Shown here piece by piece: positions 1 through 64,000 of a stretch of DNA of 64,000 nucleotides (position 1 is the stretch's first letter; every line of letters begins with the position of its first letter). The position numbers and the translations under genes were made by a program. Under the pieces are notes generated by a model, which was not told the DNA's origin, did not search any database, and saw only the letters and a program-made list of their open reading frames with translations. This DNA comes from Cytobacillus oceanisediminis 2691 (GTDB lineage Bacteria > Bacillota > Bacilli > Bacillales > Cytobacillaceae): contig NZ_VEEP01000001.1 in assembly GCF_007678455.1 (NCBI RefSeq), forward strand, positions 496,001-560,000, given 5' to 3'.

Positions 1-2
1 AG

Positions 3-890
3 CAGGGTGTAGCCTCTCTATTAGGAAAAGACATTGATGGACTTAAAAAAATTCTAGGCAATCCTTCCAGGGTTGACCTATCAGCTTATGGTTTTCATTG
101 GTGGATCTTCAACAACGCCCCTGATCAATATATACAGGCTGGTGTCCTGAATGACAAGGTTGTGACAGCCTTTGGGATTGGTCCAAAGGTGGATGTACTG
201 CCATTTAAAATTGGGCAGCCGATCGAAGAGATTTTTTCTATGAATGTAATAGAACCAGAAGTAACATTCGAATACAATGGCAGCTCTTACAAGTTTGAGC
301 TATCCGAACAAGATATGAACACAAGGCCAGTCATTAAGATGGGTGACTACTTCGTACAGCTTTATATCGATAAATTCACAAGTTCCGTATCCAGCATCCG
401 ATATATGGACAAGGAAACCATTATTAAACAACGGCCATATGAAATGGTCTACAGAGGGACGCTGATCGAACCTCCAGTGTTATCCGAAGGTGACTGGGTC
501 AGGATTGAAGCAGGACTGGAGAAACAGATTCTCGACATAACCAATGCCATCAGATCGAGACATGAGCTCCAATTACTTGAGTGGGACGAAAAAACGGCTG
601 AGGTCGCTTATGCCCACAGCAAAGATATGGCAATCGAAGACTATTTTTCTCATGAGTCGGAAAAGTACGGTGATCTTTCAGAAAGACTAAAAGCAGCTGA
701 AATATTATATGAAGTGGCCGGGGAAAACATCGCAGCGAACTATACAGATGCTCCAGCGGTTGTAGAAGGCTGGCTGAATAGTGAATCCCACCGTGAGGCA
801 CTATTGAATGAAGACTTCTCACATCTTGGGGTAGGGGTATATCAAAAGCATTATACCCAGAACTTTTTGAAAATGTGGAATCAACAGTAA
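3..890 (+). CDS. ylbC: YlbC-like CAP/SCP-domain protein, 5' end outside window
   Basis: The frame is open from base 3, so the gene starts upstream and 295 codons are visible (B. subtilis YlbC is about 346 aa). The first half looks like the CAP-associated N-terminal domain (HWWIFNN near residue 33). The last 115 residues are a CAP/SCP (PR-1-like) domain with its HSKDMA, GENIA and SHREALL motifs, whose His and Glu residues line the family's cleft. The family is usually extracytoplasmic, but the signal region is not in the window. Synteny with ylbD-ylbE-ricF supports the name. The molecular function of YlbC is not known to me. Confidence 0.85.
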   Translation, partial: QGVASLLGKDIDGLKKILGNPSRVDLSAYGFHWWIFNNAPDQYIQAGVLNDKVVTAFGIGPKVDVLPFKIGQPIEEIFSMNVIEPEVTFEYNGSSYKFELSEQDMNTRPVIKMGDYFVQLYIDKFTSSVSSIRYMDKETIIKQRPYEMVYRGTLIEPPVLSEGDWVRIEAGLEKQILDITNAIRSRHELQLLEWDEKTAEVAYAHSKDMAIEDYFSHESEKYGDLSERLKAAEILYEVAGENIAANYTDAPAVVEGWLNSESHREALLNEDFSHLGVGVYQKHYTQNFLKMWNQQ

Positions 891-1018
891 TAGCAATTTT
901 AATTAATTCCTACGATATTCATAATATGGAGCATACTTGAGTGCTTGCTCCCTTCAAAAGGGATTCGGAATGGGTGCATTTCGAACCCCTTTTGTCATTC
1001 TCAGAGTGGTCTTTCTGA

Positions 1019-1590
1019 TAAAACTGTCCGAACGAGAGGCACCTTTGGACAGCTTTTGTGGTTATCGTTGAAAAGCAGTCTGAACTGGAGGCGAGTTCGG
1101 ACAACTTTTGTGGTTATCGTTGAAAAGCTGTCCGAACTAGAGTCACCTTCAGACAACTTTTGTGCTTCCAGGTGAAAAGCTGTCCGAACTAGAGTCACCT
1201 TCGGACAACTTTTGTGCTTACAGGTGAGAAGCTGTCCGAACTGGAGGTTACTTCGGACAACTTTTGTGCTTACAGGCGAAAAGCTGTCCGAACCAGAGGC
1301 ACCTTTGGACAGCTTTTGTGGTTATCGTTCAAAAGCAGTCTGAACTGGAGTCACCTTCGGACAACTTTTGTGCTTATAGGCGAAAAGCTGTCCGAACCAG
1401 AGGCACCTTTGGACAGCTTTTGTGGTTATCGTTGAAAAGCAGTCTGAACTAGAGTCACCTTCGGACAACTTTTGTGCTTCCAGGTGAAAAGCTGTCCGAA
1501 CCAGAGGTTACATTGGACAGCTTTCGTGTTTACCGTAGAAAAGCTGTCTAAACTAGAGACTACTTGTGTCCACTATTGTGCAAACAGACA
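1019..1590. repeat. 52-bp tandem repeat array A, 11 units
   Basis: Eleven consecutive units start at 1019, 1071, 1123, 1175, 1227, 1279, 1331, 1383, 1435, 1487 and 1539, an exact 52-bp period. Most units have the inverted repeat AAAAGCTGTCC ... GGACAGCTTTT (or GGACAACTTTT) around a 16-17-base centre, so each can fold as a hairpin, followed by a linker of two types (GTGGTTATCGTTG or GTGCTTACAGGCG). Units 1331/1383 back to 1279 show a 104-bp higher-order duplication (1279-1382 resembles 1383-1486). The last unit is degenerate. All frames give short spurious ORFs because 52 is not a multiple of 3. The same family recurs inverted at about 25372-25790. Confidence 0.95.
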
Positions 1591-1687
1591 CAATAGTAGA
1601 CAGACCCGAAGCTACTTCCGCCAGCATGGCGGAAAGCGAAACTACTGGAACGGAAATCAGCAGCTGGACTTTACAACTCCAAACAAA

Positions 1688-1728
1688 ATAAAAAAACTGC
1701 AGAAAACTCGGTTGTCTACAGTTTAAAA
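1688..1728 (-). terminator. Rho-independent terminator of the minus-strand pair
   Basis: Read on the minus strand, ACTGTAGA and TCTGCAGT form a stem that is followed by a run of seven T. It lies just past the 3' end of the 118-aa minus-strand gene. Confidence 0.7.
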
Positions 1729-1746
1729 GCCACACTGATATGTTCT

Positions 1747-2103
1747 TTAGTCTTTCCTGACCACTCTGTTGATGGAAAAGTAGCCATGCTTCCAGTTTCC
1801 ATACAGATGCACCAGTTCCCCTTCACTGAAGGTGGGAGGGACTGCTCCTTTTCTTAGAGGCGTTACCTTTTTTACCGTCAATTCTTTTAATCCGGTGTTG
1901 ATTTTCAAAACAGTCACATGGTTGAAGCGATGATAGTAAAAACGTTCTTTGTGTTCATGGATTTCAATGATTTTTCCGCTGACGATTGCTTCTTCTGGAA
2001 TTTCCTCCAGACCAATCCATTCCTGTTCATTTCGCTGCATCTCTTTTTTTGTCAGCCAATAAAAATAGGCAAGGATTATTGGAATCGCAATTGCTGTAAC
2101 CAT
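1747..2103 (-). CDS. Uncharacterised single-pass membrane protein
   Basis: This 118-aa protein has one hydrophobic segment at residues 2-16 (AIAIPIILAYFYWL), then a charged domain rich in beta-type sequence (EIHEHKERFYYHRF, GELVHLYGNW). It is probably anchored by its N-terminus. The ATG at 2103 has an AAGGGGAT ribosome site, and the gene starts 11 bp after the thioesterase gene on the same strand, so the two probably share a transcript. I do not recognise the family. The pair interrupts the B. subtilis ylbC-ylbD order. Confidence 0.75.
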   Translation of the reverse strand: MVTAIAIPIILAYFYWLTKKEMQRNEQEWIGLEEIPEEAIVSGKIIEIHEHKERFYYHRFNHVTVLKINTGLKELTVKKVTPLRKGAVPPTFSEGELVHLYGNWKHGYFSINRVVRKD

Positions 2104-2114
2104 GTAAGATCCCC

Positions 2115-2606
2115 TTATTGATGCTGTTTTTCGATAACGAAAAAGCTTCCGGAAGAGTGGGCGATTCTTTTTCCGTCAGAACGGAATACATCGGCTTCAA
2201 GAACGATGGTGCTCCTGCCTTTATGGATAAGGGAGGCATTGCAATGGAGCTTGTCGCCGATTCCAGGAGCAAGGAAATGGATGTTAAGTTGTGATGTCAC
2301 TGCTGCGTAGCCTTCTGGCAGCAATCTGTTTGCCAATGTGCCCATCGCTGTATCCAGTACAGTTGCAGTAAATCCGCCATGAACGATTCCAAGTGTATTG
2401 TCGAGCACCCTTGTAATCGGAATATCAATTTCACAAGTTTGGTCATCAAGCCTTCTGTCCATGTGCAGGAGGCCATCGATATATGTGCTGTTTTTGCCGC
2501 TTAATTTATTTTTGACTCCGGCCAGCACTGTTTTAAGTGCTTCTAATTCCTGTTCGCCTGATAGCGAGATGCATTCGTCCAAAAGTTGGTGCAAATCTTT
2601 TTCCAC
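2115..2606 (-). CDS. PaaI-type hotdog-fold thioesterase
   Basis: This 163-aa protein carries the PaaI/YbgC-like hotdog signature GIVHGGFTATVLDTAMG at about residues 74-90, followed by the strand pattern SQLNIHFLAPG. Proteins of this type hydrolyse acyl-CoA or aryl-CoA thioesters as dimers or tetramers in the cytoplasm. The first 50 residues form a helical extension that core PaaI proteins lack. The start is GTG at 2606 with an upstream AGAGG. It is first in a two-gene minus-strand unit. The substrate cannot be predicted from sequence. Confidence 0.8.
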   Translation of the reverse strand: MEKDLHQLLDECISLSGEQELEALKTVLAGVKNKLSGKNSTYIDGLLHMDRRLDDQTCEIDIPITRVLDNTLGIVHGGFTATVLDTAMGTLANRLLPEGYAAVTSQLNIHFLAPGIGDKLHCNASLIHKGRSTIVLEADVFRSDGKRIAHSSGSFFVIEKQHQ

Positions 2607-2802
2607 TATATTTAAACCTCTTTCTAAATGGCTCTGTTTCTTTCATTCTTATTCTGAAACATTATTTTAGCAAAGCCTTATTTTATGTTCTCTATTTTAA
2701 CAAGTTTGACTTCAATTTGGAACTATTCGGTGATTTCCTTCACCATTCATGATGGATTTCATATGCTATTATAGGCATTTGTTACACTGTGAGGTGAAAG
2801 GC

Positions 2803-3204
2803 ATGGCCAAAAAGAAACTCCATCCTTCTGTTGAAAAGTTCAAGGCATTTGTTAAGGAACGCCCGGAACTGGCACAGCAAGTTCGGAAGGGAGAAACGAC
2901 CTGGCAGGAAATGTTCGAGGATTGGTACTTGCTTGGTGAAGACGATCCGAGATGGAATACTAAATCGGACAATAAACAGGACAATAAAAACGAAGAGAAG
3001 GAAAAGAAAACGGATTGGCTCGGTACCATCATGGGGGCAGTGAAAAATATGGACCCCACACAGGTTCAAGGACAGATTAACAATATCAGCCAGGCACTCG
3101 GGGCAATTCAGGGTGTGCTTTCCCAGTTCCAGGGAAAATCAGGCGGGTCCCAGGAATCAGGCAATCCAGGGCCGTCAAATCCCTTTTCATTCAGGAAGGA
3201 TTAG
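2803..3204 (+). CDS. ylbD: YlbD-like putative spore coat protein
   Basis: The 133-aa product begins MAKKKLHPSVEKFKAFVK and has the conserved TTWQEMFEDWYLLGEDDPRW block of the YlbD family (residues about 33-53), then a Lys/Glu/Asn-rich linker and a Gln/Gly/Ser-rich tail. The ATG at 2803 is preferred over upstream in-frame codons because GAGGTGAAAG lies just upstream and the family begins here. The ylbC-D-E-F order supports the identity. YlbD is annotated as a putative coat protein in B. subtilis; its exact role is not established by this sequence. Confidence 0.88.
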   Translation: MAKKKLHPSVEKFKAFVKERPELAQQVRKGETTWQEMFEDWYLLGEDDPRWNTKSDNKQDNKNEEKEKKTDWLGTIMGAVKNMDPTQVQGQINNISQALGAIQGVLSQFQGKSGGSQESGNPGPSNPFSFRKD

Positions 3205-3219
3205 AATGGAGGCGTAAGC

Positions 3220-3459
3220 ATGCGAAAAGATGTTATGGATCAATTAAGATCGAATAAGGAATTGATTGAGTTCGTCCGAACCCAGCCCCACTGGTACAGG
3301 AAGCTGAGCAGGGATCCGAGGGATTTGCATTCAGCCCAAATTGCTGCGCTGCATCATTTTGAAAAAACCATTCCTCATAAGGTCCAGAAGTTCTCCAACA
3401 ATGTACAGATGGCGTCAATGATGATGCATATGTTCTCGAGCATGAATTCACAGTCATGA
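3220..3459 (+). CDS. ylbE: YlbE-like protein
   Basis: The 79-aa protein starts MRKDVMDQLRSNKELIEFVR and has the YlbE family core QPHWYRKLSRDP. It starts 15 bp after ylbD, behind a GGAGG site, so the two form an operon that ends at the following terminator. No membrane segment or catalytic motif is visible. The function is unknown; co-transcription with ylbD suggests a sporulation-related role, which is inference. Confidence 0.88.
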   Translation: MRKDVMDQLRSNKELIEFVRTQPHWYRKLSRDPRDLHSAQIAALHHFEKTIPHKVQKFSNNVQMASMMMHMFSSMNSQS

Positions 3460-3460
3460 T

Positions 3461-3497
3461 AAAGCTTCCTTCTCGATGAGGGAAGCTTAGTTTTTTC
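3461..3497 (+). terminator. Terminator after ylbDE
   Basis: AAGCTTCC and GGAAGCTT pair across the short loop TTCTCGATGAG and are followed by a T-rich run. Confidence 0.85.
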
Positions 3498-3578
3498 AGA
3501 ATGTAAAAGCCTTCGGACCAGAATCCTTAGCTTTTCTGGCAGTTTCATGGTAAAATGAGGTTCGGAGGTGAGCCAGCA

Positions 3579-4022
3579 TTGCTTGCTGTTACATCAGAAA
3601 GAGTCTTATTGTTGGAAGAAGCTGAACAATTAGTCAGCATGATTTTGCAATCTGATATTGCCGAATATTATCGGGAATGTTTATATAAGGTAAAAAACAA
3701 TGCAGATACACAAAGAAAGGTCCGTGAATTTGTGGACATGAAGGAACGCTATGAAGAGGTTCAGCGTTTCGGAAAATACCATCCTGACTACAAAGAAATC
3801 ATGGGCAAGATTCGCCTTGTCAAAAGAGAGCTTGATATGGACGAGACCATTTTCGAATTCAAGAAAGCGGAAAATGATTTGCAGAGCCTTCTTGATGAGG
3901 TGAGCGTAATCATCGGCAGATCCGTTTCCGAGAGTGTAAAAGTACCAACTGGAAACCCGTTCTTCGAAAGCTCCTGCGGTGGCGGATGCGGCAGCGGCGG
4001 AAGCTGTGGATGCTCTGCATAA
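3579..4022 (+). CDS. ricF: RicF/YlbF, Y-complex subunit controlling RNase Y
   Basis: The YlbF/YmcA-family protein works with YmcA (RicA) and YaaT (RicT); the complex binds Fe-S clusters and tunes RNase Y-dependent mRNA maturation, with effects on biofilm formation, competence and sporulation. The helical core includes QRFGKYHPDYKEI and the tail is cysteine-rich (CGGGCGSGGSCGC), as in B. subtilis. I chose TTG at 3579 because GGAGGTGA ends 7 nt upstream and the length (147 aa) then matches the family (149 aa). An ATG at 3555 lies ahead of that ribosome site and would add 8 atypical residues. Confidence 0.9.
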   Translation: MLAVTSERVLLLEEAEQLVSMILQSDIAEYYRECLYKVKNNADTQRKVREFVDMKERYEEVQRFGKYHPDYKEIMGKIRLVKRELDMDETIFEFKKAENDLQSLLDEVSVIIGRSVSESVKVPTGNPFFESSCGGGCGSGGSCGCSA

Positions 4023-4025
4023 CAT

Positions 4026-4055
4026 GAAAAGCATGGGGCCCCCCATGCTTTTTAT
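4026..4055 (+). terminator. Terminator after ricF
   Basis: AGCATGGGG and CCCCATGCT form a GC-rich stem followed by TTTTTATT. Confidence 0.85.
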
Positions 4056-4098
4056 TTGCTTTGATTCAACCACGATAATGGCAAAACATGATTGATGA

Positions 4099-4128
4099 TT
4101 GAAAAAATTGGTTTTTGTATGCTAGACT
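4099..4128 (+). promoter_or_regulatory. Candidate sigma-A promoter of ylbG
   Basis: TTGAAA at 4099-4104 and TAGACT at 4123-4128 are separated by 18 bp, and the -10 is preceded by TG. It lies 36 bp ahead of the ylbG start. Confidence 0.5.
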
Positions 4129-4164
4129 AGTACAAAGCAAACGTTTACCGAAGGGGAAAAGAAT

Positions 4165-4440
4165 ATGATAGGACAGAGACAGGGAATCATCGTATGGCTG
4201 TATTCACTGAAACAGGCCAAGATGCTCAGAAGATTTGGCAATGTTCATTTTGTCTCAAAAAAGTTGAAATATGCCGTTATTTATTGCAATCTCGACGAGG
4301 CAGAGGGCCTTATGGAAAAGATTAAATCATATTCATTCGTTAAAAAGGTGGAACCTTCTTACAAACCATTCTTAAAAATGGAGTTTGAAAATTCCTCCCC
4401 TGACAAGGCAAAGGAATATGACTATAAGATGGGAATATAG
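4165..4440 (+). CDS. ylbG: YlbG, UPF0298 family protein
   Basis: The 91-aa product [19 protein letters not shown]... matches the UPF0298/YlbG family over its full length (B. subtilis about 90 aa), with the block [12 protein letters not shown] and a conserved [13 protein letters not shown] segment. It is probably a small cytoplasmic protein with a ferredoxin-like fold. It is a single-gene unit between its own candidate promoter and a bidirectional terminator. The function is unknown. Confidence 0.88.
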
Positions 4441-4445
4441 CAATA

Positions 4446-4478
4446 CAAAAAAAGGCGAGGAGAATCCTCGTCTTTTTT
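4446..4478. terminator. Bidirectional terminator between ylbG and a minus-strand gene
   Basis: A-rich run, GGCGAGG/CCTCGTC stem around AGAAT, then a T-rich run. It can serve ylbG on the plus strand and the 129-aa gene on the minus strand. Confidence 0.8.
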
Positions 4479-4481
4479 GAG

Positions 4482-4871
4482 CTATTGAAGTGGCGGAATA
4501 TAATGGTTCAGCCTCAAGATGCCTATCAAATACTGAAAATACAATTCCTTTTCGGCAAACATTGTGGACGGTTTGGCATCAAACTCTATGATCGTCTTAT
4601 CCAGTTCATCAGCCAGCTCCTTGAACATGTCAAAGCGCTTGTTCTTTAAAATATGAGGGTTCGATATTCCCTCCCTGCAGATATATAAAGCCTGGAAGTT
4701 CCCGGGGTTGGTTGGCTTAAGGACCACCAGGAGGGAACTTACTTCTTTTTCATTCACTTTTGTATGGATTGCCATTAAGTGCATCAACCGATGGCGGTTT
4801 GCCCTGGCCGTTTCAATCAATTCGTATAGATCTGAATATCCTTCTCCAAGCTCGATAAAACGCTGAATCAC
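4482..4871 (-). CDS. Conserved Bacillaceae protein of unknown function (DUF7147-like)
   Basis: This 129-aa protein starts MIQRFIELGEGYSDLYELIE and contains the mixed alpha/beta block VSSLLVVLKPTNPGNFQALY. I recall similar short Bacillaceae proteins labelled 'methylthioribose kinase', but it is far too short for MtnK and lacks kinase motifs, so that label should not be trusted. The ATG at 4871 has an AAGGGGAAAT ribosome site. It stands alone, convergent with ylbG. Family assignment is from memory. Confidence 0.75.
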   Translation of the reverse strand: MIQRFIELGEGYSDLYELIETARANRHRLMHLMAIHTKVNEKEVSSLLVVLKPTNPGNFQALYICREGISNPHILKNKRFDMFKELADELDKTIIEFDAKPSTMFAEKELYFQYLIGILRLNHYIPPLQ

Positions 4872-5018
4872 TTTTATTTCCCCTTCCGGCTTATCACTCC
4901 ATCATACTTTACCATTTGCAATCTTAAATTTGAAGCAGTTATGTCACTTTATAATGGATTACTCTCATCATTTGTTTTTGCTATTTTAATTGTAGTGAAA
5001 GGTGTTTTTTTAAAACAA

Positions 5019-5107
5019 GGCTCTGTTAAAGCAAAATGTTGTTTTTACACCTGTTGATTGTAGCGGAGCGCCTGGAACGAAAATCAACAGTCTTGTTTAA
5101 CAGAGCC
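5019..5107. mobile_element. 89-bp MITE-like element with 8-bp target duplication
   Basis: Perfect 12-bp inverted ends GGCTCTGTTAAA (5019-5030) and TTTAACAGAGCC (5096-5107) enclose a second inverted pair, GTTGATT and AATCAAC. The flanks TAAAACAA (5011-5018) and TAGAACAA (5108-5115) match at 7 of 8 bases and look like a target-site duplication. Both ends match the 337-bp element at 47336-47672, so this is an internally deleted relative. It has no coding capacity and must have been moved in trans, if it moved. Confidence 0.85.
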
Positions 5108-5120
5108 TAGAACAAAAACA

Positions 5121-5149
5121 AAGCCTTGAACCATTCAGGCTCAAGGCTT
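5121..5149. other. Intergenic hairpin
   Basis: AAGCCTTGA (5121-5129) and TCAAGGCTT (5141-5149) form a perfect 9-bp stem without a following T run. The 4872-5396 gap also holds the MITE-like element, a small ORF and a second hairpin at 5242-5267. Confidence 0.6.
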
Positions 5150-5209
5150 CCTTCCATGCACCGCAATAGTGCTGAAGGCAAAGGGAGAGGAGAAACCGGA
5201 GGAAAACTT

Positions 5210-5260
5210 ATGGGGAAACGTAAGTCTTCTCCGCGGTTGGCAACAACATCCTCAAATTGA
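5210..5260 (+). CDS. Possible 16-aa small ORF ahead of rsmD
   Basis: ATG at 5210 opens a 16-codon frame (MGKRKSSPRLATTSSN) ending in TGA. GGAGG at 5198-5202 is spaced 7 nt from it, an ideal ribosome site. A hairpin (AACAACATC at 5242-5250 with GATGTTGTT at 5259-5267) overlaps its end. It is basic and unlike any family I know. It could be a leader peptide, a small protein or chance. Confidence 0.25.
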   Translation: MGKRKSSPRLATTSSN

Positions 5261-5396
5261 TGTTGTTAATCTTTATTATTTCCATATTAGGAATGGATAT
5301 ACACTGGTTTGGTTAATTTTTTGAATGTGTGGTAGGATAAGGGAGTAATTTATACGAACATAATGTAATAAGCTTACATATTTAAGGAGTAAAAAA

Positions 5397-5969
5397 ATGA
5401 GAGTTGTATCAGGTGATTTAAAGGGCCGGGTTTTAAAAGCGGTGCCCGGGACGTCTACCAGGCCTACTACTGATAAAGTTAAGGAAGCTTTGTTCAATAT
5501 GATTGGCCCTTATTTTACAGGAGGCCTTGGACTTGATTTATTTGCCGGAAGTGGAGGCCTGGGGATTGAGGCACTTAGCAGAGGACTGGACAAAGTCATT
5601 TTTGTTGATCGTGAAGGAAAGGCGATTCATGTTATAAATGAGAACCTGAAATCCTGCGACCTGGAAGAGAAAGCAGAAGTTTACAGGAATGAGGCTGTCA
5701 GGGCCTTGAAGGCCATTCAAAAAAGAGAGCTGGTCTTCGATTTTATTTTCCTGGACCCTCCTTACAAAAAACAGCAGCTGGTCAAGCTATTGGAAATGAT
5801 GGATAAAGAGGGGCTTATCCATCAGGAAGGTTTGATTGTCTGTGAACATGCCTCTGATATCAGGCTGCCAGAAAAAATAGGAAAACTGGTGCAAACTAGA
5901 AATGAAAAATATGGTATTATCGGAATAACTCTTTATAATGTTGAGGCAGTAGATGAGGGGGAAAAATAG
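5397..5969 (+). CDS. rsmD: RsmD, 16S rRNA (guanine966-N2)-methyltransferase
   Basis: RsmD uses S-adenosylmethionine to methylate G966 (E. coli numbering) of 16S rRNA in the assembling 30S subunit. The 190-aa protein has an N-terminal MRVVSGDLKGR, the SAM-binding loop LDLFAGSGGLGIEAL at residues 46-60 and the catalytic DPPY at 120-123, all typical. AAGGAG is 6-7 nt ahead of the ATG. coaD follows directly after the stop codon, so the two are coupled. This corresponds to B. subtilis ylbH. Confidence 0.95.
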   Translation: MRVVSGDLKGRVLKAVPGTSTRPTTDKVKEALFNMIGPYFTGGLGLDLFAGSGGLGIEALSRGLDKVIFVDREGKAIHVINENLKSCDLEEKAEVYRNEAVRALKAIQKRELVFDFIFLDPPYKKQQLVKLLEMMDKEGLIHQEGLIVCEHASDIRLPEKIGKLVQTRNEKYGIIGITLYNVEAVDEGEK

Positions 5970-6459
<490 letters not shown>

Positions 6460-6461
<2 letters not shown>

Positions 6462-6485
6462 CGGGCAGAAATGCCCGTTATTTTT
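6460..6485. terminator. Bidirectional terminator between coaD and ylbJ
   Basis: AACGGGCA and TGCCCGTT pair around GAAA, with TTTTT following. The T run overlaps the 3' end of convergent ylbJ. Confidence 0.85.
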
Positions 6486-7701
6486 CTTGCAGTATCCGCC
6501 TGCCGAAGATCCAGATGTAAATGAGCAAACTGCCAATCGTGATCAGCGGCCCTGCTGTGGCAAGGAGGCTGTATGCTTCTGCCAGGCGGCTTCCCTCCGA
6601 AGTCAGATATTCCATTACTGGCAAAGCGTTTGATGGCTGGCCATCCTGGAAAAAGCGTTCATATACTGGTTTCCAAAGGATGAAAGCATAAAAAGCTGCA
6701 AAGAACCCATGAATGATCCTCGCGAAAAAGAATGGCTGGAAGCGGATATCTGTCTGGGCGAGAATGCTTGCCACCTGGGCCTGAACGCTAAAACCGCTGA
6801 ATGCGAGTATGAAGCTTGTAATGACAGCCTGATGCATCAAGGTTGCATCCTGTACCTGGCTAGTCATCTGGCTCCCGAGTGTAATCTCAAATATGCCAGA
6901 AATAAATGGAAGGCTAAGCATATCTGTCATTCCCAGCATTCCGAGCATGATTTCAAGGAATTTGGCAAGGAATCCAGTAATGTGAAGATGAAATAACAGT
7001 TTGTTTATGACTGAAAACAAGATGATGAAGCCACCGATCATCAACAGGGTCTGGATGGAAGACATTACGGCATCACCGAGCAGTTTTCCAATCGGGCGGT
7101 TGTCCTTGATCCTCGTTCTGTGCAGTGCAGCAAAAGCATCTCTTATGGATAAATTCCGTTCTTTATCCTTTGTAGTGCTTTCTTCGCTTCTCCCGTAGAA
7201 CCTCATGATCAAACCTACGCTGATATTGCCAAGATAATGAGCCAGCGCGAGTATGACCCCAAGCTGGACATTGTAAAAGAATCCCACTGATACAGCTCCG
7301 AAAATGAAAAGAGGATTCGAGGAGTTTGTAAAAGAAACCAGCCTTTCTGCTTCAATTTTTGTCAGCTGACCTTCCTGGCGCATCCTTGCCGTCAGCTTAG
7401 CTCCTGCTGGAAAGCCAGAAGCCATTCCCATCGCCCAGACAAATCCGCCAACACCCGGTACCTTGAACAGAGGCCTCATTAGGGGTTCGAGAAGTACGCC
7501 GATAAAACGGACGACTCCGAATCCGATCAGCATTTCAGATACGATGAAAAAAGGAAGGAGCGAGGGGAAGACAATCTCCCACCACATATTCAATCCCCGG
7601 ATCGAAGCATCAAAGGATTCCTGGGGAAAGGTAATGAGTGAAACAGCCAGAAAGGTGACGGAGGCTGCAAGGAACAGTGTTTTCAATCTGGATTTTAGCA
7701 C
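6478..7701 (-). CDS. ylbJ: YlbJ, sporulation integral membrane protein
   Basis: The 407-aa polytopic protein (family about 408 aa) has roughly eight hydrophobic segments and a nucleoside-transporter-like Gate domain (SNPLFIFGAVSVGFF, GFPAGAKLTARM). In B. subtilis ylbJ is sigma-E controlled and needed for normal spore cortex formation; the transported molecule is not settled. The start is GTG at 7701 behind GGAAGGAG. It is a single gene convergent with coaD. I did not find a clear sigma-E promoter in 7702-7800. Confidence 0.92.
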   Translation of the reverse strand: MLKSRLKTLFLAASVTFLAVSLITFPQESFDASIRGLNMWWEIVFPSLLPFFIVSEMLIGFGVVRFIGVLLEPLMRPLFKVPGVGGFVWAMGMASGFPAGAKLTARMRQEGQLTKIEAERLVSFTNSSNPLFIFGAVSVGFFYNVQLGVILALAHYLGNISVGLIMRFYGRSEESTTKDKERNLSIRDAFAALHRTRIKDNRPIGKLLGDAVMSSIQTLLMIGGFIILFSVINKLLFHLHITGFLAKFLEIMLGMLGMTDMLSLPFISGIFEITLGSQMTSQVQDATLMHQAVITSFILAFSGFSVQAQVASILAQTDIRFQPFFFARIIHGFFAAFYAFILWKPVYERFFQDGQPSNALPVMEYLTSEGSRLAEAYSLLATAGPLITIGSLLIYIWIFGRRILQEK

Positions 7702-7989
7702 TTAAGATTCTCCTTCCTGCGGTCTTGCTGTGAAACTTTTTTAAACAATGGTAAAATAAAGTGAAACTCACCGGTGGGGTAATTTTCCATCCCATTCTAT
7801 ATACCTTGCATGCTGTCACATTTATTAAAAGCCTTTGTGACGGGCCGGTTTTAATCAATAAATTTTTACGTGAAAACATGATAAGTTGTCAGCCTTGTCC
7901 TCATATAAATCAATATACTCGCTGAACTTCAAATTAGACCAAGTTTAGGATGTATCGACAAAAACATGGGTTTGAGGGAGGAAAAAGCT

Positions 7990-8781
7990 TTGGCAAGACC
8001 AAAGATCGGTTTAGCCTTGGGTTCTGGTGGAGCAAGAGGATTTGCCCATCTGGGTGTCATAAAAGTCCTTAGGGACGAAGACATCCCCATTGATTTAATA
8101 GCCGGAAGCAGCATGGGGGCGCTTGTTGCATCTTTCTACGGTGCAGGACTGGATGTTGAACGGCTCTATAAACTATCACGTGTATTCAAACGGAAATATT
8201 ATCTTGATTTTACGGTTCCAAAAATGGGGTTTATCGCCGGGAAAAGAGTGAAAGAGCTCATCAGGATCTTCACTCATGGAAAAATGATTGAGGAACTGGA
8301 TATCCCAATTGGAATTGTTGCAACAGATCTCATGTCGGGCGAGAAGGTAGTCTTCAAAGAAGGTCCTGTGGCTGAAGCTGTAAGGGCAAGCATCGCGATT
8401 CCGGGGATTTTTGTGCCGGAAAAACTCGGGGGCCGATTATTCGTCGATGGCGGGGTCGTTGATCGGATCCCCGTTTCTGTCGCCAAGGAAATGGGTGCCG
8501 ATATCGTTATCGCCGTTGATGTATCAAGTGTGAAAATCAACGAGGATGTCACCTCTATATTTGATGTCATCATGCAAAGTATCGATATCATGCAGATGGA
8601 GCTGGTTGCGAATCGGGAGGTTGCTTCAGATGTGATGCTCCGGCCGCCAGTTGAAATGTTCAATTCAAAAGCATTTACTAATATAGAAGAAATCATTGAG
8701 ATTGGCGAAGAAGAAGCGAGAAAGCATATCGATAAAATCAAACAATGCATTGGACAATGGAAGGAGCCGCAAACAGAATGA
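7990..8781 (+). CDS. ylbK: YlbK, patatin-like phospholipase / RssA-type serine hydrolase
   Basis: The patatin domain shows the oxyanion loop GSGGARG, the nucleophile elbow GSSMG (Ser) and the DGG motif of the Ser-Asp dyad. Such enzymes hydrolyse acyl esters of lipids in the cytoplasm or at the membrane face. I chose TTG at 7990: GAGGGAGG ends 8 nt upstream and 263 aa matches the family (about 260). The ATG at 7966 precedes that ribosome site. The stop overlaps the ylbL start (ATGA), so they are translationally coupled. The substrate is unknown. Confidence 0.88.
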   Translation: MARPKIGLALGSGGARGFAHLGVIKVLRDEDIPIDLIAGSSMGALVASFYGAGLDVERLYKLSRVFKRKYYLDFTVPKMGFIAGKRVKELIRIFTHGKMIEELDIPIGIVATDLMSGEKVVFKEGPVAEAVRASIAIPGIFVPEKLGGRLFVDGGVVDRIPVSVAKEMGADIVIAVDVSSVKINEDVTSIFDVIMQSIDIMQMELVANREVASDVMLRPPVEMFNSKAFTNIEEIIEIGEEEARKHIDKIKQCIGQWKEPQTE

Positions 8782-9803
8782 GCAGAAAGACATCCATAGG
8801 CATTTCTATATTGGCAGCTGTTTTAATAATGGCTAGTGCACTTTTTTACCTGCCATACTATGTAACGAAGCCTGGAATGGCAAAGGAGCTTGAACCGATT
8901 GTCGAGGTGGAAGGCGGTTATGACGAGGAAGGCAATTTCATGCTTACAACCGTCAGGATGGGCAGAGCCAATATATATGCATACATCATCGCAAAGTTCA
9001 GCAAGTACCAGGAAATTTATCCAGTCGAAGATATCAGGGCAGAAGATGAAACGGATGAAGAATACAATATCCGCCAGCTTCACATGATGGATAATTCTAA
9101 AACGTCAGCAATCGAGGTGGCCTATAAAAAAGCCGGGAAACCAGTGGACTATACGTATAAAGGTGTTTACGTACTAAGGACTATGGAAGGAATGCCGGCT
9201 GACGGGAAATTAAAGCCAGGCGACCTCGTTTACAAGGTAGATGGCAATCCTTTTTCATCATCACAAGAATTCATTGAATATATTAGTTCAAAGAAGCCAG
9301 GGGATACAGTAAAGCTAGAGTATAAGCGAAATGGCAAGTCAAAACAGGCCAATATTCCATTGAAGGCACTTGATGATGGAAGCAATCGCCCTGTAGTAGG
9401 AATCCAGCTTGTTGATGACAAAGAAATTGACGTGGAACCGGATGTCACGGTGGAATCAGATGAGATCGGCGGACCATCGGCAGGTTTTATGTTCTCATTG
9501 GAAATTTACAATCAGTTGATAGAGGAAGATTTGACTAAAGGGTACGAAATAGCTGGAACCGGGACAATGAGCCCTGACGGGACGGTTGGAAGAATCGGCG
9601 GAATCCAGCAAAAAGTAGTAGCGGCGGATAAGGCTGGCGCTGAAATCTTTTTCGCACCATTTGAAAAAGGTGCAAAAGGCTCGAATTACGAAGAAGCGCT
9701 TATAGCTGCAAAAGATATCAAAACAAAAATGAAGATTGTTCCTGTTGATACTTTTGATGAAGCCGTGTCCTATCTGGAAAATCTAAAAGAAAAATCACGC
9801 TGA
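8778..9803 (+). CDS. ylbL: YlbL, membrane-anchored PDZ/Lon-type serine protease
   Basis: With ATG at 8778 the protein is 341 aa, the same as B. subtilis YlbL. It has one N-terminal membrane anchor (residues 7-28), a PDZ domain at about 125-195 (RTMEGMPADGKLKPGDLVY) and a C-terminal Lon-like S16 protease domain. The catalytic dyad is visible as Ser234 in GGPSAG and Lys279 in GGIQQKV. In B. subtilis YlbL helps clear the SOS division inhibitor YneA at the cell surface. It overlaps ylbK by 4 bp. An upstream ATG at 8745 would add 11 residues inside ylbK and is unlikely. Confidence 0.93.
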   Translation: MSRKTSIGISILAAVLIMASALFYLPYYVTKPGMAKELEPIVEVEGGYDEEGNFMLTTVRMGRANIYAYIIAKFSKYQEIYPVEDIRAEDETDEEYNIRQLHMMDNSKTSAIEVAYKKAGKPVDYTYKGVYVLRTMEGMPADGKLKPGDLVYKVDGNPFSSSQEFIEYISSKKPGDTVKLEYKRNGKSKQANIPLKALDDGSNRPVVGIQLVDDKEIDVEPDVTVESDEIGGPSAGFMFSLEIYNQLIEEDLTKGYEIAGTGTMSPDGTVGRIGGIQQKVVAADKAGAEIFFAPFEKGAKGSNYEEALIAAKDIKTKMKIVPVDTFDEAVSYLENLKEKSR

Positions 9804-9821
9804 TCCAGCGTGATTTTTTTC
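9790..9821. terminator. Bidirectional terminator between ylbL and tmcAL
   Basis: AAATCACGCTG and CAGCGTGATTT pair around ATC and are followed by a T run. It overlaps the ylbL stop and adjoins the convergent tmcAL stop. Confidence 0.88.
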
Positions 9822-11039
9822 TTACCCTTTTAACATGATAGGCGGCTGTGCGAATTCTTCTGCCAGCAATTTTTCTTGACCGCTGCCGTTTTGGCCAAGC
9901 GCATAAATCCTTGCTGCTCTGGTATCCAGCTTAAGATCAGGATCAGTGAATGCCGAAAGCTTCGAAACAAGAGGCAGGCCAAAATCTTTCTTCCTTAAGT
10001 TCAAGTAAGAACGTCCTTTTTCGGTTGCACCTAGTAACCTTAGATAATTCACCGTATTTTTGGCGGATTTCATTTGATCTTTTCTTGTATTGGTTAAAAT
10101 ATGGAGGCAGACTCTTTGCAGCCTTGTCCATGTATAACGTTTGGTTTTAATGGATTCCATGAATTGCTTAAAGCTGTTTGAGGCAGCTGCAGCGGCAAGC
10201 AATCTATTTTCCAGGCCTTCTTCTACTTCATAAAACTCGCTCAATTCCTCAGGGCTGCTTTGCAGGAGCCTGTACTTTAAGAATGGCCAGTAATCTTCCC
10301 AGGAATGGAATCCTCCATACTCTTCCCTGTAGCTGATCAAGTGGTTGTAAGTTGAATCTGGGACGTATTGCCTGATCGTTTCGATTTCGCCTGAAGCGCC
10401 GAACAGCGCTTTGCGGATGCTGGTCGCACTGGCAATAGTCGCTGAAGCAAAATGCTCATCATGGTAGCCGGCGTTTTTTCTGGTGATTGTTTGTGCCTTC
10501 ATTGGGCTTTCCTGTCTGAGGATCGCCTGGATGTAATGCATCCCCAAAATGTTATTTGGCTTGGAAATATCAATGAAGCTTTCTGAAGGAGCGAGGGATT
10601 GGAATGCAAGCGCTATTGACTTAGGATAGCTGTTTCCTTCTCCTGCAAAAAACCTTATTTTTTCCTGAAAAAAATCATTATTGGCCTCGAGAAAGCTGAT
10701 TGTCCGCATGAACGCATTGAGATCACCTGATTCACTGCCGAAACATAGAATCTCACAGCCGGCTGCAGACAGGATTGAGACAGAACCTTCTGCAAAGACT
10801 TCGGCATGCTGCGTCGCGAATCGGTAGGGAAGTTCAAATACAATGTCTATACCGGCATCCAGTGCCATCTTTGTTCTTGCCCATTTCGAAACAAGCGCAG
10901 GTTCCCCCCGCTGCAGAAAATTTCCGCTCATAGCGGCGATGGCAACATCAGCCCCAGACTCTTCCTTTGCCTGCTGCAAATGAAATAGATGGCCATTATG
11001 GAAAGGATTATATTCAACGACGACACCAACAGCTTTCAT
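9822..11039 (-). CDS. tmcAL: TmcAL, tRNA(Met) cytidine acetate ligase
   Basis: TmcAL (YlbM) activates acetate with ATP and makes N4-acetylcytidine at the wobble base of elongator tRNA(Met). The 405-aa protein begins MKAVGVVVEYNPFHNGHLFH; the HNGH at residues 14-17 is the nucleotidyltransferase-type ATP site. A GEPALVSKWARTKMAL block follows. It is a single minus-strand gene, divergent from yceD, with AAGGAG 8 nt ahead of its ATG at 11039. Confidence 0.93.
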   Translation of the reverse strand: MKAVGVVVEYNPFHNGHLFHLQQAKEESGADVAIAAMSGNFLQRGEPALVSKWARTKMALDAGIDIVFELPYRFATQHAEVFAEGSVSILSAAGCEILCFGSESGDLNAFMRTISFLEANNDFFQEKIRFFAGEGNSYPKSIALAFQSLAPSESFIDISKPNNILGMHYIQAILRQESPMKAQTITRKNAGYHDEHFASATIASATSIRKALFGASGEIETIRQYVPDSTYNHLISYREEYGGFHSWEDYWPFLKYRLLQSSPEELSEFYEVEEGLENRLLAAAAASNSFKQFMESIKTKRYTWTRLQRVCLHILTNTRKDQMKSAKNTVNYLRLLGATEKGRSYLNLRKKDFGLPLVSKLSAFTDPDLKLDTRAARIYALGQNGSGQEKLLAEEFAQPPIMLKG

Positions 11040-11129
11040 TCTTGTACTCCTTCGTGTTAAGATGGATATTGCATTGTTTTGAAGTTTAATTTAAAGTATT
11101 TATGTAAATTATAGTGTAAAGAAAAAATA

Positions 11130-11159
11130 TTGACAAATGATTATACGAAGGGCTATAAT
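11130..11159 (+). promoter_or_regulatory. Sigma-A promoter of yceD-rpmF
   Basis: TTGACA at 11130-11135 and TATAAT at 11154-11159 are both perfect consensus, with an 18-bp spacer. This suits strong expression of a ribosomal protein operon. Confidence 0.85.
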
Positions 11160-11185
11160 TACCTTTGTTGCCTTGGGGTGATTCT

Positions 11186-11710
11186 ATGAAATGGACAATA
11201 AGTCAGATACAAAAACATCGAAACAAGGACTTTCTTATTGACGAGTTTGTTCGAATGGACTCAATTAAGGAAACAGATCCGACAATCCGCGAGGTATCTC
11301 CCATCCATCTAACAGGAAGGGCGGATATCAGTGCCACGAGAGTGACATTCCATGTCCGGATTGATGGCCATCTGATCCTGCCATGTTCACGGACACTGGT
11401 TGATGTAAAATATCCAATTGATGTGGAAACTACTGAAACTTTCATGTTAAACAGCCACGACTATGAGGCTGATGAGGAAGTTCATCAAGTAACAGGCGAT
11501 GTCATTGATCTTGAACCCATCATCAGGGAGATCTTGCTGGTGGAAGTGCCGATGCAAGTATTCTGTGATGAGAGCGCTGGTCAAGAAGGCGCACCCCAGT
11601 CAGGTAAGGATTGGGAAGTAATCGAGGAACAGGAGAAATCCGAAAAACTTGATCCCCGGCTTGCCGGACTTGCAAAATTCTTTGAGGACTCTAAGGATTC
11701 CTCTGACTAA
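11186..11710 (+). CDS. yceD: YceD/YlbN, DUF177 protein linked to 23S rRNA accumulation
   Basis: The 174-aa acidic protein belongs to the DUF177/YceD family, which sits next to rpmF in most bacteria and is linked in E. coli and plants to normal 23S rRNA accumulation. The typical N-terminus [12 protein letters not shown] and a central [12 protein letters not shown] block (one Cys) are visible. The start at 11186 has GGGGTG ahead of it; an in-frame ATG at 11165 would add seven atypical residues. It is co-transcribed with rpmF from the strong promoter at 11130. Confidence 0.9.
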
Positions 11711-11790
11711 TGAATGAAAAAAGAGCGTGGAGGTCCAGAAAAGGACTGGCCTTCATAAACTTTCTTATTCCTTTTAAGGAGGTGGGAAGA

Positions 11791-11964
11791 ATGGCTGTAC
11801 CATTTAGAAGAACATCTAAAACTGCGAAAAGAAAACGCCGTACTCATTTTAAATTACAAGTTCCGGGTATGGTAGCATGCCCTAACTGCGGTGAAATGAA
11901 ACTTGCTCACCGTGTGTGCAAAGCTTGCGGAACATACAAAGGGAAAGAAGTTGTTAACGACTAA
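11791..11964 (+). CDS. rpmF: 50S ribosomal protein L32
   Basis: The 57-aa protein [19 protein letters not shown]... is L32, a basic N-terminal tail followed by a zinc ribbon with four cysteines (CPNC ... CKAC, residues about 30-46). All four are present, so this is the zinc-binding (C+) form. AAGGAGGTG lies 7 nt before the ATG. A longer frame opening at 11710 is an artefact that only extends it upstream. Confidence 0.97.
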
Positions 11965-11975
11965 TTTTCTTTCAG

Positions 11976-12015
11976 AAAAAGCACAGGATGCATATGCATC
12001 GCTGTGCTTTTTTTG
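11976..12015 (+). terminator. Terminator after rpmF
   Basis: AAAGCACAG and CTGTGCTTT pair around a palindromic GATGCATATGCATC loop and are followed by a T run. Confidence 0.88.
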
Positions 12016-12080
12016 TATATTTGCTCCTTAATACAGAAAATTGATACAATTTGAAGGACTAGTATTTTAGGAGGAGCAGG

Positions 12081-12848
12081 ATGGATTCATACATAATTTC
12101 AAAAGAAAAAGACGGAGTGCTGCTTTTTACAATCAACAGGCCCGAAAGAAGAAATGCGATTGATTTTGAGGTAATGGCAGGACTGGAATCTGCAATTGAA
12201 ATGGCTGCAGACCAGGATGTTAAAGCATTTGCCATTACGGGGGCTGGTGAGCAGGCTTTCTGTTCGGGTGGAGATTTATCTGCCTTCCATCAATTGAAGA
12301 CAGAAGAACAGGCATATGGGATGCTTTCGCGCATGGCTGGGATTTTGTATAAGCTGCTGACCCTGCCGAAACCAAGCATTGCGATTCTCAATGGTTCTGC
12401 AGTTGGAGGCGGTTGTGAAATAGCATCTTCCTGTGATTTCAGGATTGGAAAGCAGGGGATCAAAGCAGGTTTCGTCCAGGCGAACCTGGCGATCACAACC
12501 GGCTGGGGAGGGGGAACGATCCTCCTCGAAAGGCTTCCCCATGCTGCATTGAAAATGCTGCTTGATGCCAGGATCCACAATGCTGAGGAGTTGATGAGCT
12601 TTGGTTTCCTGAATCATATTTATACAGGAGATCCTATTGATGCCTGTCTCTCATTCATGGAAGGAAGCTTGAAAAAAGAGACAACGGTTTTAGAAGCCTA
12701 TAAATCTTTAATCAATAAAAAATGGGAGCAATTATCAATGAGAGAAAGGATGGGGGCAGAAGCCGCAAAATGTGCTGTACTATGGGGAGAAGAAGTACAT
12801 CATAAAAAAGTGGACGAATTCATTAACAAAAAAAATAAAAATAATTGA
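12081..12848 (+). CDS. Crotonase-fold enoyl-CoA hydratase/isomerase family protein
   Basis: The 255-aa protein has the crotonase oxyanion-hole motifs CSGGDL (61-66) and GSAVGGGCE (105-113). Glu113 matches one catalytic glutamate of enoyl-CoA hydratase, but the usual QPE motif that carries the second is QAN here. It may therefore be an isomerase, hydrolase or hydratase of altered specificity rather than a canonical beta-oxidation hydratase. An AGGAGGAGCAGG site precedes the ATG. It is probably a single-gene unit between the rpmF terminator and the rsfA-like gene. The substrate is unknown. Confidence 0.85.
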   Translation: MDSYIISKEKDGVLLFTINRPERRNAIDFEVMAGLESAIEMAADQDVKAFAITGAGEQAFCSGGDLSAFHQLKTEEQAYGMLSRMAGILYKLLTLPKPSIAILNGSAVGGGCEIASSCDFRIGKQGIKAGFVQANLAITTGWGGGTILLERLPHAALKMLLDARIHNAEELMSFGFLNHIYTGDPIDACLSFMEGSLKKETTVLEAYKSLINKKWEQLSMRERMGAEAAKCAVLWGEEVHHKKVDEFINKKNKNN

Positions 12849-12926
12849 TCGGTATTGGATGATATCAGTCTATCTTTCCTATTAGATGCATAAGAATGAA
12901 TAAAAAACAATAGGAGGGATTTTCTG

Positions 12927-13547
12927 ATGCCACTAACCCGTCAGGATGCCTGGTCACAGGACGAAGACTTATTGCTTGCTGAAGTTGTATTGCGCAATAT
13001 CCGCGAGGGCGGCACGCAATTAAAAGCTTTTGAGGAAGTCGGGAAACAGCTGTCAAGAACAGCTGCGGCCTGCGGTTTCCGCTGGAATTCCTACGTAAGG
13101 AAACAGTATAAATCAGGAATCGAACTAGCAAAAAAACAGCGAAAAGAAGCAAAAAAACAGGTGAAAGCACAAGAAGTTACTGAAGAAGCTCAGGCTGCGG
13201 CAAGTGAAACGCTAAGCCCGGTCCACGAAAAACAGGAAAAGCAATCGAATTTAAGCATTGAAGCAGTAAAACAGTATCTTGATGACCTCTATGAAAAAGC
13301 GGGAGTTCTTAACAGTCAGGGTGATCAGAAAGAAAAAATCCGCGGCCTTGAAAAGCAAATCTATTACTTGTCTGCTGAAAATGAAAAATTAGAGACTAAG
13401 CTGCGGTCAATGGAAGAAGATTATCGTGCCCTGATTGATATCATGGAGCGGGCAAAAAAAAGAGTAGGCCCTAAAGACGAAGAAAAACAGCAGAAAATGA
13501 ACTTTCAGGTGGAGGGAAAGGGAAACCTGGAAAAGGTTGAAAAATAA
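12927..13547 (+). CDS. ylbO: RsfA/YlbO family transcriptional regulator
   Basis: The N-terminal 60 residues form a Myb/SANT-like DNA-binding domain ([18 protein letters not shown], then [17 protein letters not shown]) typical of RsfA and YlbO. The middle is Lys/Glu/Ala-rich linker, and the C-terminus is a coiled coil ([20 protein letters not shown]). RsfA is a forespore regulator of sigma-F genes, and YlbO is the paralogue at this locus in B. subtilis. GGAGGG is 7 nt upstream of the ATG. Its targets cannot be read from the sequence. Confidence 0.9.
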
Positions 13548-13555
13548 CAATAAGA

Positions 13556-13581
13556 AGCGCCTGCCAGATCTGGCAGGCGCT
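13556..13581. terminator. Bidirectional terminator between ylbO and ylbP
   Basis: AGCGCCTGCCAGA and TCTGGCAGGCGCT form a perfect 26-bp palindrome between two convergent genes. The T run after it is weak. Confidence 0.7.
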
Positions 13582-13593
13582 ATTAATATGATA

Positions 13594-14067
13594 CTACTGA
13601 ACTTGTTCTGTTACACCGGCAGGATACCAGACAAGCGGGTTTTCACCACGGTCTCTTTCCACATCATAATGAACAGGAGTAAAGCCCATCTTTTCCCAGA
13701 AGTCCTGTGATTTGACCCGAGGATTCGTCTTGATTGGCAGGCCAAAGCTCTTCGCGAATTCAACGAGTGCTTTTCCATAGCCCTTACCCTGGTAATCCGG
13801 AAGTACTTCAAGCTTCCAAAGCTCCAGATAATCCTGGGAAGGTTCGAAGTAGCGGTCAAACTGTTTCTTTACCTGATAAAGGCTCATGCGTGCGACAAGC
13901 TTGTCACCGAAATAAATACCGTAGAACGGCGAATCGCTATCATTTTCCACGATATTCGCTTCCAAATCCTCCAACATTGAAAGCTCCTGATGGCCATACT
14001 CCTTGAATTTCTTGAATTCTTCCAATGTCTTATAATTGATTTTAAGTTTTTCCACTTTTTTCACCAT
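13594..14067 (-). CDS. ylbP: YlbP, GNAT-family N-acetyltransferase
   Basis: The 157-aa protein (B. subtilis YlbP about 160 aa) has the GNAT fold: a beta-strand pair around YGIYFGDKLVARMSLY, then LEVLPDYQGKGYGKALVEFA, where the QGKGYG loop binds acetyl-CoA pyrophosphate. The end includes VKSQDFWEKMGF, typical of the family's last helix and strand. The acceptor substrate is unknown. It is a single gene on the minus strand, convergent with ylbO. GAGGGAG precedes the ATG at 14067. Confidence 0.9.
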   Translation of the reverse strand: MVKKVEKLKINYKTLEEFKKFKEYGHQELSMLEDLEANIVENDSDSPFYGIYFGDKLVARMSLYQVKKQFDRYFEPSQDYLELWKLEVLPDYQGKGYGKALVEFAKSFGLPIKTNPRVKSQDFWEKMGFTPVHYDVERDRGENPLVWYPAGVTEQVQ

Positions 14068-14299
14068 AATACACTCCCTCTATCAAGCCGCCAATCAATG
14101 ACTGATCATGCGCTTTTCCTATTCTGAAAAAGGCAGCTGAAATTATTTATTTTTTTACATCTGTTTTTATTATATTATAAAAACATGAAAAATTCTGCAT
14201 TTGAATTTTAGAAAGCGGTTCCAATTTTTGCAGGAAAGATACAGAATATTGTAGAATTTTAAATAGTGAGCGTATTTTTTACGGGAAAGGGGAAAGAGC

Positions 14300-15643
14300 G
14301 TGCAAAAAATATTGATTGCAAACAGAGGAGAAATAGCGCTTCGCATTATCCGCACTTGCCGTGAGCTTGGGATTGAATCTGTGGCTGTTTATTCTGATGC
14401 GGATCAGGAATTGCCTTTTGTAAAAAAAGCTGACAGCGCTTTAAGGATTGGTGAGCCGCCTGTTCAGAAATCCTATCTCAATTCAGATGAAATTTTGAGA
14501 ATCGCAAAAGAAGAAAAAGTGGATGGCATCCATCCTGGTTATGGCTTTTTATCGGAAAACGCGGATTTTGCCCGAAAAGTGAAGGAAGCCGGGTTGACCT
14601 TCATCGGTCCTGCTCCGGATACGATTGAAAAGATGGGCGATAAAATCGTCGCAAGATCGACGATGGAGGCTGCGGGTGTTCCTGTAGTGCCGGGCAGTGA
14701 ACAGGGTTTGAAAACACTGGATGACGCTGTCAGGCTTGCAGAAGAAATCGGCTACCCGGTCATGCTGAAGGCTAGCGGCGGCGGTGGCGGAATTGGCATG
14801 GTGCTCTGTGAAAATGAGCAAGCGCTCGCTAAGAATTTTGAATCCACGAAGGGCAGAGCAAAGGCATATTTCGGATCAGACGAAGTATTCATTGAAAAAT
14901 ACATCAAAAATGCCCGGCATGTCGAGGTCCAGATTTTCGGCGACAGCCATGGCAATCATGTACATATGTTTGAACGTGATTGCTCGATCCAGCGCCGCCA
15001 CCAAAAAGTGATTGAAGAGGCGCCGTCACCCTTCTTAAGGGAAGAAGCGCGGCAAAAAATGTATGAAACGGCAGTGACAGCTGCCAGGGCCGTGGATTAT
15101 GTGAATGCCGGGACCGTAGAATTCATTGTGGATGAAAATGAGAATTTTTACTTTCTAGAGATGAATACAAGATTGCAGGTTGAACATCCGGTCACGGAAG
15201 CCATTACCGGTCTCGACCTTGTGAAGTGGCAAATCCTTGCAGCGCGGGGTGAAAGACTTCCTTTGCTCCAGAATGAAATCGAGAAGGAGGGATCGGCGAT
15301 TGAATTCCGTCTCTATGCGGAAGACCCAGTCAGGTTCTTGCCTTCACCAGGTAAAATCACCGAGTTTTCATGGGAGGATCGAGAAGGAGTTCGAGTCGAT
15401 GCAGGTTATGAAGCAGGTTCGACAGTAACACCTTTTTATGACCCAATGGTTGCGAAGTGCATCGCTGCGGGAGGTACCCGGGAAGAAGCAATCAAGATTG
15501 CTGAGGAATTTTTTGCAAACATGAAGCTGGATGGAATCAAATCGAATGCTCCATTGTTTGTGGAAATCTTAAGTGAAGAAGGCTTTAAATCCGGAAACTA
15601 TACAACTGCATATTTAACAGAAAGAAAATTGGCATCAAAATAG
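14300..15643 (+). CDS. Biotin carboxylase subunit of acyl-CoA carboxylase
   Basis: The 447-aa protein carboxylates the biotin of the carrier encoded next, using ATP and bicarbonate. It has the N-terminal biotin carboxylase signature KILIANRGEIALRI, HPGYGFLSENADFA, the ATP-grasp glycine loop KASGGGGGIGM and the metal/biotin site EMNTRLQVEHPVTE. The length fits YngHA/AccC. GTG at 14300 has GGAAAGGGG upstream. It heads a three-gene set with the carrier and carboxyltransferase. A second accC should exist elsewhere with accB for fatty-acid synthesis, so this copy probably serves catabolism; that is inference. Confidence 0.9.
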   Translation: MQKILIANRGEIALRIIRTCRELGIESVAVYSDADQELPFVKKADSALRIGEPPVQKSYLNSDEILRIAKEEKVDGIHPGYGFLSENADFARKVKEAGLTFIGPAPDTIEKMGDKIVARSTMEAAGVPVVPGSEQGLKTLDDAVRLAEEIGYPVMLKASGGGGGIGMVLCENEQALAKNFESTKGRAKAYFGSDEVFIEKYIKNARHVEVQIFGDSHGNHVHMFERDCSIQRRHQKVIEEAPSPFLREEARQKMYETAVTAARAVDYVNAGTVEFIVDENENFYFLEMNTRLQVEHPVTEAITGLDLVKWQILAARGERLPLLQNEIEKEGSAIEFRLYAEDPVRFLPSPGKITEFSWEDREGVRVDAGYEAGSTVTPFYDPMVAKCIAAGGTREEAIKIAEEFFANMKLDGIKSNAPLFVEILSEEGFKSGNYTTAYLTERKLASK

Positions 15644-15657
15644 AGGAGGATATGGAT

Positions 15658-15870
15658 ATGAAAGAAATTACAGCAAGTATGGCAGGAACGGTATTGAATG
15701 TGATGGTGGCAGCTGGGGATTCAATTACGGAAGGCCAGGAAGTGTTGATGCTCGAATCGATGAAGATGGAAATCCCTGTAGAAAGCCAGGGTGCTGGCAC
15801 GGTAGCTGAAGTGAAAGTGAATATCGGCGACTTTGTTAACGAAGGCGATGTCCTGCTCGTACTAGAATAA
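15658..15870 (+). CDS. Biotin carrier (biotin/lipoyl attachment) protein
   Basis: This 70-aa protein is a free-standing biotinyl domain. The modification site is Lys36 in ESMKMEIP, and the glycine turns (GDSITEGQ, GDFVNEGD) are conserved. It is the swinging arm between the biotin carboxylase upstream and the carboxyltransferase downstream. Both ATG codons at 15652 and 15658 are possible; GAGGAGG at 15643-15649 is better spaced (8 nt) for 15658. It resembles B. subtilis YngHB (formerly YngXX). Confidence 0.9.
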   Translation: MKEITASMAGTVLNVMVAAGDSITEGQEVLMLESMKMEIPVESQGAGTVAEVKVNIGDFVNEGDVLLVLE

Positions 15871-16038
15871 TAGCGCAGTTAAGATGCCGAAAGACTCTTA
15901 TATAGAGTGAAAAGGCTGCATAAGGGTGCAATTTACGCCAAACTTGATCCTTAGGAAGAGGAAAGTGCCTTTATAATGGCCTGATCAAGGCTGAAATGTA
16001 CCCTTTGACAGTTTCAAATAGGTTTTAGGAGGGGAACT

Positions 16039-17580
16039 ATGACAACTGCAAAGACATTAACGGATACTTTACAGGAGAATGTCCAGCAAATTGAAGCTGG
16101 CGGCCACCCGAAATATCATGACAAGCTGGCTGAGCAAAATAAAATGTTCGTAAGAGATCGCTTGAATCTTTTATTTGACGAGGGAGTCTACGAGGAAGAT
16201 GGCAAGTTCGCCAATTTCCAGGCTGGGGACCTGCCTGCGGATGGCGTCGTGACAGCTATTGGCAAAATTGGCGGACAAACTGTTTGTGTCATGGCGAATG
16301 ATTCGACAGTAAAAGCAGGTTCATGGGGTGCCAGGACGGTTGAGAAGATCATCAGAATCCAAGAAACAGCTGAAAAGCTGAAGGTTCCTTTATTGTATCT
16401 TGTCGACTCGGCAGGAGCCCGTATCACTGACCAGCTTGATATGTTCCCGAACAGAAGGGGAGCAGGAAAGATTTTTTATAATCAGGTAAAATTGTCCGGT
16501 GTGATCCCGCAAATCTGCCTTCTATTCGGACCTTCCGCAGCAGGAGGGGCTTATATACCAGCGTTCTGCGATATCGTGATCATGGTGGACCAGAATGCAT
16601 CGATGTATCTTGGATCCCCAAGGATGGCGGAAAAAGTCATTGGCGAAAAGGTCACATTGGAGGAAATGGGCGGCGCCCGGATGCACTGCTCTGTGAGCGG
16701 TGTAGGCGATATGCTTGTCTACAGTGAGCAAGAAGCCATTGAAGCAGCGAAGCGGTATGTGAGTTATTTCCCTGCAAATTTCCAGTCCAAAACACCATTG
16801 ATTGAAGGAGTTGCTCCAAAGGCAGGAAGAAGCCTGGAAGAGATTGTTCCATTGAATCAAAATGCACCTTTTGACATGTATGAAGGAATCGATGCTTTGA
16901 TTGATGAGGGGAGTTTCTTTGAAATCAAAAAGCTGTTCGCCCCTGAAATCATAACAGGCCTTGCCCGCATCGACGGACGTGCTGTAGGAATCATCGCGAA
17001 CCAGCCGAAGGTAAAAGGCGGAGTTTTATTCGTTGATTCTGCCGATAAGGCGGCAAAATTCATCACACTCTGCGATGCGTTCCATATTCCATTGCTGTTC
17101 CTTGCAGATGTTCCAGGCTTCATGATTGGCACTAAGGTCGAAAGAGCAGGAATCATCCGCCATGGTGCAAAGCTGATTGCGGCGATGAGTTCAGCCACCG
17201 TACCAAAAATCTCTGTTATTGTACGAAAGGCATACGGTGCAGGCTTATATGCGATGGCAGGACCAGCATTCGAACCGGATTGCTGCATAGCGCTTCCTAC
17301 TGCGCAAATTGCGGTCATGGGTCCTGAAGCAGCTGTAAATGCGGTGTATTCAAATAAAATCAATCAAATCGAAGACCCGAAAGAAAAAATCGCTTTTGTC
17401 CATGAAAAGCATCAGGAATACAAAGAGAGCATTGACATTTATAAACTCGCTTCCGAACTGATCGTAGATGATATCGTCGCAGCGAACGATTTGAGGAATG
17501 CCCTGATCGATCGCTTCAAATTATATGAAACAAAGGACATGGAGTTCAGTGTCAGGAAACACCCTGTCTATCCTGTATAA
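16039..17580 (+). CDS. Acyl-CoA carboxylase, carboxyltransferase (beta) subunit
   Basis: The 513-aa enzyme moves carboxyl from biotin to an acyl-CoA (propionyl, methylcrotonyl or similar). Two crotonase-like halves are visible: the N half with LVDSAGARITDQ and GPSAAGGAYIPAFCD, and the C half with DVPGFMIGTKVERAGIIRHGA and YGAGLYAMAG. The family is YngE/PccB-like (about 507-515 aa). It sits 168 bp after the carrier gene behind an AGGAGGGG site. That gap (15871-16038) shows no clear terminator. Sequence alone does not decide the substrate, and no HMG-CoA lyase, acyl-CoA dehydrogenase or methylmalonyl mutase gene lies nearby. Confidence 0.9.
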   Translation: MTTAKTLTDTLQENVQQIEAGGHPKYHDKLAEQNKMFVRDRLNLLFDEGVYEEDGKFANFQAGDLPADGVVTAIGKIGGQTVCVMANDSTVKAGSWGARTVEKIIRIQETAEKLKVPLLYLVDSAGARITDQLDMFPNRRGAGKIFYNQVKLSGVIPQICLLFGPSAAGGAYIPAFCDIVIMVDQNASMYLGSPRMAEKVIGEKVTLEEMGGARMHCSVSGVGDMLVYSEQEAIEAAKRYVSYFPANFQSKTPLIEGVAPKAGRSLEEIVPLNQNAPFDMYEGIDALIDEGSFFEIKKLFAPEIITGLARIDGRAVGIIANQPKVKGGVLFVDSADKAAKFITLCDAFHIPLLFLADVPGFMIGTKVERAGIIRHGAKLIAAMSSATVPKISVIVRKAYGAGLYAMAGPAFEPDCCIALPTAQIAVMGPEAAVNAVYSNKINQIEDPKEKIAFVHEKHQEYKESIDIYKLASELIVDDIVAANDLRNALIDRFKLYETKDMEFSVRKHPVYPV

Positions 17581-17622
17581 AAAATGAAACGGAGATCCTT
17601 GAGGGTCTCCGTTTCATTTTTG
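17581..17622 (+). terminator. Terminator after the carboxylase genes
   Basis: AAATGAAACGGAGA and TCTCCGTTTCATTT form a 14-bp perfect stem around TCCTTGAGGG, followed by T residues. Confidence 0.9.
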
Positions 17623-17785
17623 GCCGTCTAGCAAATTAAATGAAAAATCCTTAATCCTTTCTTCCTAAGTGGCATTTGTTTCTGCTAAAATATGACTAAA
17701 GATCTTACTATTGATTACACATGTGATAGATTTTCAGGAGATGCACAAGTTGATTGTGTGCTGACTCCTTCAATGAGGGGCTTTT

Positions 17786-18682
17786 ATGAAGATAGCGATA
17801 ATTGGCGGCGGTTCATTAGGTTTATTATTCTCCTATTACCTCGGAATCAAAAACGAAGTTTCCATCTATACGAGGACAAAAGAGCAAGCAGAACAGATCA
17901 ACAAAAATGGAGTGCATCTGATAAAAGGCGGCATAGCGCAGCCTCCGCTCAAGGTTTCGGCTGCGGCCATCCAGGAGTGGCAAGGAAAAGAAGAGTTTAC
18001 TGTTGTGGCAGTGAAGCAATATCAGCTCCCTGGACTAATGGATGAGCTCAAGATGAATGCCCGAAACAGCATCCTCTTTCTGCAAAACGGATACGGCCAT
18101 ATAAAGCTGCTCTCGGAGATTACTGCGCCTGATATTTATGTGGGATCGGTCGAACATGGAGCAGTAAGGGCTAATGAATATACAGTTCAGCATAATGGCA
18201 TCGGAGTCACCAGAACTGCAGTATACCGCGGAGAAGCCCATCTTCTCAGAGAATTGCCGATGAATGTTCCTGATGACTTTCCAGTACACTTAGAATCTGA
18301 TTATAAAGAGATGCTCATCAAGAAGCTGGTGGTCAATGCTGTCATCAATCCATTGACTGCAATCCTGAAAGTCAGGAATGGCGAGCTGATCGATAATCCC
18401 TTTTACTTTGAGATCTTCAAGCAACTGTTTGAGGAGTGTGCCCTTGTCCTTGGTCTGGAACATAAGGAAGACTACCTCCAGAACCTGATGACGGTATGCG
18501 CAAAAACAGCAAATAACCATTCATCCATGTATAAGGATATTGAAAATGGCAGACAGACTGAGATTGACGCCATCCTTGGTTACTTGCTCGAATTATCAAT
18601 AAGCAAAAATATCAAAGCTCCGTTAATACATAACTATTATCATTGCATCAAGGGGAAGGAGCAAGAAAGGGAGGGAGCATGA
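17786..18682 (+). CDS. panE: 2-dehydropantoate 2-reductase (ketopantoate reductase)
   Basis: PanE reduces ketopantoate to pantoate with NADPH in pantothenate/CoA synthesis. The 298-aa protein has the Rossmann loop IGGGSLGLLFSYYL (residues 6-19) and the C-terminal domain helix KKLVVNAVINPLTAIL, where the Lys and Asn are the family's active-site residues. It matches B. subtilis ylbQ by synteny. Its last bases overlap the ATG of the next gene. A plus-frame ORF beginning at 17692 only overlaps its start in another frame and is not real. Confidence 0.9.
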   Translation: MKIAIIGGGSLGLLFSYYLGIKNEVSIYTRTKEQAEQINKNGVHLIKGGIAQPPLKVSAAAIQEWQGKEEFTVVAVKQYQLPGLMDELKMNARNSILFLQNGYGHIKLLSEITAPDIYVGSVEHGAVRANEYTVQHNGIGVTRTAVYRGEAHLLRELPMNVPDDFPVHLESDYKEMLIKKLVVNAVINPLTAILKVRNGELIDNPFYFEIFKQLFEECALVLGLEHKEDYLQNLMTVCAKTANNHSSMYKDIENGRQTEIDAILGYLLELSISKNIKAPLIHNYYHCIKGKEQEREGA

Positions 18683-19071
18683 TGCCTGGATTCTTCTCCG
18701 CACTTGTTGCCGCATTGATCACAGTGCCAATAATTGGCTATCTCGCTGTGTTCATCATCACCAAACAAATCACGGGAAACCATCGTCGTTCTGTCAATCT
18801 GGCCATTGACTTCAGTACTTTTTTGCTAGTACTGTCTGTCCATTTTTTGATCCTGACCATTTGGGGAAAATCCTTTTTTTGGCTCATACTGATCATTTTA
18901 TTTGGCTTGGCGGCCATATTCGTCTGGATCCATTGGCAATATAAAGAGGAAATCGTCATGCCAAAGGTATTTAAGGGTTTTTGGCGGTTTAATTTTCTGC
19001 TTTTCAGTTCGGCTTATATCATCCTTGTGCTATTTGGATTGTATAAGCGCCTGATGTTCCTGTTTGCTTGA
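18679..19071 (+). CDS. DUF3397 family membrane protein
   Basis: The 130-aa protein is almost entirely hydrophobic, with four predicted membrane helices (residues about 5-27, 40-58, 62-80, 98-125) and short basic loops. This matches the Bacillaceae DUF3397 family often found between panE and bshC. ATG at 18679 has GGGAGGG just upstream and overlaps the panE stop (ATGA), implying translational coupling. The longer frame from 18643 lies inside panE. The function is unknown. Confidence 0.85.
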   Translation: MMPGFFSALVAALITVPIIGYLAVFIITKQITGNHRRSVNLAIDFSTFLLVLSVHFLILTIWGKSFFWLILIILFGLAAIFVWIHWQYKEEIVMPKVFKGFWRFNFLLFSSAYIILVLFGLYKRLMFLFA

Positions 19072-19075
19072 CCCG

Positions 19076-19111
19076 ATGTTGGACCGTCTCTTCGAAGGTC
19101 CAGCATTTTTT
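19076..19111 (+). terminator. Terminator after panE-DUF3397
   Basis: ATGTTGGACC and GGTCCAGCAT pair across GTCTCTTCGAA, followed by TTTTTT. Confidence 0.85.
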
Positions 19112-19295
19112 GATTCCTGCAAACCGAACGGAGCAAAAGCCTGCTGCACCGAAATTAACCAAGAGTAGGACAGCTTCTATTCAAAAAAAACCTTGATTTT
19201 AGAAATTTCGAAAGGCAAAGTTTTTTTCTTTTCATTTCAAACAATGCTATACTCATTACAGTGAAAATTGTTAACGAGAAAGGAAGTACGAGTTA

Positions 19296-20930
19296 ATGGA
19301 GATGTTGAATCTCTCACTTCCGGCTGCGAACCGGTTTGCGACAGATTACCTTACAGGGAGCCCTGAACTTCAGAGGTTCTTTCATTATAATTTTACAGAC
19401 GAAAATTCATATATTCATCGCCTTGATGAATTGAAAAATAGAAGTTTCATGAGACAGGAACTTGCCGACCATATTCAGACATTCATGTCCAGATATGCGG
19501 AGTCTGATCGAATTGCTGAGAATATCGGGAAACTCAGGAAGGAAAACAGCGTTGCGGTTATCGGCGGCCAGCAGGCGGGTATCCTGACGGGGCCGCTCTA
19601 TACGATCCATAAGGTGATTTCAATTATCAAGCTGGCTGAACAGAAAGAGCAGGAGCTTGGCGTCCCGGTGGTACCGGTATTTTGGATTGCAGGTGAAGAC
19701 CATGACTACCAGGAAGTCAATCATGTTTACGTCATGAAGGACAACAGGCAGGAGAAATGGGTCTACCCGGAAAAGAATCTCGAGAAAAAGATGATTTCCG
19801 AAGTGTGTATCAACCGGGATCTTTGTTATTCCTGGGTTGAGGAAATCATTGAAACCTACGGCGAAACAAAACACACGAAAGAAGTATTATCCTTTGCCCT
19901 GGAATCCTTGAAGAAAGCGGAATCCCTCGTGGACTTTTTTGCGACGATCATCATGGAGCTTTTCAAGGATTCTGGCCTGCTGATTGTTGATTCAGGGAAT
20001 AAAGACCTGCGCAAGCTTGAAAAAGAATATTTTATCAATCAAATTAAAAATCATCGTGAAATCACTTCCGCGGTCCTTGGCCAGCAAGAAAAGACCAAAG
20101 CGGCAGGCTTTTCTAATATGATTGATATCAATGAAAATACGGCGAACCTGTTCTTTTATGATGAACATGTAAATGAACGTATTTTGCTTCAATTTGACCC
20201 ACAAAATGGAGGGTTTGCAGGTAAAAATCGCGAAGTCAGCTTCACATATGATGAACTGATGGAGATTGCGAATGAGTTTCCGGAAAAACTCAGCAATAAT
20301 GTCGTGACCCGTCCGTTAATGCAGGAATGGCTTTTCCCGACGCTTGCCTTCATAGGAGGTCCTGGAGAAATTGCCTACTGGGCAGAGCTGAAACTTGTCT
20401 TCGAGCATTTCGGTGTCCAGATGCCTCCGCTTGTCCCAAGACTGAATATCACCTTATTGGAAAGATCGATTGAATCTGACCTGAACGAATTGAAATTGGA
20501 TCTAAAAGAAGTGTTGATTTCAGGCACAAGCGGACATGAACTAAAATTCATCGACTCACTGAAGGATCGGGAAGTAGAAGAGTTATTCGGTAAGGTTAAA
20601 GGGATGCTGTCAGATCAATATCATCTCATCCGTGAAAAATCAAACGGAATCGATCCGGTATTATTGCCAATGCTGCAAAAGAACGAATCAATCCTGCTGA
20701 ATCAAATTAAGTTCATGGAGGATAAAATTGTAGAGGCAATCTGCCAAAAAAATGACCATATCCTTCGAAAGTTCTCTAGAGTGGAGAATGCACTAAGACC
20801 AGGCGGGGCGCCACAAGAAAGAGTATGGAATCCTTTCTATTACCTGAATAAGTATGGTTTGGAACTAGTTCCGGAATTATTAAAGCTGCAGTTTAGGTTC
20901 GATGGAACCCATAAAATCATAAAACTATAA
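19296..20930 (+). CDS. bshC: BshC, bacillithiol biosynthesis cysteine-adding enzyme
   Basis: BshC adds cysteine to GlcN-malate in the last step of bacillithiol synthesis, the main low-molecular-weight thiol of Bacilli. The 544-aa protein (B. subtilis YllA 539 aa) shows the Rossmann-like core with AVIGGQQAGILTGPLYTIHK and PVFWIAGEDHDYQEVNHV, and the C-terminal coiled coil followed by RVWNPFYYLNKYG. AAAGGAAG precedes the ATG. It is a single gene between two terminators. Its position before mraZ is conserved in Bacillus. Confidence 0.95.
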   Translation: MEMLNLSLPAANRFATDYLTGSPELQRFFHYNFTDENSYIHRLDELKNRSFMRQELADHIQTFMSRYAESDRIAENIGKLRKENSVAVIGGQQAGILTGPLYTIHKVISIIKLAEQKEQELGVPVVPVFWIAGEDHDYQEVNHVYVMKDNRQEKWVYPEKNLEKKMISEVCINRDLCYSWVEEIIETYGETKHTKEVLSFALESLKKAESLVDFFATIIMELFKDSGLLIVDSGNKDLRKLEKEYFINQIKNHREITSAVLGQQEKTKAAGFSNMIDINENTANLFFYDEHVNERILLQFDPQNGGFAGKNREVSFTYDELMEIANEFPEKLSNNVVTRPLMQEWLFPTLAFIGGPGEIAYWAELKLVFEHFGVQMPPLVPRLNITLLERSIESDLNELKLDLKEVLISGTSGHELKFIDSLKDREVEELFGKVKGMLSDQYHLIREKSNGIDPVLLPMLQKNESILLNQIKFMEDKIVEAICQKNDHILRKFSRVENALRPGGAPQERVWNPFYYLNKYGLELVPELLKLQFRFDGTHKIIKL

Positions 20931-20934
20931 AATT

Positions 20935-20969
20935 GAGTTCCATCCTTTTCGGATGGGGCTTTTTTTTCG
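20935..20969 (+). terminator. Terminator after bshC
   Basis: GAGTTCCATCC and GGATGGGGCTT pair around TTTTC, with a run of T following. Confidence 0.85.
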
Positions 20970-20991
20970 TTCGGGGGTGGTTTCAAAATAC

Positions 20992-21097
20992 GGGTGAAAG
21001 TGCAATTTTTACAGGTGTTGGTGCAATTATTTAGGGTGAAGGTTCAATTGTCGAGGGTGACAGTGCAATTACTATTACTATTGATTTCAGTGCAATT
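20992..21097. repeat. 21-bp period direct repeats with a GTGCAATT core
   Basis: Four units start at 20992, 21013, 21034 and 21055, exactly 21 bp apart, each with (A/G)GGTGAAAGTGCAATT or a close variant. A fifth core, GTGCAATT at 21090, is 27 bp on. Cores are at 21000, 21021, 21042, 21063 and 21090. The set lies in the 339-bp gap between the bshC terminator and mraZ. The 5-bp flanking parts are variable. No protein frame is supported. Confidence 0.85.
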
Positions 21098-21220
21098 AAT
21101 GGTTCCTGTTGTTCATTGGCAGTCTTCGATTGTCCATCAACTGGCAATTAAAAATATAAAAAAGTAAGAAATAACAAAGGAATTTGGGTTGGTGGAGAGA
21201 ATATTTAAAATAAGGTGGTG

Positions 21221-21262
21221 AAAAGTGGGGGAATGTGGTACATTGTATTTAGAAAGTGGGGG
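21221..21262 (+). promoter_or_regulatory. Candidate MraZ-binding repeats
   Basis: AAAGTGGGGG occurs at 21222 and again at 21253, 31 bp apart (about three helical turns), directly ahead of the mraZ ATG; AAGGTGGTG lies just before the first. MraZ of other bacteria binds repeated TGGG or AAAGTGK motifs upstream of its own gene. The second copy also overlaps the ribosome site. Confidence 0.55.
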
Positions 21263-21269
21263 TAGTGGC

Positions 21270-21701
21270 ATGTTCATGGGTGAATACCATCATAATGTGG
21301 ATAGCAAAGGACGATTGATCATCCCTGCCAAGGTCCGTGAAAATCTTGGAGAAATGTTCATTCTTACCCGTGGACTTGACCAGTGTTTATTTGGTTACCC
21401 CGTTTCTGAATGGTCAGTGATCGAAGAAAAACTTAAAGGACTTCCGCTGACTAAAAAAGATGCACGTGCATTTACCCGTTTTTTCTTTTCGGGTGCTACC
21501 GAGAGTGAAATTGACAAACAGGGGAGAGTCAATATTCCTTCCCCGCTGATGCAATACGCCAAGCTTGAGAAAGAATGTGTGATTTTAGGTGTTTCCAATC
21601 GAATTGAAATTTGGAGCAAAGCCATCTGGGAAGAATATTTCGCAGAATCTGAGGAATCTTTTGCTGAAATTGCGGAAAATATGATTGGATTTGATATTTA
21701 A
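21270..21701 (+). CDS. mraZ: MraZ, transcriptional regulator of the dcw cluster
   Basis: MraZ is an AbrB-fold DNA-binding protein that forms rings and represses the mra/dcw operon that it heads. The start at 21270 gives 143 aa, the family length, beginning [20 protein letters not shown]; the second fold repeat ([18 protein letters not shown]) follows at about residue 80. A GTG at 21225 would add 15 non-conserved residues and overlap the AAAGTGGGGG repeats. rsmH follows after 57 bp. Confidence 0.95.
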
Positions 21702-21758
21702 GGGTAACATTATTCTGATATAATATTACCTGCTCCTCGATTGGAAAGGTGGATCATG

Positions 21759-22697
21759 ATGTTCAAACATACAACAGTTTTACTGGAAGAAACAGTAGAC
21801 GGGCTCAATATCAAGCCTGACGGTACATACGTGGATTGCACTCTCGGTGGCGCAGGCCACAGTGAATTGATTTTGTCCAGGCTTTCGGAAAAAGGAAAGC
21901 TATATGCATTTGACCAGGACGATGTCGCGATTGCAAATGCGAAAGAAAAGCTTGCAGCTTACGGCGACAGGCTGACAATCATTAAAAGTAATTTTCTTTA
22001 TCTGCAGGACGAGCTTGAAAAATTGGGTGTAAAAGAAGTTGATGGGATTCTATATGATTTGGGAGTTTCCTCACCGCAGCTAGATACTCCGGAACGCGGC
22101 TTCAGCTACCACCACGATGCTCCGCTCGATATGCGGATGGACCAGGATGCAGCATTGTCCGCTTACGATGTCATTAATGAATGGCCATATGAAAAATTGG
22201 TCAAAATCTTTTTCCAGTACGGAGAAGAGAAATTCTCAAAACAAATTGCCCGCAAAATCGAGGCCGCAAGGGAAAACAAGCCGATTGAGACCACTAGTGA
22301 ACTGGTCGAGTTGATTAAAGATGCAATTCCTGCACCTGCAAGGAGAAAAGGCGGCCATCCCGCCAAAAGGGTTTTCCAGGCAGTCAGGATCGCGGTAAAT
22401 GATGAACTTGGTGTTTTTGAAAAGTCACTGGAGCAGGCAATCGAACTTTTATCCGTAGGAGGAAGGATCAGTGTCATCACCTTCCACTCACTCGAAGACA
22501 GGATTTGTAAGGTAACCTTGAAAAAAGCGAGCGAAACACCGCCGCTTCCACCAGGTCTGCCAATCATTCCGGATGAGTTTCAGCCTAAATTGAAGCTGAT
22601 TACTAGAAAACCAATCCTTCCGTCCGAGGAAGAGCTCGAGTTCAATAACCGGGCAAGATCGGCAAAACTGCGGATAGCTGAAAAAGTAAAAAACTAA
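21759..22697 (+). CDS. rsmH: RsmH, 16S rRNA (cytosine1402-N4)-methyltransferase
   Basis: RsmH (MraW) uses S-adenosylmethionine to methylate C1402 in the ribosomal P site. The 312-aa protein (family about 311) has [10 protein letters not shown] (SAM loop), the [10 protein letters not shown] motif and the C-terminal VISFHSLED-like [11 protein letters not shown] chose the second ATG at 21759 because AAGGTGG is spaced 6 nt from it and [11 protein letters not shown] is the usual start. A TGATATAAT extended -10 lies at 21717-21725, so a secondary promoter is possible. Confidence 0.95.
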
Positions 22698-22731
22698 AAA
22701 TAAAAATATAAAATTTTCAGGAGGGAAAATG

Positions 22732-23100
22732 ATGAGCAATCTGGCTACAAAATTGCAGCAGGAACAGCAGCATCGTACAGTTCAGGCACCAGCAAAAGCA
22801 CCGGTAAAAGCACCTGCGAAAAGAAATTCGATTTTAACGCCCGGTGAAAAAATCCTGATGTTTGTCTTCGGAGCAATCGTATGCTTCGGCGCAACATTCA
22901 TGGTATCAAAACAGGCAGCCATTTATGCAGTCAACAAAGAAATCCAGATTATTGAAGGCGATATTCAGGAGCAGCAAAAGGTTAATAGTGACCTTGAAGT
23001 CCAGATTAGCGAATTAAGTACCTATGAAAGAATCAAAAAGGTGACAGAAAAGCTCGGCCTAACATTGAATGAAAACAATGTTAAAGGTGTGGAAAACTGA
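22732..23100 (+). CDS. ftsL: FtsL, cell-division septum protein
   Basis: FtsL is a bitopic membrane protein that forms the divisome complex with DivIC and DivIB and activates the septal synthase. The protein has a cytoplasmic N-tail with an Ala/Pro/Lys repeat (APAKAPVKAPAK), a membrane segment at about residues 40-60 and an extracellular leucine-zipper coil (VNKEIQIIEGDIQEQQ). ATG at 22732 suits AGGAGGG better than the adjacent ATG at 22729. It overlaps pbpB by one base (TGATG). Confidence 0.92.
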   Translation: MSNLATKLQQEQQHRTVQAPAKAPVKAPAKRNSILTPGEKILMFVFGAIVCFGATFMVSKQAAIYAVNKEIQIIEGDIQEQQKVNSDLEVQISELSTYERIKKVTEKLGLTLNENNVKGVEN

Positions 23101-25313
23101 TGATCAAGAAACAGCCAAATATGAATGCAGGAGCAGCGGTATTATTCGTAATATTCAGCCTGCTCTTTTTTATCTTGATTTTCAGGTTTGTCTCCATCCA
23201 GGTCACAGGTGAAGTTCATGGACAAGCACTGGCAGCAAGAGCGCAGCAGAAATATTCCAATGAGAAAGTCATCGAGGCTGTCAGAGGCACGATTTTTGAC
23301 CGCAAAGGCGAAGTAGTTGCGGAAGACACCACTTCCTATACGCTCGTCGCCATCCTTGATGAATCGGTGACAACGAATAAAAAGAAGCCGAAACATGTTA
23401 AAGACCCGGCAAAAACAGCCGCTGTACTGGCGAAGTATATCGATATGAGCGAGTCGGATATATACAAGAGACTTACAAAAGATGGCGCATGGCAGGTTGA
23501 ATTTGGAAAGGCTGGCCGCGATATTACCCACCAGACCAAGCGGGAAATAGAAGAGGAAAAGCTGCCGGGAATTACTTTTTTACGAGATTCAAAGAGATTC
23601 TATCCAAATGGTGTATTTTCATCACATTTAGTAGGCTTTGTTGAGAATGAAGAAACAGAGGATCACAAAACAATTACTACTGGCAAGCTAGGTGTAGAAA
23701 AAACATTAAATGATGAATTGACTGGTGAAAATGGTTCCGTAAACTTCAAAAGTGATTTATGGGGATTCCTTCTTCCAGGTGCAGAAGAAAAAGTAACTCC
23801 CGCAAAAGATGGCGATGATATTTATCTGACGATTGATAAAAAAATCCAGACTTTTGTAGAGGATGCCGTCGATCGAGTTGATAAGGAGTATAAGCCTAAA
23901 AAAATCCTGGCTGTCGTTGCTGACCCTAAAACTGGCGAAATACTTGCAATGGCCCAGCGTCCTACCTTCCACCCTACTACAAGGGATGGGTTAGATAAAA
24001 GCTGGCATAACGAGATTGTTGAAACACCTCTTGAGCCCGGCTCAACCATGAAGGTTTTCACGCTCGCTGCAGCTGTTCAAGAGAAAAAATGGAATCCAGG
24101 TGAGCTCTATAAATCAGGATCCTATAAAGTTACTGAAAAATCAGGGAGTATTGGTGACCACAATGGGCGTCAGGGATGGGGAACGATTACCTATCTTGAA
24201 GGTATACAGCGTTCGTCTAACGTGGCAGTTGCCAAATTAGTAAATGAGAAAATCGGCACTGAAAAATTCCGGGAATACCTGACCAAGTTTGGATTTGATA
24301 ACCCTACTGGCATAGAATTGCCAAATGAAGCTGTTGGAAAAATCCAGTATAAGTGGCCGATTGAAAAAATAACCACTTCTTATGGCCAAGGTTCGACAGT
24401 GACTCCAATCCAGCTGATTCAGGCTGCTACTGCCGTTGCCAATGACGGAACGATGATGAAGCCTAGAGTAATTGATAAAATAGTTGACCCGAACACTGGT
24501 AAGATAGTAAAACAAACTGAACCCGAGGCTGTTGGCAAGCCGATATCCGCTGAAACAGCCAAAGAGGTTCGCGATGTACTTGAAACAGTTATTACCTCAG
24601 AGCACGGTACGGGTAAATCATATGCAATTGATGGTTATAAGATTGCCGGGAAAACAGGCACTGCGAACCTTACTGAAAATGGTAAATATCTTAACGGGCC
24701 TAGCGACTATCTATTCTCATTCCTCGGCATGGCTCCAAAAGATGATCCTAAGCTGATTGTTTATGTTGCGGTTCAACAGCCTGAAATTGACCACTATTAC
24801 AAAGGTTCGATTCCAACATCTATGATATTCAAATCAGTGATGCAGAGCAGTCTTCAGTATCTGAATATAAAGCCTGCTTCCATGGAAAAGGCTGATTCAA
24901 GTTCTGTACCAGATGTAACCGGGATGGAAACTGGTGAAGCAAAGAAGCTGCTTGAGTCCAAAGGGTTTGAGACCGTAGTCATTGGTGATGGGAATCAGGT
25001 GGAAGAACAATTGCCAAAAGCTGATATAGTATCTCTTGAAGGAGAAAAGATCATTATAAAAGCTTCAGGCACCATGACATACCCGGATCTGACAGACTGG
25101 TCGCTAAGGGATGTCATGAAGCTCACCCAACTAACTGGGGTTAAGCTAAATAAAGCCGGAAGCGGATATGTGACAAAACAGAGCCTGAAACCGGGCTTGC
25201 CGATCAATGAAGGAGAAAACCTTATTGTTCAGCTCGAAACACCGCTGCAGCAATTCGAGAACTCCTTAAAAAAAGAAGAAGATAGTGAGGAAACAGAGGA
25301 AGTTGGCGGCTGA
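23100..25313 (+). CDS. pbpB: PBP2B, septal D,D-transpeptidase with PASTA domains
   Basis: PBP2B cross-links septal peptidoglycan and is essential for division. The 737-aa class B PBP has a membrane anchor (residues about 12-32), the dimerisation domain with RGTIFDRKGEVVAED, and a transpeptidase with Ser315 in EPGSTMK, RSSN (SxN) and KTGTA. Two C-terminal PASTA repeats follow (VPDVTGMETGEAKKLL; YPDLTDWSLRDVMKL) and an acidic tail. It is coupled to ftsL by a 1-base overlap. B. subtilis PBP2B is 716 aa. A terminator overlaps its 3' end. Confidence 0.95.
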   Translation: MIKKQPNMNAGAAVLFVIFSLLFFILIFRFVSIQVTGEVHGQALAARAQQKYSNEKVIEAVRGTIFDRKGEVVAEDTTSYTLVAILDESVTTNKKKPKHVKDPAKTAAVLAKYIDMSESDIYKRLTKDGAWQVEFGKAGRDITHQTKREIEEEKLPGITFLRDSKRFYPNGVFSSHLVGFVENEETEDHKTITTGKLGVEKTLNDELTGENGSVNFKSDLWGFLLPGAEEKVTPAKDGDDIYLTIDKKIQTFVEDAVDRVDKEYKPKKILAVVADPKTGEILAMAQRPTFHPTTRDGLDKSWHNEIVETPLEPGSTMKVFTLAAAVQEKKWNPGELYKSGSYKVTEKSGSIGDHNGRQGWGTITYLEGIQRSSNVAVAKLVNEKIGTEKFREYLTKFGFDNPTGIELPNEAVGKIQYKWPIEKITTSYGQGSTVTPIQLIQAATAVANDGTMMKPRVIDKIVDPNTGKIVKQTEPEAVGKPISAETAKEVRDVLETVITSEHGTGKSYAIDGYKIAGKTGTANLTENGKYLNGPSDYLFSFLGMAPKDDPKLIVYVAVQQPEIDHYYKGSIPTSMIFKSVMQSSLQYLNIKPASMEKADSSSVPDVTGMETGEAKKLLESKGFETVVIGDGNQVEEQLPKADIVSLEGEKIIIKASGTMTYPDLTDWSLRDVMKLTQLTGVKLNKAGSGYVTKQSLKPGLPINEGENLIVQLETPLQQFENSLKKEEDSEETEEVGG

Positions 25314-25332
25314 GCCCTTCCTCTGTTTTTTT
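25291..25332 (+). terminator. Terminator at the end of pbpB
   Basis: AACAGAGGAAG and CTTCCTCTGTT pair with T7 following. The 5' arm lies in the last pbpB codons, so it separates mraZ-pbpB from spoVD. Confidence 0.85.
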
Positions 25333-25371
25333 GTGTTTAGTATTTGAAGCAATCAGACAAAACCCATCCGG

Positions 25372-25790
25372 CAATCACAGAAATTATCCGAAGCAGTCAT
25401 AGGTTCCGACAGCTTTTCGCCTGTAAGCACAAAAGTTGTCTGAAGTAGCCTCAGGTTCGGACAGCTTTTCGTCGGTAAGCACAAAAGTTGTCCGAAGCAG
25501 CCACAAGTTCGGACAGCTTTTCGCCTGAAAGCACAAAAACTGTCTGAAGTAGCCTCTAGTTCGGACAGCTTTTCAACGGTAAGCACGAAAGTTGTCCGAA
25601 GCAGCCACAAGTTCGGACAGCTTTTCGCCTGAACGCACAAACTGTCTGAAGTAGCCTCCAGTTCGGACAGCTTTTCAACGGTAAGCACGAAAGTTGTCCG
25701 AAGCAGCCCAGGGTTCAAACAAAACCTCACAGTCAATCACAGAATTTGTCCAAAGTAACCCTGGTTCAGCCAATCCCCGTCACTGACCTT
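25372..25790. repeat. 52-bp tandem repeat array B, about 7-8 units, inverted relative to array A
   Basis: GACAGCTTTT cores at 25408, 25460, 25512, 25564, 25616 and 25666 are 52, 52, 52, 52 and 50 bp apart. Degenerate units lie at both edges, each with CAATCACAGAA and TCCGAAG or TCCAAAG. The unit is the reverse complement of that at 1019-1590: GTTCGGACAGCTTTTCGCC then TGTAAGCACAAAAG. Stop codons occur on the plus strand; a 127-codon minus-strand frame is a product of the repeat. The array occupies the pbpB-spoVD gap. Confidence 0.93.
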
Positions 25791-25849
25791 AAAATCCACC
25801 CAAATCACCTCCAGATGACGTATCCATGCCAAGCTTGTCTCGACTTCTT

Positions 25850-25879
25850 GTTATATTCAAAATCGTACAAGCATATATT
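25850..25879 (+). promoter_or_regulatory. Candidate sigma-E promoter of spoVD
   Basis: GTTATATT at 25850-25857 and CATATATT at 25872-25879 are 14 bp apart. This closely fits the sigma-E consensus (KMATATT, 14-15 bp, CATACANT). It sits 57 bp ahead of the spoVD ATG. spoVD is sigma-E dependent in B. subtilis. Confidence 0.7.
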
Positions 25880-25935
25880 TGAACGAGTGTCATGGTTTTC
25901 AGCGGAACAATTTTAGGAGGAGGTTCGTTCATTAT

Positions 25936-27849
25936 ATGCGTGTATCAAATGTGACGGTCAGAAAAAGGCTGGCTCTCGTTCTTGTGATCGGGATTTTGGT
26001 GTTTTTTATCATAGATGTCCGGCTTGGCTATGTACAGTTCATGCTTGGGGATCTTTTGACAGGAAAGGCGAAGGACTCGTGGAGCAGGAATGTCCCGTTC
26101 GAACCTCAACGTGGAGAGATTACGGACAGGAATGGTGTAGCGCTGGCAACGAATATCAGTGCCCCGACTGTCTATGTGGTTCCTCGCCAGGTGAAGGATC
26201 CTGAGGCGGCTGCTGAATTATTGGCCAAGGCATTGGATATGCCGAAGGAAAAGGCCTTCCAGCATATCACTAAAAAAGCGATGATTGAGAGAATACCAGA
26301 GGGAAGGAAAATCTCACACGAAAAAGCGAAAGAAATCAGGGCGCTGGATATTAAAGGTGTTTATATTGGGGAAGATTCGAAACGTCATTATCCATATGGA
26401 AGCTATCTGTCCCATGTCCTCGGTTTTGCTGGGGTCGATAACCAGGGGTTGATGGGACTCGAGCTCTACTATGATAAGGAGTTAAAAGGGAAAAAGGGAT
26501 CTGTGCAATTTTATGCTGACGCGAAACAGCAGCGGATGCATAATATGGCAGATGATTATGAGCCGCCGGTGGACGGGCTTGATCTGAAGCTGACGATCGA
26601 CAGCCGGGTCCAGACAATTGTTGAGAGGGAATTGGATATTGCTCAGGCGAAATACAATCCGGATGGGATTATTGCGATCGCGATGAACCCTAAAAACGGG
26701 GAAATCCTGGCAATGTCCAGCAGACCGGATTTTGATCCTGCTAATTTCCGTAATGTAGCGCCTGAGGTCTATAACAGGAACTTGCCGATTTGGAGCACCT
26801 ATGAACCCGGATCGACATTCAAGATTGTGACGCTCGCAGCTGCGCTTCAGGAAGGAAAGGTCGATCTGGAAAAGGATCACTTTCATGATTCAGGTTCCGT
26901 TGAGGTGGCGGGAGCGAGGATCCGCTGCTGGAAAAAGGGCGGCCATGGAAGCCAATCCTTCCTTGAAGTTGTCGAGAATTCATGCAACCCTGGATTTGTC
27001 GAGCTGGGGGATAGACTTGGAAAAGAAAAACTGTTCAAATATGTAAAGGATTTTGGATTTGGCGAAAAAACGGGAATTGACCTTCAGGGAGAGGGAAAGG
27101 GAATTCTTTTTAACCTGGATAGAGTGGGACCGATCGAACAGGCAACTACGGCATTCGGTCAGGGTGTATCAGTTACACCGATTCAGCAGGTTGCTGCGGT
27201 TTCAGCCGCGGTTAATGGCGGTATACTATATACACCGTATATTGCCAAAGAATTGAGTGATCCGATAACTGGGGAAATTGTGATGAGAAAGACACCTCAG
27301 GAGAAAAGAAGAGTCATTTCAGAAGAAACCTCGAAAGAAATCAGGCATGCGCTTGAAAGTGTCGTTGCGAAGGGCTCTGGTAAAAATGCATTTGTGGATT
27401 CGTACAGGGTTGGCGGCAAGACAGGTACCGCACAAAAAGCAAAAGATGGACGTTATCTAGAAAATAACCATATCGTTTCCTTCATAGGCTTTGCACCTGC
27501 GGACGATCCGCAAATTGTAATCTATGTTGCTGTTGACAACCCAAAGGGCACCGTCCAGTTCGGCGGAGTTGTAGCCGCTCCGATTGTCGGGGATATCATG
27601 GAAGATAGCTTGAGGGCGATGGAGGTCCCGCCGAGAAAGGATCAAATCGAGAAAGAGCTCACATGGCTGGATACTCCAATGGTCGAGGTTCCTGACCTGA
27701 TTGGCCTATCCAAGGCAGAACTAAGACAGCAATTGATCAATTTAAAACTGGATATCGCAGGAGATGGGGAGAAAGTGGTCAAACAGCTTCCTTCACCGGG
27801 TGTGAAAATCAAGGAAGGATCCACGATAAGGGTATATATGAATGATTGA
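25936..27849 (+). CDS. spoVD: SpoVD, sporulation-specific class B PBP
   Basis: SpoVD makes cortex peptidoglycan in the outer forespore membrane, working with the SEDS protein SpoVE encoded downstream. The 637-aa protein has one membrane anchor (residues about 12-32), a dimerisation domain (RGEITDRNGVALATN), Ser293 in EPGSTFK, SCNP as SxN and GGKTGTA, plus one C-terminal PASTA domain (VPDLIGLSKAELRQQL). ATG at 25936 is chosen because MRVSNVTVRKRL is the family N-terminus; AGGAGGAGG lies 12 nt upstream. A candidate sigma-E promoter precedes it. Confidence 0.95.
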   Translation: MRVSNVTVRKRLALVLVIGILVFFIIDVRLGYVQFMLGDLLTGKAKDSWSRNVPFEPQRGEITDRNGVALATNISAPTVYVVPRQVKDPEAAAELLAKALDMPKEKAFQHITKKAMIERIPEGRKISHEKAKEIRALDIKGVYIGEDSKRHYPYGSYLSHVLGFAGVDNQGLMGLELYYDKELKGKKGSVQFYADAKQQRMHNMADDYEPPVDGLDLKLTIDSRVQTIVERELDIAQAKYNPDGIIAIAMNPKNGEILAMSSRPDFDPANFRNVAPEVYNRNLPIWSTYEPGSTFKIVTLAAALQEGKVDLEKDHFHDSGSVEVAGARIRCWKKGGHGSQSFLEVVENSCNPGFVELGDRLGKEKLFKYVKDFGFGEKTGIDLQGEGKGILFNLDRVGPIEQATTAFGQGVSVTPIQQVAAVSAAVNGGILYTPYIAKELSDPITGEIVMRKTPQEKRRVISEETSKEIRHALESVVAKGSGKNAFVDSYRVGGKTGTAQKAKDGRYLENNHIVSFIGFAPADDPQIVIYVAVDNPKGTVQFGGVVAAPIVGDIMEDSLRAMEVPPRKDQIEKELTWLDTPMVEVPDLIGLSKAELRQQLINLKLDIAGDGEKVVKQLPSPGVKIKEGSTIRVYMND

Positions 27850-27883
27850 CCCGGATACGGTGTTTTAGGAAACAGTCGATAGC

Positions 27884-27922
27884 AGGAGGCGGCGGCAGGA
27901 TCAATATCCGCCGCTGCTTTTG
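27884..27922 (+). terminator. Possible weak terminator after spoVD
   Basis: GCGGCGG and CCGCCGC pair around CAGGATCAATAT, followed by TGCTTTTGC. The T run is short, so read-through to murE is likely. The rest of the gap to 28145 shows no other clear feature. Confidence 0.5.
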
Positions 27923-28145
27923 CATGCTGACCCCAATTAAACTCTTATCTATAACTCTCTTTTGTCTCATAGTGTTGCTTTTCGATTCCGAGACGCTTTC
28001 AGAGATGTTGCTGAATGGGAAATGCTGAAAGATTGTAAAAAGCCATCGATAAAAAGGGCTTGTACTTTTCACCTCAACAATGGCTAATTTCAGCCTAATC
28101 ATGTAAAATAAGAGTCGCCATGTTGTTTGAGAGGATTTGATATTT

Positions 28146-29606
28146 ATGAAATTACACGAATTGATCGGTTATTTGCACCCATTCGTGGATTACAAGGGAG
28201 AAAATCCCGAGATTACTTCAATTGAAAATGATAACCGCCGAGTGAATCCAGGAAGTTTATTCATATGCATTAAAGGCTATACAGTTGATGGCCATGATTT
28301 TGCAGAGGCGGCCGTAAAAAATGGAGCGGCAGCTGTTCTTGCTGAGCGCGAGCTTCCTGTAAATGTACCGGTGATTGTTGTGAAGGACACCATGCGGGCG
28401 ATGGCGGTCCTGGCCGATGTTTTTTACGGGCAGCCGAGCCAGAAGCTACATATGGTAGGGATTACAGGGACGAACGGAAAAACGACGACGAGCCATATTA
28501 TTGAAAAGATTTTCAAAGATTCAGGACAAAAAACCGGTTTGATCGGGACGATGTACACAAAGATCGGTGAACAAACCTTTGAAGTGAAGAATACCACTCC
28601 GGAGAGTCTGACACTCCAGAAGACGTTCAGGAAAATGGTCGATGAACAGGTCGAGACGGCTGTGATGGAGGTCTCCTCACATGCACTCGTCTATGGACGT
28701 GTTCATGGTACAGACTATAATGTTGCAGTTTTTACGAATTTGACCCAGGACCATCTCGATTACCATAAAACCATGGAAGAATACAAGAAGGCAAAAGGCT
28801 TGTTGTTTTCGCAGCTTGGAAATGCCTTTAACCATGAGAACCCGAAATTTGCTGTATTGAATGCAGATGATCCTGCTAGCGAGGAATTCGCGATGCTGAC
28901 AACTGCTCATTTATTGACCTATGGGATTGACAATCATGCCGACTTGCAGGCAACCAATATCTCCATGACTGCCAGCGGAACATCATTTGATTTAGTCAGC
29001 CCGTTTGGTGAAAGGAAGGTAAATATTCAGCTGATCGGCAAGTTCAGCATCTACAATGTTCTAGCGAGCATTGGAGCTGCCCTTGTATCCGGAATTTCTC
29101 TGGAGGCTATCATTGATTCTGTTGAAAGTGTTAAAGGGGTTTCAGGAAGGTTTGAAGTGGTTGATGCAGGACAGGATTTCTCTGTCATTGTAGACTATGC
29201 CCACACACCGGACAGTCTTGAGAACGTCCTTAAGACCGTGCAGCAATTTGGGCAAAAGAGAATTTTTTGTGTGGTTGGCTGCGGCGGGGATCGCGACCGC
29301 ACAAAACGTCCGCTCATGGCGAAGATTGCATGCCAGTATTCTACGGATGCCATCTTTACCTCTGATAACCCGCGCAGTGAGGATCCAGCAGAAATCATCA
29401 AGGATATGGAAGAAGGAGTCTTGGGTGAAGTTTATACTTCGATCATCGACAGAAAAGAAGCGATCCAGCATGCCATCAAAAATGCCGATGCTGGCGATGT
29501 GATCCTGATTGCCGGAAAGGGACATGAAACGTATCAGCAAATCGGAGACAGAACGTTTGACTTTGATGACAGGATTGTAGCGCGCGAGGCGATAGAGGAG
29601 AGGTAA
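28146..29606 (+). CDS. murE: MurE, UDP-MurNAc-tripeptide synthetase (meso-DAP adding)
   Basis: MurE adds meso-diaminopimelate to UDP-MurNAc-L-Ala-D-Glu with ATP. The 486-aa protein has the Mur ligase N domain, the ATP loop [11 protein letters not shown] (residues about 107-117), EVSSHAL and the DNPR motif ([10 protein letters not shown]) that marks meso-DAP rather than lysine enzymes. ATG at 28146 begins the family sequence [10 protein letters not shown]; a TTG three codons earlier is too close to the GAGAGG site. The next gene follows after 1 bp. Confidence 0.96.
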
Positions 29607-29607
29607 T

Positions 29608-30057
29608 ATGCTGACATACCAGGATGTTTCGAGACTGTTTTCGAAGGTGAGTGGAATAAAAGAAGAAAAGATCCGCTTTCACACTGTAAGCAGCCAGGCA
29701 GGAGCCAAACAGCCAAAGGGGCTGTTTGTTCCGATATCCGAAGAATCCGGAACTTTACAGGAAGCGATTTCGAACGGTGCCGTGGCAGCGCTATGGCCTG
29801 AGGGAGTGCAGGTTCCTTCATATGCTCCCAATCACTTCCCGATTTTTTATGCACAAGATAATTTGAAAGGCTTAGAGGAAATCATGAATTCATACTATAA
29901 CTATTTGACACAACACGAAGAAACCAGGGAAAGAACGAAATTCATTTTCCCTGACAAAGGACTTCTTAATGAAGCGGATGAAACATATGATATAGCTGTG
30001 ATGGCCGAAAAAATCAATGGATTTGGCGGCAATATAAGCAAGGCAGGTGAGGAATAA
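29608..30057 (+). CDS. MurF-like stub: solo Mur ligase N-terminal domain
   Basis: The 149-aa product aligns with the N-terminal (substrate-binding) domain of Mur[40 protein letters not shown] and the [16 protein letters not shown] helix. It then ends in an unfamiliar 50-residue tail ([11 protein letters not shown] ... [11 protein letters not shown]). The ATP-binding GTNGKTTT and ligase C domain are absent, so it cannot be a complete ligase. It has its own GAGGAGAGG site and its stop overlaps the mraY start. It occupies the place of murF in many dcw clusters; a full murF should be elsewhere, as in B. subtilis (with ddl). Confidence 0.75.
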
Positions 30058-31031
30058 TGCTGGAGCAAGTTATCTTTTTCACAATATTGATGGGTTTTCT
30101 AATAACAGTCTTGCTTTCGCCAGTATTTATTCCTTTCCTGAGAAGGCTTAAATTCGGCCAGAGCATCAGAGAGGAAGGACCTAAATCACACCAGAAAAAA
30201 ACAGGGACTCCTACAATGGGCGGTGTCATGATTCTAATTTCAATCACAATCACGACACTTGTTATGACAGGAAAATTCTCGCAGCCTAGTGTGGAAACCT
30301 ATCTTTTGCTATTTGTCACTCTAGGGTTCGGGCTCCTAGGTTTCATGGATGATTTTATCAAGGTAGTCATGAAGCGGAATCTTGGTTTGACGTCCAAGCA
30401 AAAATTGCTTGGGCAAATTATTATTTCCGTTATCTTTTTCTTTATTTTTAACCAAAGTGAATTTTCAACAGTAGTCAGTATCCCGTTAACCGATCTTTCT
30501 TTTGATCTCGGTTGGGGATATGCGCTGTTCATTATTTTTTGGATGGTCGGTTTTTCAAATGCAGTTAACCTGACGGACGGGCTTGACGGGCTGGTTTCCG
30601 GTACAGCAGCAATTGCATTTGGTGCCTTTGCTGTCCTGGCCTGGAATCAATCGCAATATGAGCTGTCGATTTTTTCTGTCGCAGTTGTAGGAGCTGTTCT
30701 AGGTTTTCTAGTATTCAATGCACACCCTGCGAAAGTGTTCATGGGTGACACTGGTTCACTTGCACTGGGTGGTGCCATTGCAACTGTGGCAATCCTGGCG
30801 AAGCTTGAGATTATCCTGATCATCATTGGCGGAATCTTCGTCATCGAAACATTGTCAGTGATCCTTCAGGTTATTTCATTCAAGACAACAGGAAAAAGGA
30901 TTTTCCGGATGAGTCCGCTTCACCACCACTATGAATTGATTGGCTGGTCGGAATGGCGAGTTGTTGTGACATTCTGGACTGTCGGCCTGCTTTTCGCAAT
31001 CCTTGGAATTTATATTGAGGTGTGGATTTAG
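30057..31031 (+). CDS. mraY: MraY, phospho-MurNAc-pentapeptide translocase
   Basis: MraY transfers phospho-MurNAc-pentapeptide to undecaprenyl phosphate, making lipid I at the inner membrane face. The 324-aa protein has about ten membrane segments and the catalytic motifs [26 protein letters not shown] and the HHHYE histidine cluster. It starts in the last codon of the MurF-like stub and abuts murD (ATG follows the TAG). Length and motifs are typical. Confidence 0.97.
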
Positions 31032-32384
31032 ATGAAACATATTAAAACCTATCAACATAAAAAAATTCTTGTACTTGGCCTTGCCAAGAGCGGAGTCAGC
31101 GCAGCTGCTCTGCTACATAAATTAGGCGCTTTCGTTACAGTTAATGACAGCAAGCCATTATCGGAAAATCCTGAAGCACAGGGGCTGCTTGAACAGGGAA
31201 TCAAAGTGGTCTGCGGAAGCCACCCGATTGAATTGATGGATGAAGGATTCGAACTGGTCGTCAAGAACCCAGGGATTCCGTATTTCAATCCAATGATCCA
31301 AAAGGCAGAAGAAAACGGGATACCGATCATTACCGAGGTTGAGCTGGCCTACCAGATATCAGAGGCACCACTTGTGGGGATTACTGGAACAAACGGGAAA
31401 ACCACGACAACAACCTTGATTTTTGAAATGCTCGAAGCCGGTAAAAAACAACCGCTGATTGCCGGGAATATCGGTACAGTTGCATCGGGTGTTGCCCAGG
31501 AAGCAACAGAGGAAAATACGATTGTCATTGAGCTTTCCTCTTTTCAATTAATGGGTATCGACACATTCAAGCCGAAGATTGCCGTGATTACCAATTTGTA
31601 CGATGCGCATCTTGATTATCATGGTACAAGGAAAGATTATATTGCAGCGAAAGCGTTGATTACGAAAAACCAGACGGAAGAGGATTACTTCATCGTAAAT
31701 GCTGACCAGGAAGAAGTGATGGCTATTGCCCGTACTTCAAAAGCAAAAATCGTTCCTTTTTCAACGAAAAAAGTACTGGACAGCGGGGCTTATGTGAAGG
31801 ATGGCTGGGTTTGCTTCAATGGTGAGCAGATTATCGATACAAAGGATATTGTATTGCCGGGCAAGCATAATCTGGAGAACATCTTATCGGCTGTGGCTGC
31901 GACGCTGCTCTCAGGAGGAGACCAAGAAGCGATTATCAAAGTGCTAACATCTTTTGCAGGCGTAAAGCACAGGCTTCAATATGTCGGCAATATCGCCGGC
32001 CGGAAATTTTATAATGACTCAAAAGCAACGAATATACTGGCAACTGAAAATGCCCTGGTGGCTTTTGATGATCCAATCGTATTGCTTGCAGGCGGTCTGG
32101 ACAGAGGGAATTCCTTTGATCAACTTATCCCCTCTTTAAAAAACGTCAAAGTATTGATTACTTTTGGGGAAACTGCTGAAAAAGTGGGACAGGCTGGGCA
32201 GGAGGCAGGAATAAAAACAATTCTTCGCGTCGATAATGTGGAAAAGGCCGTTCCCGTGGCGTTCGAACATTCAGTACCCGGAGATGTTATCCTGCTCTCA
32301 CCGGCATGTGCCAGCTGGGATCAATATAAAACTTTTGAAGTCAGGGGAGACATGTTTATCGAGGCCGTGCATAAGCTTAAGTAA
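31032..32384 (+). CDS. murD: MurD, UDP-MurNAc-L-Ala-D-Glu ligase
   Basis: MurD adds D-glutamate to UDP-MurNAc-L-alanine with ATP. The 450-aa protein (B. subtilis 451) has an N-terminal Rossmann domain ([15 protein letters not shown]), the ATP loop [20 protein letters not shown] and the C-terminal ligase domain ([25 protein letters not shown]). It starts directly after the mraY stop. The following 100 bp contain an inverted AGGGCT/AGCCCT pair but no clear terminator before spoVE. Confidence 0.97.
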
Positions 32385-32484
32385 GGGCTTGTCTTGAACA
32401 ACATGACTCAGGTTGCCTGGCCTCATGCAGGCTGGATGGGAAGCGGCATATGAGCCCTAAATCATACAGCCGAGGTGTATTGCT

Positions 32485-33585
32485 TTGCCAACGAAAAAAT
32501 CGACTCCAGACATATTCCTGATGATTGTGACCTTTGCGCTTTTGACTGTGGGACTGATCATGGTATACAGCGCAAGTGCTGTCTGGGCAGACTATAAGTT
32601 CAATGACTCTTTCTTTTTTGCGAAACGGCAAATGCTGTTTGCGGGAGTGGGAATCATCGCGATGTTTTTTATCATGAATATTGACTACTGGACGTGGCGG
32701 ACATGGTCTAAGGTGATCCTGATTGTCTGTTTTGTCCTGTTGATCCTTGTATTGATCCCTGGGGTCGGGAATGTACGGAATGGGTCGAGGAGCTGGATTG
32801 GTGTCGGCGCCTTTTCGGTCCAGCCTTCCGAATTCATGAAGCTTGCGATGATTGCTTTTCTTGCAAAGTTTTTGTCGGAGAACCAGAAGGCAATCACCTC
32901 TTTTAAAAAAGGTCTTGTGCCATCATTGGGACTTGTCTTTTTGGCATTTGGCCTGATTATGCTGCAGCCGGATCTGGGTACTGGAACAGTTATGGTCGGT
33001 ACTTCAGTTGTCATCATTTTTATTGCCGGAGCAAGAATCAGTCATTTCGTGGGACTTGGTCTCCTGGGTGTTGCGGGTTTTGTCGGCCTGATTGCCTCTG
33101 CGCCTTACAGGATCAAACGGATTACATCCTTTCTTGACCCATGGCAGGACCCCCTTGGAAGCGGTTTTCAAATGATTCAATCACTCTATGCTATTGGGCC
33201 TGGAGGATTGTTCGGACTGGGGCTGGGACAAAGCCGGCAAAAGTTCTTTTATCTCCCGGAACCACAGACAGATTTTATCTTTGCGATTCTGGCTGAAGAA
33301 CTCGGATTCATTGGAGGATCATTGATTCTACTCTTATTCTCTTTACTCCTCTGGCGGGGCATCAGGATTGCGCTCGGAGCACCCGATTTATTCGGTACAT
33401 TTCTTGCGACCGGAATCATCGCGATGATTGCCATCCAGGTCATGATCAATATCGGGGTTGTTACGGGCCTTATGCCTGTAACGGGAATAACACTTCCTTT
33501 CCTCAGCTACGGAGGATCTTCCCTGACATTGATGCTGATGGCAGTTGGAGTGCTGTTGAATATCAGCCGCCACTCAAGGTATTGA
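32485..33585 (+). CDS. spoVE: SpoVE, SEDS-family glycan polymerase for spore cortex
   Basis: SpoVE is the SEDS glycosyltransferase partner of SpoVD in cortex synthesis; FtsW is the vegetative paralogue, encoded elsewhere in Bacillus. The 366-aa protein, the same length as B. subtilis SpoVE, has ten membrane helices and SEDS motifs YSASAVWADY, GSRSWI, QPSEFMKLA and PFLSYGGSS. TTG at 32485 is supported by GAGGTG seven nt upstream and the family start MPTKKSTPD. A terminator follows. Confidence 0.92.
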   Translation: MPTKKSTPDIFLMIVTFALLTVGLIMVYSASAVWADYKFNDSFFFAKRQMLFAGVGIIAMFFIMNIDYWTWRTWSKVILIVCFVLLILVLIPGVGNVRNGSRSWIGVGAFSVQPSEFMKLAMIAFLAKFLSENQKAITSFKKGLVPSLGLVFLAFGLIMLQPDLGTGTVMVGTSVVIIFIAGARISHFVGLGLLGVAGFVGLIASAPYRIKRITSFLDPWQDPLGSGFQMIQSLYAIGPGGLFGLGLGQSRQKFFYLPEPQTDFIFAILAEELGFIGGSLILLLFSLLLWRGIRIALGAPDLFGTFLATGIIAMIAIQVMINIGVVTGLMPVTGITLPFLSYGGSSLTLMLMAVGVLLNISRHSRY

Positions 33586-33598
33586 GCTATACACACGA

Positions 33599-33631
33599 TA
33601 AAGACCCTGATTCCAGGGTCTTTTATTTGTT
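33599..33631 (+). terminator. Terminator after spoVE
   Basis: AAAGACCCTG and CAGGGTCTTT pair around ATTC, followed by TATTTGTTATT. The remaining gap to murG (33632-33950) contains another short hairpin, GAGTGCC/GGCACTTTT at about 33821-33845, and AT-rich sequence, with no gene. Confidence 0.8.
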
Positions 33632-33950
33632 ATTATCTTCCTATAGGAATACCTGATTTTACGGTTAGTGTATCAAGACCGAAAAAGAATCCTGGAAATT
33701 CGGACATGAACGATGAATATGTTAGGAATATGCCTTTGTTCATGCTATATTACATTTAAATAACAATATCTTTAAAATCAGTTCTGCAGTTTAGAATATA
33801 GTAGAATAGGGTAAAACCGGGGAGTGCCTTTTTTATGGGCACTTTTGACGATTATTTCTGTCATTTCGCTCGGAACTGCTGCTGGAAGCGGTGGTAAAAT
33901 GCGTGATTGACAGCAATTAAAAAAAGAGATAAGTTGCTGAGGTGTGGAAA

Positions 33951-35045
33951 ATGAAGATTGCAGTTAGCGGCGGTGGTACAGGAGGACATATTTATCCTGC
34001 GCTTGCACTAATCAGGGAGATTCAAAAAAAGGATGAGAAGGTTGAGTTTCTATACATAGGAACAGAAAAGGGCCTCGAAAGCAAGCTCGTGCCGAGGGAG
34101 AATATCCCTTTTAAGTCAATACATATCACAGGCTTTAAACGGAAACTTTCTTTTGAAAATGTAAAAACGGTGCTGCGATTCCTGAAGGGCGTAAGAGATA
34201 GTAAAAAAATGCTTAAGGAATTCAACCCTGATGTCGTCATCGGGACAGGTGGCTATGTGTGTGGCCCGGTTGTCTATGCAGCGGCCAAAATGGGCATACC
34301 AACAATTGTCCATGAACAAAATAGCGTACCAGGTTTGACCAATAAATTCCTGAGCAGGTACGTTGATAAGGTTGCCATCTGCTTCGAGGAGGCAAGGCAG
34401 TTTTTCCCGGAACAAAAAGTCGAATTGACAGGCAATCCCCGCGCGTCTGAAGTTTTGGGACAGGATGGAATCAAGGGGAGACTGTCTGCGGGCCTTAAAC
34501 TTAAGGTGCCGACTGTGCTGATCTTTGGCGGGAGCAGAGGTGCCAGGCCGATTAATGAGGCGGTCGTCAAAAGTCTGACAGAATTAAGCAGTAAACCATA
34601 TCAAGTATTATATGTAACTGGTGATGTTCATTTCGAAGAAGTCCAGAAAGAAGTGGAACTGGTTGGAAATCCAGAAAACGTGATTATCAAGCCATTCATA
34701 CACAATATGCCTGAAGTGCTGTCCGGTGTGGATTTGACGGTAGCAAGGGCTGGAGCGACTACACTTGCTGAACTGACATCACTCGGAATACCAAGCATAC
34801 TGATTCCCAGCCCATATGTAACAGACAACCACCAGGAAAAGAATGCACGGGCTTTGAGTGAGAACGGAGCAGCACGCCTGCTGCTTGAAAAAGACCTGAC
34901 CGGGCCAAAGCTGGTAGAGAGTATTGACCAGATTCTCGGGCATGAACAGAAACTGGCTGATATGAAGAAAGCAGCAAAGAAACTCGGCATACCAGATGCT
35001 GCCCAAAGGCTCTATCGTTTGATGGAGGAACTGGCGGCAAAGTAG
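33951..35045 (+). CDS. murG: MurG, lipid II synthase (GlcNAc transferase)
   Basis: MurG transfers GlcNAc from UDP-GlcNAc to lipid I, making lipid II. The 364-aa GT28 enzyme (B. subtilis 363) has the [14 protein letters not shown] loop, [18 protein letters not shown], the UDP site [10 protein letters not shown] and [13 protein letters not shown] at 33951 is preferred over GTG at 33942 because GAGGTG lies 6-7 nt ahead and MKIAVSGGG is the usual start. It precedes murB by 64 bp. Confidence 0.97.
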
Positions 35046-35109
35046 CCTATAGGGCTGGAGCTGCATAAACTGGTTGAATAAAGGCTGTATCGTGAAAGGA
35101 AGGTAATTT

Positions 35110-36018
35110 ATGAAGGATCTGGCTATCAAACTTAGAGAAATGAATATCGGATCGGTAAAGGAAAACGAGCCGCTCGCGAACCATACATCAATGAAAATTG
35201 GCGGTCCCGCAGACTTACTAATTGAGCCTTCGTCAATAGAAAATCTGAAAAAGGCAGTGGAAGCCATCAAGGAATCTGGAGTCAAATTGACGGTGATCGG
35301 CAGGGGGTCAAATCTCCTTGTATCGGACAAAGGGATTGAAGGCGCAGTTATCAAACTTGGCTCTGGGCTGGATGACCTGGAGATTGAAGGAACAAGAGTC
35401 ACCGCTGGGGGTGGCCTTTCACTTGTTAACTTTGCGATCACCATCAGCCGTAAAGGGCTTTCCGGACTCGAATTCGCCGGCGGCATCCCTGGCTCGATCG
35501 GAGGCGCTGTATATATGAACGCAGGCGCCCACGGTTCAGACATCTCCAAAATCCTTGAGAAAGCATATGTTCTATTCGAGGATGGCTCCCTGGAGTGGCT
35601 TTCGAATGAAGAAATGAAGTTTTCTTACCGGACTTCCGTCCTCCAAAAGGAGCGTCCTGGAATCGTCGTAGCTGCAGTATTCCAGCTGAAGGCAGGAAAC
35701 AAGGAGGAAATCGTAGCAGAACTTCAGAAAAATAAGGATTATCGCAAAGAGACCCAGCCATACAATTATCCAAGCTGCGGCAGTGTTTTCAGGAATCCCC
35801 TTCCTGACCATGCTGGTAATTTAATTGAAAAATCGGGCTTGAAGGGCCATCAAATCGGCGGTGCACAAATCTCCGAGCTCCATGCAAACTTCATTGTGAA
35901 TAAAGGCAGCGCCAAAGCTGAGGATGTACTCGGCCTGATTCAGCATGTTAAGGATACAGTCCTGGATTTACATGGTGTGAAAATGGAGACAGAGGTAGAA
36001 ATTATCGGACGGAAATAG
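35110..36018 (+). CDS. murB: MurB, UDP-N-acetylenolpyruvoylglucosamine reductase
   Basis: MurB reduces UDP-GlcNAc-enolpyruvate to UDP-MurNAc with NADPH and FAD. The 302-aa type II protein has [13 protein letters not shown], the FAD motif [28 protein letters not shown] and the catalytic [18 protein letters not shown] is ahead of the ATG. A separate -10-like element and leader precede the next gene, so murB may close one transcription unit. Confidence 0.97.
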
Positions 36019-36025
36019 CAGGAAA

Positions 36026-36057
36026 TTGATTCAGGCTGTCAAATTTTATGCTATAAT
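36026..36057 (+). promoter_or_regulatory. Possible promoter and leader for divIB
   Basis: A perfect TATAAT at 36052-36057 has a TG ahead of it (extended -10). The best -35, TTGATT at 36026, is 20 bp away, which is long. The 186-bp leader that follows contains ACGGCA ... TGCCGT, an inverted repeat at about 36083-36107. Confidence 0.45.
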
Positions 36058-36243
36058 ATGACATTAGATTAGGATGCAGAGACGGCATGGTAATACATCG
36101 TGCCGTTGGTCTTTCTACCCATAATGATGGACAAGACACCTTCCTGATGATGTACGATAAATGATGGCTTTAACCTGCAAGACCGTATTGATAGATGTTA
36201 TCTTTTAAGGAATGGGTTCAGCCGATTAAAGAGGGGATTGAAA

Positions 36244-37035
36244 ATGGATAAGGGTAAAATCGTCTCAATTGAAGACCGGATTCCTAAGCTGAAACATCAA
36301 AGGCGGAAGAAGGCCAATCGCAGGCTGATCATGCTGCTTGCTTTATTTTTCATTTTGATTGCAGGTATTATTTATTTCCAGTCGCCACTTAGTAAGGTGA
36401 AGGAGATTACCGTTTCGGGAAACCATTCGTATACCTCTGAACAAATCGTCGAAAAAAGCGGGCTGTCACTTGAATTTAATATCTGGAAGGTCAACAGGGG
36501 CGAGATTGAAAAGAAGCTTGAAAAAATCGAGGAAATCGAAAATGCGACTGTCAATGTCAAACTACCGAATACAGTGGGAATCAAGGTCGAGGAGTACGAC
36601 AGGCTTGCATACATATCAAAAGGAAAGAGTTTCTACCCGGTCCTTGAAAACGGGCATATACTCGGGAAGAAGCAAATTGAAGAAATCCCTGTCAACGCAC
36701 CAATCCTGATCGGTTTTAAAGAAGGAAAAGTGTTGGACGAAATGCTGGCATCCCTGGAAGAATTGCCTGAGGTGGTCATCAATTCAATCTCTGAAATTCA
36801 CTCGAAGCCGGTGAAGACAGACAAATATTTAATTAAGCTCTATATGAACGATGGCTTTGAAGTGAATGCGACACTCAGGACTTTCTCAGAAAAAATGGCT
36901 CATTATCCGTCCATAGTCAGCCAGCTTGACCCTGAAAAAAAGGGTGTAATCGATCTTGAGGTTGGCTCTTATTTTAAAGCATATGAAGCAGAGGAAGCTG
37001 AGGAAGTTGAAATTGAACAAGAAAATGAACAGTAA
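36244..37035 (+). CDS. divIB: DivIB (FtsQ), divisome membrane protein
   Basis: DivIB is a bitopic division protein that works with FtsL and DivIC outside the membrane. With ATG at 36244 it is 263 aa, the B. subtilis length. It has a basic cytoplasmic tail, one membrane helix (residues about 29-48), a POTRA domain starting VKEITVSGNHSYT, the FtsQ beta domain and an acidic, unstructured tail. AGAGGGG lies 7 nt upstream; the TTG at 36238 is too close to it. Its end overlaps ylxW. Confidence 0.93.
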   Translation: MDKGKIVSIEDRIPKLKHQRRKKANRRLIMLLALFFILIAGIIYFQSPLSKVKEITVSGNHSYTSEQIVEKSGLSLEFNIWKVNRGEIEKKLEKIEEIENATVNVKLPNTVGIKVEEYDRLAYISKGKSFYPVLENGHILGKKQIEEIPVNAPILIGFKEGKVLDEMLASLEELPEVVINSISEIHSKPVKTDKYLIKLYMNDGFEVNATLRTFSEKMAHYPSIVSQLDPEKKGVIDLEVGSYFKAYEAEEAEEVEIEQENEQ

Positions 37036-37717
37036 CCGAGTAGTTCTTTCAATCGTTTTCCTGGTTCTCGGCTTCATGGTCGCTTTTTCATTCCGTGTCA
37101 CCCAGAATGACAGCGACAAAGGCAAGAGATTGACGGACAGGCAGTGGGAGCAGCATATCAGCCTGAGGAATCAGTTGATCGAACAAGAAGAAAAAAACCG
37201 GGAACTGCAAAAAGAGTTGAATTCCAAGCAGGAGAAGGTAAGGGAAATTGAAACCAGCCTGTCCAAGGAAGCGCAAGTATTTTTCAACATGGCTGAAGAC
37301 GCTGAAAAATATCGGATGTTTCTCGGAAAGGTAAAGGTCAGCGGTAAAGGTGTGAAAGTAACTCTTGCTGATGGTGAGTACGATCCAGATGAAGAGAATA
37401 TCAATAATTATCTTGTCCATGAACATCATGTTTTCAAGGTGATTAACGAACTCTACATTTCAGGAGCAGCAGCGGTCGCTGTGAATGGGCAGAGAATAGC
37501 GCATAATTCTTATATTTTGTGTACTGGCCCGGTTATCACTGTGGATGGCTACCAGCATCCTGCCCCTTTTGAAATCACTGCGATAGGTGACCCCGATGTC
37601 CTTTCCTCCGCGTTAAATATTACCGGTGGGGTAAAAGACCAGCTAGTGAATGACCAGATTGTTTTTTCATTAGAAAAAAAGTCGGAAATAGCGATGGAGC
37701 CAATCCTTGGAAATTAA
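37025..37717 (+). CDS. ylxW: YlxW, DUF881 membrane-anchored protein
   Basis: The 230-aa protein (B. subtilis YlxW about 231) has one N-terminal membrane helix (residues 5-23), a coiled coil (QEEKNRELQKELNSKQEKV) and a DUF881 domain outside the cell (NNYLVHEHHVFKVINELY, GAAAVAVNGQRI). YlxW, YlxX and Sbp always sit between divIB and ftsA in Bacillus; their roles are unclear. The start is uncertain: ATG at 37025 overlaps the divIB end and has no strong ribosome site, and upstream in-frame starts exist at 36956-37013. Confidence 0.85.
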   Translation: MNSNRVVLSIVFLVLGFMVAFSFRVTQNDSDKGKRLTDRQWEQHISLRNQLIEQEEKNRELQKELNSKQEKVREIETSLSKEAQVFFNMAEDAEKYRMFLGKVKVSGKGVKVTLADGEYDPDEENINNYLVHEHHVFKVINELYISGAAAVAVNGQRIAHNSYILCTGPVITVDGYQHPAPFEITAIGDPDVLSSALNITGGVKDQLVNDQIVFSLEKKSEIAMEPILGN

Positions 37718-37809
37718 AGCAGGTCCTCTCTCTTTCCGATATATTGCATGAAGAGATGATTTCGGCAAGTTAAAATGAAAAGGCCTTATAGAAAGCAAGG
37801 TGAAAAACA

Positions 37810-38544
37810 ATGGGCCGACCTAAAAATCTCAGCTTCAGCTTGATCGCTGCTATTATTGGATTAATGGTCGCCATTCAGTTTCAAACCGTCAGGGAACCAG
37901 AAGTCCGGGATACACGTGACACATGGCAGCTTCGGGAAGATTTAATGAAAGAGAAGGAATTGCAATCCAGGCTGCTTCTCGAGATCAGGTCGAACGAAGA
38001 AAAAATCACCAAGTATGAAACTGAACGGCAGCAAAGCAAGGAAGAAGTGCTCCGTGAAACACTCGCTGAATTGAAAGATGAAGCCGGCCTGGAAGAGGTT
38101 AAGGGTCCTGGTCTCTCCCTGTCGATTGAGCCTGCGTTCAATCTGATAGTCGAAGGAGACAATCCTCCTTCGGTGTCTCCTGACCTGCTCAAGAGGCTCT
38201 TGAATGAATTGAATATGTACGGAGCAAAACATGTTTCAGTTGATGGTGAGAGGGTCATCAATACAACCGTCATCCGGGATATTAACAGGGTGACGAAAAT
38301 AAACAACCATTCCCTGAACCGGTTTCCCATTGAGGTGAAGGTCATTACAGAGAATGGGGATACAGCTGAAAAATTATACAACCGGATGAAGGTTTCTACG
38401 GTTGCCGAGGACTTCTTCATTGATAATCTGGAAGTTAAGGTAAACAGGCCCGTGGGAGACCTGATCATTCCTGCTTATCAGGATACGATCAGGATCAGAT
38501 ACATGGAATCTGCTAAAACAGAAAAAGGGGGAGGCAACGGATAA
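37810..38544 (+). CDS. ylxX: YlxX, DUF881 membrane-anchored protein
   Basis: The 244-aa paralogue of YlxW has one N-terminal membrane helix (residues about 6-24), a coiled coil (EKELQSRLLLEIRSNEEKITKYE) and an external DUF881 domain (LLKRLLNELNMYGAKHVSVDGERV). AAGGTG precedes the ATG. Its TAA overlaps the first base of sbp. The two DUF881 genes next to each other point to an old duplication. The function is unknown. Confidence 0.88.
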   Translation: MGRPKNLSFSLIAAIIGLMVAIQFQTVREPEVRDTRDTWQLREDLMKEKELQSRLLLEIRSNEEKITKYETERQQSKEEVLRETLAELKDEAGLEEVKGPGLSLSIEPAFNLIVEGDNPPSVSPDLLKRLLNELNMYGAKHVSVDGERVINTTVIRDINRVTKINNHSLNRFPIEVKVITENGDTAEKLYNRMKVSTVAEDFFIDNLEVKVNRPVGDLIIPAYQDTIRIRYMESAKTEKGGGNG

Positions 38545-38894
38545 TGTGGCTTCCAATAATGGGCTTGATAATCGGTGCCATCATAGGCTTGTTGACCGAT
38601 ATCCGTATCCCTGAAGAATATTCAAATTATTTATCCATCGCGATCCTTGCAGCCCTCGATACATTGTTTGGCGGGATTCGTGCCCAGCTTCAAAATATCT
38701 ACGATGAAAAAGTTTTTGTTTCAGGTTTCTTTTTTAATATAATATTGGCAGCAAGTTTAGCTTTTCTAGGTGTTCATCTTGGTGTAGACTTGTATTTAGC
38801 AGCAGTTTTTGCCTTTGGGGTAAGGCTGTTCCAGAATATAGCGGTCATCAGAAGAATAATATTGACAAAATGGTCAACGACAAGTGAAAAGTAG
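38544..38894 (+). CDS. sbp: Sbp, small basic membrane protein (DUF1290)
   Basis: The 116-aa protein has three hydrophobic segments (residues about 3-18, 29-45, 62-95) and the DUF1290 block IPEEYSNYLSIAILAALDT. It matches B. subtilis Sbp (121 aa). Its ATG overlaps the ylxX stop by one base, behind GGGGGAGG. ftsA follows after 137 bp of AT-rich sequence, likely to contain ftsAZ promoters that I could not assign. The function is unknown. Confidence 0.9.
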   Translation: MWLPIMGLIIGAIIGLLTDIRIPEEYSNYLSIAILAALDTLFGGIRAQLQNIYDEKVFVSGFFFNIILAASLAFLGVHLGVDLYLAAVFAFGVRLFQNIAVIRRIILTKWSTTSEK

Positions 38895-39031
38895 AAAAAA
38901 AAATGATATTTTAAAAGGGAAATATTTAATTGTGACGAATAAAGTAATGTAATTAAAAAAGAAACGCAATTAGATAACAGAGTGGAAATTGTTGTTCAAA
39001 CATTAGGAATTGTTGAAGGAGGTGCCACAGA

Positions 39032-40315
39032 ATGAACAGCAATGATATATATGTCAGTCTTGACATCGGTACATCCAGTGTTAAGGTTATCATTGGGGAA
39101 ATGGTTAATGACACGTTGAATATAATTGGTGTTGGCAATGTGAAGTCCGAAGGCTTAAGGAAGGGCTCCATTGTTGATATAGATGAAACCGTTCATTCTA
39201 TTAAAAGGGCAATTGAACAGGCTGAAAGAATGATAGGTTTGAAGATTAACCAGGTGATTGTAGGTGTCACCGGCAATCATGTTTCACTTTTGCCATGCCA
39301 TGGTGTGGTTGCGGTTTCCAGCGACAATCGCGAAATTACAAATGAGGATGTAGCTAGAGTCATTGATGCTGCACAGGTGGTATCGATCCCGCCTGAGCGA
39401 GAGATAATAGACGTGATTCCAAAGCAATTTATCGTTGACGGTCTTGATGAGATCAATGATCCAAGAGGCATGATCGGTGTCAGGCTTGAAATGGAAGGTA
39501 CGATCATTACTGGATCAAAGACAATCTTACATAATACTCTTCGTTGTGTTGAGCGTGCTGGACTTGAAATTGTAGATATTGGCCTTCAGCCGCTTGCTGC
39601 AGGTGCATTCGCACTTTCAAAGGATGAAAAGAATATGGGTGTCGCGATGATTGACATCGGCGGCGGTTCATCAACAGTCGCTGTTTTTGAAAACGGGCAC
39701 TTAAGGGGTACATCTGTTATACCGGTTGGAGGAGACCATATTACCAAGGACTTGTCCATCGGATTGCGCACAACGACCGAAGAAGCGGATCAATTGAAAT
39801 TAAAGCATGGACATGCTTTTTACGACCATGCTTCAGAGGACGAGGTATTTGAAGTATCAATTATCGGCAGTGACCAGCAGCAGCAGTTCAACCAGCTGGA
39901 AGTAGCCGATATCATTGAAGCGAGAATGGAAGAAATCTTCTCTCTTGTCCAGGATGAGTTGAAACATATGAACATCAGGGACCTGCCTGGCGGGTTTGTC
40001 CTTACAGGGGGAACAGCCAATATGCAGGGAGTCCTGGAGCTAGCGCAGGATATCTTCCAAAGCAGGGTAAGGATAGCCATTCCGGACTATATTGGCGTCA
40101 GGGAACCTCAATATACGACTGCAGTTGGTTTGATACAATTTGCTTATAGAAACGCAAAATTAAAAGGGAAGAAAATGGAAGCAGCTTTTAGCGAATTAGA
40201 ACCGAAAGAAAAGAGAGTTCAAAAACAGCCGCATCCAAAATCGAAGCCTGAGAAACAGCCTGAAGAAAAAGTCACCACAAGAATGAAAAAATTTCTTGGC
40301 TACTTTTTTGAATAA
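39032..40315 (+). CDS. ftsA: FtsA, actin-like Z-ring membrane anchor
   Basis: FtsA is an actin-family ATPase that tethers FtsZ to the membrane. The 427-aa protein has the N-terminal SLDIGTSSVKVIIGE phosphate loop, the SHS2/1C insertion, IDIGGGSSTVAVF (phosphate 2), LTGGTANMQG (adenosine) and a C-terminal amphipathic helix (RMKKFLGYFFE) after a Lys/Pro-rich linker. AAGGAGGTG lies upstream of the ATG. ftsZ follows after 40 bp. Confidence 0.97.
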   Translation: MNSNDIYVSLDIGTSSVKVIIGEMVNDTLNIIGVGNVKSEGLRKGSIVDIDETVHSIKRAIEQAERMIGLKINQVIVGVTGNHVSLLPCHGVVAVSSDNREITNEDVARVIDAAQVVSIPPEREIIDVIPKQFIVDGLDEINDPRGMIGVRLEMEGTIITGSKTILHNTLRCVERAGLEIVDIGLQPLAAGAFALSKDEKNMGVAMIDIGGGSSTVAVFENGHLRGTSVIPVGGDHITKDLSIGLRTTTEEADQLKLKHGHAFYDHASEDEVFEVSIIGSDQQQQFNQLEVADIIEARMEEIFSLVQDELKHMNIRDLPGGFVLTGGTANMQGVLELAQDIFQSRVRIAIPDYIGVREPQYTTAVGLIQFAYRNAKLKGKKMEAAFSELEPKEKRVQKQPHPKSKPEKQPEEKVTTRMKKFLGYFFE

Positions 40316-40355
40316 TCAGAGCTAACAGGAAATCGACGAATTAGGAGGATTTGTC

Positions 40356-41498
40356 ATGTTGGAATTTGATACGAATTTAGATTCACTTGCTACTATAAAA
40401 GTTATCGGTGTTGGCGGCGGCGGAAATAATGCGGTTAACCGAATGATCGAACACGGCGTTCAAGGTGTGGAATTCATTGCGGTTAATACGGATGCACAGG
40501 CACTGAACCTTTCCAAAGCTGAAATCAGGATGCAAATCGGCGCAAAACTAACACGCGGACTTGGTGCTGGTGCCAATCCAGAGGTAGGTAAAAAAGCTGC
40601 CGAGGAAAGCAAAGAACAAATTGAAGAAGTGCTTAAAGGCGCTGACATGGTATTCGTTACTGCCGGCATGGGTGGAGGAACAGGAACAGGTGCTGCACCG
40701 GTAATTGCACAGATCGCTAAGGATCTTGGAGCTTTAACAGTAGGGGTTGTTACACGCCCATTCACTTTTGAAGGCCGCAAGCGCGCTGGACAAGCTGGCG
40801 GTGGAATAGGTGCAATGAAGGAAGCGGTAGACACACTGATCGTCATTCCAAACGACCGCTTGCTTGAGATTGTCGACAAAAGTACACCTATGCTTGAAGC
40901 GTTTCGTGAAGCGGATAATGTTCTTCGCCAGGGTGTTCAGGGTATTTCCGACTTGATTGCTACACCGGGCTTGATCAACCTCGATTTTGCTGATGTGAAG
41001 ACAATCATGTCCAACAAAGGTTCTGCATTGATGGGCATTGGTGTTGCTTCAGGTGAAAACCGTGCAACTGAAGCTGCTAAGAAAGCAATTTCATCACCAT
41101 TGCTTGAAACATCCCTTGATGGAGCGCAAGGTGTCCTGATGAACATTACAGGCGGCACAAACCTTAGCCTGTATGAAGTTCAGGAGGCTGCAGATATTGT
41201 AGCTTCTGCTTCAGATCAGGACGTCAACATGATCTTCGGTTCCGTAATCAATGAAAACTTAAAAGATGAAATCATCGTTACTGTCATCGCTACAGGCTTC
41301 AATGAGGAAGTTGTCCAGCCAAAACCGACAAGACCTGGTTTTGGAGGACAGCAAAAGCCTGGAATAGGCGCAATCAAGCGTGAACAGCCAAAACGCGAAG
41401 AAATCCAGCAGGAAGCGCCACGAAGCAATCCATCTTCACAAGGGGATGATGCTCTTGATATTCCAACATTCCTGCGTAACCGTAACAGAAGACGATAA
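40356..41498 (+). CDS. ftsZ: FtsZ, tubulin-like division GTPase
   Basis: FtsZ polymerises with GTP into the cytokinetic ring. The 380-aa protein has the GTPase core with [12 protein letters not shown], the tubulin signature [10 protein letters not shown], the T7 loop [11 protein letters not shown], a variable linker and the conserved C-terminal tail [13 protein letters not shown] that binds FtsA and SepF. AGGAGG is 9 nt ahead of the ATG. A strong terminator follows, ending the dcw cluster. Confidence 0.98.
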
Positions 41499-41516
41499 TT
41501 ATACATTATAAGACTA

Positions 41517-41549
41517 AAAGGTATAGCCATAACGGCTATGCCTTTTTTA
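41517..41549 (+). terminator. Terminator after ftsAZ
   Basis: AAAGGTATAGCC and GGCTATGCCTTT pair around ATAAC, followed by T6. Confidence 0.88.
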
Positions 41550-41716
41550 TGTTTGCTGGAAATCTACTAGGGTGATTTAACATCCAAAAAAAGAATGTGA
41601 AGAAGTAGTCATACAGACTATTAAATCAGGCTTCTTTCAACCTGCAGAATAAAAATCAGAAAACTGACAAAATCCGAAGGGATAAGTGAAAATCTCTGTT
41701 GTTTTGTTGCCAGAAT

Positions 41717-41749
41717 GTGACACACTTCATATGCCAATGACGATATACT
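41717..41749 (+). promoter_or_regulatory. Candidate Spo0A-activated promoter of spoIIGA-sigE
   Basis: GTGACA at 41717-41722 and TATACT at 41744-41749 are 21 bp apart. The B. subtilis spoIIG promoter has a similarly wide spacer that requires Spo0A~P. CTGACAAAAT at about 41664 (inverse TTTTGTCAG) resembles a Spo0A box and would lie near -88. The rest of the 41499-41946 gap shows no gene. Confidence 0.5.
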
Positions 41750-41946
41750 TTTTCGTAACGGAATGATAGAGCAAGAGGCAAACTTGTATCACTTACCATG
41801 ATCTTGTTCGGTGCCAATCGTATTGCCATCAGATATTTGCTGTTTATGGGGATTTAGCCAGACATTGCGCCATTGACCTTACAAACTGGAGAATATCTGA
41901 CTGAAAGGGCATAAGGCGTCTGCTATTTTGTACAGGAGGATGAGAG

Positions 41947-42885
41947 GTGAAGGTCTATCTGGATGTGATCTGGGCATTGAATCTGCTATTTGATACGTTT
42001 CTTCTATATTTGGCTGCGATTATCCTGAAGAGGCAGGTTAAGCTTTGGCGTTTGGCGGCAGGAGGAGCTATTGGTTCAGTGCTCATTATATTATCGATAA
42101 CGCCATTTCATGCGGCAGCCGGACATCCGGCTGGGAAATTACTCTTTTCAATTTTGATGGTACTGGCAGCTTTTGGCTATAAAAGAATGCGGTTTTTCTT
42201 AAAAGCACTTATGACTTTTTATGTCACGACTTTCCTGCTTGGAGGTACCTTGACAGGTGTCCACTATTTCATCCAATTTGATATGGATTTGGCCTCAGAT
42301 GTCGCCATGAATCATATAAAAGGGTTCGGCGACCCTGTCAGCTGGCTGTTTGTGTTATTGGGTTTTCCGCTGGCCTGGCATTTTTCCAGAAGGAATATTG
42401 AACAATTCGAAATGACGAAGATCCAATATGATTCCCTTGCTGATGTGGAAGTGAAATTCATGGAGATGGATTTTAACATTAGAGGATTGATTGACAGCGG
42501 GAACCAGTTATATGATCCCATTTCTAAACAGCCGGTCATGATTTTATCTATCACCCACTGTTTGGATCGTATACCGACAGAAATCAAAAAGATTGCCGAA
42601 AATCCTGATTGTGTATTGTCTGGTGACGGACAATTTTCACAGCAGCTTGAAAACAGAATGAGAATTATTCCATGTAAAGTCGTCGGACAAGAGCATCAGT
42701 TAATTATTGCCTTTAATCCGGATCAAATCATGATTACTACGGAAGATGGCATATACAGAGCAGAAAAGAGCCTGATTTCTTTCACAGCACAGGAATTATC
42801 GGCAGATGGAAGTTTTCAGTGTATCATCCATCCTAAAATGCTTGCAGGGATGGCAAAGTCAGAGCAGACGGTGAAGGTAAGCTAA
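41947..42885 (+). CDS. spoIIGA: SpoIIGA, pro-sigma-E processing aspartic protease
   Basis: SpoIIGA is inserted in the sporulation septum and cuts the pro-sequence from sigma-E in the mother cell after a forespore signal. The 312-aa protein has five hydrophobic segments in the first 145 residues and a cytoplasmic aspartic protease domain with Asp183 in [10 protein letters not shown], the same number as the active site in B. subtilis. GTG at 41947 follows AGGAGGATGAGAG. sigE starts 44 bp downstream. Confidence 0.95.
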
Positions 42886-42929
42886 TATTACTATACTCAG
42901 AAATACATAATTTAGAAGGAGGACAATCA

Positions 42930-43649
42930 ATGAAAAATTTGCGGCTTCGGTTATCCTATTACTGGTATAAATTATTAATGAAACTAGGCTTGAAAACAGA
43001 TGAAATATATTATATCGGCGGTAGCGAAGCGTTGCCCCCTCCTTTAACGAAAGAAGAGGAAGAAGTGCTTTTGAACAAACTTCCTAACGGGGATAAAGCT
43101 GCGAGGTCGATTCTGATCGAAAGGAACCTTAGGCTGGTCGTTTACATCGCCCGCAAATTCGAAAACACAGGGATCAACATTGAAGACTTGATCAGCATCG
43201 GAACAATCGGATTGATCAAGGCGGTCAATACTTTCAACCCGGAGAAAAAAATCAAGCTGGCTACCTATGCATCCAGGTGTATTGAAAATGAAATCCTGAT
43301 GTATTTGCGGAGGAATAATAAGCTTCGTGCGGAAGTATCATTTGACGAACCGCTGAATATCGATTGGGATGGAAATGAACTTCTTCTATCCGATGTCCTC
43401 GGTACGGATGACGATATTATCACGAAGGATCTCGAATCGAATGTGGATAAAAAATTACTGGTAAAAGCGCTGCAGCAGCTTTCTGACCGCGAAAAACAGA
43501 TCATGGAATTGCGTTTTGGCCTTGGCAGCGGGGAGGAAAAGACGCAAAAGGATGTAGCGGATATGCTGGGGATTTCCCAGTCGTACATTTCCCGCCTGGA
43601 AAAGCGAATCATCAAACGTTTAAGAAAAGAATTCAATAAAATGGTATAG
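42930..43649 (+). CDS. sigE: RNA polymerase sigma-E factor (pro-sigma-E)
   Basis: Sigma-E directs early mother-cell transcription. The 239-aa precursor equals the B. subtilis length and has an N-terminal amphipathic pro-sequence ([19 protein letters not shown]) ending before YYIGG, the region removed by SpoIIGA. Region 2 ([17 protein letters not shown]) and region 4 helix-turn-helix ([22 protein letters not shown]) are clear. AGAAGGAGG precedes the ATG. Confidence 0.97.
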
Positions 43650-43752
43650 CAGAAAAATTTTCACAAATAAATTTTAACCTTAAAATATCAATAACAAGGG
43701 GGTTTGGCCGGCTGATTCTTCCAGAAGGCGTTCCAGCCTCCCGGTAATCAGT

Positions 43753-43781
43753 GCATATTTTTCCTTCCTGCGGAGATACTG
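43753..43781 (+). promoter_or_regulatory. Candidate sigma-F promoter of sigG
   Basis: GCATA at 43753-43757 and GGAGATACTG at 43772-43781 match the sigma-F elements GYWTA and GGnnAnAnTR, 14 bp apart. sigG is transcribed by sigma-F in B. subtilis. The sequence lies 36 bp ahead of the TTG start. Confidence 0.65.
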
Positions 43782-43816
43782 AATTTTGACAGCAGCTCCT
43801 GTGAGGAGGGAAAAGA

Positions 43817-44596
43817 TTGACACGAAACAAAGTTGAAATTTGCGGTGTTGATACATCAAAGCTTCCCGTTCTGAAAAACGAGGAAATGAGAAAACTATTT
43901 AGAGAGATGCAAAGCGGTGACATCACAGCAAGAGAAAAACTGGTGAATGGGAACCTAAGGCTTGTTTTGAGTGTAATCCAGCGTTTTAACAACCGGGGCG
44001 AGTTTGTCGACGATCTGTTTCAGGTCGGGTGTATAGGCCTTATGAAGTCCATTGATAATTTTGATCTGGGACAGAATGTTAAATTTTCAACCTATGCCGT
44101 CCCGATGATTATCGGTGAAATCAGACGGTATTTAAGAGATAATAATCCAATCAGAGTCTCTCGTTCACTCAGGGATATCGCATACAAAGCATTGCAGGTA
44201 CGCGAAAAGCTTATGAGTGAGGCTTCAAGGGAGCCGACTGCAGAAGAAATTGCGAAGGTGCTTGAAGTACCGCATGAAGAGATTGTCTTCGCCCTCGATG
44301 CCATACAGGATCCAGTATCTTTGTTCGAACCGATTTATAATGACGGCGGAGATCCAATCTATGTGATGGATCAGCTAAGCGATGAACGGAACAAGGATAC
44401 GAACTGGATTGAGGAAATTGCCCTGAAAGAGGGGATGAGACGCCTGAATGAAAGGGAAAAGCTGATCTTAAGGAAAAGGTTCTTCCAGGGCAAGACTCAA
44501 ATGGAAGTAGCTGATGAAATCGGCATTTCCCAGGCCCAGGTCTCACGGCTTGAAAAAGCAGCCATCAAACAAATGAATAAAAATATCCAAAGCTAA
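43817..44596 (+). CDS. sigG: RNA polymerase sigma-G factor
   Basis: Sigma-G directs late forespore transcription. The 259-aa protein begins (M)TRNKVEICGVDTSKLPVL, the family N-terminus, and has region 2 (EFVDDLFQVGCIGLMKSI), region 3 and a region 4 helix-turn-helix (TQMEVADEIGISQAQVSRLEK). The start is TTG at 43817 with GAGGAGGG upstream, which may limit translation. A candidate sigma-F promoter lies between it and sigE. Confidence 0.97.
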   Translation: MTRNKVEICGVDTSKLPVLKNEEMRKLFREMQSGDITAREKLVNGNLRLVLSVIQRFNNRGEFVDDLFQVGCIGLMKSIDNFDLGQNVKFSTYAVPMIIGEIRRYLRDNNPIRVSRSLRDIAYKALQVREKLMSEASREPTAEEIAKVLEVPHEEIVFALDAIQDPVSLFEPIYNDGGDPIYVMDQLSDERNKDTNWIEEIALKEGMRRLNEREKLILRKRFFQGKTQMEVADEIGISQAQVSRLEKAAIKQMNKNIQS

Positions 44597-44620
44597 GCTG
44601 CCTTAACGGGCAGCTTTTTC
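44595..44620 (+). terminator. Terminator after sigG
   Basis: AAGCTGCC and GGGCAGCTTTTT form a stem around TTAAC, overlapping the sigG stop codon. Confidence 0.85.
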
Positions 44621-44717
44621 AATTTTTGAATGCTTTTGCGCAATCATACATCTTTTCCTGATTCATATAATGCTATAAGGGGCGGAAAACGCCACAGTGA
44701 AATCCGGAGGGATCTGA

Positions 44718-44990
44718 ATGGTAAAGGTTACCGAGTTCCAGGTGAAAGACGTCGTGAATGTGTCGGATGGAAAAAGACTTGGGAGCATTGAGGATTTTGA
44801 AATCAATTTAAATACCGGTAAAATCGAGGCTGTCGTCATTGGGAGTTCCGGCAAGGTACTAGGATTCTTCGGGAAGGAAGAAGAGGTCGTCATACCATGG
44901 AGGAACATCCTGAAAATAGGTGAAGATGTCATTTTGGTCCGCTATAAGGACAGTGGAGAATATCTGCTGCAGGAGAATCAGGACCAGTAG
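44718..44990 (+). CDS. ylmC: YlmC/YmxH family PRC-barrel protein
   Basis: The 90-aa protein is a single PRC-barrel-like domain (VKDVVNVSDGKRLGSIEDFEI, then VVIPWRNILKIGEDVILVR), the family of B. subtilis YlmC and YmxH. These are small proteins with sporulation-linked gene neighbours. AATCCGGAGGG lies ahead of the ATG. ylmA and ylmB, found between sigG and ylmC in B. subtilis, are absent. The function is unknown. Confidence 0.9.
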   Translation: MVKVTEFQVKDVVNVSDGKRLGSIEDFEINLNTGKIEAVVIGSSGKVLGFFGKEEEVVIPWRNILKIGEDVILVRYKDSGEYLLQENQDQ

Positions 44991-45058
44991 CATCGTAATA
45001 CTGTTATATTGCGGGTAGTATGTGATAAACTAGACAAAAACGTGTGAGGTACAAATTT

Positions 45059-45889
45059 ATGGAGCCATTCATCTTAAAAAGCCAGGAATATTTTTCAATA
45101 AAAGAGTGGATGGAGCGCTATCCCGGACTTGAGGCTGGGTTCACGACAAAAAATGGCGGAGTGAGCCAGCTGCAGACCTTTTCGGGTTTGAACTTCGGCT
45201 TCCATGTCGGAGATGAGCAGTCATCTGTTTGCGAAAATCGTCTTCTTCTGGCTGAAAAGATCGATTTTCCGCTTTCCAGCTGGGTTGGAGCGGAACAGAC
45301 CCATGACATCCAGATTGCAAAAATCGACAAAGCCCATCATGGAAAAGGCTCAAGTGATTATGAATCTTCTTTTTCGGCAACGGATGGTTTTTTGACTTCA
45401 GAGCAGGGCATTTTGCTGACACTTTGCTATGCAGATTGTGTACCGCTGTATTTTATTGAGCCAGAATCCAGGTTGATTGGCGTCGCGCATGCGGGATGGA
45501 AAGGCACCGTCCATGGCATTGCAGGCGAAATGGTCAGCAAATTTAGGCAAAATGGGGCGAAAACCGAAAATATTTCTGCCATAATTGGCCCATCAATATG
45601 CAAAAAATGTTATATTGTTGATGAGAGAGTCATCAATTTAGTGAAAAATATACTAGATGGTGTCGATATATTACCATATAATCAAGTTAGTGACGGCCAA
45701 TATTCTCTCGATTTAAAAGAATTGAACCGCCATATTTTGGTGAAGGCCGGAGTGAAAGACGAGAATATAGAAGTAACCGATTATTGCACAAGCTGCCATA
45801 GTGAGCACTTTTATTCCCATAGAAGGGATAAGGGGAATGCAGGCCGTATGATGGCATATATCGGCTGGAAGGAGGATAGCCGTCCATAA
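45059..45889 (+). CDS. pgeF: PgeF/YlmD, peptidoglycan editing factor-type purine phosphorylase
   Basis: The protein is a Cu/Zn-dependent laccase-fold (DUF152) enzyme related to FAMIN/YfiH; members act on purine nucleosides, and E. coli YfiH prevents L-Ser mis-incorporation into peptidoglycan precursor. The 276-aa protein has the metal-site motifs [23 protein letters not shown] and [15 protein letters not shown], which supply Cys and His ligands. ATG at 45059 has GAGGT 8 nt upstream; a GTG at 45044 is inside that site. Its stop overlaps the ylmE start. Confidence 0.9.
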
Positions 45890-46575
45890 TGAATGTCGCA
45901 GAAAATCTGGAGGTTATCCAGAGTCAAATAGCAAATGCCTGCCAAGCTGCGGGCCGGAGTCCGGACGAGGTGAAAATCATCGCCGTGACCAAATATGTTT
46001 CCCCCGAAAGGGCACAGCAAGCGATCGATGCTGGTGTGCTCCATCTCGGTGAAAACAGGGATGAGGGTCTGCTCCATAAAATCAGCCATTTGCAGGACAA
46101 GCCTGTGTGGCATTTTATTGGTACTTTACAAACAAGAAAGGTCAAAAGTATCATAGACCACGTTACATATATCCATTCACTGGACAGGCTGTCGCTTGCA
46201 AAGGAAATTAACAAACGAGCCAGCTCAAAGGTAAAATGCCTGATTCAGGTGAATGCCTCTGGGGAAGAGAGCAAACACGGATTGAATCCTGAAGATGTCA
46301 CTGGATTTGTTCAAGAATTGAATCAGTACCCCAATATAGAAGTAAGCGGATTGATGACGATGGCTCCATTTACTGAAGATGAACTGGTGATCCGGAGTTG
46401 CTTCAGAACACTGAAAAATCTTCAGGCAGAGATCCAACAGCTTAGACTGGAATATGCTCCATGCCATGAATTGTCAATGGGAATGTCAAATGATTTTAAA
46501 ATAGCGGTTGAAGAGGGTTCCACTATGGTGCGAATCGGTACAGCCCTGGTAGGCAATGAATCGGAGGTGCAATAA
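45889..46575 (+). CDS. ylmE: YlmE, PLP-binding protein of the YggS/PLPBP family
   Basis: The YggS/PROSC family binds pyridoxal phosphate without known catalysis and balances PLP and amino acid pools. The 228-aa TIM-barrel protein has Lys35 in [10 protein letters not shown] as the PLP site, [27 protein letters not shown] and the C-terminal [20 protein letters not shown]. It overlaps pgeF by one base and ends one base before the sepF start. The family usually sits next to sepF in Gram-positives. Confidence 0.95.
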
Positions 46576-46576
46576 T

Positions 46577-47017
46577 ATGAGTTTAAAATCAAAAATAAAG
46601 ACATTTTTTTTCCTGGAAGATGAATATGACTATAATGATGAGGAAATGCTCGAAGAAGAAACTGAACCATACAAGCCGAGCAAACATCCTGTCCAGCAAA
46701 AGCAGAATGTGGTAAGCCTTCAAAGCGTGCAAAAAGCATCCAAGGTTATCCTGATGGAACCAAGGATGTATGCCGAAGCGCAAGAAATTGCTGACCACTT
46801 GAAAAATCGCCGGGCTGTTGTCGTGAACCTGCAGCGTATTGAACAAGACCAGGCGAGAAGGATTGTGGATTTCTTAAGCGGAACCGTTTATGCCATCAGT
46901 GGTGATATCCAGCGGATCGGCATGAATATCTTTTTATGTACCCCGGATAATGTGGAAGTGACAGGGAATATTTCTGAACTGATGCAGGAGCGGGATTACC
47001 AAGAGTCGAGGTGGTAG
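46577..47017 (+). CDS. sepF: SepF, FtsZ-bundling septum protein
   Basis: SepF forms rings that bundle FtsZ and anchor it to the membrane. The 146-aa protein has an N-terminal amphipathic membrane-binding helix ([12 protein letters not shown]), an acidic linker and the DUF552 core ([19 protein letters not shown], then [18 protein letters not shown]). ATG at 46577 follows GGAGGTG by 8 nt. It corresponds to B. subtilis ylmF. Confidence 0.96.
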
Positions 47018-47022
47018 GGTTA

Positions 47023-47283
47023 ATGGATATAGTGATTGGATTAATAGCCCAATTAGTTGGAATTTATCAATGGGCATTGATAATTTATATTTTCATGTCA
47101 TGGTTTCCTAATGCAAGGGAAACAGCAATCGGACAATTTTTGGCTCGAATTTGCGAGCCGTTTTTGGAGCCGTTCCGCAGGATCGTGCCTTCAATTGGCA
47201 TGATTGACATTTCGCCAATCGTGGCGTTTCTAGTATTGAAATTCGCGGTATCAGGCTTGTATCAGTTGGCTCATTGGTTTTAA
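47023..47283 (+). CDS. ylmG: YlmG, YggT-family membrane protein
   Basis: The 86-aa protein has two membrane helices (residues about 5-26 and 62-83) and the YggT motifs SWFPNARET and [19 protein letters not shown]. The YggT family is linked to osmotic tolerance and to chloroplast and cyanobacterial nucleoid or division phenotypes. GAGGTGG at 47008-47014 supports the ATG at 47023 rather than the GTG at 47011, which lies inside that site. It starts 5 bp after sepF. Confidence 0.92.
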
Positions 47284-47299
47284 AAATATGACTATTCTT

Positions 47300-47330
47300 G
47301 CAGGGTCTGATTCAGGCCCTGTTTATTTTC
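47300..47330 (+). terminator. Terminator after ylmG
   Basis: CAGGG and CCCTG pair around TCTGATTCAGG, followed by TTTATTTTC. The stem is short. Confidence 0.65.
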
Positions 47331-47335
47331 TATTA

Positions 47336-47672
47336 TGCTCTGTTTAAGCTGAATTTTGTTTTTAAAAACCTGTTGATTGTAGTGGAAGGCGCGTAGACTC
47401 CTCCGAAAATGCTAACGCATTTCCATCGTGCGTGGGCTGATTCGAGGAAGCTATTCAGTGTCCTGCGGGCGCAGCTGGTCAGGTGAGACCTAGGTGAAAT
47501 GATTCACGTGAGGAATCATTTGCACCCCGCAGGAGCAAAGCGACGAGGAGGCTCAGCGCCAGCCAAGAAGAATTTGGTCTTTGAAAAAGCTGGCACTTGA
47601 GCTTTTTAAATTCTTCCCCCGCGGAAAGCGAAGCGCCTGGAACGAAAATCAACAACCTTGTTTAACAGAGCC
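47336..47672. mobile_element. 337-bp MITE-like element with 8-bp target duplication
   Basis: The ends are imperfect inverted repeats (GCTCTGTTTAA at left; TTTAACAGAGCC at right), with inner GTTGATT/AATCAAC pairs. TTCTATTA occurs directly on both sides (47328-47335 and 47673-47680), an 8-bp duplication. The interior is GC-rich, folds into several hairpins (GTGAAATGATTC with GAATCATTTGCAC; AAGAATTT with AAATTCTT) and has no ORF. It shares both ends with the 89-bp element at 5019. The ends resemble IS6-type GG..CTGTT termini, which also make 8-bp duplications; that link is inference. Confidence 0.85.
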
Positions 47673-47700
47673 TTCTATTAAGGTACCAAAGGAGTAAAGT

Positions 47701-48474
47701 ATGAGTATTTACCAGCATTTCCGTCCTGAGGAACGGGAATTTATCGATCAGGTGATTAACTGGAAAGAATATGTTGAGCAAAATTATGCTCCAAAGCTGA
47801 CTGATTTCTTGGACCCGCGGGAGCAGCAAATCTTAGGAACTGTCATCGGAAAGCATTCAGAAGTGAAATGGGAATTGTTTGGTGGGGCTGCAGGTACAGA
47901 GAGAAAACGGGCGTTTCTGTTTCCAGAGTATTTGGAAGCGAAACAAGAGGATTTTCAAGTTAAGCTTTTCGGCATTGATTATGCCAGTAAGTTCGTGAAC
48001 ATCGAGCATCGACAGGTACTCGGAAGCCTGATGTCACTTGGGCTGAAGCGCGGAAAGTTTGGCGACATCCTTATTGATGGGGATACGGTCCAATTTTTTG
48101 CTGCTGCTGAAATCGCCGACTACATCAGATTGCAGCTAGAATCTGTCGGAAGGGCTACAATCAGCCTGGCCGAGCTTCCCCTTGAAGATGCTGCAGCAAT
48201 TGATGATGAATGGAATGAGATGAGTACCACGGTCTCATCTTTAAGGCTGGATACAGTCATGTCTGCACTGTTCAATCTTTCCAGGCAAAAATCCCAGCTT
48301 TTGATCCAGCATGGGCATGTGAAAGTCAATTGGACAGCTATCGAAAATACAGCATTTGAATGTGGTGAAGGGGATGTCATCTCTGCTCGCGGATATGGGC
48401 GTGCGAAAATCATCACAATTGAAGGGAAAACGAAAAAAGATAAATATCGAGTTATTGCCGGAAGAAAAAAATAA
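47701..48474 (+). CDS. ylmH: YlmH, S4-domain RNA-binding protein
   Basis: The 257-aa protein has an N-terminal YlmH domain (YQHFRPEEREFIDQV, LDPREQQILGTVIG) and a C-terminal S4 RNA-binding domain at about residues 185-245 (LRLDTVMSALFNLSRQKSQLLIQHGHVKVNW). YlmH family members bind ribosomes or stalled 50S subunits and have been linked to ribosome quality control. AAAGGAG precedes the ATG. It lies directly downstream of the MITE-like element, which separates it from ylmG. Confidence 0.92.
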   Translation: MSIYQHFRPEEREFIDQVINWKEYVEQNYAPKLTDFLDPREQQILGTVIGKHSEVKWELFGGAAGTERKRAFLFPEYLEAKQEDFQVKLFGIDYASKFVNIEHRQVLGSLMSLGLKRGKFGDILIDGDTVQFFAAAEIADYIRLQLESVGRATISLAELPLEDAAAIDDEWNEMSTTVSSLRLDTVMSALFNLSRQKSQLLIQHGHVKVNWTAIENTAFECGEGDVISARGYGRAKIITIEGKTKKDKYRVIAGRKK

Positions 48475-48564
48475 TTATATAGTAAAGAAGAAGGATTTTT
48501 AGTCTTTTTGTCGAATCATTGCTTTAAGTACATAAAGGATTATAACGAAATGGGAGGTGGCGTA

Positions 48565-49086
48565 ATGCCTTTAACGCCGTTAGATATACACAACAAAGAA
48601 TTCAATAAGGGATTTCGCGGGTATGATGAAGATGAAGTGAATGAGTTCCTTGATCAAGTCATCAAGGACTACGAACTAATAATCCGTGAAAAAAAAGAAA
48701 TGGAAGAAAAGCTGAATGAAATGAATTCCAGGCTTGGCCATTTTACAAATATAGAAGAAACCTTGAATAAATCAATCGTTATTGCCCAGGAAGCTGGGGA
48801 AGAAGTCCGCCGCAACGCGCAAAAAGAGGCAAAGCTGATCGTTAAGGAAGCGGAAAAGAACGCTGATCGAATCATCAATGAATCCTTATCCAAAGCACGA
48901 AAAATTGCCCTGGAGATTGAAGAATTGAAGAAACAGTCCAAAGTATTCAGGACAAGATTCAAGATGCTGATTGAAGCACAGCTTGATATGCTGAATACCG
49001 ATGATTGGGATCACCTGCTTGAATATGAGCTTGATTCAACAGAATTAAAGGCGACTGCAAGAGAAGAAGAAGATTCACTGGCTTGA
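48565..49086 (+). CDS. divIVA: DivIVA, negative-curvature and pole-marking protein
   Basis: DivIVA assembles at division sites and poles and recruits MinJ and chromosome-anchoring partners. The 173-aa protein (B. subtilis 164) begins MPLTPLDIHNKEFNKGFRGY, the lipid-binding N domain, then long coiled coils (residues about 30-135) and a short acidic tail. ATG at 48565 follows GGGAGGTGG; the frame from 48508 adds 19 atypical residues. Its stop codon lies inside the -35 of the next promoter. Confidence 0.96.
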   Translation: MPLTPLDIHNKEFNKGFRGYDEDEVNEFLDQVIKDYELIIREKKEMEEKLNEMNSRLGHFTNIEETLNKSIVIAQEAGEEVRRNAQKEAKLIVKEAEKNADRIINESLSKARKIALEIEELKKQSKVFRTRFKMLIEAQLDMLNTDDWDHLLEYELDSTELKATAREEEDSLA

Positions 49087-49112
49087 CGCAGGCACGCTGT
49101 TTCGCATATAAT
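49083..49112 (+). promoter_or_regulatory. Sigma-A promoter of ileS
   Basis: TTGACG at 49083-49088 and TATAAT at 49107-49112 are 18 bp apart. The -35 contains the divIVA stop codon TGA. Confidence 0.8.
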
Positions 49113-49403
49113 TTCATAACAAAGTGCAATACATGACAGAAACGATGACAGGGACAGTATGGCGTTCCAGTTGCTTGCTTTTTCAGCGAAATGGGGAAGG
49201 TGGAAGCCCATTGCAAGCGGATTGCCAGAAGATCACCCGATAGTTCCGAGCTGAACATCCAATCAGGATCAGTAAGCACAGGCGTGACATTCGCGTTAAG
49301 AATGCTAAGAGGACAGGATCACGATGATCCTTGTCTATTTAGGGTGGTACCGCGGGAAATAAACCTTCTCGTCCCTTTTCAGGGATGAGGAGGTTTTTTT
49401 ATT
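49113..49403 (+). promoter_or_regulatory. T-box riboswitch leader controlling ileS
   Basis: The T-box sequence AGGGTGGTACCGCG is at 49341-49354. It is followed by a terminator (AACCTTCTCGTCCCT pairing with AGGGATGAGGAGGTT at 49362-49395, then T8). The leader ahead of it forms Stem I, including GGTGGAAGCC; ATC at 49232-49234 (GAAGATCACC) is a candidate isoleucine specifier. Uncharged tRNA(Ile) should stabilise the antiterminator and allow ileS transcription. Confidence 0.92.
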
Positions 49404-49458
49404 TTTCATGATTGATTTCGAACATGTATGCAACGGTAAAAATAGGAGGATCAATAAA

Positions 49459-52218
49459 ATGGAGTACAAAGACACTTTGCTCATGCCGAAGACTGAGTTT
49501 CCAATGCGCGGAAACCTTCCAAACAGGGAACCGGAAATCCAGGCAAAATGGGAAGAAATGAATATCTATGAAAAGGTTCAAAAACACACTGAAGGGCGTC
49601 CGCTGTTCATCTTGCATGACGGACCTCCATATGCCAATGGAGACATCCATATGGGCCACGCATTGAATAAAATCCTGAAAGATTTTATCGTCCGTTATAA
49701 GTCAATGAGCGGTTTCTGCTCACCTTATGTTCCTGGTTGGGACACACATGGCCTGCCGATTGAACAGGCGTTGACGAACAAAGGCGTTAAGCGCAAGGAA
49801 ATGACAGTCGCTGAGTTCAGAAAGCTTTGTGAAGAATATGCTTACCAACAGATTGACAACCAGCGTGAACAGTTCAAGCGTCTTGGTGTTCGCGGTGACT
49901 GGGAAAATCCTTATATCACATTGAAGCCAGAATATGAGGCACAGCAAATCAAGGTATTTGGTGAAATGGCAAAGAAAGGCTATATCTACAAAGGCAAAAA
50001 GCCAGTGTACTGGTCACCATCAAGTGAATCTGCGCTGGCAGAAGCAGAAATCGAATACCAGGATAAGCGTTCAGCTTCCATCTATGTTGGATTCCCGGTA
50101 AAAGACGGGAAAGGTGTTCTTGATCAGGATGTGGAAATCGTCATCTGGACAACAACTCCTTGGACAATTCCTGCCAACCTTGGGATTTCTGTTCACCCTG
50201 ACCTCACTTATGTGGTAGTGGAGGCTGACAATAAGAAATATCTAGTTGCCGAAGCTCAGCTTGAAGCTGTTGCGAAGGAAATCGGCTGGGAAGAGGTTTC
50301 TGCTGTCAAGAAAGTTTCTGGTAAAGAGCTTGAAGGTGTTCTTGCAAAACATCCAATCTACGGCCGCGATTCCCTGGTGATGCTTGGAGAGCATGTTACG
50401 ACTGATGCTGGTACAGGTTGCGTACACACTGCTCCGGGACACGGTGAGGATGACTTCCATGTCGGCCAGAAATACGGTCTGGATGTTTTATGTCCTGTTG
50501 ATGATAAGGGTGTCATGACTGCTGAGGCAGAAGGATTTGAAGGTTTATTCTATGATCAGGCTAATAAGCCAATCACCGAAAAACTTGAGGAAGTCGGTGC
50601 GTTATTGAAGTTAAGCTTCATTACACACTCCTATCCGCATGACTGGAGAACAAAGAAGCCGGTTATCTTCCGCGCTACTGCCCAATGGTTCGCTTCAATC
50701 AAAGACTTCCGCAGCGAGTTGCTCAAGGCAGTGGAAGAAACGAAATGGGTTCCGGCATGGGGAGAAACAAGATTGTTCAACATGGTCCGCGACCGCGGTG
50801 ACTGGTGTATTTCCCGCCAGCGTGCGTGGGGTGTTCCAATCCCAGTATTCTATGCTGAGAACGGGCAAGAAATCATCACAGATGAAACGATTGAACATGT
50901 TTCAAACCTGTTCCGCGAGCACGGCTCAAACATCTGGTTCGAAAAAGAAGCGAAGGAATTGCTGCCTCAAGGCTTCAGCCATCCTGGCAGCCCGAACGGC
51001 CATTTTACGAAAGAAACTGATATCATGGATGTTTGGTTCGATTCAGGATCCTCTCACCAGGCAGTGCTTGTCGAGCGTGATGAACTGCAGCGTCCAGCAG
51101 ACCTTTACCTTGAAGGGTCTGACCAGTACCGCGGCTGGTTCAACTCATCTCTATCTACTGGGGTAGCTGTCACAGGTAAGGCACCATACAAAGGTGTACT
51201 AAGCCATGGTTTTGCTCTTGATGGCGAAGGCCGAAAGATGAGTAAATCGATCGGGAACGTCGTCGTTCCTGCCAAGGTCATGAACCAGCTGGGAGCAGAC
51301 ATCCTTCGTCTATGGGTTGCATCTGTTGACTATCAATCAGATGTACGTGTATCTGACGCAATCCTAAAACAGGTTGCTGAGGTATATCGTAAAATCCGCA
51401 ACACGTTCAGGTTCTTGCTTGGAAACCTGTCAGACTTCAATCCTGAGACTGATGCGGTTCCATTCGACCAATTGCGTGAAGTTGACCAGTTCATGCTTGT
51501 GAAGCTGAACAAGTTAATCAAATATGTTCGTAATGCTTATGACAACTATGAATTTGCAGGTGTTTACCATGCGGTGAATAACTTCTGTACATTAGATTTG
51601 AGTGCCTTCTATCTTGATTTTGCGAAAGATGTTCTTTACATCGAAGCAGCAGATAATGCAGAGCGCCGCGCAATCCAGACAGTATTGCACGAAAGCTTGC
51701 TTGCATTGGTTAAGCTTACTGCTCCGATCCTTTCACACACTGCTGATGAAGTTTGGGCTTTCATCCCTTCTGCAAAGGAAGATAGCGTCCAGCTTACAGA
51801 TATGCCTGAAGCCAAAGAAGTCGCAAACGCTGAAGCACTTGAGAAGAAATGGAATGCATTCATGAAGCTTCGTGACGATGTCCTTAAGGCTCTTGAAGAG
51901 GCCAGGAATGAGAAAGTAATCGGAAAGTCACTGACTGCTAAGGTATCCTTATATGTCAATGACAGCACTAAAGAACTACTCGACTCCATCTCTGAAAACT
52001 TAAGCCAGCTGTTCATCGTTTCAGGCTTTGAAGTTGCCGGAAGCTATGACCAGGCTCCTGAAAATGCAATCAAGCTTGAGAATGCAGCGATCGTCGTCAC
52101 AAAAGCAGAAGGCGAAACCTGCGAAAGATGCTGGGTTGTCACTCCGGAAGTCGGCAAGGTGGAAGAACATCCAACACTTTGCGAACGCTGTGCAACTGTT
52201 GTTAAAGAAAATTACTAA
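49459..52218 (+). CDS. ileS: Isoleucyl-tRNA synthetase
   Basis: IleRS charges tRNA(Ile) with isoleucine and edits valine. The 919-aa class I enzyme has the HIGH-type HMGH in [13 protein letters not shown], the editing domain ([32 protein letters not shown]), KMSKS in [10 protein letters not shown] and the C-terminal zinc site CERCW ... CERC. The ATG at 49459 has AGGAGG 9 nt upstream. The short CP1 and zinc tail fit the bacterial, mupirocin-sensitive class. It is regulated by the upstream T-box. Confidence 0.98.
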
Positions 52219-52230
52219 TCCGTTATATTG

Positions 52231-52261
52231 AAACTCCGGGTTTTCGAACCCGGAGTTTTTT
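52231..52261 (+). terminator. Terminator after ileS
   Basis: AAACTCCGGGTT and AACCCGGAGTTT form a 12-bp stem closed by TTCG, followed by T6. Confidence 0.92.
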
Positions 52262-52374
52262 CATGTCAAATATCTTCCTGCTCCGGGAATTCCTGCAGTA
52301 CATGTTAAAACTTTAACTGAGTCAGCAAAAGGCAACGGGAAATAATAGCTGTAAACAGGAACGGGGGCAGATAT

Positions 52375-52662
52375 ATGGAAGGTAATCTTGATTACATTTA
52401 CAACGAGCTCCGCGAAACAAGAACAGAATTGTTGACGTACCTGAACTATGGTCAAAGGGATGAAAGGATCTTACGCTATATTAAAGATGAACTTCGTGAT
52501 ATTGAAGCAGCACTGGAGAAAATGGAAAATGGCGAGTATGGAAAATGTGAAATATCCGGAGAATACCTGCCATATGAGTTTTTGCAGACCATCCCAACAG
52601 CCAGGTCTGCAGGAGAATTGGCGCAAATAGAACAATACTGCCGGAAACCGATTTACTCGTGA
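52375..52662 (+). CDS. DksA/TraR-like protein with degenerate zinc finger (YlyA locus)
   Basis: The 95-aa protein occupies the ylyA position. It has a DksA/TraR-type pattern: an N-terminal helical pair (YIYNELRETRTELLTYLN), IEAALEKMENGEYGKCEISGEYLPYEFLQTIPTARS and a short tail with one Cys. In DksA/TraR proteins the segment after GEYG is a four-Cys zinc finger; here only Cys56 and, further on, Cys90 remain, so zinc binding is probably lost. A GGGGGCAG ribosome site precedes the ATG. It is probably a stress or sporulation protein, by analogy with YlyA and YteA only. Confidence 0.75.
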   Translation: MEGNLDYIYNELRETRTELLTYLNYGQRDERILRYIKDELRDIEAALEKMENGEYGKCEISGEYLPYEFLQTIPTARSAGELAQIEQYCRKPIYS

Positions 52663-52738
52663 TGGGTTCGTGGCAATCCCTATGAAATTCACGAGTTGAA
52701 AGCTGGAAATTGGAAAAAATCAGTGAAAATTTCCAAGT

Positions 52739-52850
52739 CGCCAATAAAAATCGGTTTTCGCCAATAAACTGTGCATTATCGCCAATAAAATAAATTTTCC
52801 GCCAATAAAACATTGAAAATCGCCAATAAAAATATTTTTTCGCCAATAAA
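52739..52850. repeat. 20-21-bp period direct repeats with a CGCCAATAAA core
   Basis: Six copies of CGCCAATAAA start at 52739, 52759, 52780, 52800, 52821 and 52841, spaced 20, 21, 20, 21 and 20 bp. The 10-bp cores are identical and the 10-11-bp spacers are AT-rich and variable. They lie in the 384-bp gap between the DksA-like gene and lspA, the rest of which is AT-rich without a gene or clear terminator. Frames across the repeats are not supported as genes. Confidence 0.93.
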
Positions 52851-53046
52851 CAAACCGTAATTTAATTTCTGGGAAAATCGAGATAAAAACCTCCAGTTTC
52901 CAACTGAATATTTCAATTTGCATATGTTAAACCAGTGTAGAATGCGAGCAACAATACTAAAACTGATAAAATCTGTAGTTTTGACCGCAGATGTGCTAAA
53001 ATGCAAAGGTGATATATGAATTGCTTTTGATGTGGAGGGTACCTTT

Positions 53047-53538
53047 GTGTTTTATTACATAATTGCGCTGTTTGTTATTTTGCTTGATCAGATTACTAAA
53101 TGGTTAATTGTTAAAAACATGGAGCTTGGAGATAGCATAAAGGTCATTGAGAATTTCTTGTACATCACTTCTCACCGCAACCGTGGGGCTGCATGGGGAA
53201 TCCTGCAGGGGCAAATGTGGTTCTTTTATGTCATTACCATCGCAGTGGTGATTGGCCTTGTCATTTATATTCAAAAGGCAGCGAAAGGCAAACTGCTGCT
53301 GGGAGTTTCGCTTGGTTTCATGCTTGGCGGGGCAATAGGTAATTTTATCGACAGGGTATTCCGGAAAGAAGTAGTTGATTTCGTCAACACATATATTTTT
53401 GGTTACGATTTCCCTATTTTCAATATCGCGGATTCTGCTCTTGTCATTGGAGTGGGTCTGTTGATGATTGATATGATCAGGGAAGAGAGAGAGGCGAAAA
53501 GGAAAGCTTATGGAGAAAATGGAACACATCATCAGTGA
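53047..53538 (+). CDS. lspA: LspA, lipoprotein signal peptidase
   Basis: LspA removes the signal peptide of diacylglyceryl-modified prolipoproteins in the membrane. The protein has four membrane helices (residues about 1-20, 54-75, 83-100, 122-145) and the two catalytic aspartates in GNFIDRV and [13 protein letters not shown] at 53047 is preferred: GGAGGG lies 7 nt upstream and [10 protein letters not shown] is the usual N-terminus; a GTG at 53032 is within the ribosome site. Its tail is charged and overlaps the rluD-type gene by 29 bp. Confidence 0.93.
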
Positions 53539-54421
53539 GGAACAGGCTGGTGACAGAATAGATAAAGTCGTTTCCACATTGGATTCTGAATGGTCAAGAA
53601 GCCAGGTCCAGCAATGGATCAAGGAAGGCAATGTACTTGTAAATGGAGCTCAGGTAAAAACAAACTATAAATGCAGCCTGGATGACAAACTGGAAATCGT
53701 CATTCCTGAACCAGAAATCCTTGACGTCATTCCTGAAGAGATGGATCTTGAAATTTATTATGAGGACCATGATGTCCTTGTAGTAAACAAGCCAAAAGGA
53801 ATGGTGGTTCATCCTGCACCAGGCCATATGACGGGCACGCTTGTAAATGGTCTGATGGCACATTGCAAAGATTTGTCTGGAATCAATGGTGTATTGCGCC
53901 CCGGTATCGTCCACCGGATTGACAAGGATACATCAGGCCTGCTGATGGTCGCTAAAAATGACATGGCACATGAAAGCCTAGTGAACCAGCTTGTTGCCAA
54001 ATCGGTAACCCGAAAATACAAAGCGCTCGTCCATGGAAATATCCCGCATGACCATGGCACAATCGACGCGCCGCTCGGACGTGATTCAAAAGACCGCCAG
54101 AGCATGACAGTTGTCGATAATGGGAAAAATGCTGTCACACACTTTAATGTGCTCGAACGGTTCCAGGACTTCACCTTGGTTGAGTGCCAGCTTGAAACAG
54201 GAAGGACTCACCAGATTCGTGTCCACATGAAATACATCGGTTATCCGCTTGCTGGAGATCCGAAATATGGTCCGAAAAAGACGCTAGAGCTTGGCGGACA
54301 GGCATTGCATGCCGGCCTCCTTGGGTTTGACCACCCGAGAACAGGCGAATATCTTGAATTTGAAGCGCCGATTCCTGACTATTTCACGGAGCTTTTAAAT
54401 CAATTAAGAGAAAATCGTTGA
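53510..54421 (+). CDS. ylyB: RluA/RluD-family 23S rRNA pseudouridine synthase (YlyB)
   Basis: The protein converts specific uridines of large-subunit rRNA to pseudouridine. The 303-aa protein, same length as B. subtilis YlyB, has an N-terminal S4 RNA-binding domain ([20 protein letters not shown]) and the catalytic motif [11 protein letters not shown] with the active Asp at about residue 140. [14 protein letters not shown] is also conserved. It begins inside lspA. The pyr promoter -35 overlaps its stop codon. Confidence 0.92.
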
Positions 54422-54446
54422 CAAAGTTCAACAAGTATCTTAAGAT
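54418..54446 (+). promoter_or_regulatory. Sigma-A promoter of the pyr operon
   Basis: TTGACA at 54418-54423 (overlapping the ylyB stop TGA) and TAAGAT at 54441-54446 have the ideal 17-bp spacer. It drives the pyrR leader. Confidence 0.8.
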
Positions 54447-54590
54447 GACTATAGTTTAATAAGTCCTTTAAAGACAGTCCCGTGAGGCTGAGAAGGAAAC
54501 GGATCTGCAACAGGCATTATTCTATGCCTCGATGCAATTTACACTACACGTTTACCCTCTTGCCCGAACTGGCAGGAGGGTTTTTTACTT
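54447..54590 (+). promoter_or_regulatory. PyrR-dependent attenuator 1 (pyrR leader)
   Basis: The PyrR-binding loop ACAGTCCCGTGAGGCTGAGAAGG is split here as ACAGTCCCGTGAGGCT plus GAGAAGG (54474-54496). The terminator CCCTCTTGCC/GGCAGGAGGG with T6 is at 54554-54586. UMP-bound PyrR should hold the anti-antiterminator and favour termination ahead of pyrR. Confidence 0.88.
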
Positions 54591-54626
54591 AAATCCGTTT
54601 TCAAACCATAGAAAGAGAAGGAGTGA

Positions 54627-55175
<549 letters not shown>

Positions 55176-55300
55176 ATAGTGCCCTTTTAATAACAGTCCA
55201 GAGAGGCTGGAAAGGGGGAGCGCAACGCCGATGGCTTTGTGCGGGCTTTTTTACCCACCCTCTTTGCATCCACTCACTGGCAAAGAGGGTTTTTCTTTTT
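55176..55300 (+). promoter_or_regulatory. PyrR-dependent attenuator 2 (pyrR-pyrP gap)
   Basis: The PyrR-binding consensus ACAGTCCAGAGAGGCT is at 55193-55208 and is followed by GGAAAGGG. The terminator CCCTCTTTGC/GCAAAGAGGG with T5 is at 55258-55295. Confidence 0.9.
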
Positions 55301-55323
55301 ATAAAAGAAAGGGGATATTACAG

Positions 55324-56646
55324 ATGAATACAAAACCAATCCTGGATATAAAAGACGTACCATCACCTTTTCAATGGGTGACACTAAGCCTTCAGCACTT
55401 ATTCGCCATGTTTGGCGCTACAATCCTTGTACCTTATCTTGTGGGCTTAAGCCCGGCAATCGCCTTGATCTCAAGCGGACTTGGGACGATCGCCTTCCTG
55501 ATCATCACAAAATTCCAGGTTCCAGCTTACCTGGGGTCCTCCTTCGCTTTTATCGCACCCGTCATCGCAGCCAAAGCAGGCGGCGGACCGGGAGCAGCCA
55601 TGGTCGGGACCTTCCTTGCCGGCCTTGTATATGGAATCGTCGCTTTAATCATCAAGAAAGCAGGCTATCGCTGGATCATGAAGTTGTTGCCGCCTGTAGT
55701 TGTAGGCCCGGTTATCATCGTAATTGGACTTTCATTAGCTGGTACTGCAGTTAGCATGGCAATGAATAACCCTGGAACGAATGAGTACAGCTTGATCCAC
55801 TTCTCTGCTGCACTTGTGACGCTTGCCGCAACAATCGTCTTCTCGATTTATGGAAAAGGAATGCTGAGCATGGTTCCGATCTTAGGGGGAATCGTAGTCG
55901 GATATCTATATTCCCTCTCGATTGGGATTGTAGACTTCAGCGGTGTAAAAGCAGCAAAAGTATTTGAAATGCCAGATTTCATCTTCCCGTTTGTAGATTA
56001 TGATATAAGCATCAGCTTGAAACTTGTCCTTCTGATGGTACCAGTCGCAATCGTAACTCTATCTGAACACATTGGCCATCAGCTTGTGTTAAGCAAGGTT
56101 GTCGGCAAAGACTATATAAAAGAACCAGGCCTTCACCGTTCGATCATGGGTGATGGTATGGCAACGATGATTTCCGGCTTGATCGGCGGCCCACCAAAAA
56201 CGACTTACGGCGAAAACATCGGTGTGCTGGCAATCACAAGAGTATATAGTGTCTATGTCCTGCTTGGAGCGGCAATCATCGCGACAGTATTCGGCTTCAT
56301 CGGTAAAATCACAGCGCTGATCAGCTCGATTCCAACACCAGTTATGGGCGGAGTATCCATCCTGTTGTTCGGGATCATTGCATCATCAGGATTAAGAATG
56401 CTGGTTGACAGCAAAATCGATTTTGGCAACACACGTAACCTTGTCGTCTCATCAGTCATCCTTGTAATCGGGATTGGCGGAGCATTCATCAAGGTAAATG
56501 AAAACTTCGAAATTCATGGCATGGCTTTAGCGGCTTTGGTAGGTGTCATCCTGAACCTTGTCCTGCCTGGACGTCCAGAGATCCAGGAAGATATGTTCGA
56601 ACTTGAATCTGAAAAAAAAACTGAGTTAAAGAACGATGTAGCATAG
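55324..56646 (+). CDS. pyrP: PyrP, uracil permease
   Basis: PyrP imports uracil with protons. The 440-aa NCS2 (nucleobase-ascorbate) transporter has about 12-14 membrane segments and the family motifs FGATILVPYLVGLSPAIAL, GSSFAFIAPV and SEHIGHQLVLSKVVGKD. The later GGPPKTTYGENIGVLAITRVYS is the NAT signature area. The start at 55324 (MNTKPILDIKD) is the usual N-terminus; a GTG-type extension from 55231 would cross the attenuator. Confidence 0.95.
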   Translation: MNTKPILDIKDVPSPFQWVTLSLQHLFAMFGATILVPYLVGLSPAIALISSGLGTIAFLIITKFQVPAYLGSSFAFIAPVIAAKAGGGPGAAMVGTFLAGLVYGIVALIIKKAGYRWIMKLLPPVVVGPVIIVIGLSLAGTAVSMAMNNPGTNEYSLIHFSAALVTLAATIVFSIYGKGMLSMVPILGGIVVGYLYSLSIGIVDFSGVKAAKVFEMPDFIFPFVDYDISISLKLVLLMVPVAIVTLSEHIGHQLVLSKVVGKDYIKEPGLHRSIMGDGMATMISGLIGGPPKTTYGENIGVLAITRVYSVYVLLGAAIIATVFGFIGKITALISSIPTPVMGGVSILLFGIIASSGLRMLVDSKIDFGNTRNLVVSSVILVIGIGGAFIKVNENFEIHGMALAALVGVILNLVLPGRPEIQEDMFELESEKKTELKNDVA

Positions 56647-56649
56647 TTC

Positions 56650-56800
56650 CACCTTTTAAAAAGGTCCAGAGAGGCTTAAAAGGGTGTTATGAGCGAACCG
56701 GCTTATTTCAGCGTATACTTAAACACGCATTCATGCGGTTTTATGCCGGAAAGTTCATGTAAAAGCACCCTGTTGAATTCAACAGGGTGCTTTTTTTGCA
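56650..56800 (+). promoter_or_regulatory. PyrR-dependent attenuator 3 (pyrP-pyrB gap)
   Basis: AAGGTCCAGAGAGGCTTAAA at 56661-56680 is the PyrR site. The terminator GCACCCTGTTGAA/TTCAACAGGGTGC with T7 is at 56765-56797. The region between (56685-56760) provides the antiterminator arms. Confidence 0.9.
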
Positions 56801-56820
56801 AATAGAGGGGAGGATCAAGC

Positions 56821-57765
56821 ATGAAATGGGATCTGCTGACAACATCAAAGCTGAGAATAGATGAAATAGAGGGAATTCTAAAGAGCGCAACGGGCTTTGC
56901 CAGGGGGGAAATCTGGCAGCCAAAAGGAAGGGTTTTTATCAGTAATTTGTTTTTTGAACCGAGCACCAGGACAAAATCAAGTTTTGAAATGGCCGAACGC
57001 AAATTGGGTCTCGAGGTTATTCCATTTGAGGTGCAGACATCCAGCGTTTTAAAAGGCGAGACATTGTATGACACAGTCAGGACACTCGAGGCGATTGGAA
57101 CGGATGCCGTCGTGATCAGGCATAGTGCTGATAATTATTTTGCAGAACTGGAAAAGGGCATATCCATCCCGGTCATTAATGCCGGCGATGGCAAAGGTCA
57201 TCATCCAACACAATCATTGCTTGACCTGATGACCATTCAGCAGGAATTCGGAAGCTTCTCAGGGTTGAAAGTAGCAATCATCGGGGATATCCTTCACAGC
57301 CGGGTGGCACGGTCCAATGCTGATGCGCTTGTGAGGCTCGGAGCCAGGATTATTTTTTCAGGGCCTGAAAGCTGGGTGGACATTCATGAACTTCCGCAAG
57401 CCTGCGAGTATATGGAAGTGGATGATGCAGTACGTGTGGCTGATGTTGTGATGCTGCTCCGCGTCCAGCATGAACGCCATGACGGAAAGCTCCTTTTTGA
57501 GAAAAATGACTACCATAATCGCTTCGGCTTAACGCTGGAACGAGAAAAGCAGATGAAAAGAGAAAGTATCATTCTCCATCCAGCACCGGTCAATCGCGGT
57601 GTAGAAATTGCAGACGGATTAGTGGAGTGTTCTAAATCGAGGATCTTCAAGCAGATGGAAAATGGTGTCTACATAAGAATGGCAGTGTTGAAAAGGGCAC
57701 TTGAAAAAAGAAATGGGGGAATGGAAGATGTCAATGCTAATCAAAAATGGCAAACTGCTTACTGA
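56821..57765 (+). CDS. pyrB: PyrB, aspartate carbamoyltransferase catalytic subunit
   Basis: PyrB joins carbamoyl phosphate and aspartate to give carbamoyl aspartate. The 314-aa protein has the carbamoyl phosphate loop [16 protein letters not shown], the [11 protein letters not shown] motif and [10 protein letters not shown]. There is no pyrI nearby, as expected for unregulated Bacillus ATCase. The last 13 codons overlap pyrC in another frame. GGGGAGG precedes the ATG. Confidence 0.97.
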
Positions 57766-59011
57766 GAACGGGTTTGAAAATGTTGAGATTCTAATAGAAA
57801 ACGGAAAAATCTTAAAGGTTGAACCTCAAATCTCAATAGAAGCAGAAGAAATCATTGATGCAGACGGAAAGCTGCTGGCACCAGGACTGGTGGACCTCCA
57901 TATACACCTTCGCGAGCCAGGCGGTGAAAAGAAAGAAACGATTGCAACCGGGACACTTGCAGCAGCGAAAGGCGGATTTACCACCGTTGCCGCCATGCCG
58001 AACACAAGACCCGTACCGGACAGTAAAGCCCAGATGGAATGGCTGCAGGAAAGGATACAGGAAACTGCTTCAGTTAGGGTGTTGCCATATGCTTCGATCA
58101 CTGTCCGAGAACTGGGCCAGGAGCTCACCCATTTCGCTGAACTGAAAGAAGCAGGTGCCTTCGCACTGACTGATGACGGAGTAGGAGTCCAATCAGCAGG
58201 AATGATGCTTGAAGCGATGAAAAGGGCTGCAAAGCTTGATATGGCTGTCGTCGCTCATTGTGAGGACAATACACTGATCAACAAAGGCTCGCTTCATGAG
58301 GGAAAAAAAGCTGCAGAGCTTGGCATCAACGGAATCCCATCAGTATGCGAGTCAGTTCATATCGCCAGGGATATCCTTCTTGCTGAAGAAGCGGGCTGCC
58401 ATTACCATGTCTGCCATATCAGCACGAAGGAATCTGTCAGGGCAGTGCGCGATGCAAAACGGTACGGCATCAAGGTTACTGCAGAAGTAACTCCACACCA
58501 TTTGATTTTGAGTGAAGAGGATATACCAGGGAATGATGCCAATTTTAAAATGAACCCTCCGCTAAGGAGCAAAGCCGACCAGGAAGCACTGATTGAAGGA
58601 TTGCTGGATGGCACGATCGATTTTATCGCTACAGACCACGCGCCGCATACCAGCGGGGAAAAAGCAGAAGGAATTGAACTTGCGCCATTCGGGATTGTCG
58701 GCCTGGAGACAGCATTCCCGCTCTTATACACACATCTTGTTGAAAAAAAGGTCCTTACACTAAAGGAACTGATTGACTTTTTGACCATCAAGCCTGCAAA
58801 AGCATTCGGGCTGCCATATGGGGAGTTGAAGCCTGGTGCACCTGCAGATATCGTTCTGATTGATCTCGATCAGGAAAAAGAGATCAATCCAGATGAATTT
58901 TTATCAAAAGGAAAGAACACACCATTCGGCGGCTGGAACTGCAAGGGCTGGCCAGTACTGACAATTGCTGAAGGAAAAATAGTCTGGGAAAAGGGAGTTG
59001 TTAAGGCATGA
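57728..59011 (+). CDS. pyrC: PyrC, dihydroorotase
   Basis: PyrC cyclises carbamoyl aspartate to dihydroorotate. The 427-aa zinc enzyme (B. subtilis 428) has the metal motif [11 protein letters not shown], the lid-like [10 protein letters not shown] and the catalytic TDHAPHT. The start at 57728 ([11 protein letters not shown]) follows GGGGGAATGGAAG and overlaps pyrB by 38 bp. A TTG-type extension from 57701 is less likely. The end overlaps pyrAA (ATGA). Confidence 0.96.
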
Positions 59012-60105
59012 AGAAGCAGCTGATATTGGAAGATGGAACGGTTTTTGTGGGAGAAGGCTTTGGAAGTGAAACTCAGACGACAGGAGAGGTTGTTTTCAAT
59101 ACTGGTATGACCGGCTATCAGGAAATCCTGTCTGACCCATCCTACTGCGGCCAAATCGTGACATTGACCTATCCCTTGATTGGAAATTACGGAATCAATA
59201 GGGATGATTTTGAGTCGATCAATCCTGCAGTCCAGGGATTAATCGTTAAAGAGAATGCCGAATTCCCTTCTAACTGGCGTGCTGAACTGTCATTGCACGA
59301 TTACCTTAAAATGAAAAACATTCCGGGAATTGCCGGGATCGATACAAGGAAACTGACAAAAATCATTCGCCAGCACGGAACGTTGAAAGGCATGATTTGC
59401 GGTATTGAAGAGAATGCCGAAGAGATTGTTGCAAAATTGAAAATGAAAAACCTGCCAAATGACCAGGTGAAGCAGGTATCAACAAAAACACCTTATCCAA
59501 GCCCAGGCCGCGGACATAGAGTTGTCCTGGTTGATTTCGGGCTGAAGCACGGGATTTTGAGAGAATTGAATAAAAGAAACTGTGATGTGATTGTCGTTCC
59601 ATACAATACGACTGCCGAAGAAATTCTCAGCCTTAGTCCTGATGGCATCATGCTTTCAAACGGACCTGGGGACCCAAAGGACGTCCCGGAAGCAATCGAA
59701 ATGATCCAGGGTTTGCTCGGCAAGGTGCCGCTGTTTGGAATCTGCCTTGGCCATCAGCTGTTCGCGCTTGCTTGCGGAGCCAATACCGAGAAAATGAAAT
59801 TCGGCCATCGAGGTTCGAACCATCCGGTGAAAGATTTACGGACAGGGAGGGTCGCGCTGACATCCCAAAACCATGGATATACGGTAAAAGAAGATTCAGT
59901 AACAGGAACAGAACTGGAGATCACCCATATCGCCCTTAATGATGGCACAATCGAAGGCCTTTCCCACAAAAATGTGGCGGCATTCACTGTACAGTATCAC
60001 CCGGAGGCATCGCCAGGACCGGAGGATGCAAATGGATTGTTCAACCAATTCATGGAGATGGTAGAAGCAGAAAAAAAGGAGGTTGTCGCACATGCCAAAG
60101 CGTAA
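59008..60105 (+). CDS. pyrAA: PyrAA, carbamoyl-phosphate synthase small subunit (pyrimidine-specific)
   Basis: This glutaminase subunit supplies ammonia to the large subunit. The 365-aa protein (B. subtilis 364) has the CPS small domain ([19 protein letters not shown]) and the class I amidotransferase domain with Cys in [15 protein letters not shown] and the His/Glu pair in [11 protein letters not shown]. It overlaps pyrC by 4 bp and pyrAB by 14 bp, so translation of the run is coupled. Confidence 0.97.
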
Positions 60106-63100
60106 AGATGTACAGACAATTTTAGTTATAGGTTCAGGGCCAATCATCATCGGCCAGGCGGCGGAATTCGATTATGCAGGCACACAGGCATGCATCGCAT
60201 TAAGGGAAGAAGGCTACAAGGTCATCCTTGTCAACTCCAATCCGGCGACAATCATGACGGACACGGAAATTGCCGATGTTGTATACATAGAACCCCTTAC
60301 ACAGGAGTTTGTATCAAGGATCATCCGCAAGGAGCGCCCGGATGCAATCCTTCCGACCCTTGGCGGGCAGACCGGCTTGAACCTGGCTGTCGAACTGGCC
60401 AATTCAGGAGTATTGGATGAATGCGGCGTACAAATCCTCGGAACCAAACTTGAAGCAATCAACCAGGCTGAGGACAGGGAGCTGTTCAGGAATCTGATGA
60501 ACGAGCTTGGGCAGCCGGTTCCGGACAGCGAAATCATCCATAGCCTTGAAGAGGCATATGCATTCGTAGAAAGTATCGGCTACCCCGTGATCGTCCGTCC
60601 CGCTTTCACAATGGGAGGAACTGGCGGCGGAATCTGCAGCAATGAAAAAGAATTGATTGAAATCGTGACAAGCGGAATTAAAAACAGCCCGGTAGGACAA
60701 TGCCTGCTCGAGAAAAGCATTGCCGGATTCAAGGAAATTGAGTATGAAGTGATGCGCGACAGCAATGATAATGCCATTGTAGTCTGCAATATGGAGAATT
60801 TCGATCCGGTTGGCGTCCACACAGGGGATTCAATCGTTGTCGCACCTAGCCAGACATTGAGTGACCGTGAATACCAGCTGCTCAGGAACGCAAGCCTGAA
60901 AATCATCAGGGCACTTAAAATCGAGGGCGGCTGCAATGTACAGCTGGCGCTTGACCCAGACAGCTTCAATTACTATGTAATCGAGGTGAACCCACGTGTC
61001 AGCCGGTCGTCCGCACTGGCTTCCAAGGCGACAGGATACCCGATTGCCAAGCTGGCTGCAAAGATCGCGATAGGGTTGACACTCGATGAAATGCTGAATC
61101 CGGTCACAGGCAAAACATATGCCTGCTTTGAACCGGCACTGGATTATGTCGTGACCAAAATCCCGCGCTGGCCATTCGATAAGTTCGAATCCGCAAACCG
61201 TACACTCGGAACGCAAATGAAAGCTACCGGAGAAGTCATGGCAATCGGCAGGAATTTTGAAGAATCCTTGCTAAAGGCGATTCGTTCGCTTGAAGCGGAT
61301 GTCACTCACCTTTCGTTGAACAATAAAGATGAAATCGATGATGCCTTGCTTGAAAAAAGGATCCGCAAGGCCGGGGATGAGCGTCTATTTTATCTTGCGG
61401 AAGCGATCAGGAGAGGAATCACAATCGAAACCCTGCATAGCTGGAGCAAAATCGACTTATTCTTCCTATATAAATTAGAGAGATTAATAGCTTTCGAAAA
61501 GGAGCTGTCGGCACAGCCATTCGAGCTCGAAACAGCCAGGACCGCGAAACAAAAAGGCTTTGCCGATAAGGTCATCGCCAAACTGTGGAAGGTGACAGAA
61601 AAAGAAGTATACCAGTGGCGCTTAGCTAATAAGCTGATTCCAGTCTTCAAAATGGTCGACACTTGTGCAGCTGAATTCGAATCTGGCACTCCATACTTCT
61701 ATGGCACATATGAAGAAGAGAATGAATCGATTGTGACGGAAAAGCCAAGCGTCATCGTACTGGGTTCCGGTCCAATCAGGATCGGCCAGGGAATCGAATT
61801 CGACTATGCAACCGTCCACTCTGTGAAAGCAATAAAAGAGGCAGGTTATGAGGCGATCATAGTCAATAACAACCCGGAAACGGTGTCTACCGATTTCAGC
61901 ATCTCTGATAAATTGTACTTTGAACCACTTACAATTGAAGACGTCATGAACATCGTGAACCTGGAAAAGCCGATTGGCGCGGTTGTCCAATTCGGGGGAC
62001 AGACAGCTATCAATCTAGCATCGAAGCTGGTGGACAGAGGCGTGAAAATCCTTGGCACAAGCCTTGAGGACCTCGACCGTGCCGAGGACAGAGACAAGTT
62101 TGAACATGCACTTTCAGACCTGGACATTCCACTGCCAAAAGGAAGCACGGCAAAATCAGTCGAAGAAGCAGCCGCAATCGCTGCAGAAATCGGTTATCCA
62201 GTTCTCGTCCGCCCATCCTATGTACTCGGCGGCAGAGCGATGGAAATAGTCTATAAGGAAGAAGAGCTCCTTCATTATATGAAAAATGCTGTCAAAGTGA
62301 ACCCGGAGTATCCGGTTCTGATCGACCGCTACTTGACTGGTAAAGAAGTTGAAGTTGACGCGATTTCCGATGGCAATAATGTATTGATTCCCGGGATCAT
62401 GGAGCACATCGAAAGAGCCGGCGTCCACTCAGGCGATTCAATCGGCGTCTATCCGCCGCAAAGTCTGAGTGAAGAAGTGAAGCAAAAGCTGGTATCCTAC
62501 ACGATCGACCTTGCAAGGGGACTTAACATCGTCGGCTTGCTGAACATCCAGTATGTAATCGCGAATGAAGAGGTTTTTGTCCTGGAAGTCAATCCGCGTT
62601 CAAGCAGGACGGTTCCATTCCTGAGCAAGATCACGAATGTGCCGATGGCCAAAATCGCGATGAAAGTGATCCTGGGACAGAGCATTGAAGACCAGGGCTA
62701 CCAGACAGGACTAGTACCAGAGCAAGAGGGAGTGTTTGTCAAAGTACCGGTGTTCTCCTTTGAGAAACTTCGCCGAGTCGACATTACGCTTGGACCAGAA
62801 ATGAAATCGACAGGGGAAGTGATGGGCAAGGATACAACACTTGAAAAAGCTCTCTATAAAGGTATGATCGCTGCCGGAATGAAATTCAAGGAGTTCGGAA
62901 CTGTGCTGCTGACAGTGGCGGATAAAGATAAAGAAGAGGCACTGGTTTTAGCCAGAAGGTTCTCGAGTATCGGCTATCAGCTGATGGCTACCGAGGGCAC
63001 GGCAAAATACCTTCAAGATAACGGAATCAAAGTCAAAACAGTCGGCAAGATTGGCTCTCCAGGCCAGAACCTGATTGATGTCATCCGTAAAGGCGAAGCC

Positions 63101-63304
63101 CAGATGGTCATCAATACGCTGACAAAAGGAAAACAGCCTGAACGCGATGGCTTCAGGATCCGCCGTGAATCAGTTGAAAATGGCGTGCCTTGCCTGACTT
63201 CATTGGATACAGCAAAAGCAATTTTAAGAGTCATTGAATCTATGACATTCTCAGCGGATGCCTTAAAGCCAATGGAGCAAGCCAAAGAAGGTGTCCTTTC
63301 ATGA
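60092..63304 (+). CDS. pyrAB: PyrAB, carbamoyl-phosphate synthase large subunit (pyrimidine-specific)
   Basis: The 1070-aa synthase makes carbamoyl phosphate from bicarbonate, ATP and ammonia. Two homologous ATP-grasp halves are visible: residues about 1-545 ([17 protein letters not shown]) and 546-930 ([17 protein letters not shown]). A C-terminal MGS-like regulatory domain ([14 protein letters not shown]) follows; in pyrimidine-specific enzymes it binds UMP and UTP. ATG at 60092 (MPKRKDV) follows AAAGGAGG; TTG at 60083 is within that site. It ends overlapping pyrK. Confidence 0.97.
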
Positions 63305-64000
63305 TCAGGCAGGAAATCTGCAAAGTTGTCAGCAACAGGCAGATTGCCGACAATATCTTTGAACTTGTACTAAGCGGTGACCTTTCTGCCGAAATGGACC
63401 AGCCTGGACAGTTTGTTCATGTAAAAACTGGTGAAGGATTCGATCCGCTCTTGCGCCGGCCGATCAGCATTGCTTCAATCAATGATGGAACCTTCACAAT
63501 CATATACAGGAGGCAGGGAAGAGGCACTTCCCTGCTTGCCGAAAGAACCCCCGGGATGTCAGTCGATGTCCTCGGCCCGCTGGGAAATGGATTCCCGGTA
63601 ACGGAGGCAAAGCCTGGGCAAACCGCAATCCTGGTTGGGGGCGGAGTGGGGGTCCCGCCGATGTACGAGCTGGCCAAACAGCTAGCCCAAAAAGGGGTAA
63701 CAGTCATCAACATTATCGGATTCCAAACAGCACATGCTGTTTTTTATGAAAAAGAACTGGGCGAATTTGGCGAAGTGTATGTCGCGACGGTTGACGGATC
63801 TCACGGCCGAGAAGGATTTGTAACAGATATTCTTCAGGGCCTGGAAGCGGATATCATTTACGCTTGCGGTCCGACACCTATGCTAAGAGCCATCGAGAAT
63901 GGAAACTATGTGGCGAAAACCTACCTGTCGCTCGAGGAACGGATGGGCTGCGGCATAGGCGCGTGCTTTGCCTGTGTTTGCCATACGAAGGACGATCCAA
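63301..64000 (+). CDS. pyrK: PyrK, dihydroorotate dehydrogenase electron-transfer subunit, 3' end outside window
   Basis: PyrK carries FAD and a 2Fe-2S cluster and passes electrons from the PyrD catalytic subunit to NAD+. The frame from ATG 63301 stays open to the window edge (233 codons). It shows the FAD domain ([22 protein letters not shown]), the NAD-binding [13 protein letters not shown] and the start of the 2Fe-2S site ([15 protein letters not shown]). It overlaps the pyrAB stop by ATGA. pyrD is expected next. Confidence 0.95.

Follow-up and report, generated by a model that had tools for sequence, protein, structure and literature searches.

Tandem repeats of 52 bp in Cytobacillus oceanisediminis and the TGTC-N19-GACA frame of related arrays in the Bacillales

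The array and its neighbours

The window, that is, the whole stretch of DNA analysed here, comprises 64,000 bp of contig NZ_VEEP01000001.1 of Cytobacillus oceanisediminis 2691 (positions 496,001 to 560,000). Close to its left end, between a plus-strand gene for a CAP domain protein and a minus-strand open reading frame (ORF), lies a tandem array of eleven units of 52 bp, and a second array of the same family is found further to the right. The features are listed below in window coordinates; the arrays and their cores are given without strand.

3..890, plus strand: left neighbour, a CAP_assoc_N / CAP domain protein whose gene starts outside the window (ORF list, Pfam)
1020..1590: tandem array of eleven 52-bp units, the last of which decays at about 1568-1590 (Tandem Repeats Finder, TRF, and frame read-out)
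1025..1051: unit 1, inverted-repeat core, TGTC-N19-GACA (frame read-out, as for all cores)
1077..1103: unit 2, core, AGTC variant
1129..1155: unit 3, core
1181..1207: unit 4, core
1233..1259: unit 5, core
1285..1311: unit 6, core
1337..1363: unit 7, core, AGTC variant
1389..1415: unit 8, core
1441..1467: unit 9, core, AGTC variant
1493..1519: unit 10, core
1545..1571: unit 11, core, right half-site decayed to GTCC
1693..1724, minus strand: candidate intrinsic terminator for the gene on the minus strand, lying on its array side (fold -11.6 kcal/mol, T tail)
1747..2103, minus strand: right neighbour, a 118-aa ORF with no Pfam family at E <= 0.001 (ORF list, Pfam)
25368..25721: second array, same family, 7 units (TRF 25368-25708; unit chain 25385-25721)

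The eleven units at a 52-bp period, as given in a preliminary description of this DNA, are confirmed: TRF reports 1020-1558 with period 52, 10.4 copies, 79% matches and 0% indels, and the half-sites stand at 1025 + 52n, as TGTC in eight units and as AGTC in three. GACA lies 23 bases past the start of TGTC or AGTC in 10 of the 11 units, with GTCC in the eleventh. In other words, the frame of the unit is TGTC (or AGTC), 19 bases, GACA and 25 bases. When the arms are taken as 14 bp, 126 of the 154 pairs in the eleven units are Watson-Crick, 8 are G.T and 10 are A.C. The outer arms read mostly AAAAGC before the core and GCTTTT or ACTTTT after it, and AAAAGCTGTC is present together with its reverse. 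The centre of 16-17 bases described earlier holds for the 11-base arms used at that time (about 17), whereas 14-bp arms leave 11 bases. The same 1020-1558 stretch gives 86% matches at period 104, and units 6 and 8 are 0.98 identical and units 7 and 9 are 0.96 identical; the alternating linkers and 104-bp duplication noticed before thus describe a part of this array, but they are not a rule. Among 98 arrays with at least eight units, lag 2 exceeded lag 1 in 42, strongly in 9, and amplification by 104-bp dimers was rejected as a general mode.

The array is non-coding: the ORFs of 60 aa or more that cross it are all short, with 84 aa at most, and 52 bp is not a multiple of three. On its plus side, a strict scan found no terminator, and a looser scan lists 964-985. 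In the second array, the outer arms read in the opposite direction, and one step measures 50 bp. Two further tandem arrays in the window, of 21 bp (20992-21071) and 20 bp (52738-52852), belong to another published size class.

A frame within the published 52-nt class

The preliminary description recognised no named repeat family at this place. A class of such repeats had in fact been in print since 2020-2021, the "52-nt tandem repeats" of Subirana and Messeguer, whose earlier paper on them is said to have appeared in J. Bacteriol. in 2020. The window array falls into this class by its length (within 51-53 nt and at least four repeats; period 52, 10.4 copies), by being non-coding, by the many same-size families of different sequence in one genome and by short signals that often occur with their reverse. 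According to the accessible text of PMC8161180, 1886 of 4029 repeats in 176 Bacillus genomes measure 51-53 nt; their authors describe a constant size, no sequence conservation and many families per genome, and leave the function open between nucleoid proteins and small RNAs. The same text lists B. selenatarsenatis and relatives with many families, and its Table 2 gives an alkalitelluris signal, AAAGCTGTC, which, like family 71_52_7, corresponds to the window motif. As an object, the window array is a new member of the published class. What sets our observations apart from the account in PMC8161180, as far as its accessible text goes, is the common TGTC-N19-GACA frame, together with the covariation, the matching of base-pair classes and the GC wave described below. 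A literature search, with subscription journals mostly outside its coverage, found no publication that explains the 52-bp size; judging by these searches and by the accessible text, neither the frame nor the class matching nor the wave has been published.

To put numbers on the class, we used 2.4 Mb of contiguous sequence, made up of 400 kb each of the window genome (G000), G008, G010 and G005 and 800 kb of G402 (H. coagulans 36D1). Among the 124 TRF arrays of at least three copies there, 84 have a period of 51-53, with many different consensi. The frame was searched as TGTC-N19-GACA-N25-TGTC-N19-GACA, a pattern of 16 fixed bases that is blind to all others. It matches 69 of 397 genomes of the order (seven of them with a single match) and 30 of 135 genera, and the arms, loops and linkers differ among the genomes that carry it. 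The window genome alone has 523 exact matches to this two-unit frame against none for the pattern written backwards, which among the genomes listed occurs only once, in G012. In a sample of the phylum, 2 of 398 genomes match, both of the window's genus. By BLAST, the window array itself has 51 matches in its own genome, and matches to it occur in 19 of the 21 genomes of the genus. Match counts to the frame vary widely within genera. A three-unit frame is found in at least 110 stretches of named genomes, and the matches listed include Mesobacillus, Neobacillus, Litchfieldia, Cytobacillus, Robertmurraya, Heyndrickxia, Caldibacillus, Ureibacillus, Evansella, Virgibacillus and Trichococcus. Inspection by eye of Table 1 in the accessible text of PMC8161180 shows the frame in several consensi as well, namely coagulans 2_52_35 and 8_52_18, litoralis 42_52_9, thermoamylovorans 30_53_11 and alkalitelluris 71_52_7, with oceanisediminis 79_52_5 one base off. 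The frame is not universal: some of the 84 arrays of period 51-53 in the 2.4 Mb lack TGTC, among them the CTACGT family of H. coagulans and a 53-bp CATAAGGG family. In H. coagulans, locus L228 5250-6420 (G402 C1:485250-486420) holds CTTCACATAG-N7-CTACGTGAAG repeats of 10-7-10 geometry and 52-bp period; they are without TGTC and adjoin a TGTC array.

With genes called by a simple longest-ORF rule, 211 arrays fall into 101 co-directional, 52 convergent and 23 divergent gaps, and 35 are without a gene call on one side. The position between convergent genes, a feature of the preliminary description, is therefore correct for the window array and not typical, being found in 52 of the 176 arrays with a gene call on both sides. 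A preference for convergent gaps seen in the first set (46 of 155 against a background of 97 of 553) was dropped after the 2.4 Mb gave 15 of 53 against 324 of 1571 (p 0.17). Arrays in co-directional gaps are placed closer to the upstream stop (66 versus 35, p 0.003). A terminator candidate stands between the upstream stop and the array in 55 of 88 testable co-directional gaps (13 being too short or too long). On the other side, 3 of 80 testable gaps have one between the array and the gene that follows, with 21 excluded by their length; for convergent arrays, 40 of 88 testable flanks have one. Outside arrays, about 2.3 Mb contain 2 solitary cores with matching arms; most wrong spacings give 0-1.

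Array size and sequence can change at one place. Within a species, the same locus measures 539 or 749 bp between flanks of 97.6-98.9% identity, and matching loci of other species sometimes differ in arm family, as in L021, G010 and L134, which hold three families. L021 1333-2532 (G000 C433) is a 53-bp CATAAGGG array joined to two TGTC units, and its counterparts in G010 and L134 are GTCAT and CGTTAG arrays. The flanks of L128 (Mesobacillus boroniphilus) are 83-89% identical to those of another array locus of the window genome. Carriage by phages or plasmids was rejected, with no match in either. The sole match in a viral-contig collection, L188 3495-3700, is probably host DNA at a contig edge, because its left flank is 89% identical to the bacterial locus L154. 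Bacillar arrays also occur in L086, L134, L153 and L154 (titled Chryseobacterium sp. ISL-80) and in L117 (Sedimentibacter sp. SX930); the ISL-80 title is probably wrong, because L134 matches a locus of the window genome at 92-96% identity in its flanks.

Symmetry, rates of change and helical phase

For covariation, one unit was taken per array from 154 arrays (151 distinct), and the first 145 were analysed. With a 10-bp stem and a 7-base centre, 86.3% of the cells are paired, and 280 cells have changed on both sides. The arms covary as an inverted repeat: the covariation is 0.436, compared with 0.128 in shuffled sets (reached in 0 of 500) and at most 0.156 in slid versions, and it comes from the six inner pairs, TGTC/GACA being constant by the choice of units. 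In the same 145 units, the both-side-changed pairs and further pair types were not above shuffles. Uncompensated arm changes and a lack of other copies, which had been named beforehand among the signs of an inert minisatellite, were not what we found; the arms covary across species and the copies are many.

Compared over 1527 pairs, neighbouring units change least in TGTC/GACA (0.035), followed by the arms (0.104) and the next four bases (0.143); the loop (0.254) and the 17-bp linker (0.252) change most. The arms and TGTC/GACA therefore change 2.4-7 times more slowly than the loop and linker, with the constancy of TGTC owed in part to the choice of arrays, many of which were fetched with a TGTC pattern. 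Because the units had been found by TGTC, a split-half control was run, with the phase taken from the first half of TRF arrays and the rates from the second (34 arrays, 128 pairs); it gave 0.050 for TGTC/GACA, 0.106 for the arms, 0.136 for the next four bases, 0.257 for the loop and 0.267 for the linker. Among steps of 50-54 bp, 1520 of 1591 are exactly 52, which is an upper estimate of exactness because the chaining rewards 52, and neighbours spaced by 52 differ at 17% of their bases. Where unrelated arm families meet (six joins), the spacings are 52, 52, 104, 104, 208 and 51. In L066 and L185, the linker is similar across the join and both arms change, so that exchange through similar linkers could also keep the register.

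The two sides of the dyad match in another way. At 5 bp from the dyad, the left and right positions agree in base-pair class (G/C versus A/T) in 209 of 210 array consensi, where 0.59 is expected, and in 73 of the 210 the two bases are identical. The agreement is 0.99 in 120 non-redundant consensi and 0.96 at the level of units. At 15 bp, the class agrees in 188 of 210 (expected 0.53), with identical bases in 0.51. The kind of pair at 5 varies with the arms: CGAA-type arms have it identical in 45 of 65 arrays, complementary in 19 and G.T in one; TTCAT-type arms have it complementary in 46 of 46 and identical in none; and in the other 100 it is identical in 28 and complementary in 72. In the 27-mer of those 45 CGAA-type arrays, positions 9 and 19 (for example 1033 and 1043 of the window), directly inside the arms, form a conserved mismatch of identical bases, mostly C..C or G..G. 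An inversion of the loop relative to the arms, suspected from these columns, was rejected: none of 1309 units shows it, and C-class loops resemble G-class loops no better when these are inverted (0.413) than when they are direct (0.437).

Substitutions between neighbouring units that keep the class (A<->T, G<->C) make up 0.50 of changes at 5 bp, 0.36 at 6, 0.49 at 15, 0.40 at 16 and 0.37 at 26, against a background of 0.235 at positions that we chose ourselves (0-4, 7, 8 and 18-24); the array bootstrap intervals lie above it. The class matching is blind to the orientation of the base pair, and such blindness is typical of contacts in the minor groove. The distances 5, 15.5 and 26 would lie one helical turn apart, and at TGTC, 10-13 bp from the dyad, it is the major groove that would face the same side. 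It should be mentioned that class-keeping changes also reach 0.40 at 11 and 0.50 at 13 (98 and 94 cases), inside TGTC/GACA, and this does not fit neatly with a major-groove contact there.

Averaged over 121 non-redundant arrays, the GC content has maxima at about 0, 10 and 21 bp from the dyad and minima at about 6, 16 and 26. The fifth harmonic of 52 holds 0.28 of the power, or 0.63 without TGTC/GACA, with a phase coherence of 0.97. When the 10-bp arms are left out and each of 83 groups (33 with a genus name or code, some perhaps of the same genus) contributes one profile, the best period in a scan of 6-20 bp is 10.4 bp, with a coherence of 0.89 and an amplitude of 2.73, against at most 1.98 in 2000 column permutations; these columns still take in bases next to TGTC/GACA that are partly conserved. 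The wave is weaker when only the 24 strictly variable columns are used (coherence 0.70 overall and 0.66 for 22 named genera). Among 15 harmonics, the fifth is the largest there (p 0.0 in 5000 permutations), but the amplitude at 7.2 bp (1.54) equals that at 10.2-10.4 bp (1.55 and 1.51), so that these columns alone do not fix the period. The coherence is 0.41 for the loop alone and 0.61 for the 17-bp linker alone.

Single arrays are noisy. Among 75 with at least four copies, harmonic 5 leads in 15 of 39 TGTC arrays, in 4 of 28 period-52 TRF arrays not scored as having the TGTC frame (three of the four have a consensus that contains TGTC or GACA and are perhaps mis-scored), in 4 of 7 53-bp arrays and in the one 51-bp array, compared with 6% of 1729 random stretches. 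It leads in none of the CTACGT-type arrays of H. coagulans. Of 30 TRF rows for arrays of 20-21 bp, some of which overlap, 22 have the two-turn harmonic in the lead. Taken alone, the window array does not show harmonic 5 significantly (share 0.056, permutation p 0.23), although its phase agrees to 0.3 bp; the second array has p 0.08 and a phase that agrees to 0.4 bp.

What may hold the frame

The strict half-sites, the positions that keep only the base-pair class, the dyad symmetry, the five-turn spacing and the GC/AT wave would all be expected from a protein on one face of the helix. The preliminary description had proposed that a period of 52 bp, close to five helical turns, reflects a protein-binding or structural constraint, and the covariation, the rates, the class matching and the wave speak for this. 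A two-fold site on duplex DNA should have symmetric half-sites at a fixed spacing and a constraint that follows the grooves, and all of these were found, with the class-keeping changes at 11 and 13 bp as the point that fits less neatly. The reading that we prefer, with about an even chance of being right, is that selection acts on duplex DNA through protein binding to two-fold sites that lie on one helix face with five turns per unit. Since 52 bp is 5 x 10.4, all sites of a row would face the same way. A dimeric DNA-binding protein would recognise TGTC/GACA through the major groove to the left and right of the dyad, with minor-groove contacts at half a turn and at one and a half turns from it. 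The array would then be a platform coated or bent by such proteins, probably with a role in local nucleoid or topological organisation. Since the arms vary even inside a single genome, no single protein that reads the arms can serve every array; the different arm classes would call for several related proteins or for one that tolerates various arms. The frame, the covariation, the slow half-sites and arms, the fixed length beside a variable loop and linker, the class matching and the wave are shown by the sequences; the action of a protein, its identity, the acting together of the units and their biological role are things that we infer. Among the points against protein sites are that solitary cores are no commoner than wrong spacings, unlike ordinary operators, that the window array alone does not show harmonic 5 and that the CTACGT-type arrays of H. 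coagulans do not have it in the lead.

There is a real, if minor, chance that the arrays are instead a selfish or neutral satellite, in which unequal exchange sets the copy number and homogenises the units and template switching by the polymerase keeps the arms complementary. The copy number that differs at one locus within a species (539 versus 749 bp), the arm families that sometimes differ at matching loci of other species and the occurrence of units in arrays and not alone are as such a satellite would have them, and the register could come from exchange via similar linkers, as in L066 and L185. Template switching is reported to homogenise inverted-repeat arms in the accessible texts of PMC8604942 and PMC8794818, and it may contribute to the arm matching. 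However, a neutral satellite does not predict slow half-sites beside a fast loop and linker, nor a dyad-phased GC wave and joins of arm types in register, nor identical bases beside complements at fixed distances, since template switching gives complements; the loop inversion that it does predict is absent from all 1309 units. It is less probable still, although curvature would account for the AT-rich positions at about 6, 16 and 26 bp, the GC-rich ones at 0, 10 and 21 bp, the GC wave and the two cycles per unit that lead in 22 of 30 TRF rows of the 20-21-bp arrays, that the DNA is intrinsically curved without a dedicated protein, its phased AT-rich minor grooves serving as a static bend or supercoil sink. 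Such a bend leaves the strict TGTC/GACA and the matched arms unexplained, and we regard it as quite improbable.

An element acting as RNA, that is, a transcribed string of hairpins serving as a sponge, regulator or stabiliser, as Subirana and Messeguer discuss, seems improbable as well. RNA-seq hits are given for H. coagulans families including 2_52_35 and 8_52_18, which by eye bear the frame (accessible texts of PMC8625621 and PMC8161180), and both strands of the window array fold better than shuffles (z -5.2 and -7.8). If the stem acted as RNA, G.U should be favoured over A.C on one strand. In a first wobble test, which took in 91 co-directional arrays and stem positions 4-14, there were 172 G.T versus 130 A.C (p 0.018; per array, 43 versus 28, p 0.096), but this bias disappeared with more arrays and inner arms only: positions 4-9 of 101 co-directional arrays have 116 G.T versus 107 A.C (39 versus 32 arrays, p 0.48). 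Such counts can be biased by composition alone, and a control slid by +5 indeed gives 105 versus 170. Within arrays there is no one-sidedness (41 arrays, p 0.90). A terminator candidate mostly precedes the co-directional arrays (55 of 88) and rarely follows them (3 of 80), and no Rfam model reaches its gathering score inside the arrays of the window stretch and ten further loci, whereas riboswitches reach it outside them. An RNA hairpin is thus disfavoured, and the word "hairpin", applied to the units at the outset, is doubtful, because the strand tests gave no RNA-hairpin signal and the identical bases at 5 bp on either side of the dyad (73 of 210 consensi) cannot pair.

Returning to protein sites on one helix face, we may carry the thought further, to a satellite chromatin in which hundreds of sites per genome are coated or wrapped along one face by a protein conserved in the Bacillales, with the 20-21-nt class as a two-turn version. 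This extension is tentative and, in our estimate, rather unlikely. Five helical turns would set the 52-bp length, TGTC/GACA would be read in the major groove and only the base-pair class in the minor groove, and the loop, linker and arms might drift while the rotational phase might not. The published puzzle that our preferred reading addresses is why different bacilli carry repeats of exactly 52 bp but of differing sequence, and the answer proposed is the frame together with the helical repeat: the length would be conserved because the rotational phase is. If the preferred reading is right, the repeats would be an unusual bacterial case, chromosome-wide and encoding a shape of DNA and not a gene, an RNA or a single operator.

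REP elements and BIMEs are dispersed intergenic palindromes, with more than 100 copies per genome, regularly spaced in composites, and they are protein-binding sites; BIMEs alternate in orientation, and REPs also occur singly. The 52-bp arrays resemble them as dispersed intergenic palindromes with over 100 copies per genome and regular spacing. Unlike them, the 52-bp units run head to tail with no alternating orientation in the arrays inspected, and their solitary cores are no commoner than wrong spacings (2 versus mostly 0-1). CRISPR arrays share the direct repeats, the regular period and the inverted-repeat character, but in a 52-bp array the linkers recur as well, and every part of the unit diverges; Subirana and Messeguer likewise distinguish the 52-nt repeats from CRISPR (accessible text of PMC8161180). 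The AT/GC periodicity at the helical repeat recalls the prokaryotic nucleosome-positioning signals and A-tract periodicity treated in the accessible text of PMC3940949, with the difference that the wave of the 52-bp arrays is tied to a palindromic frame that is repeated in tandem.
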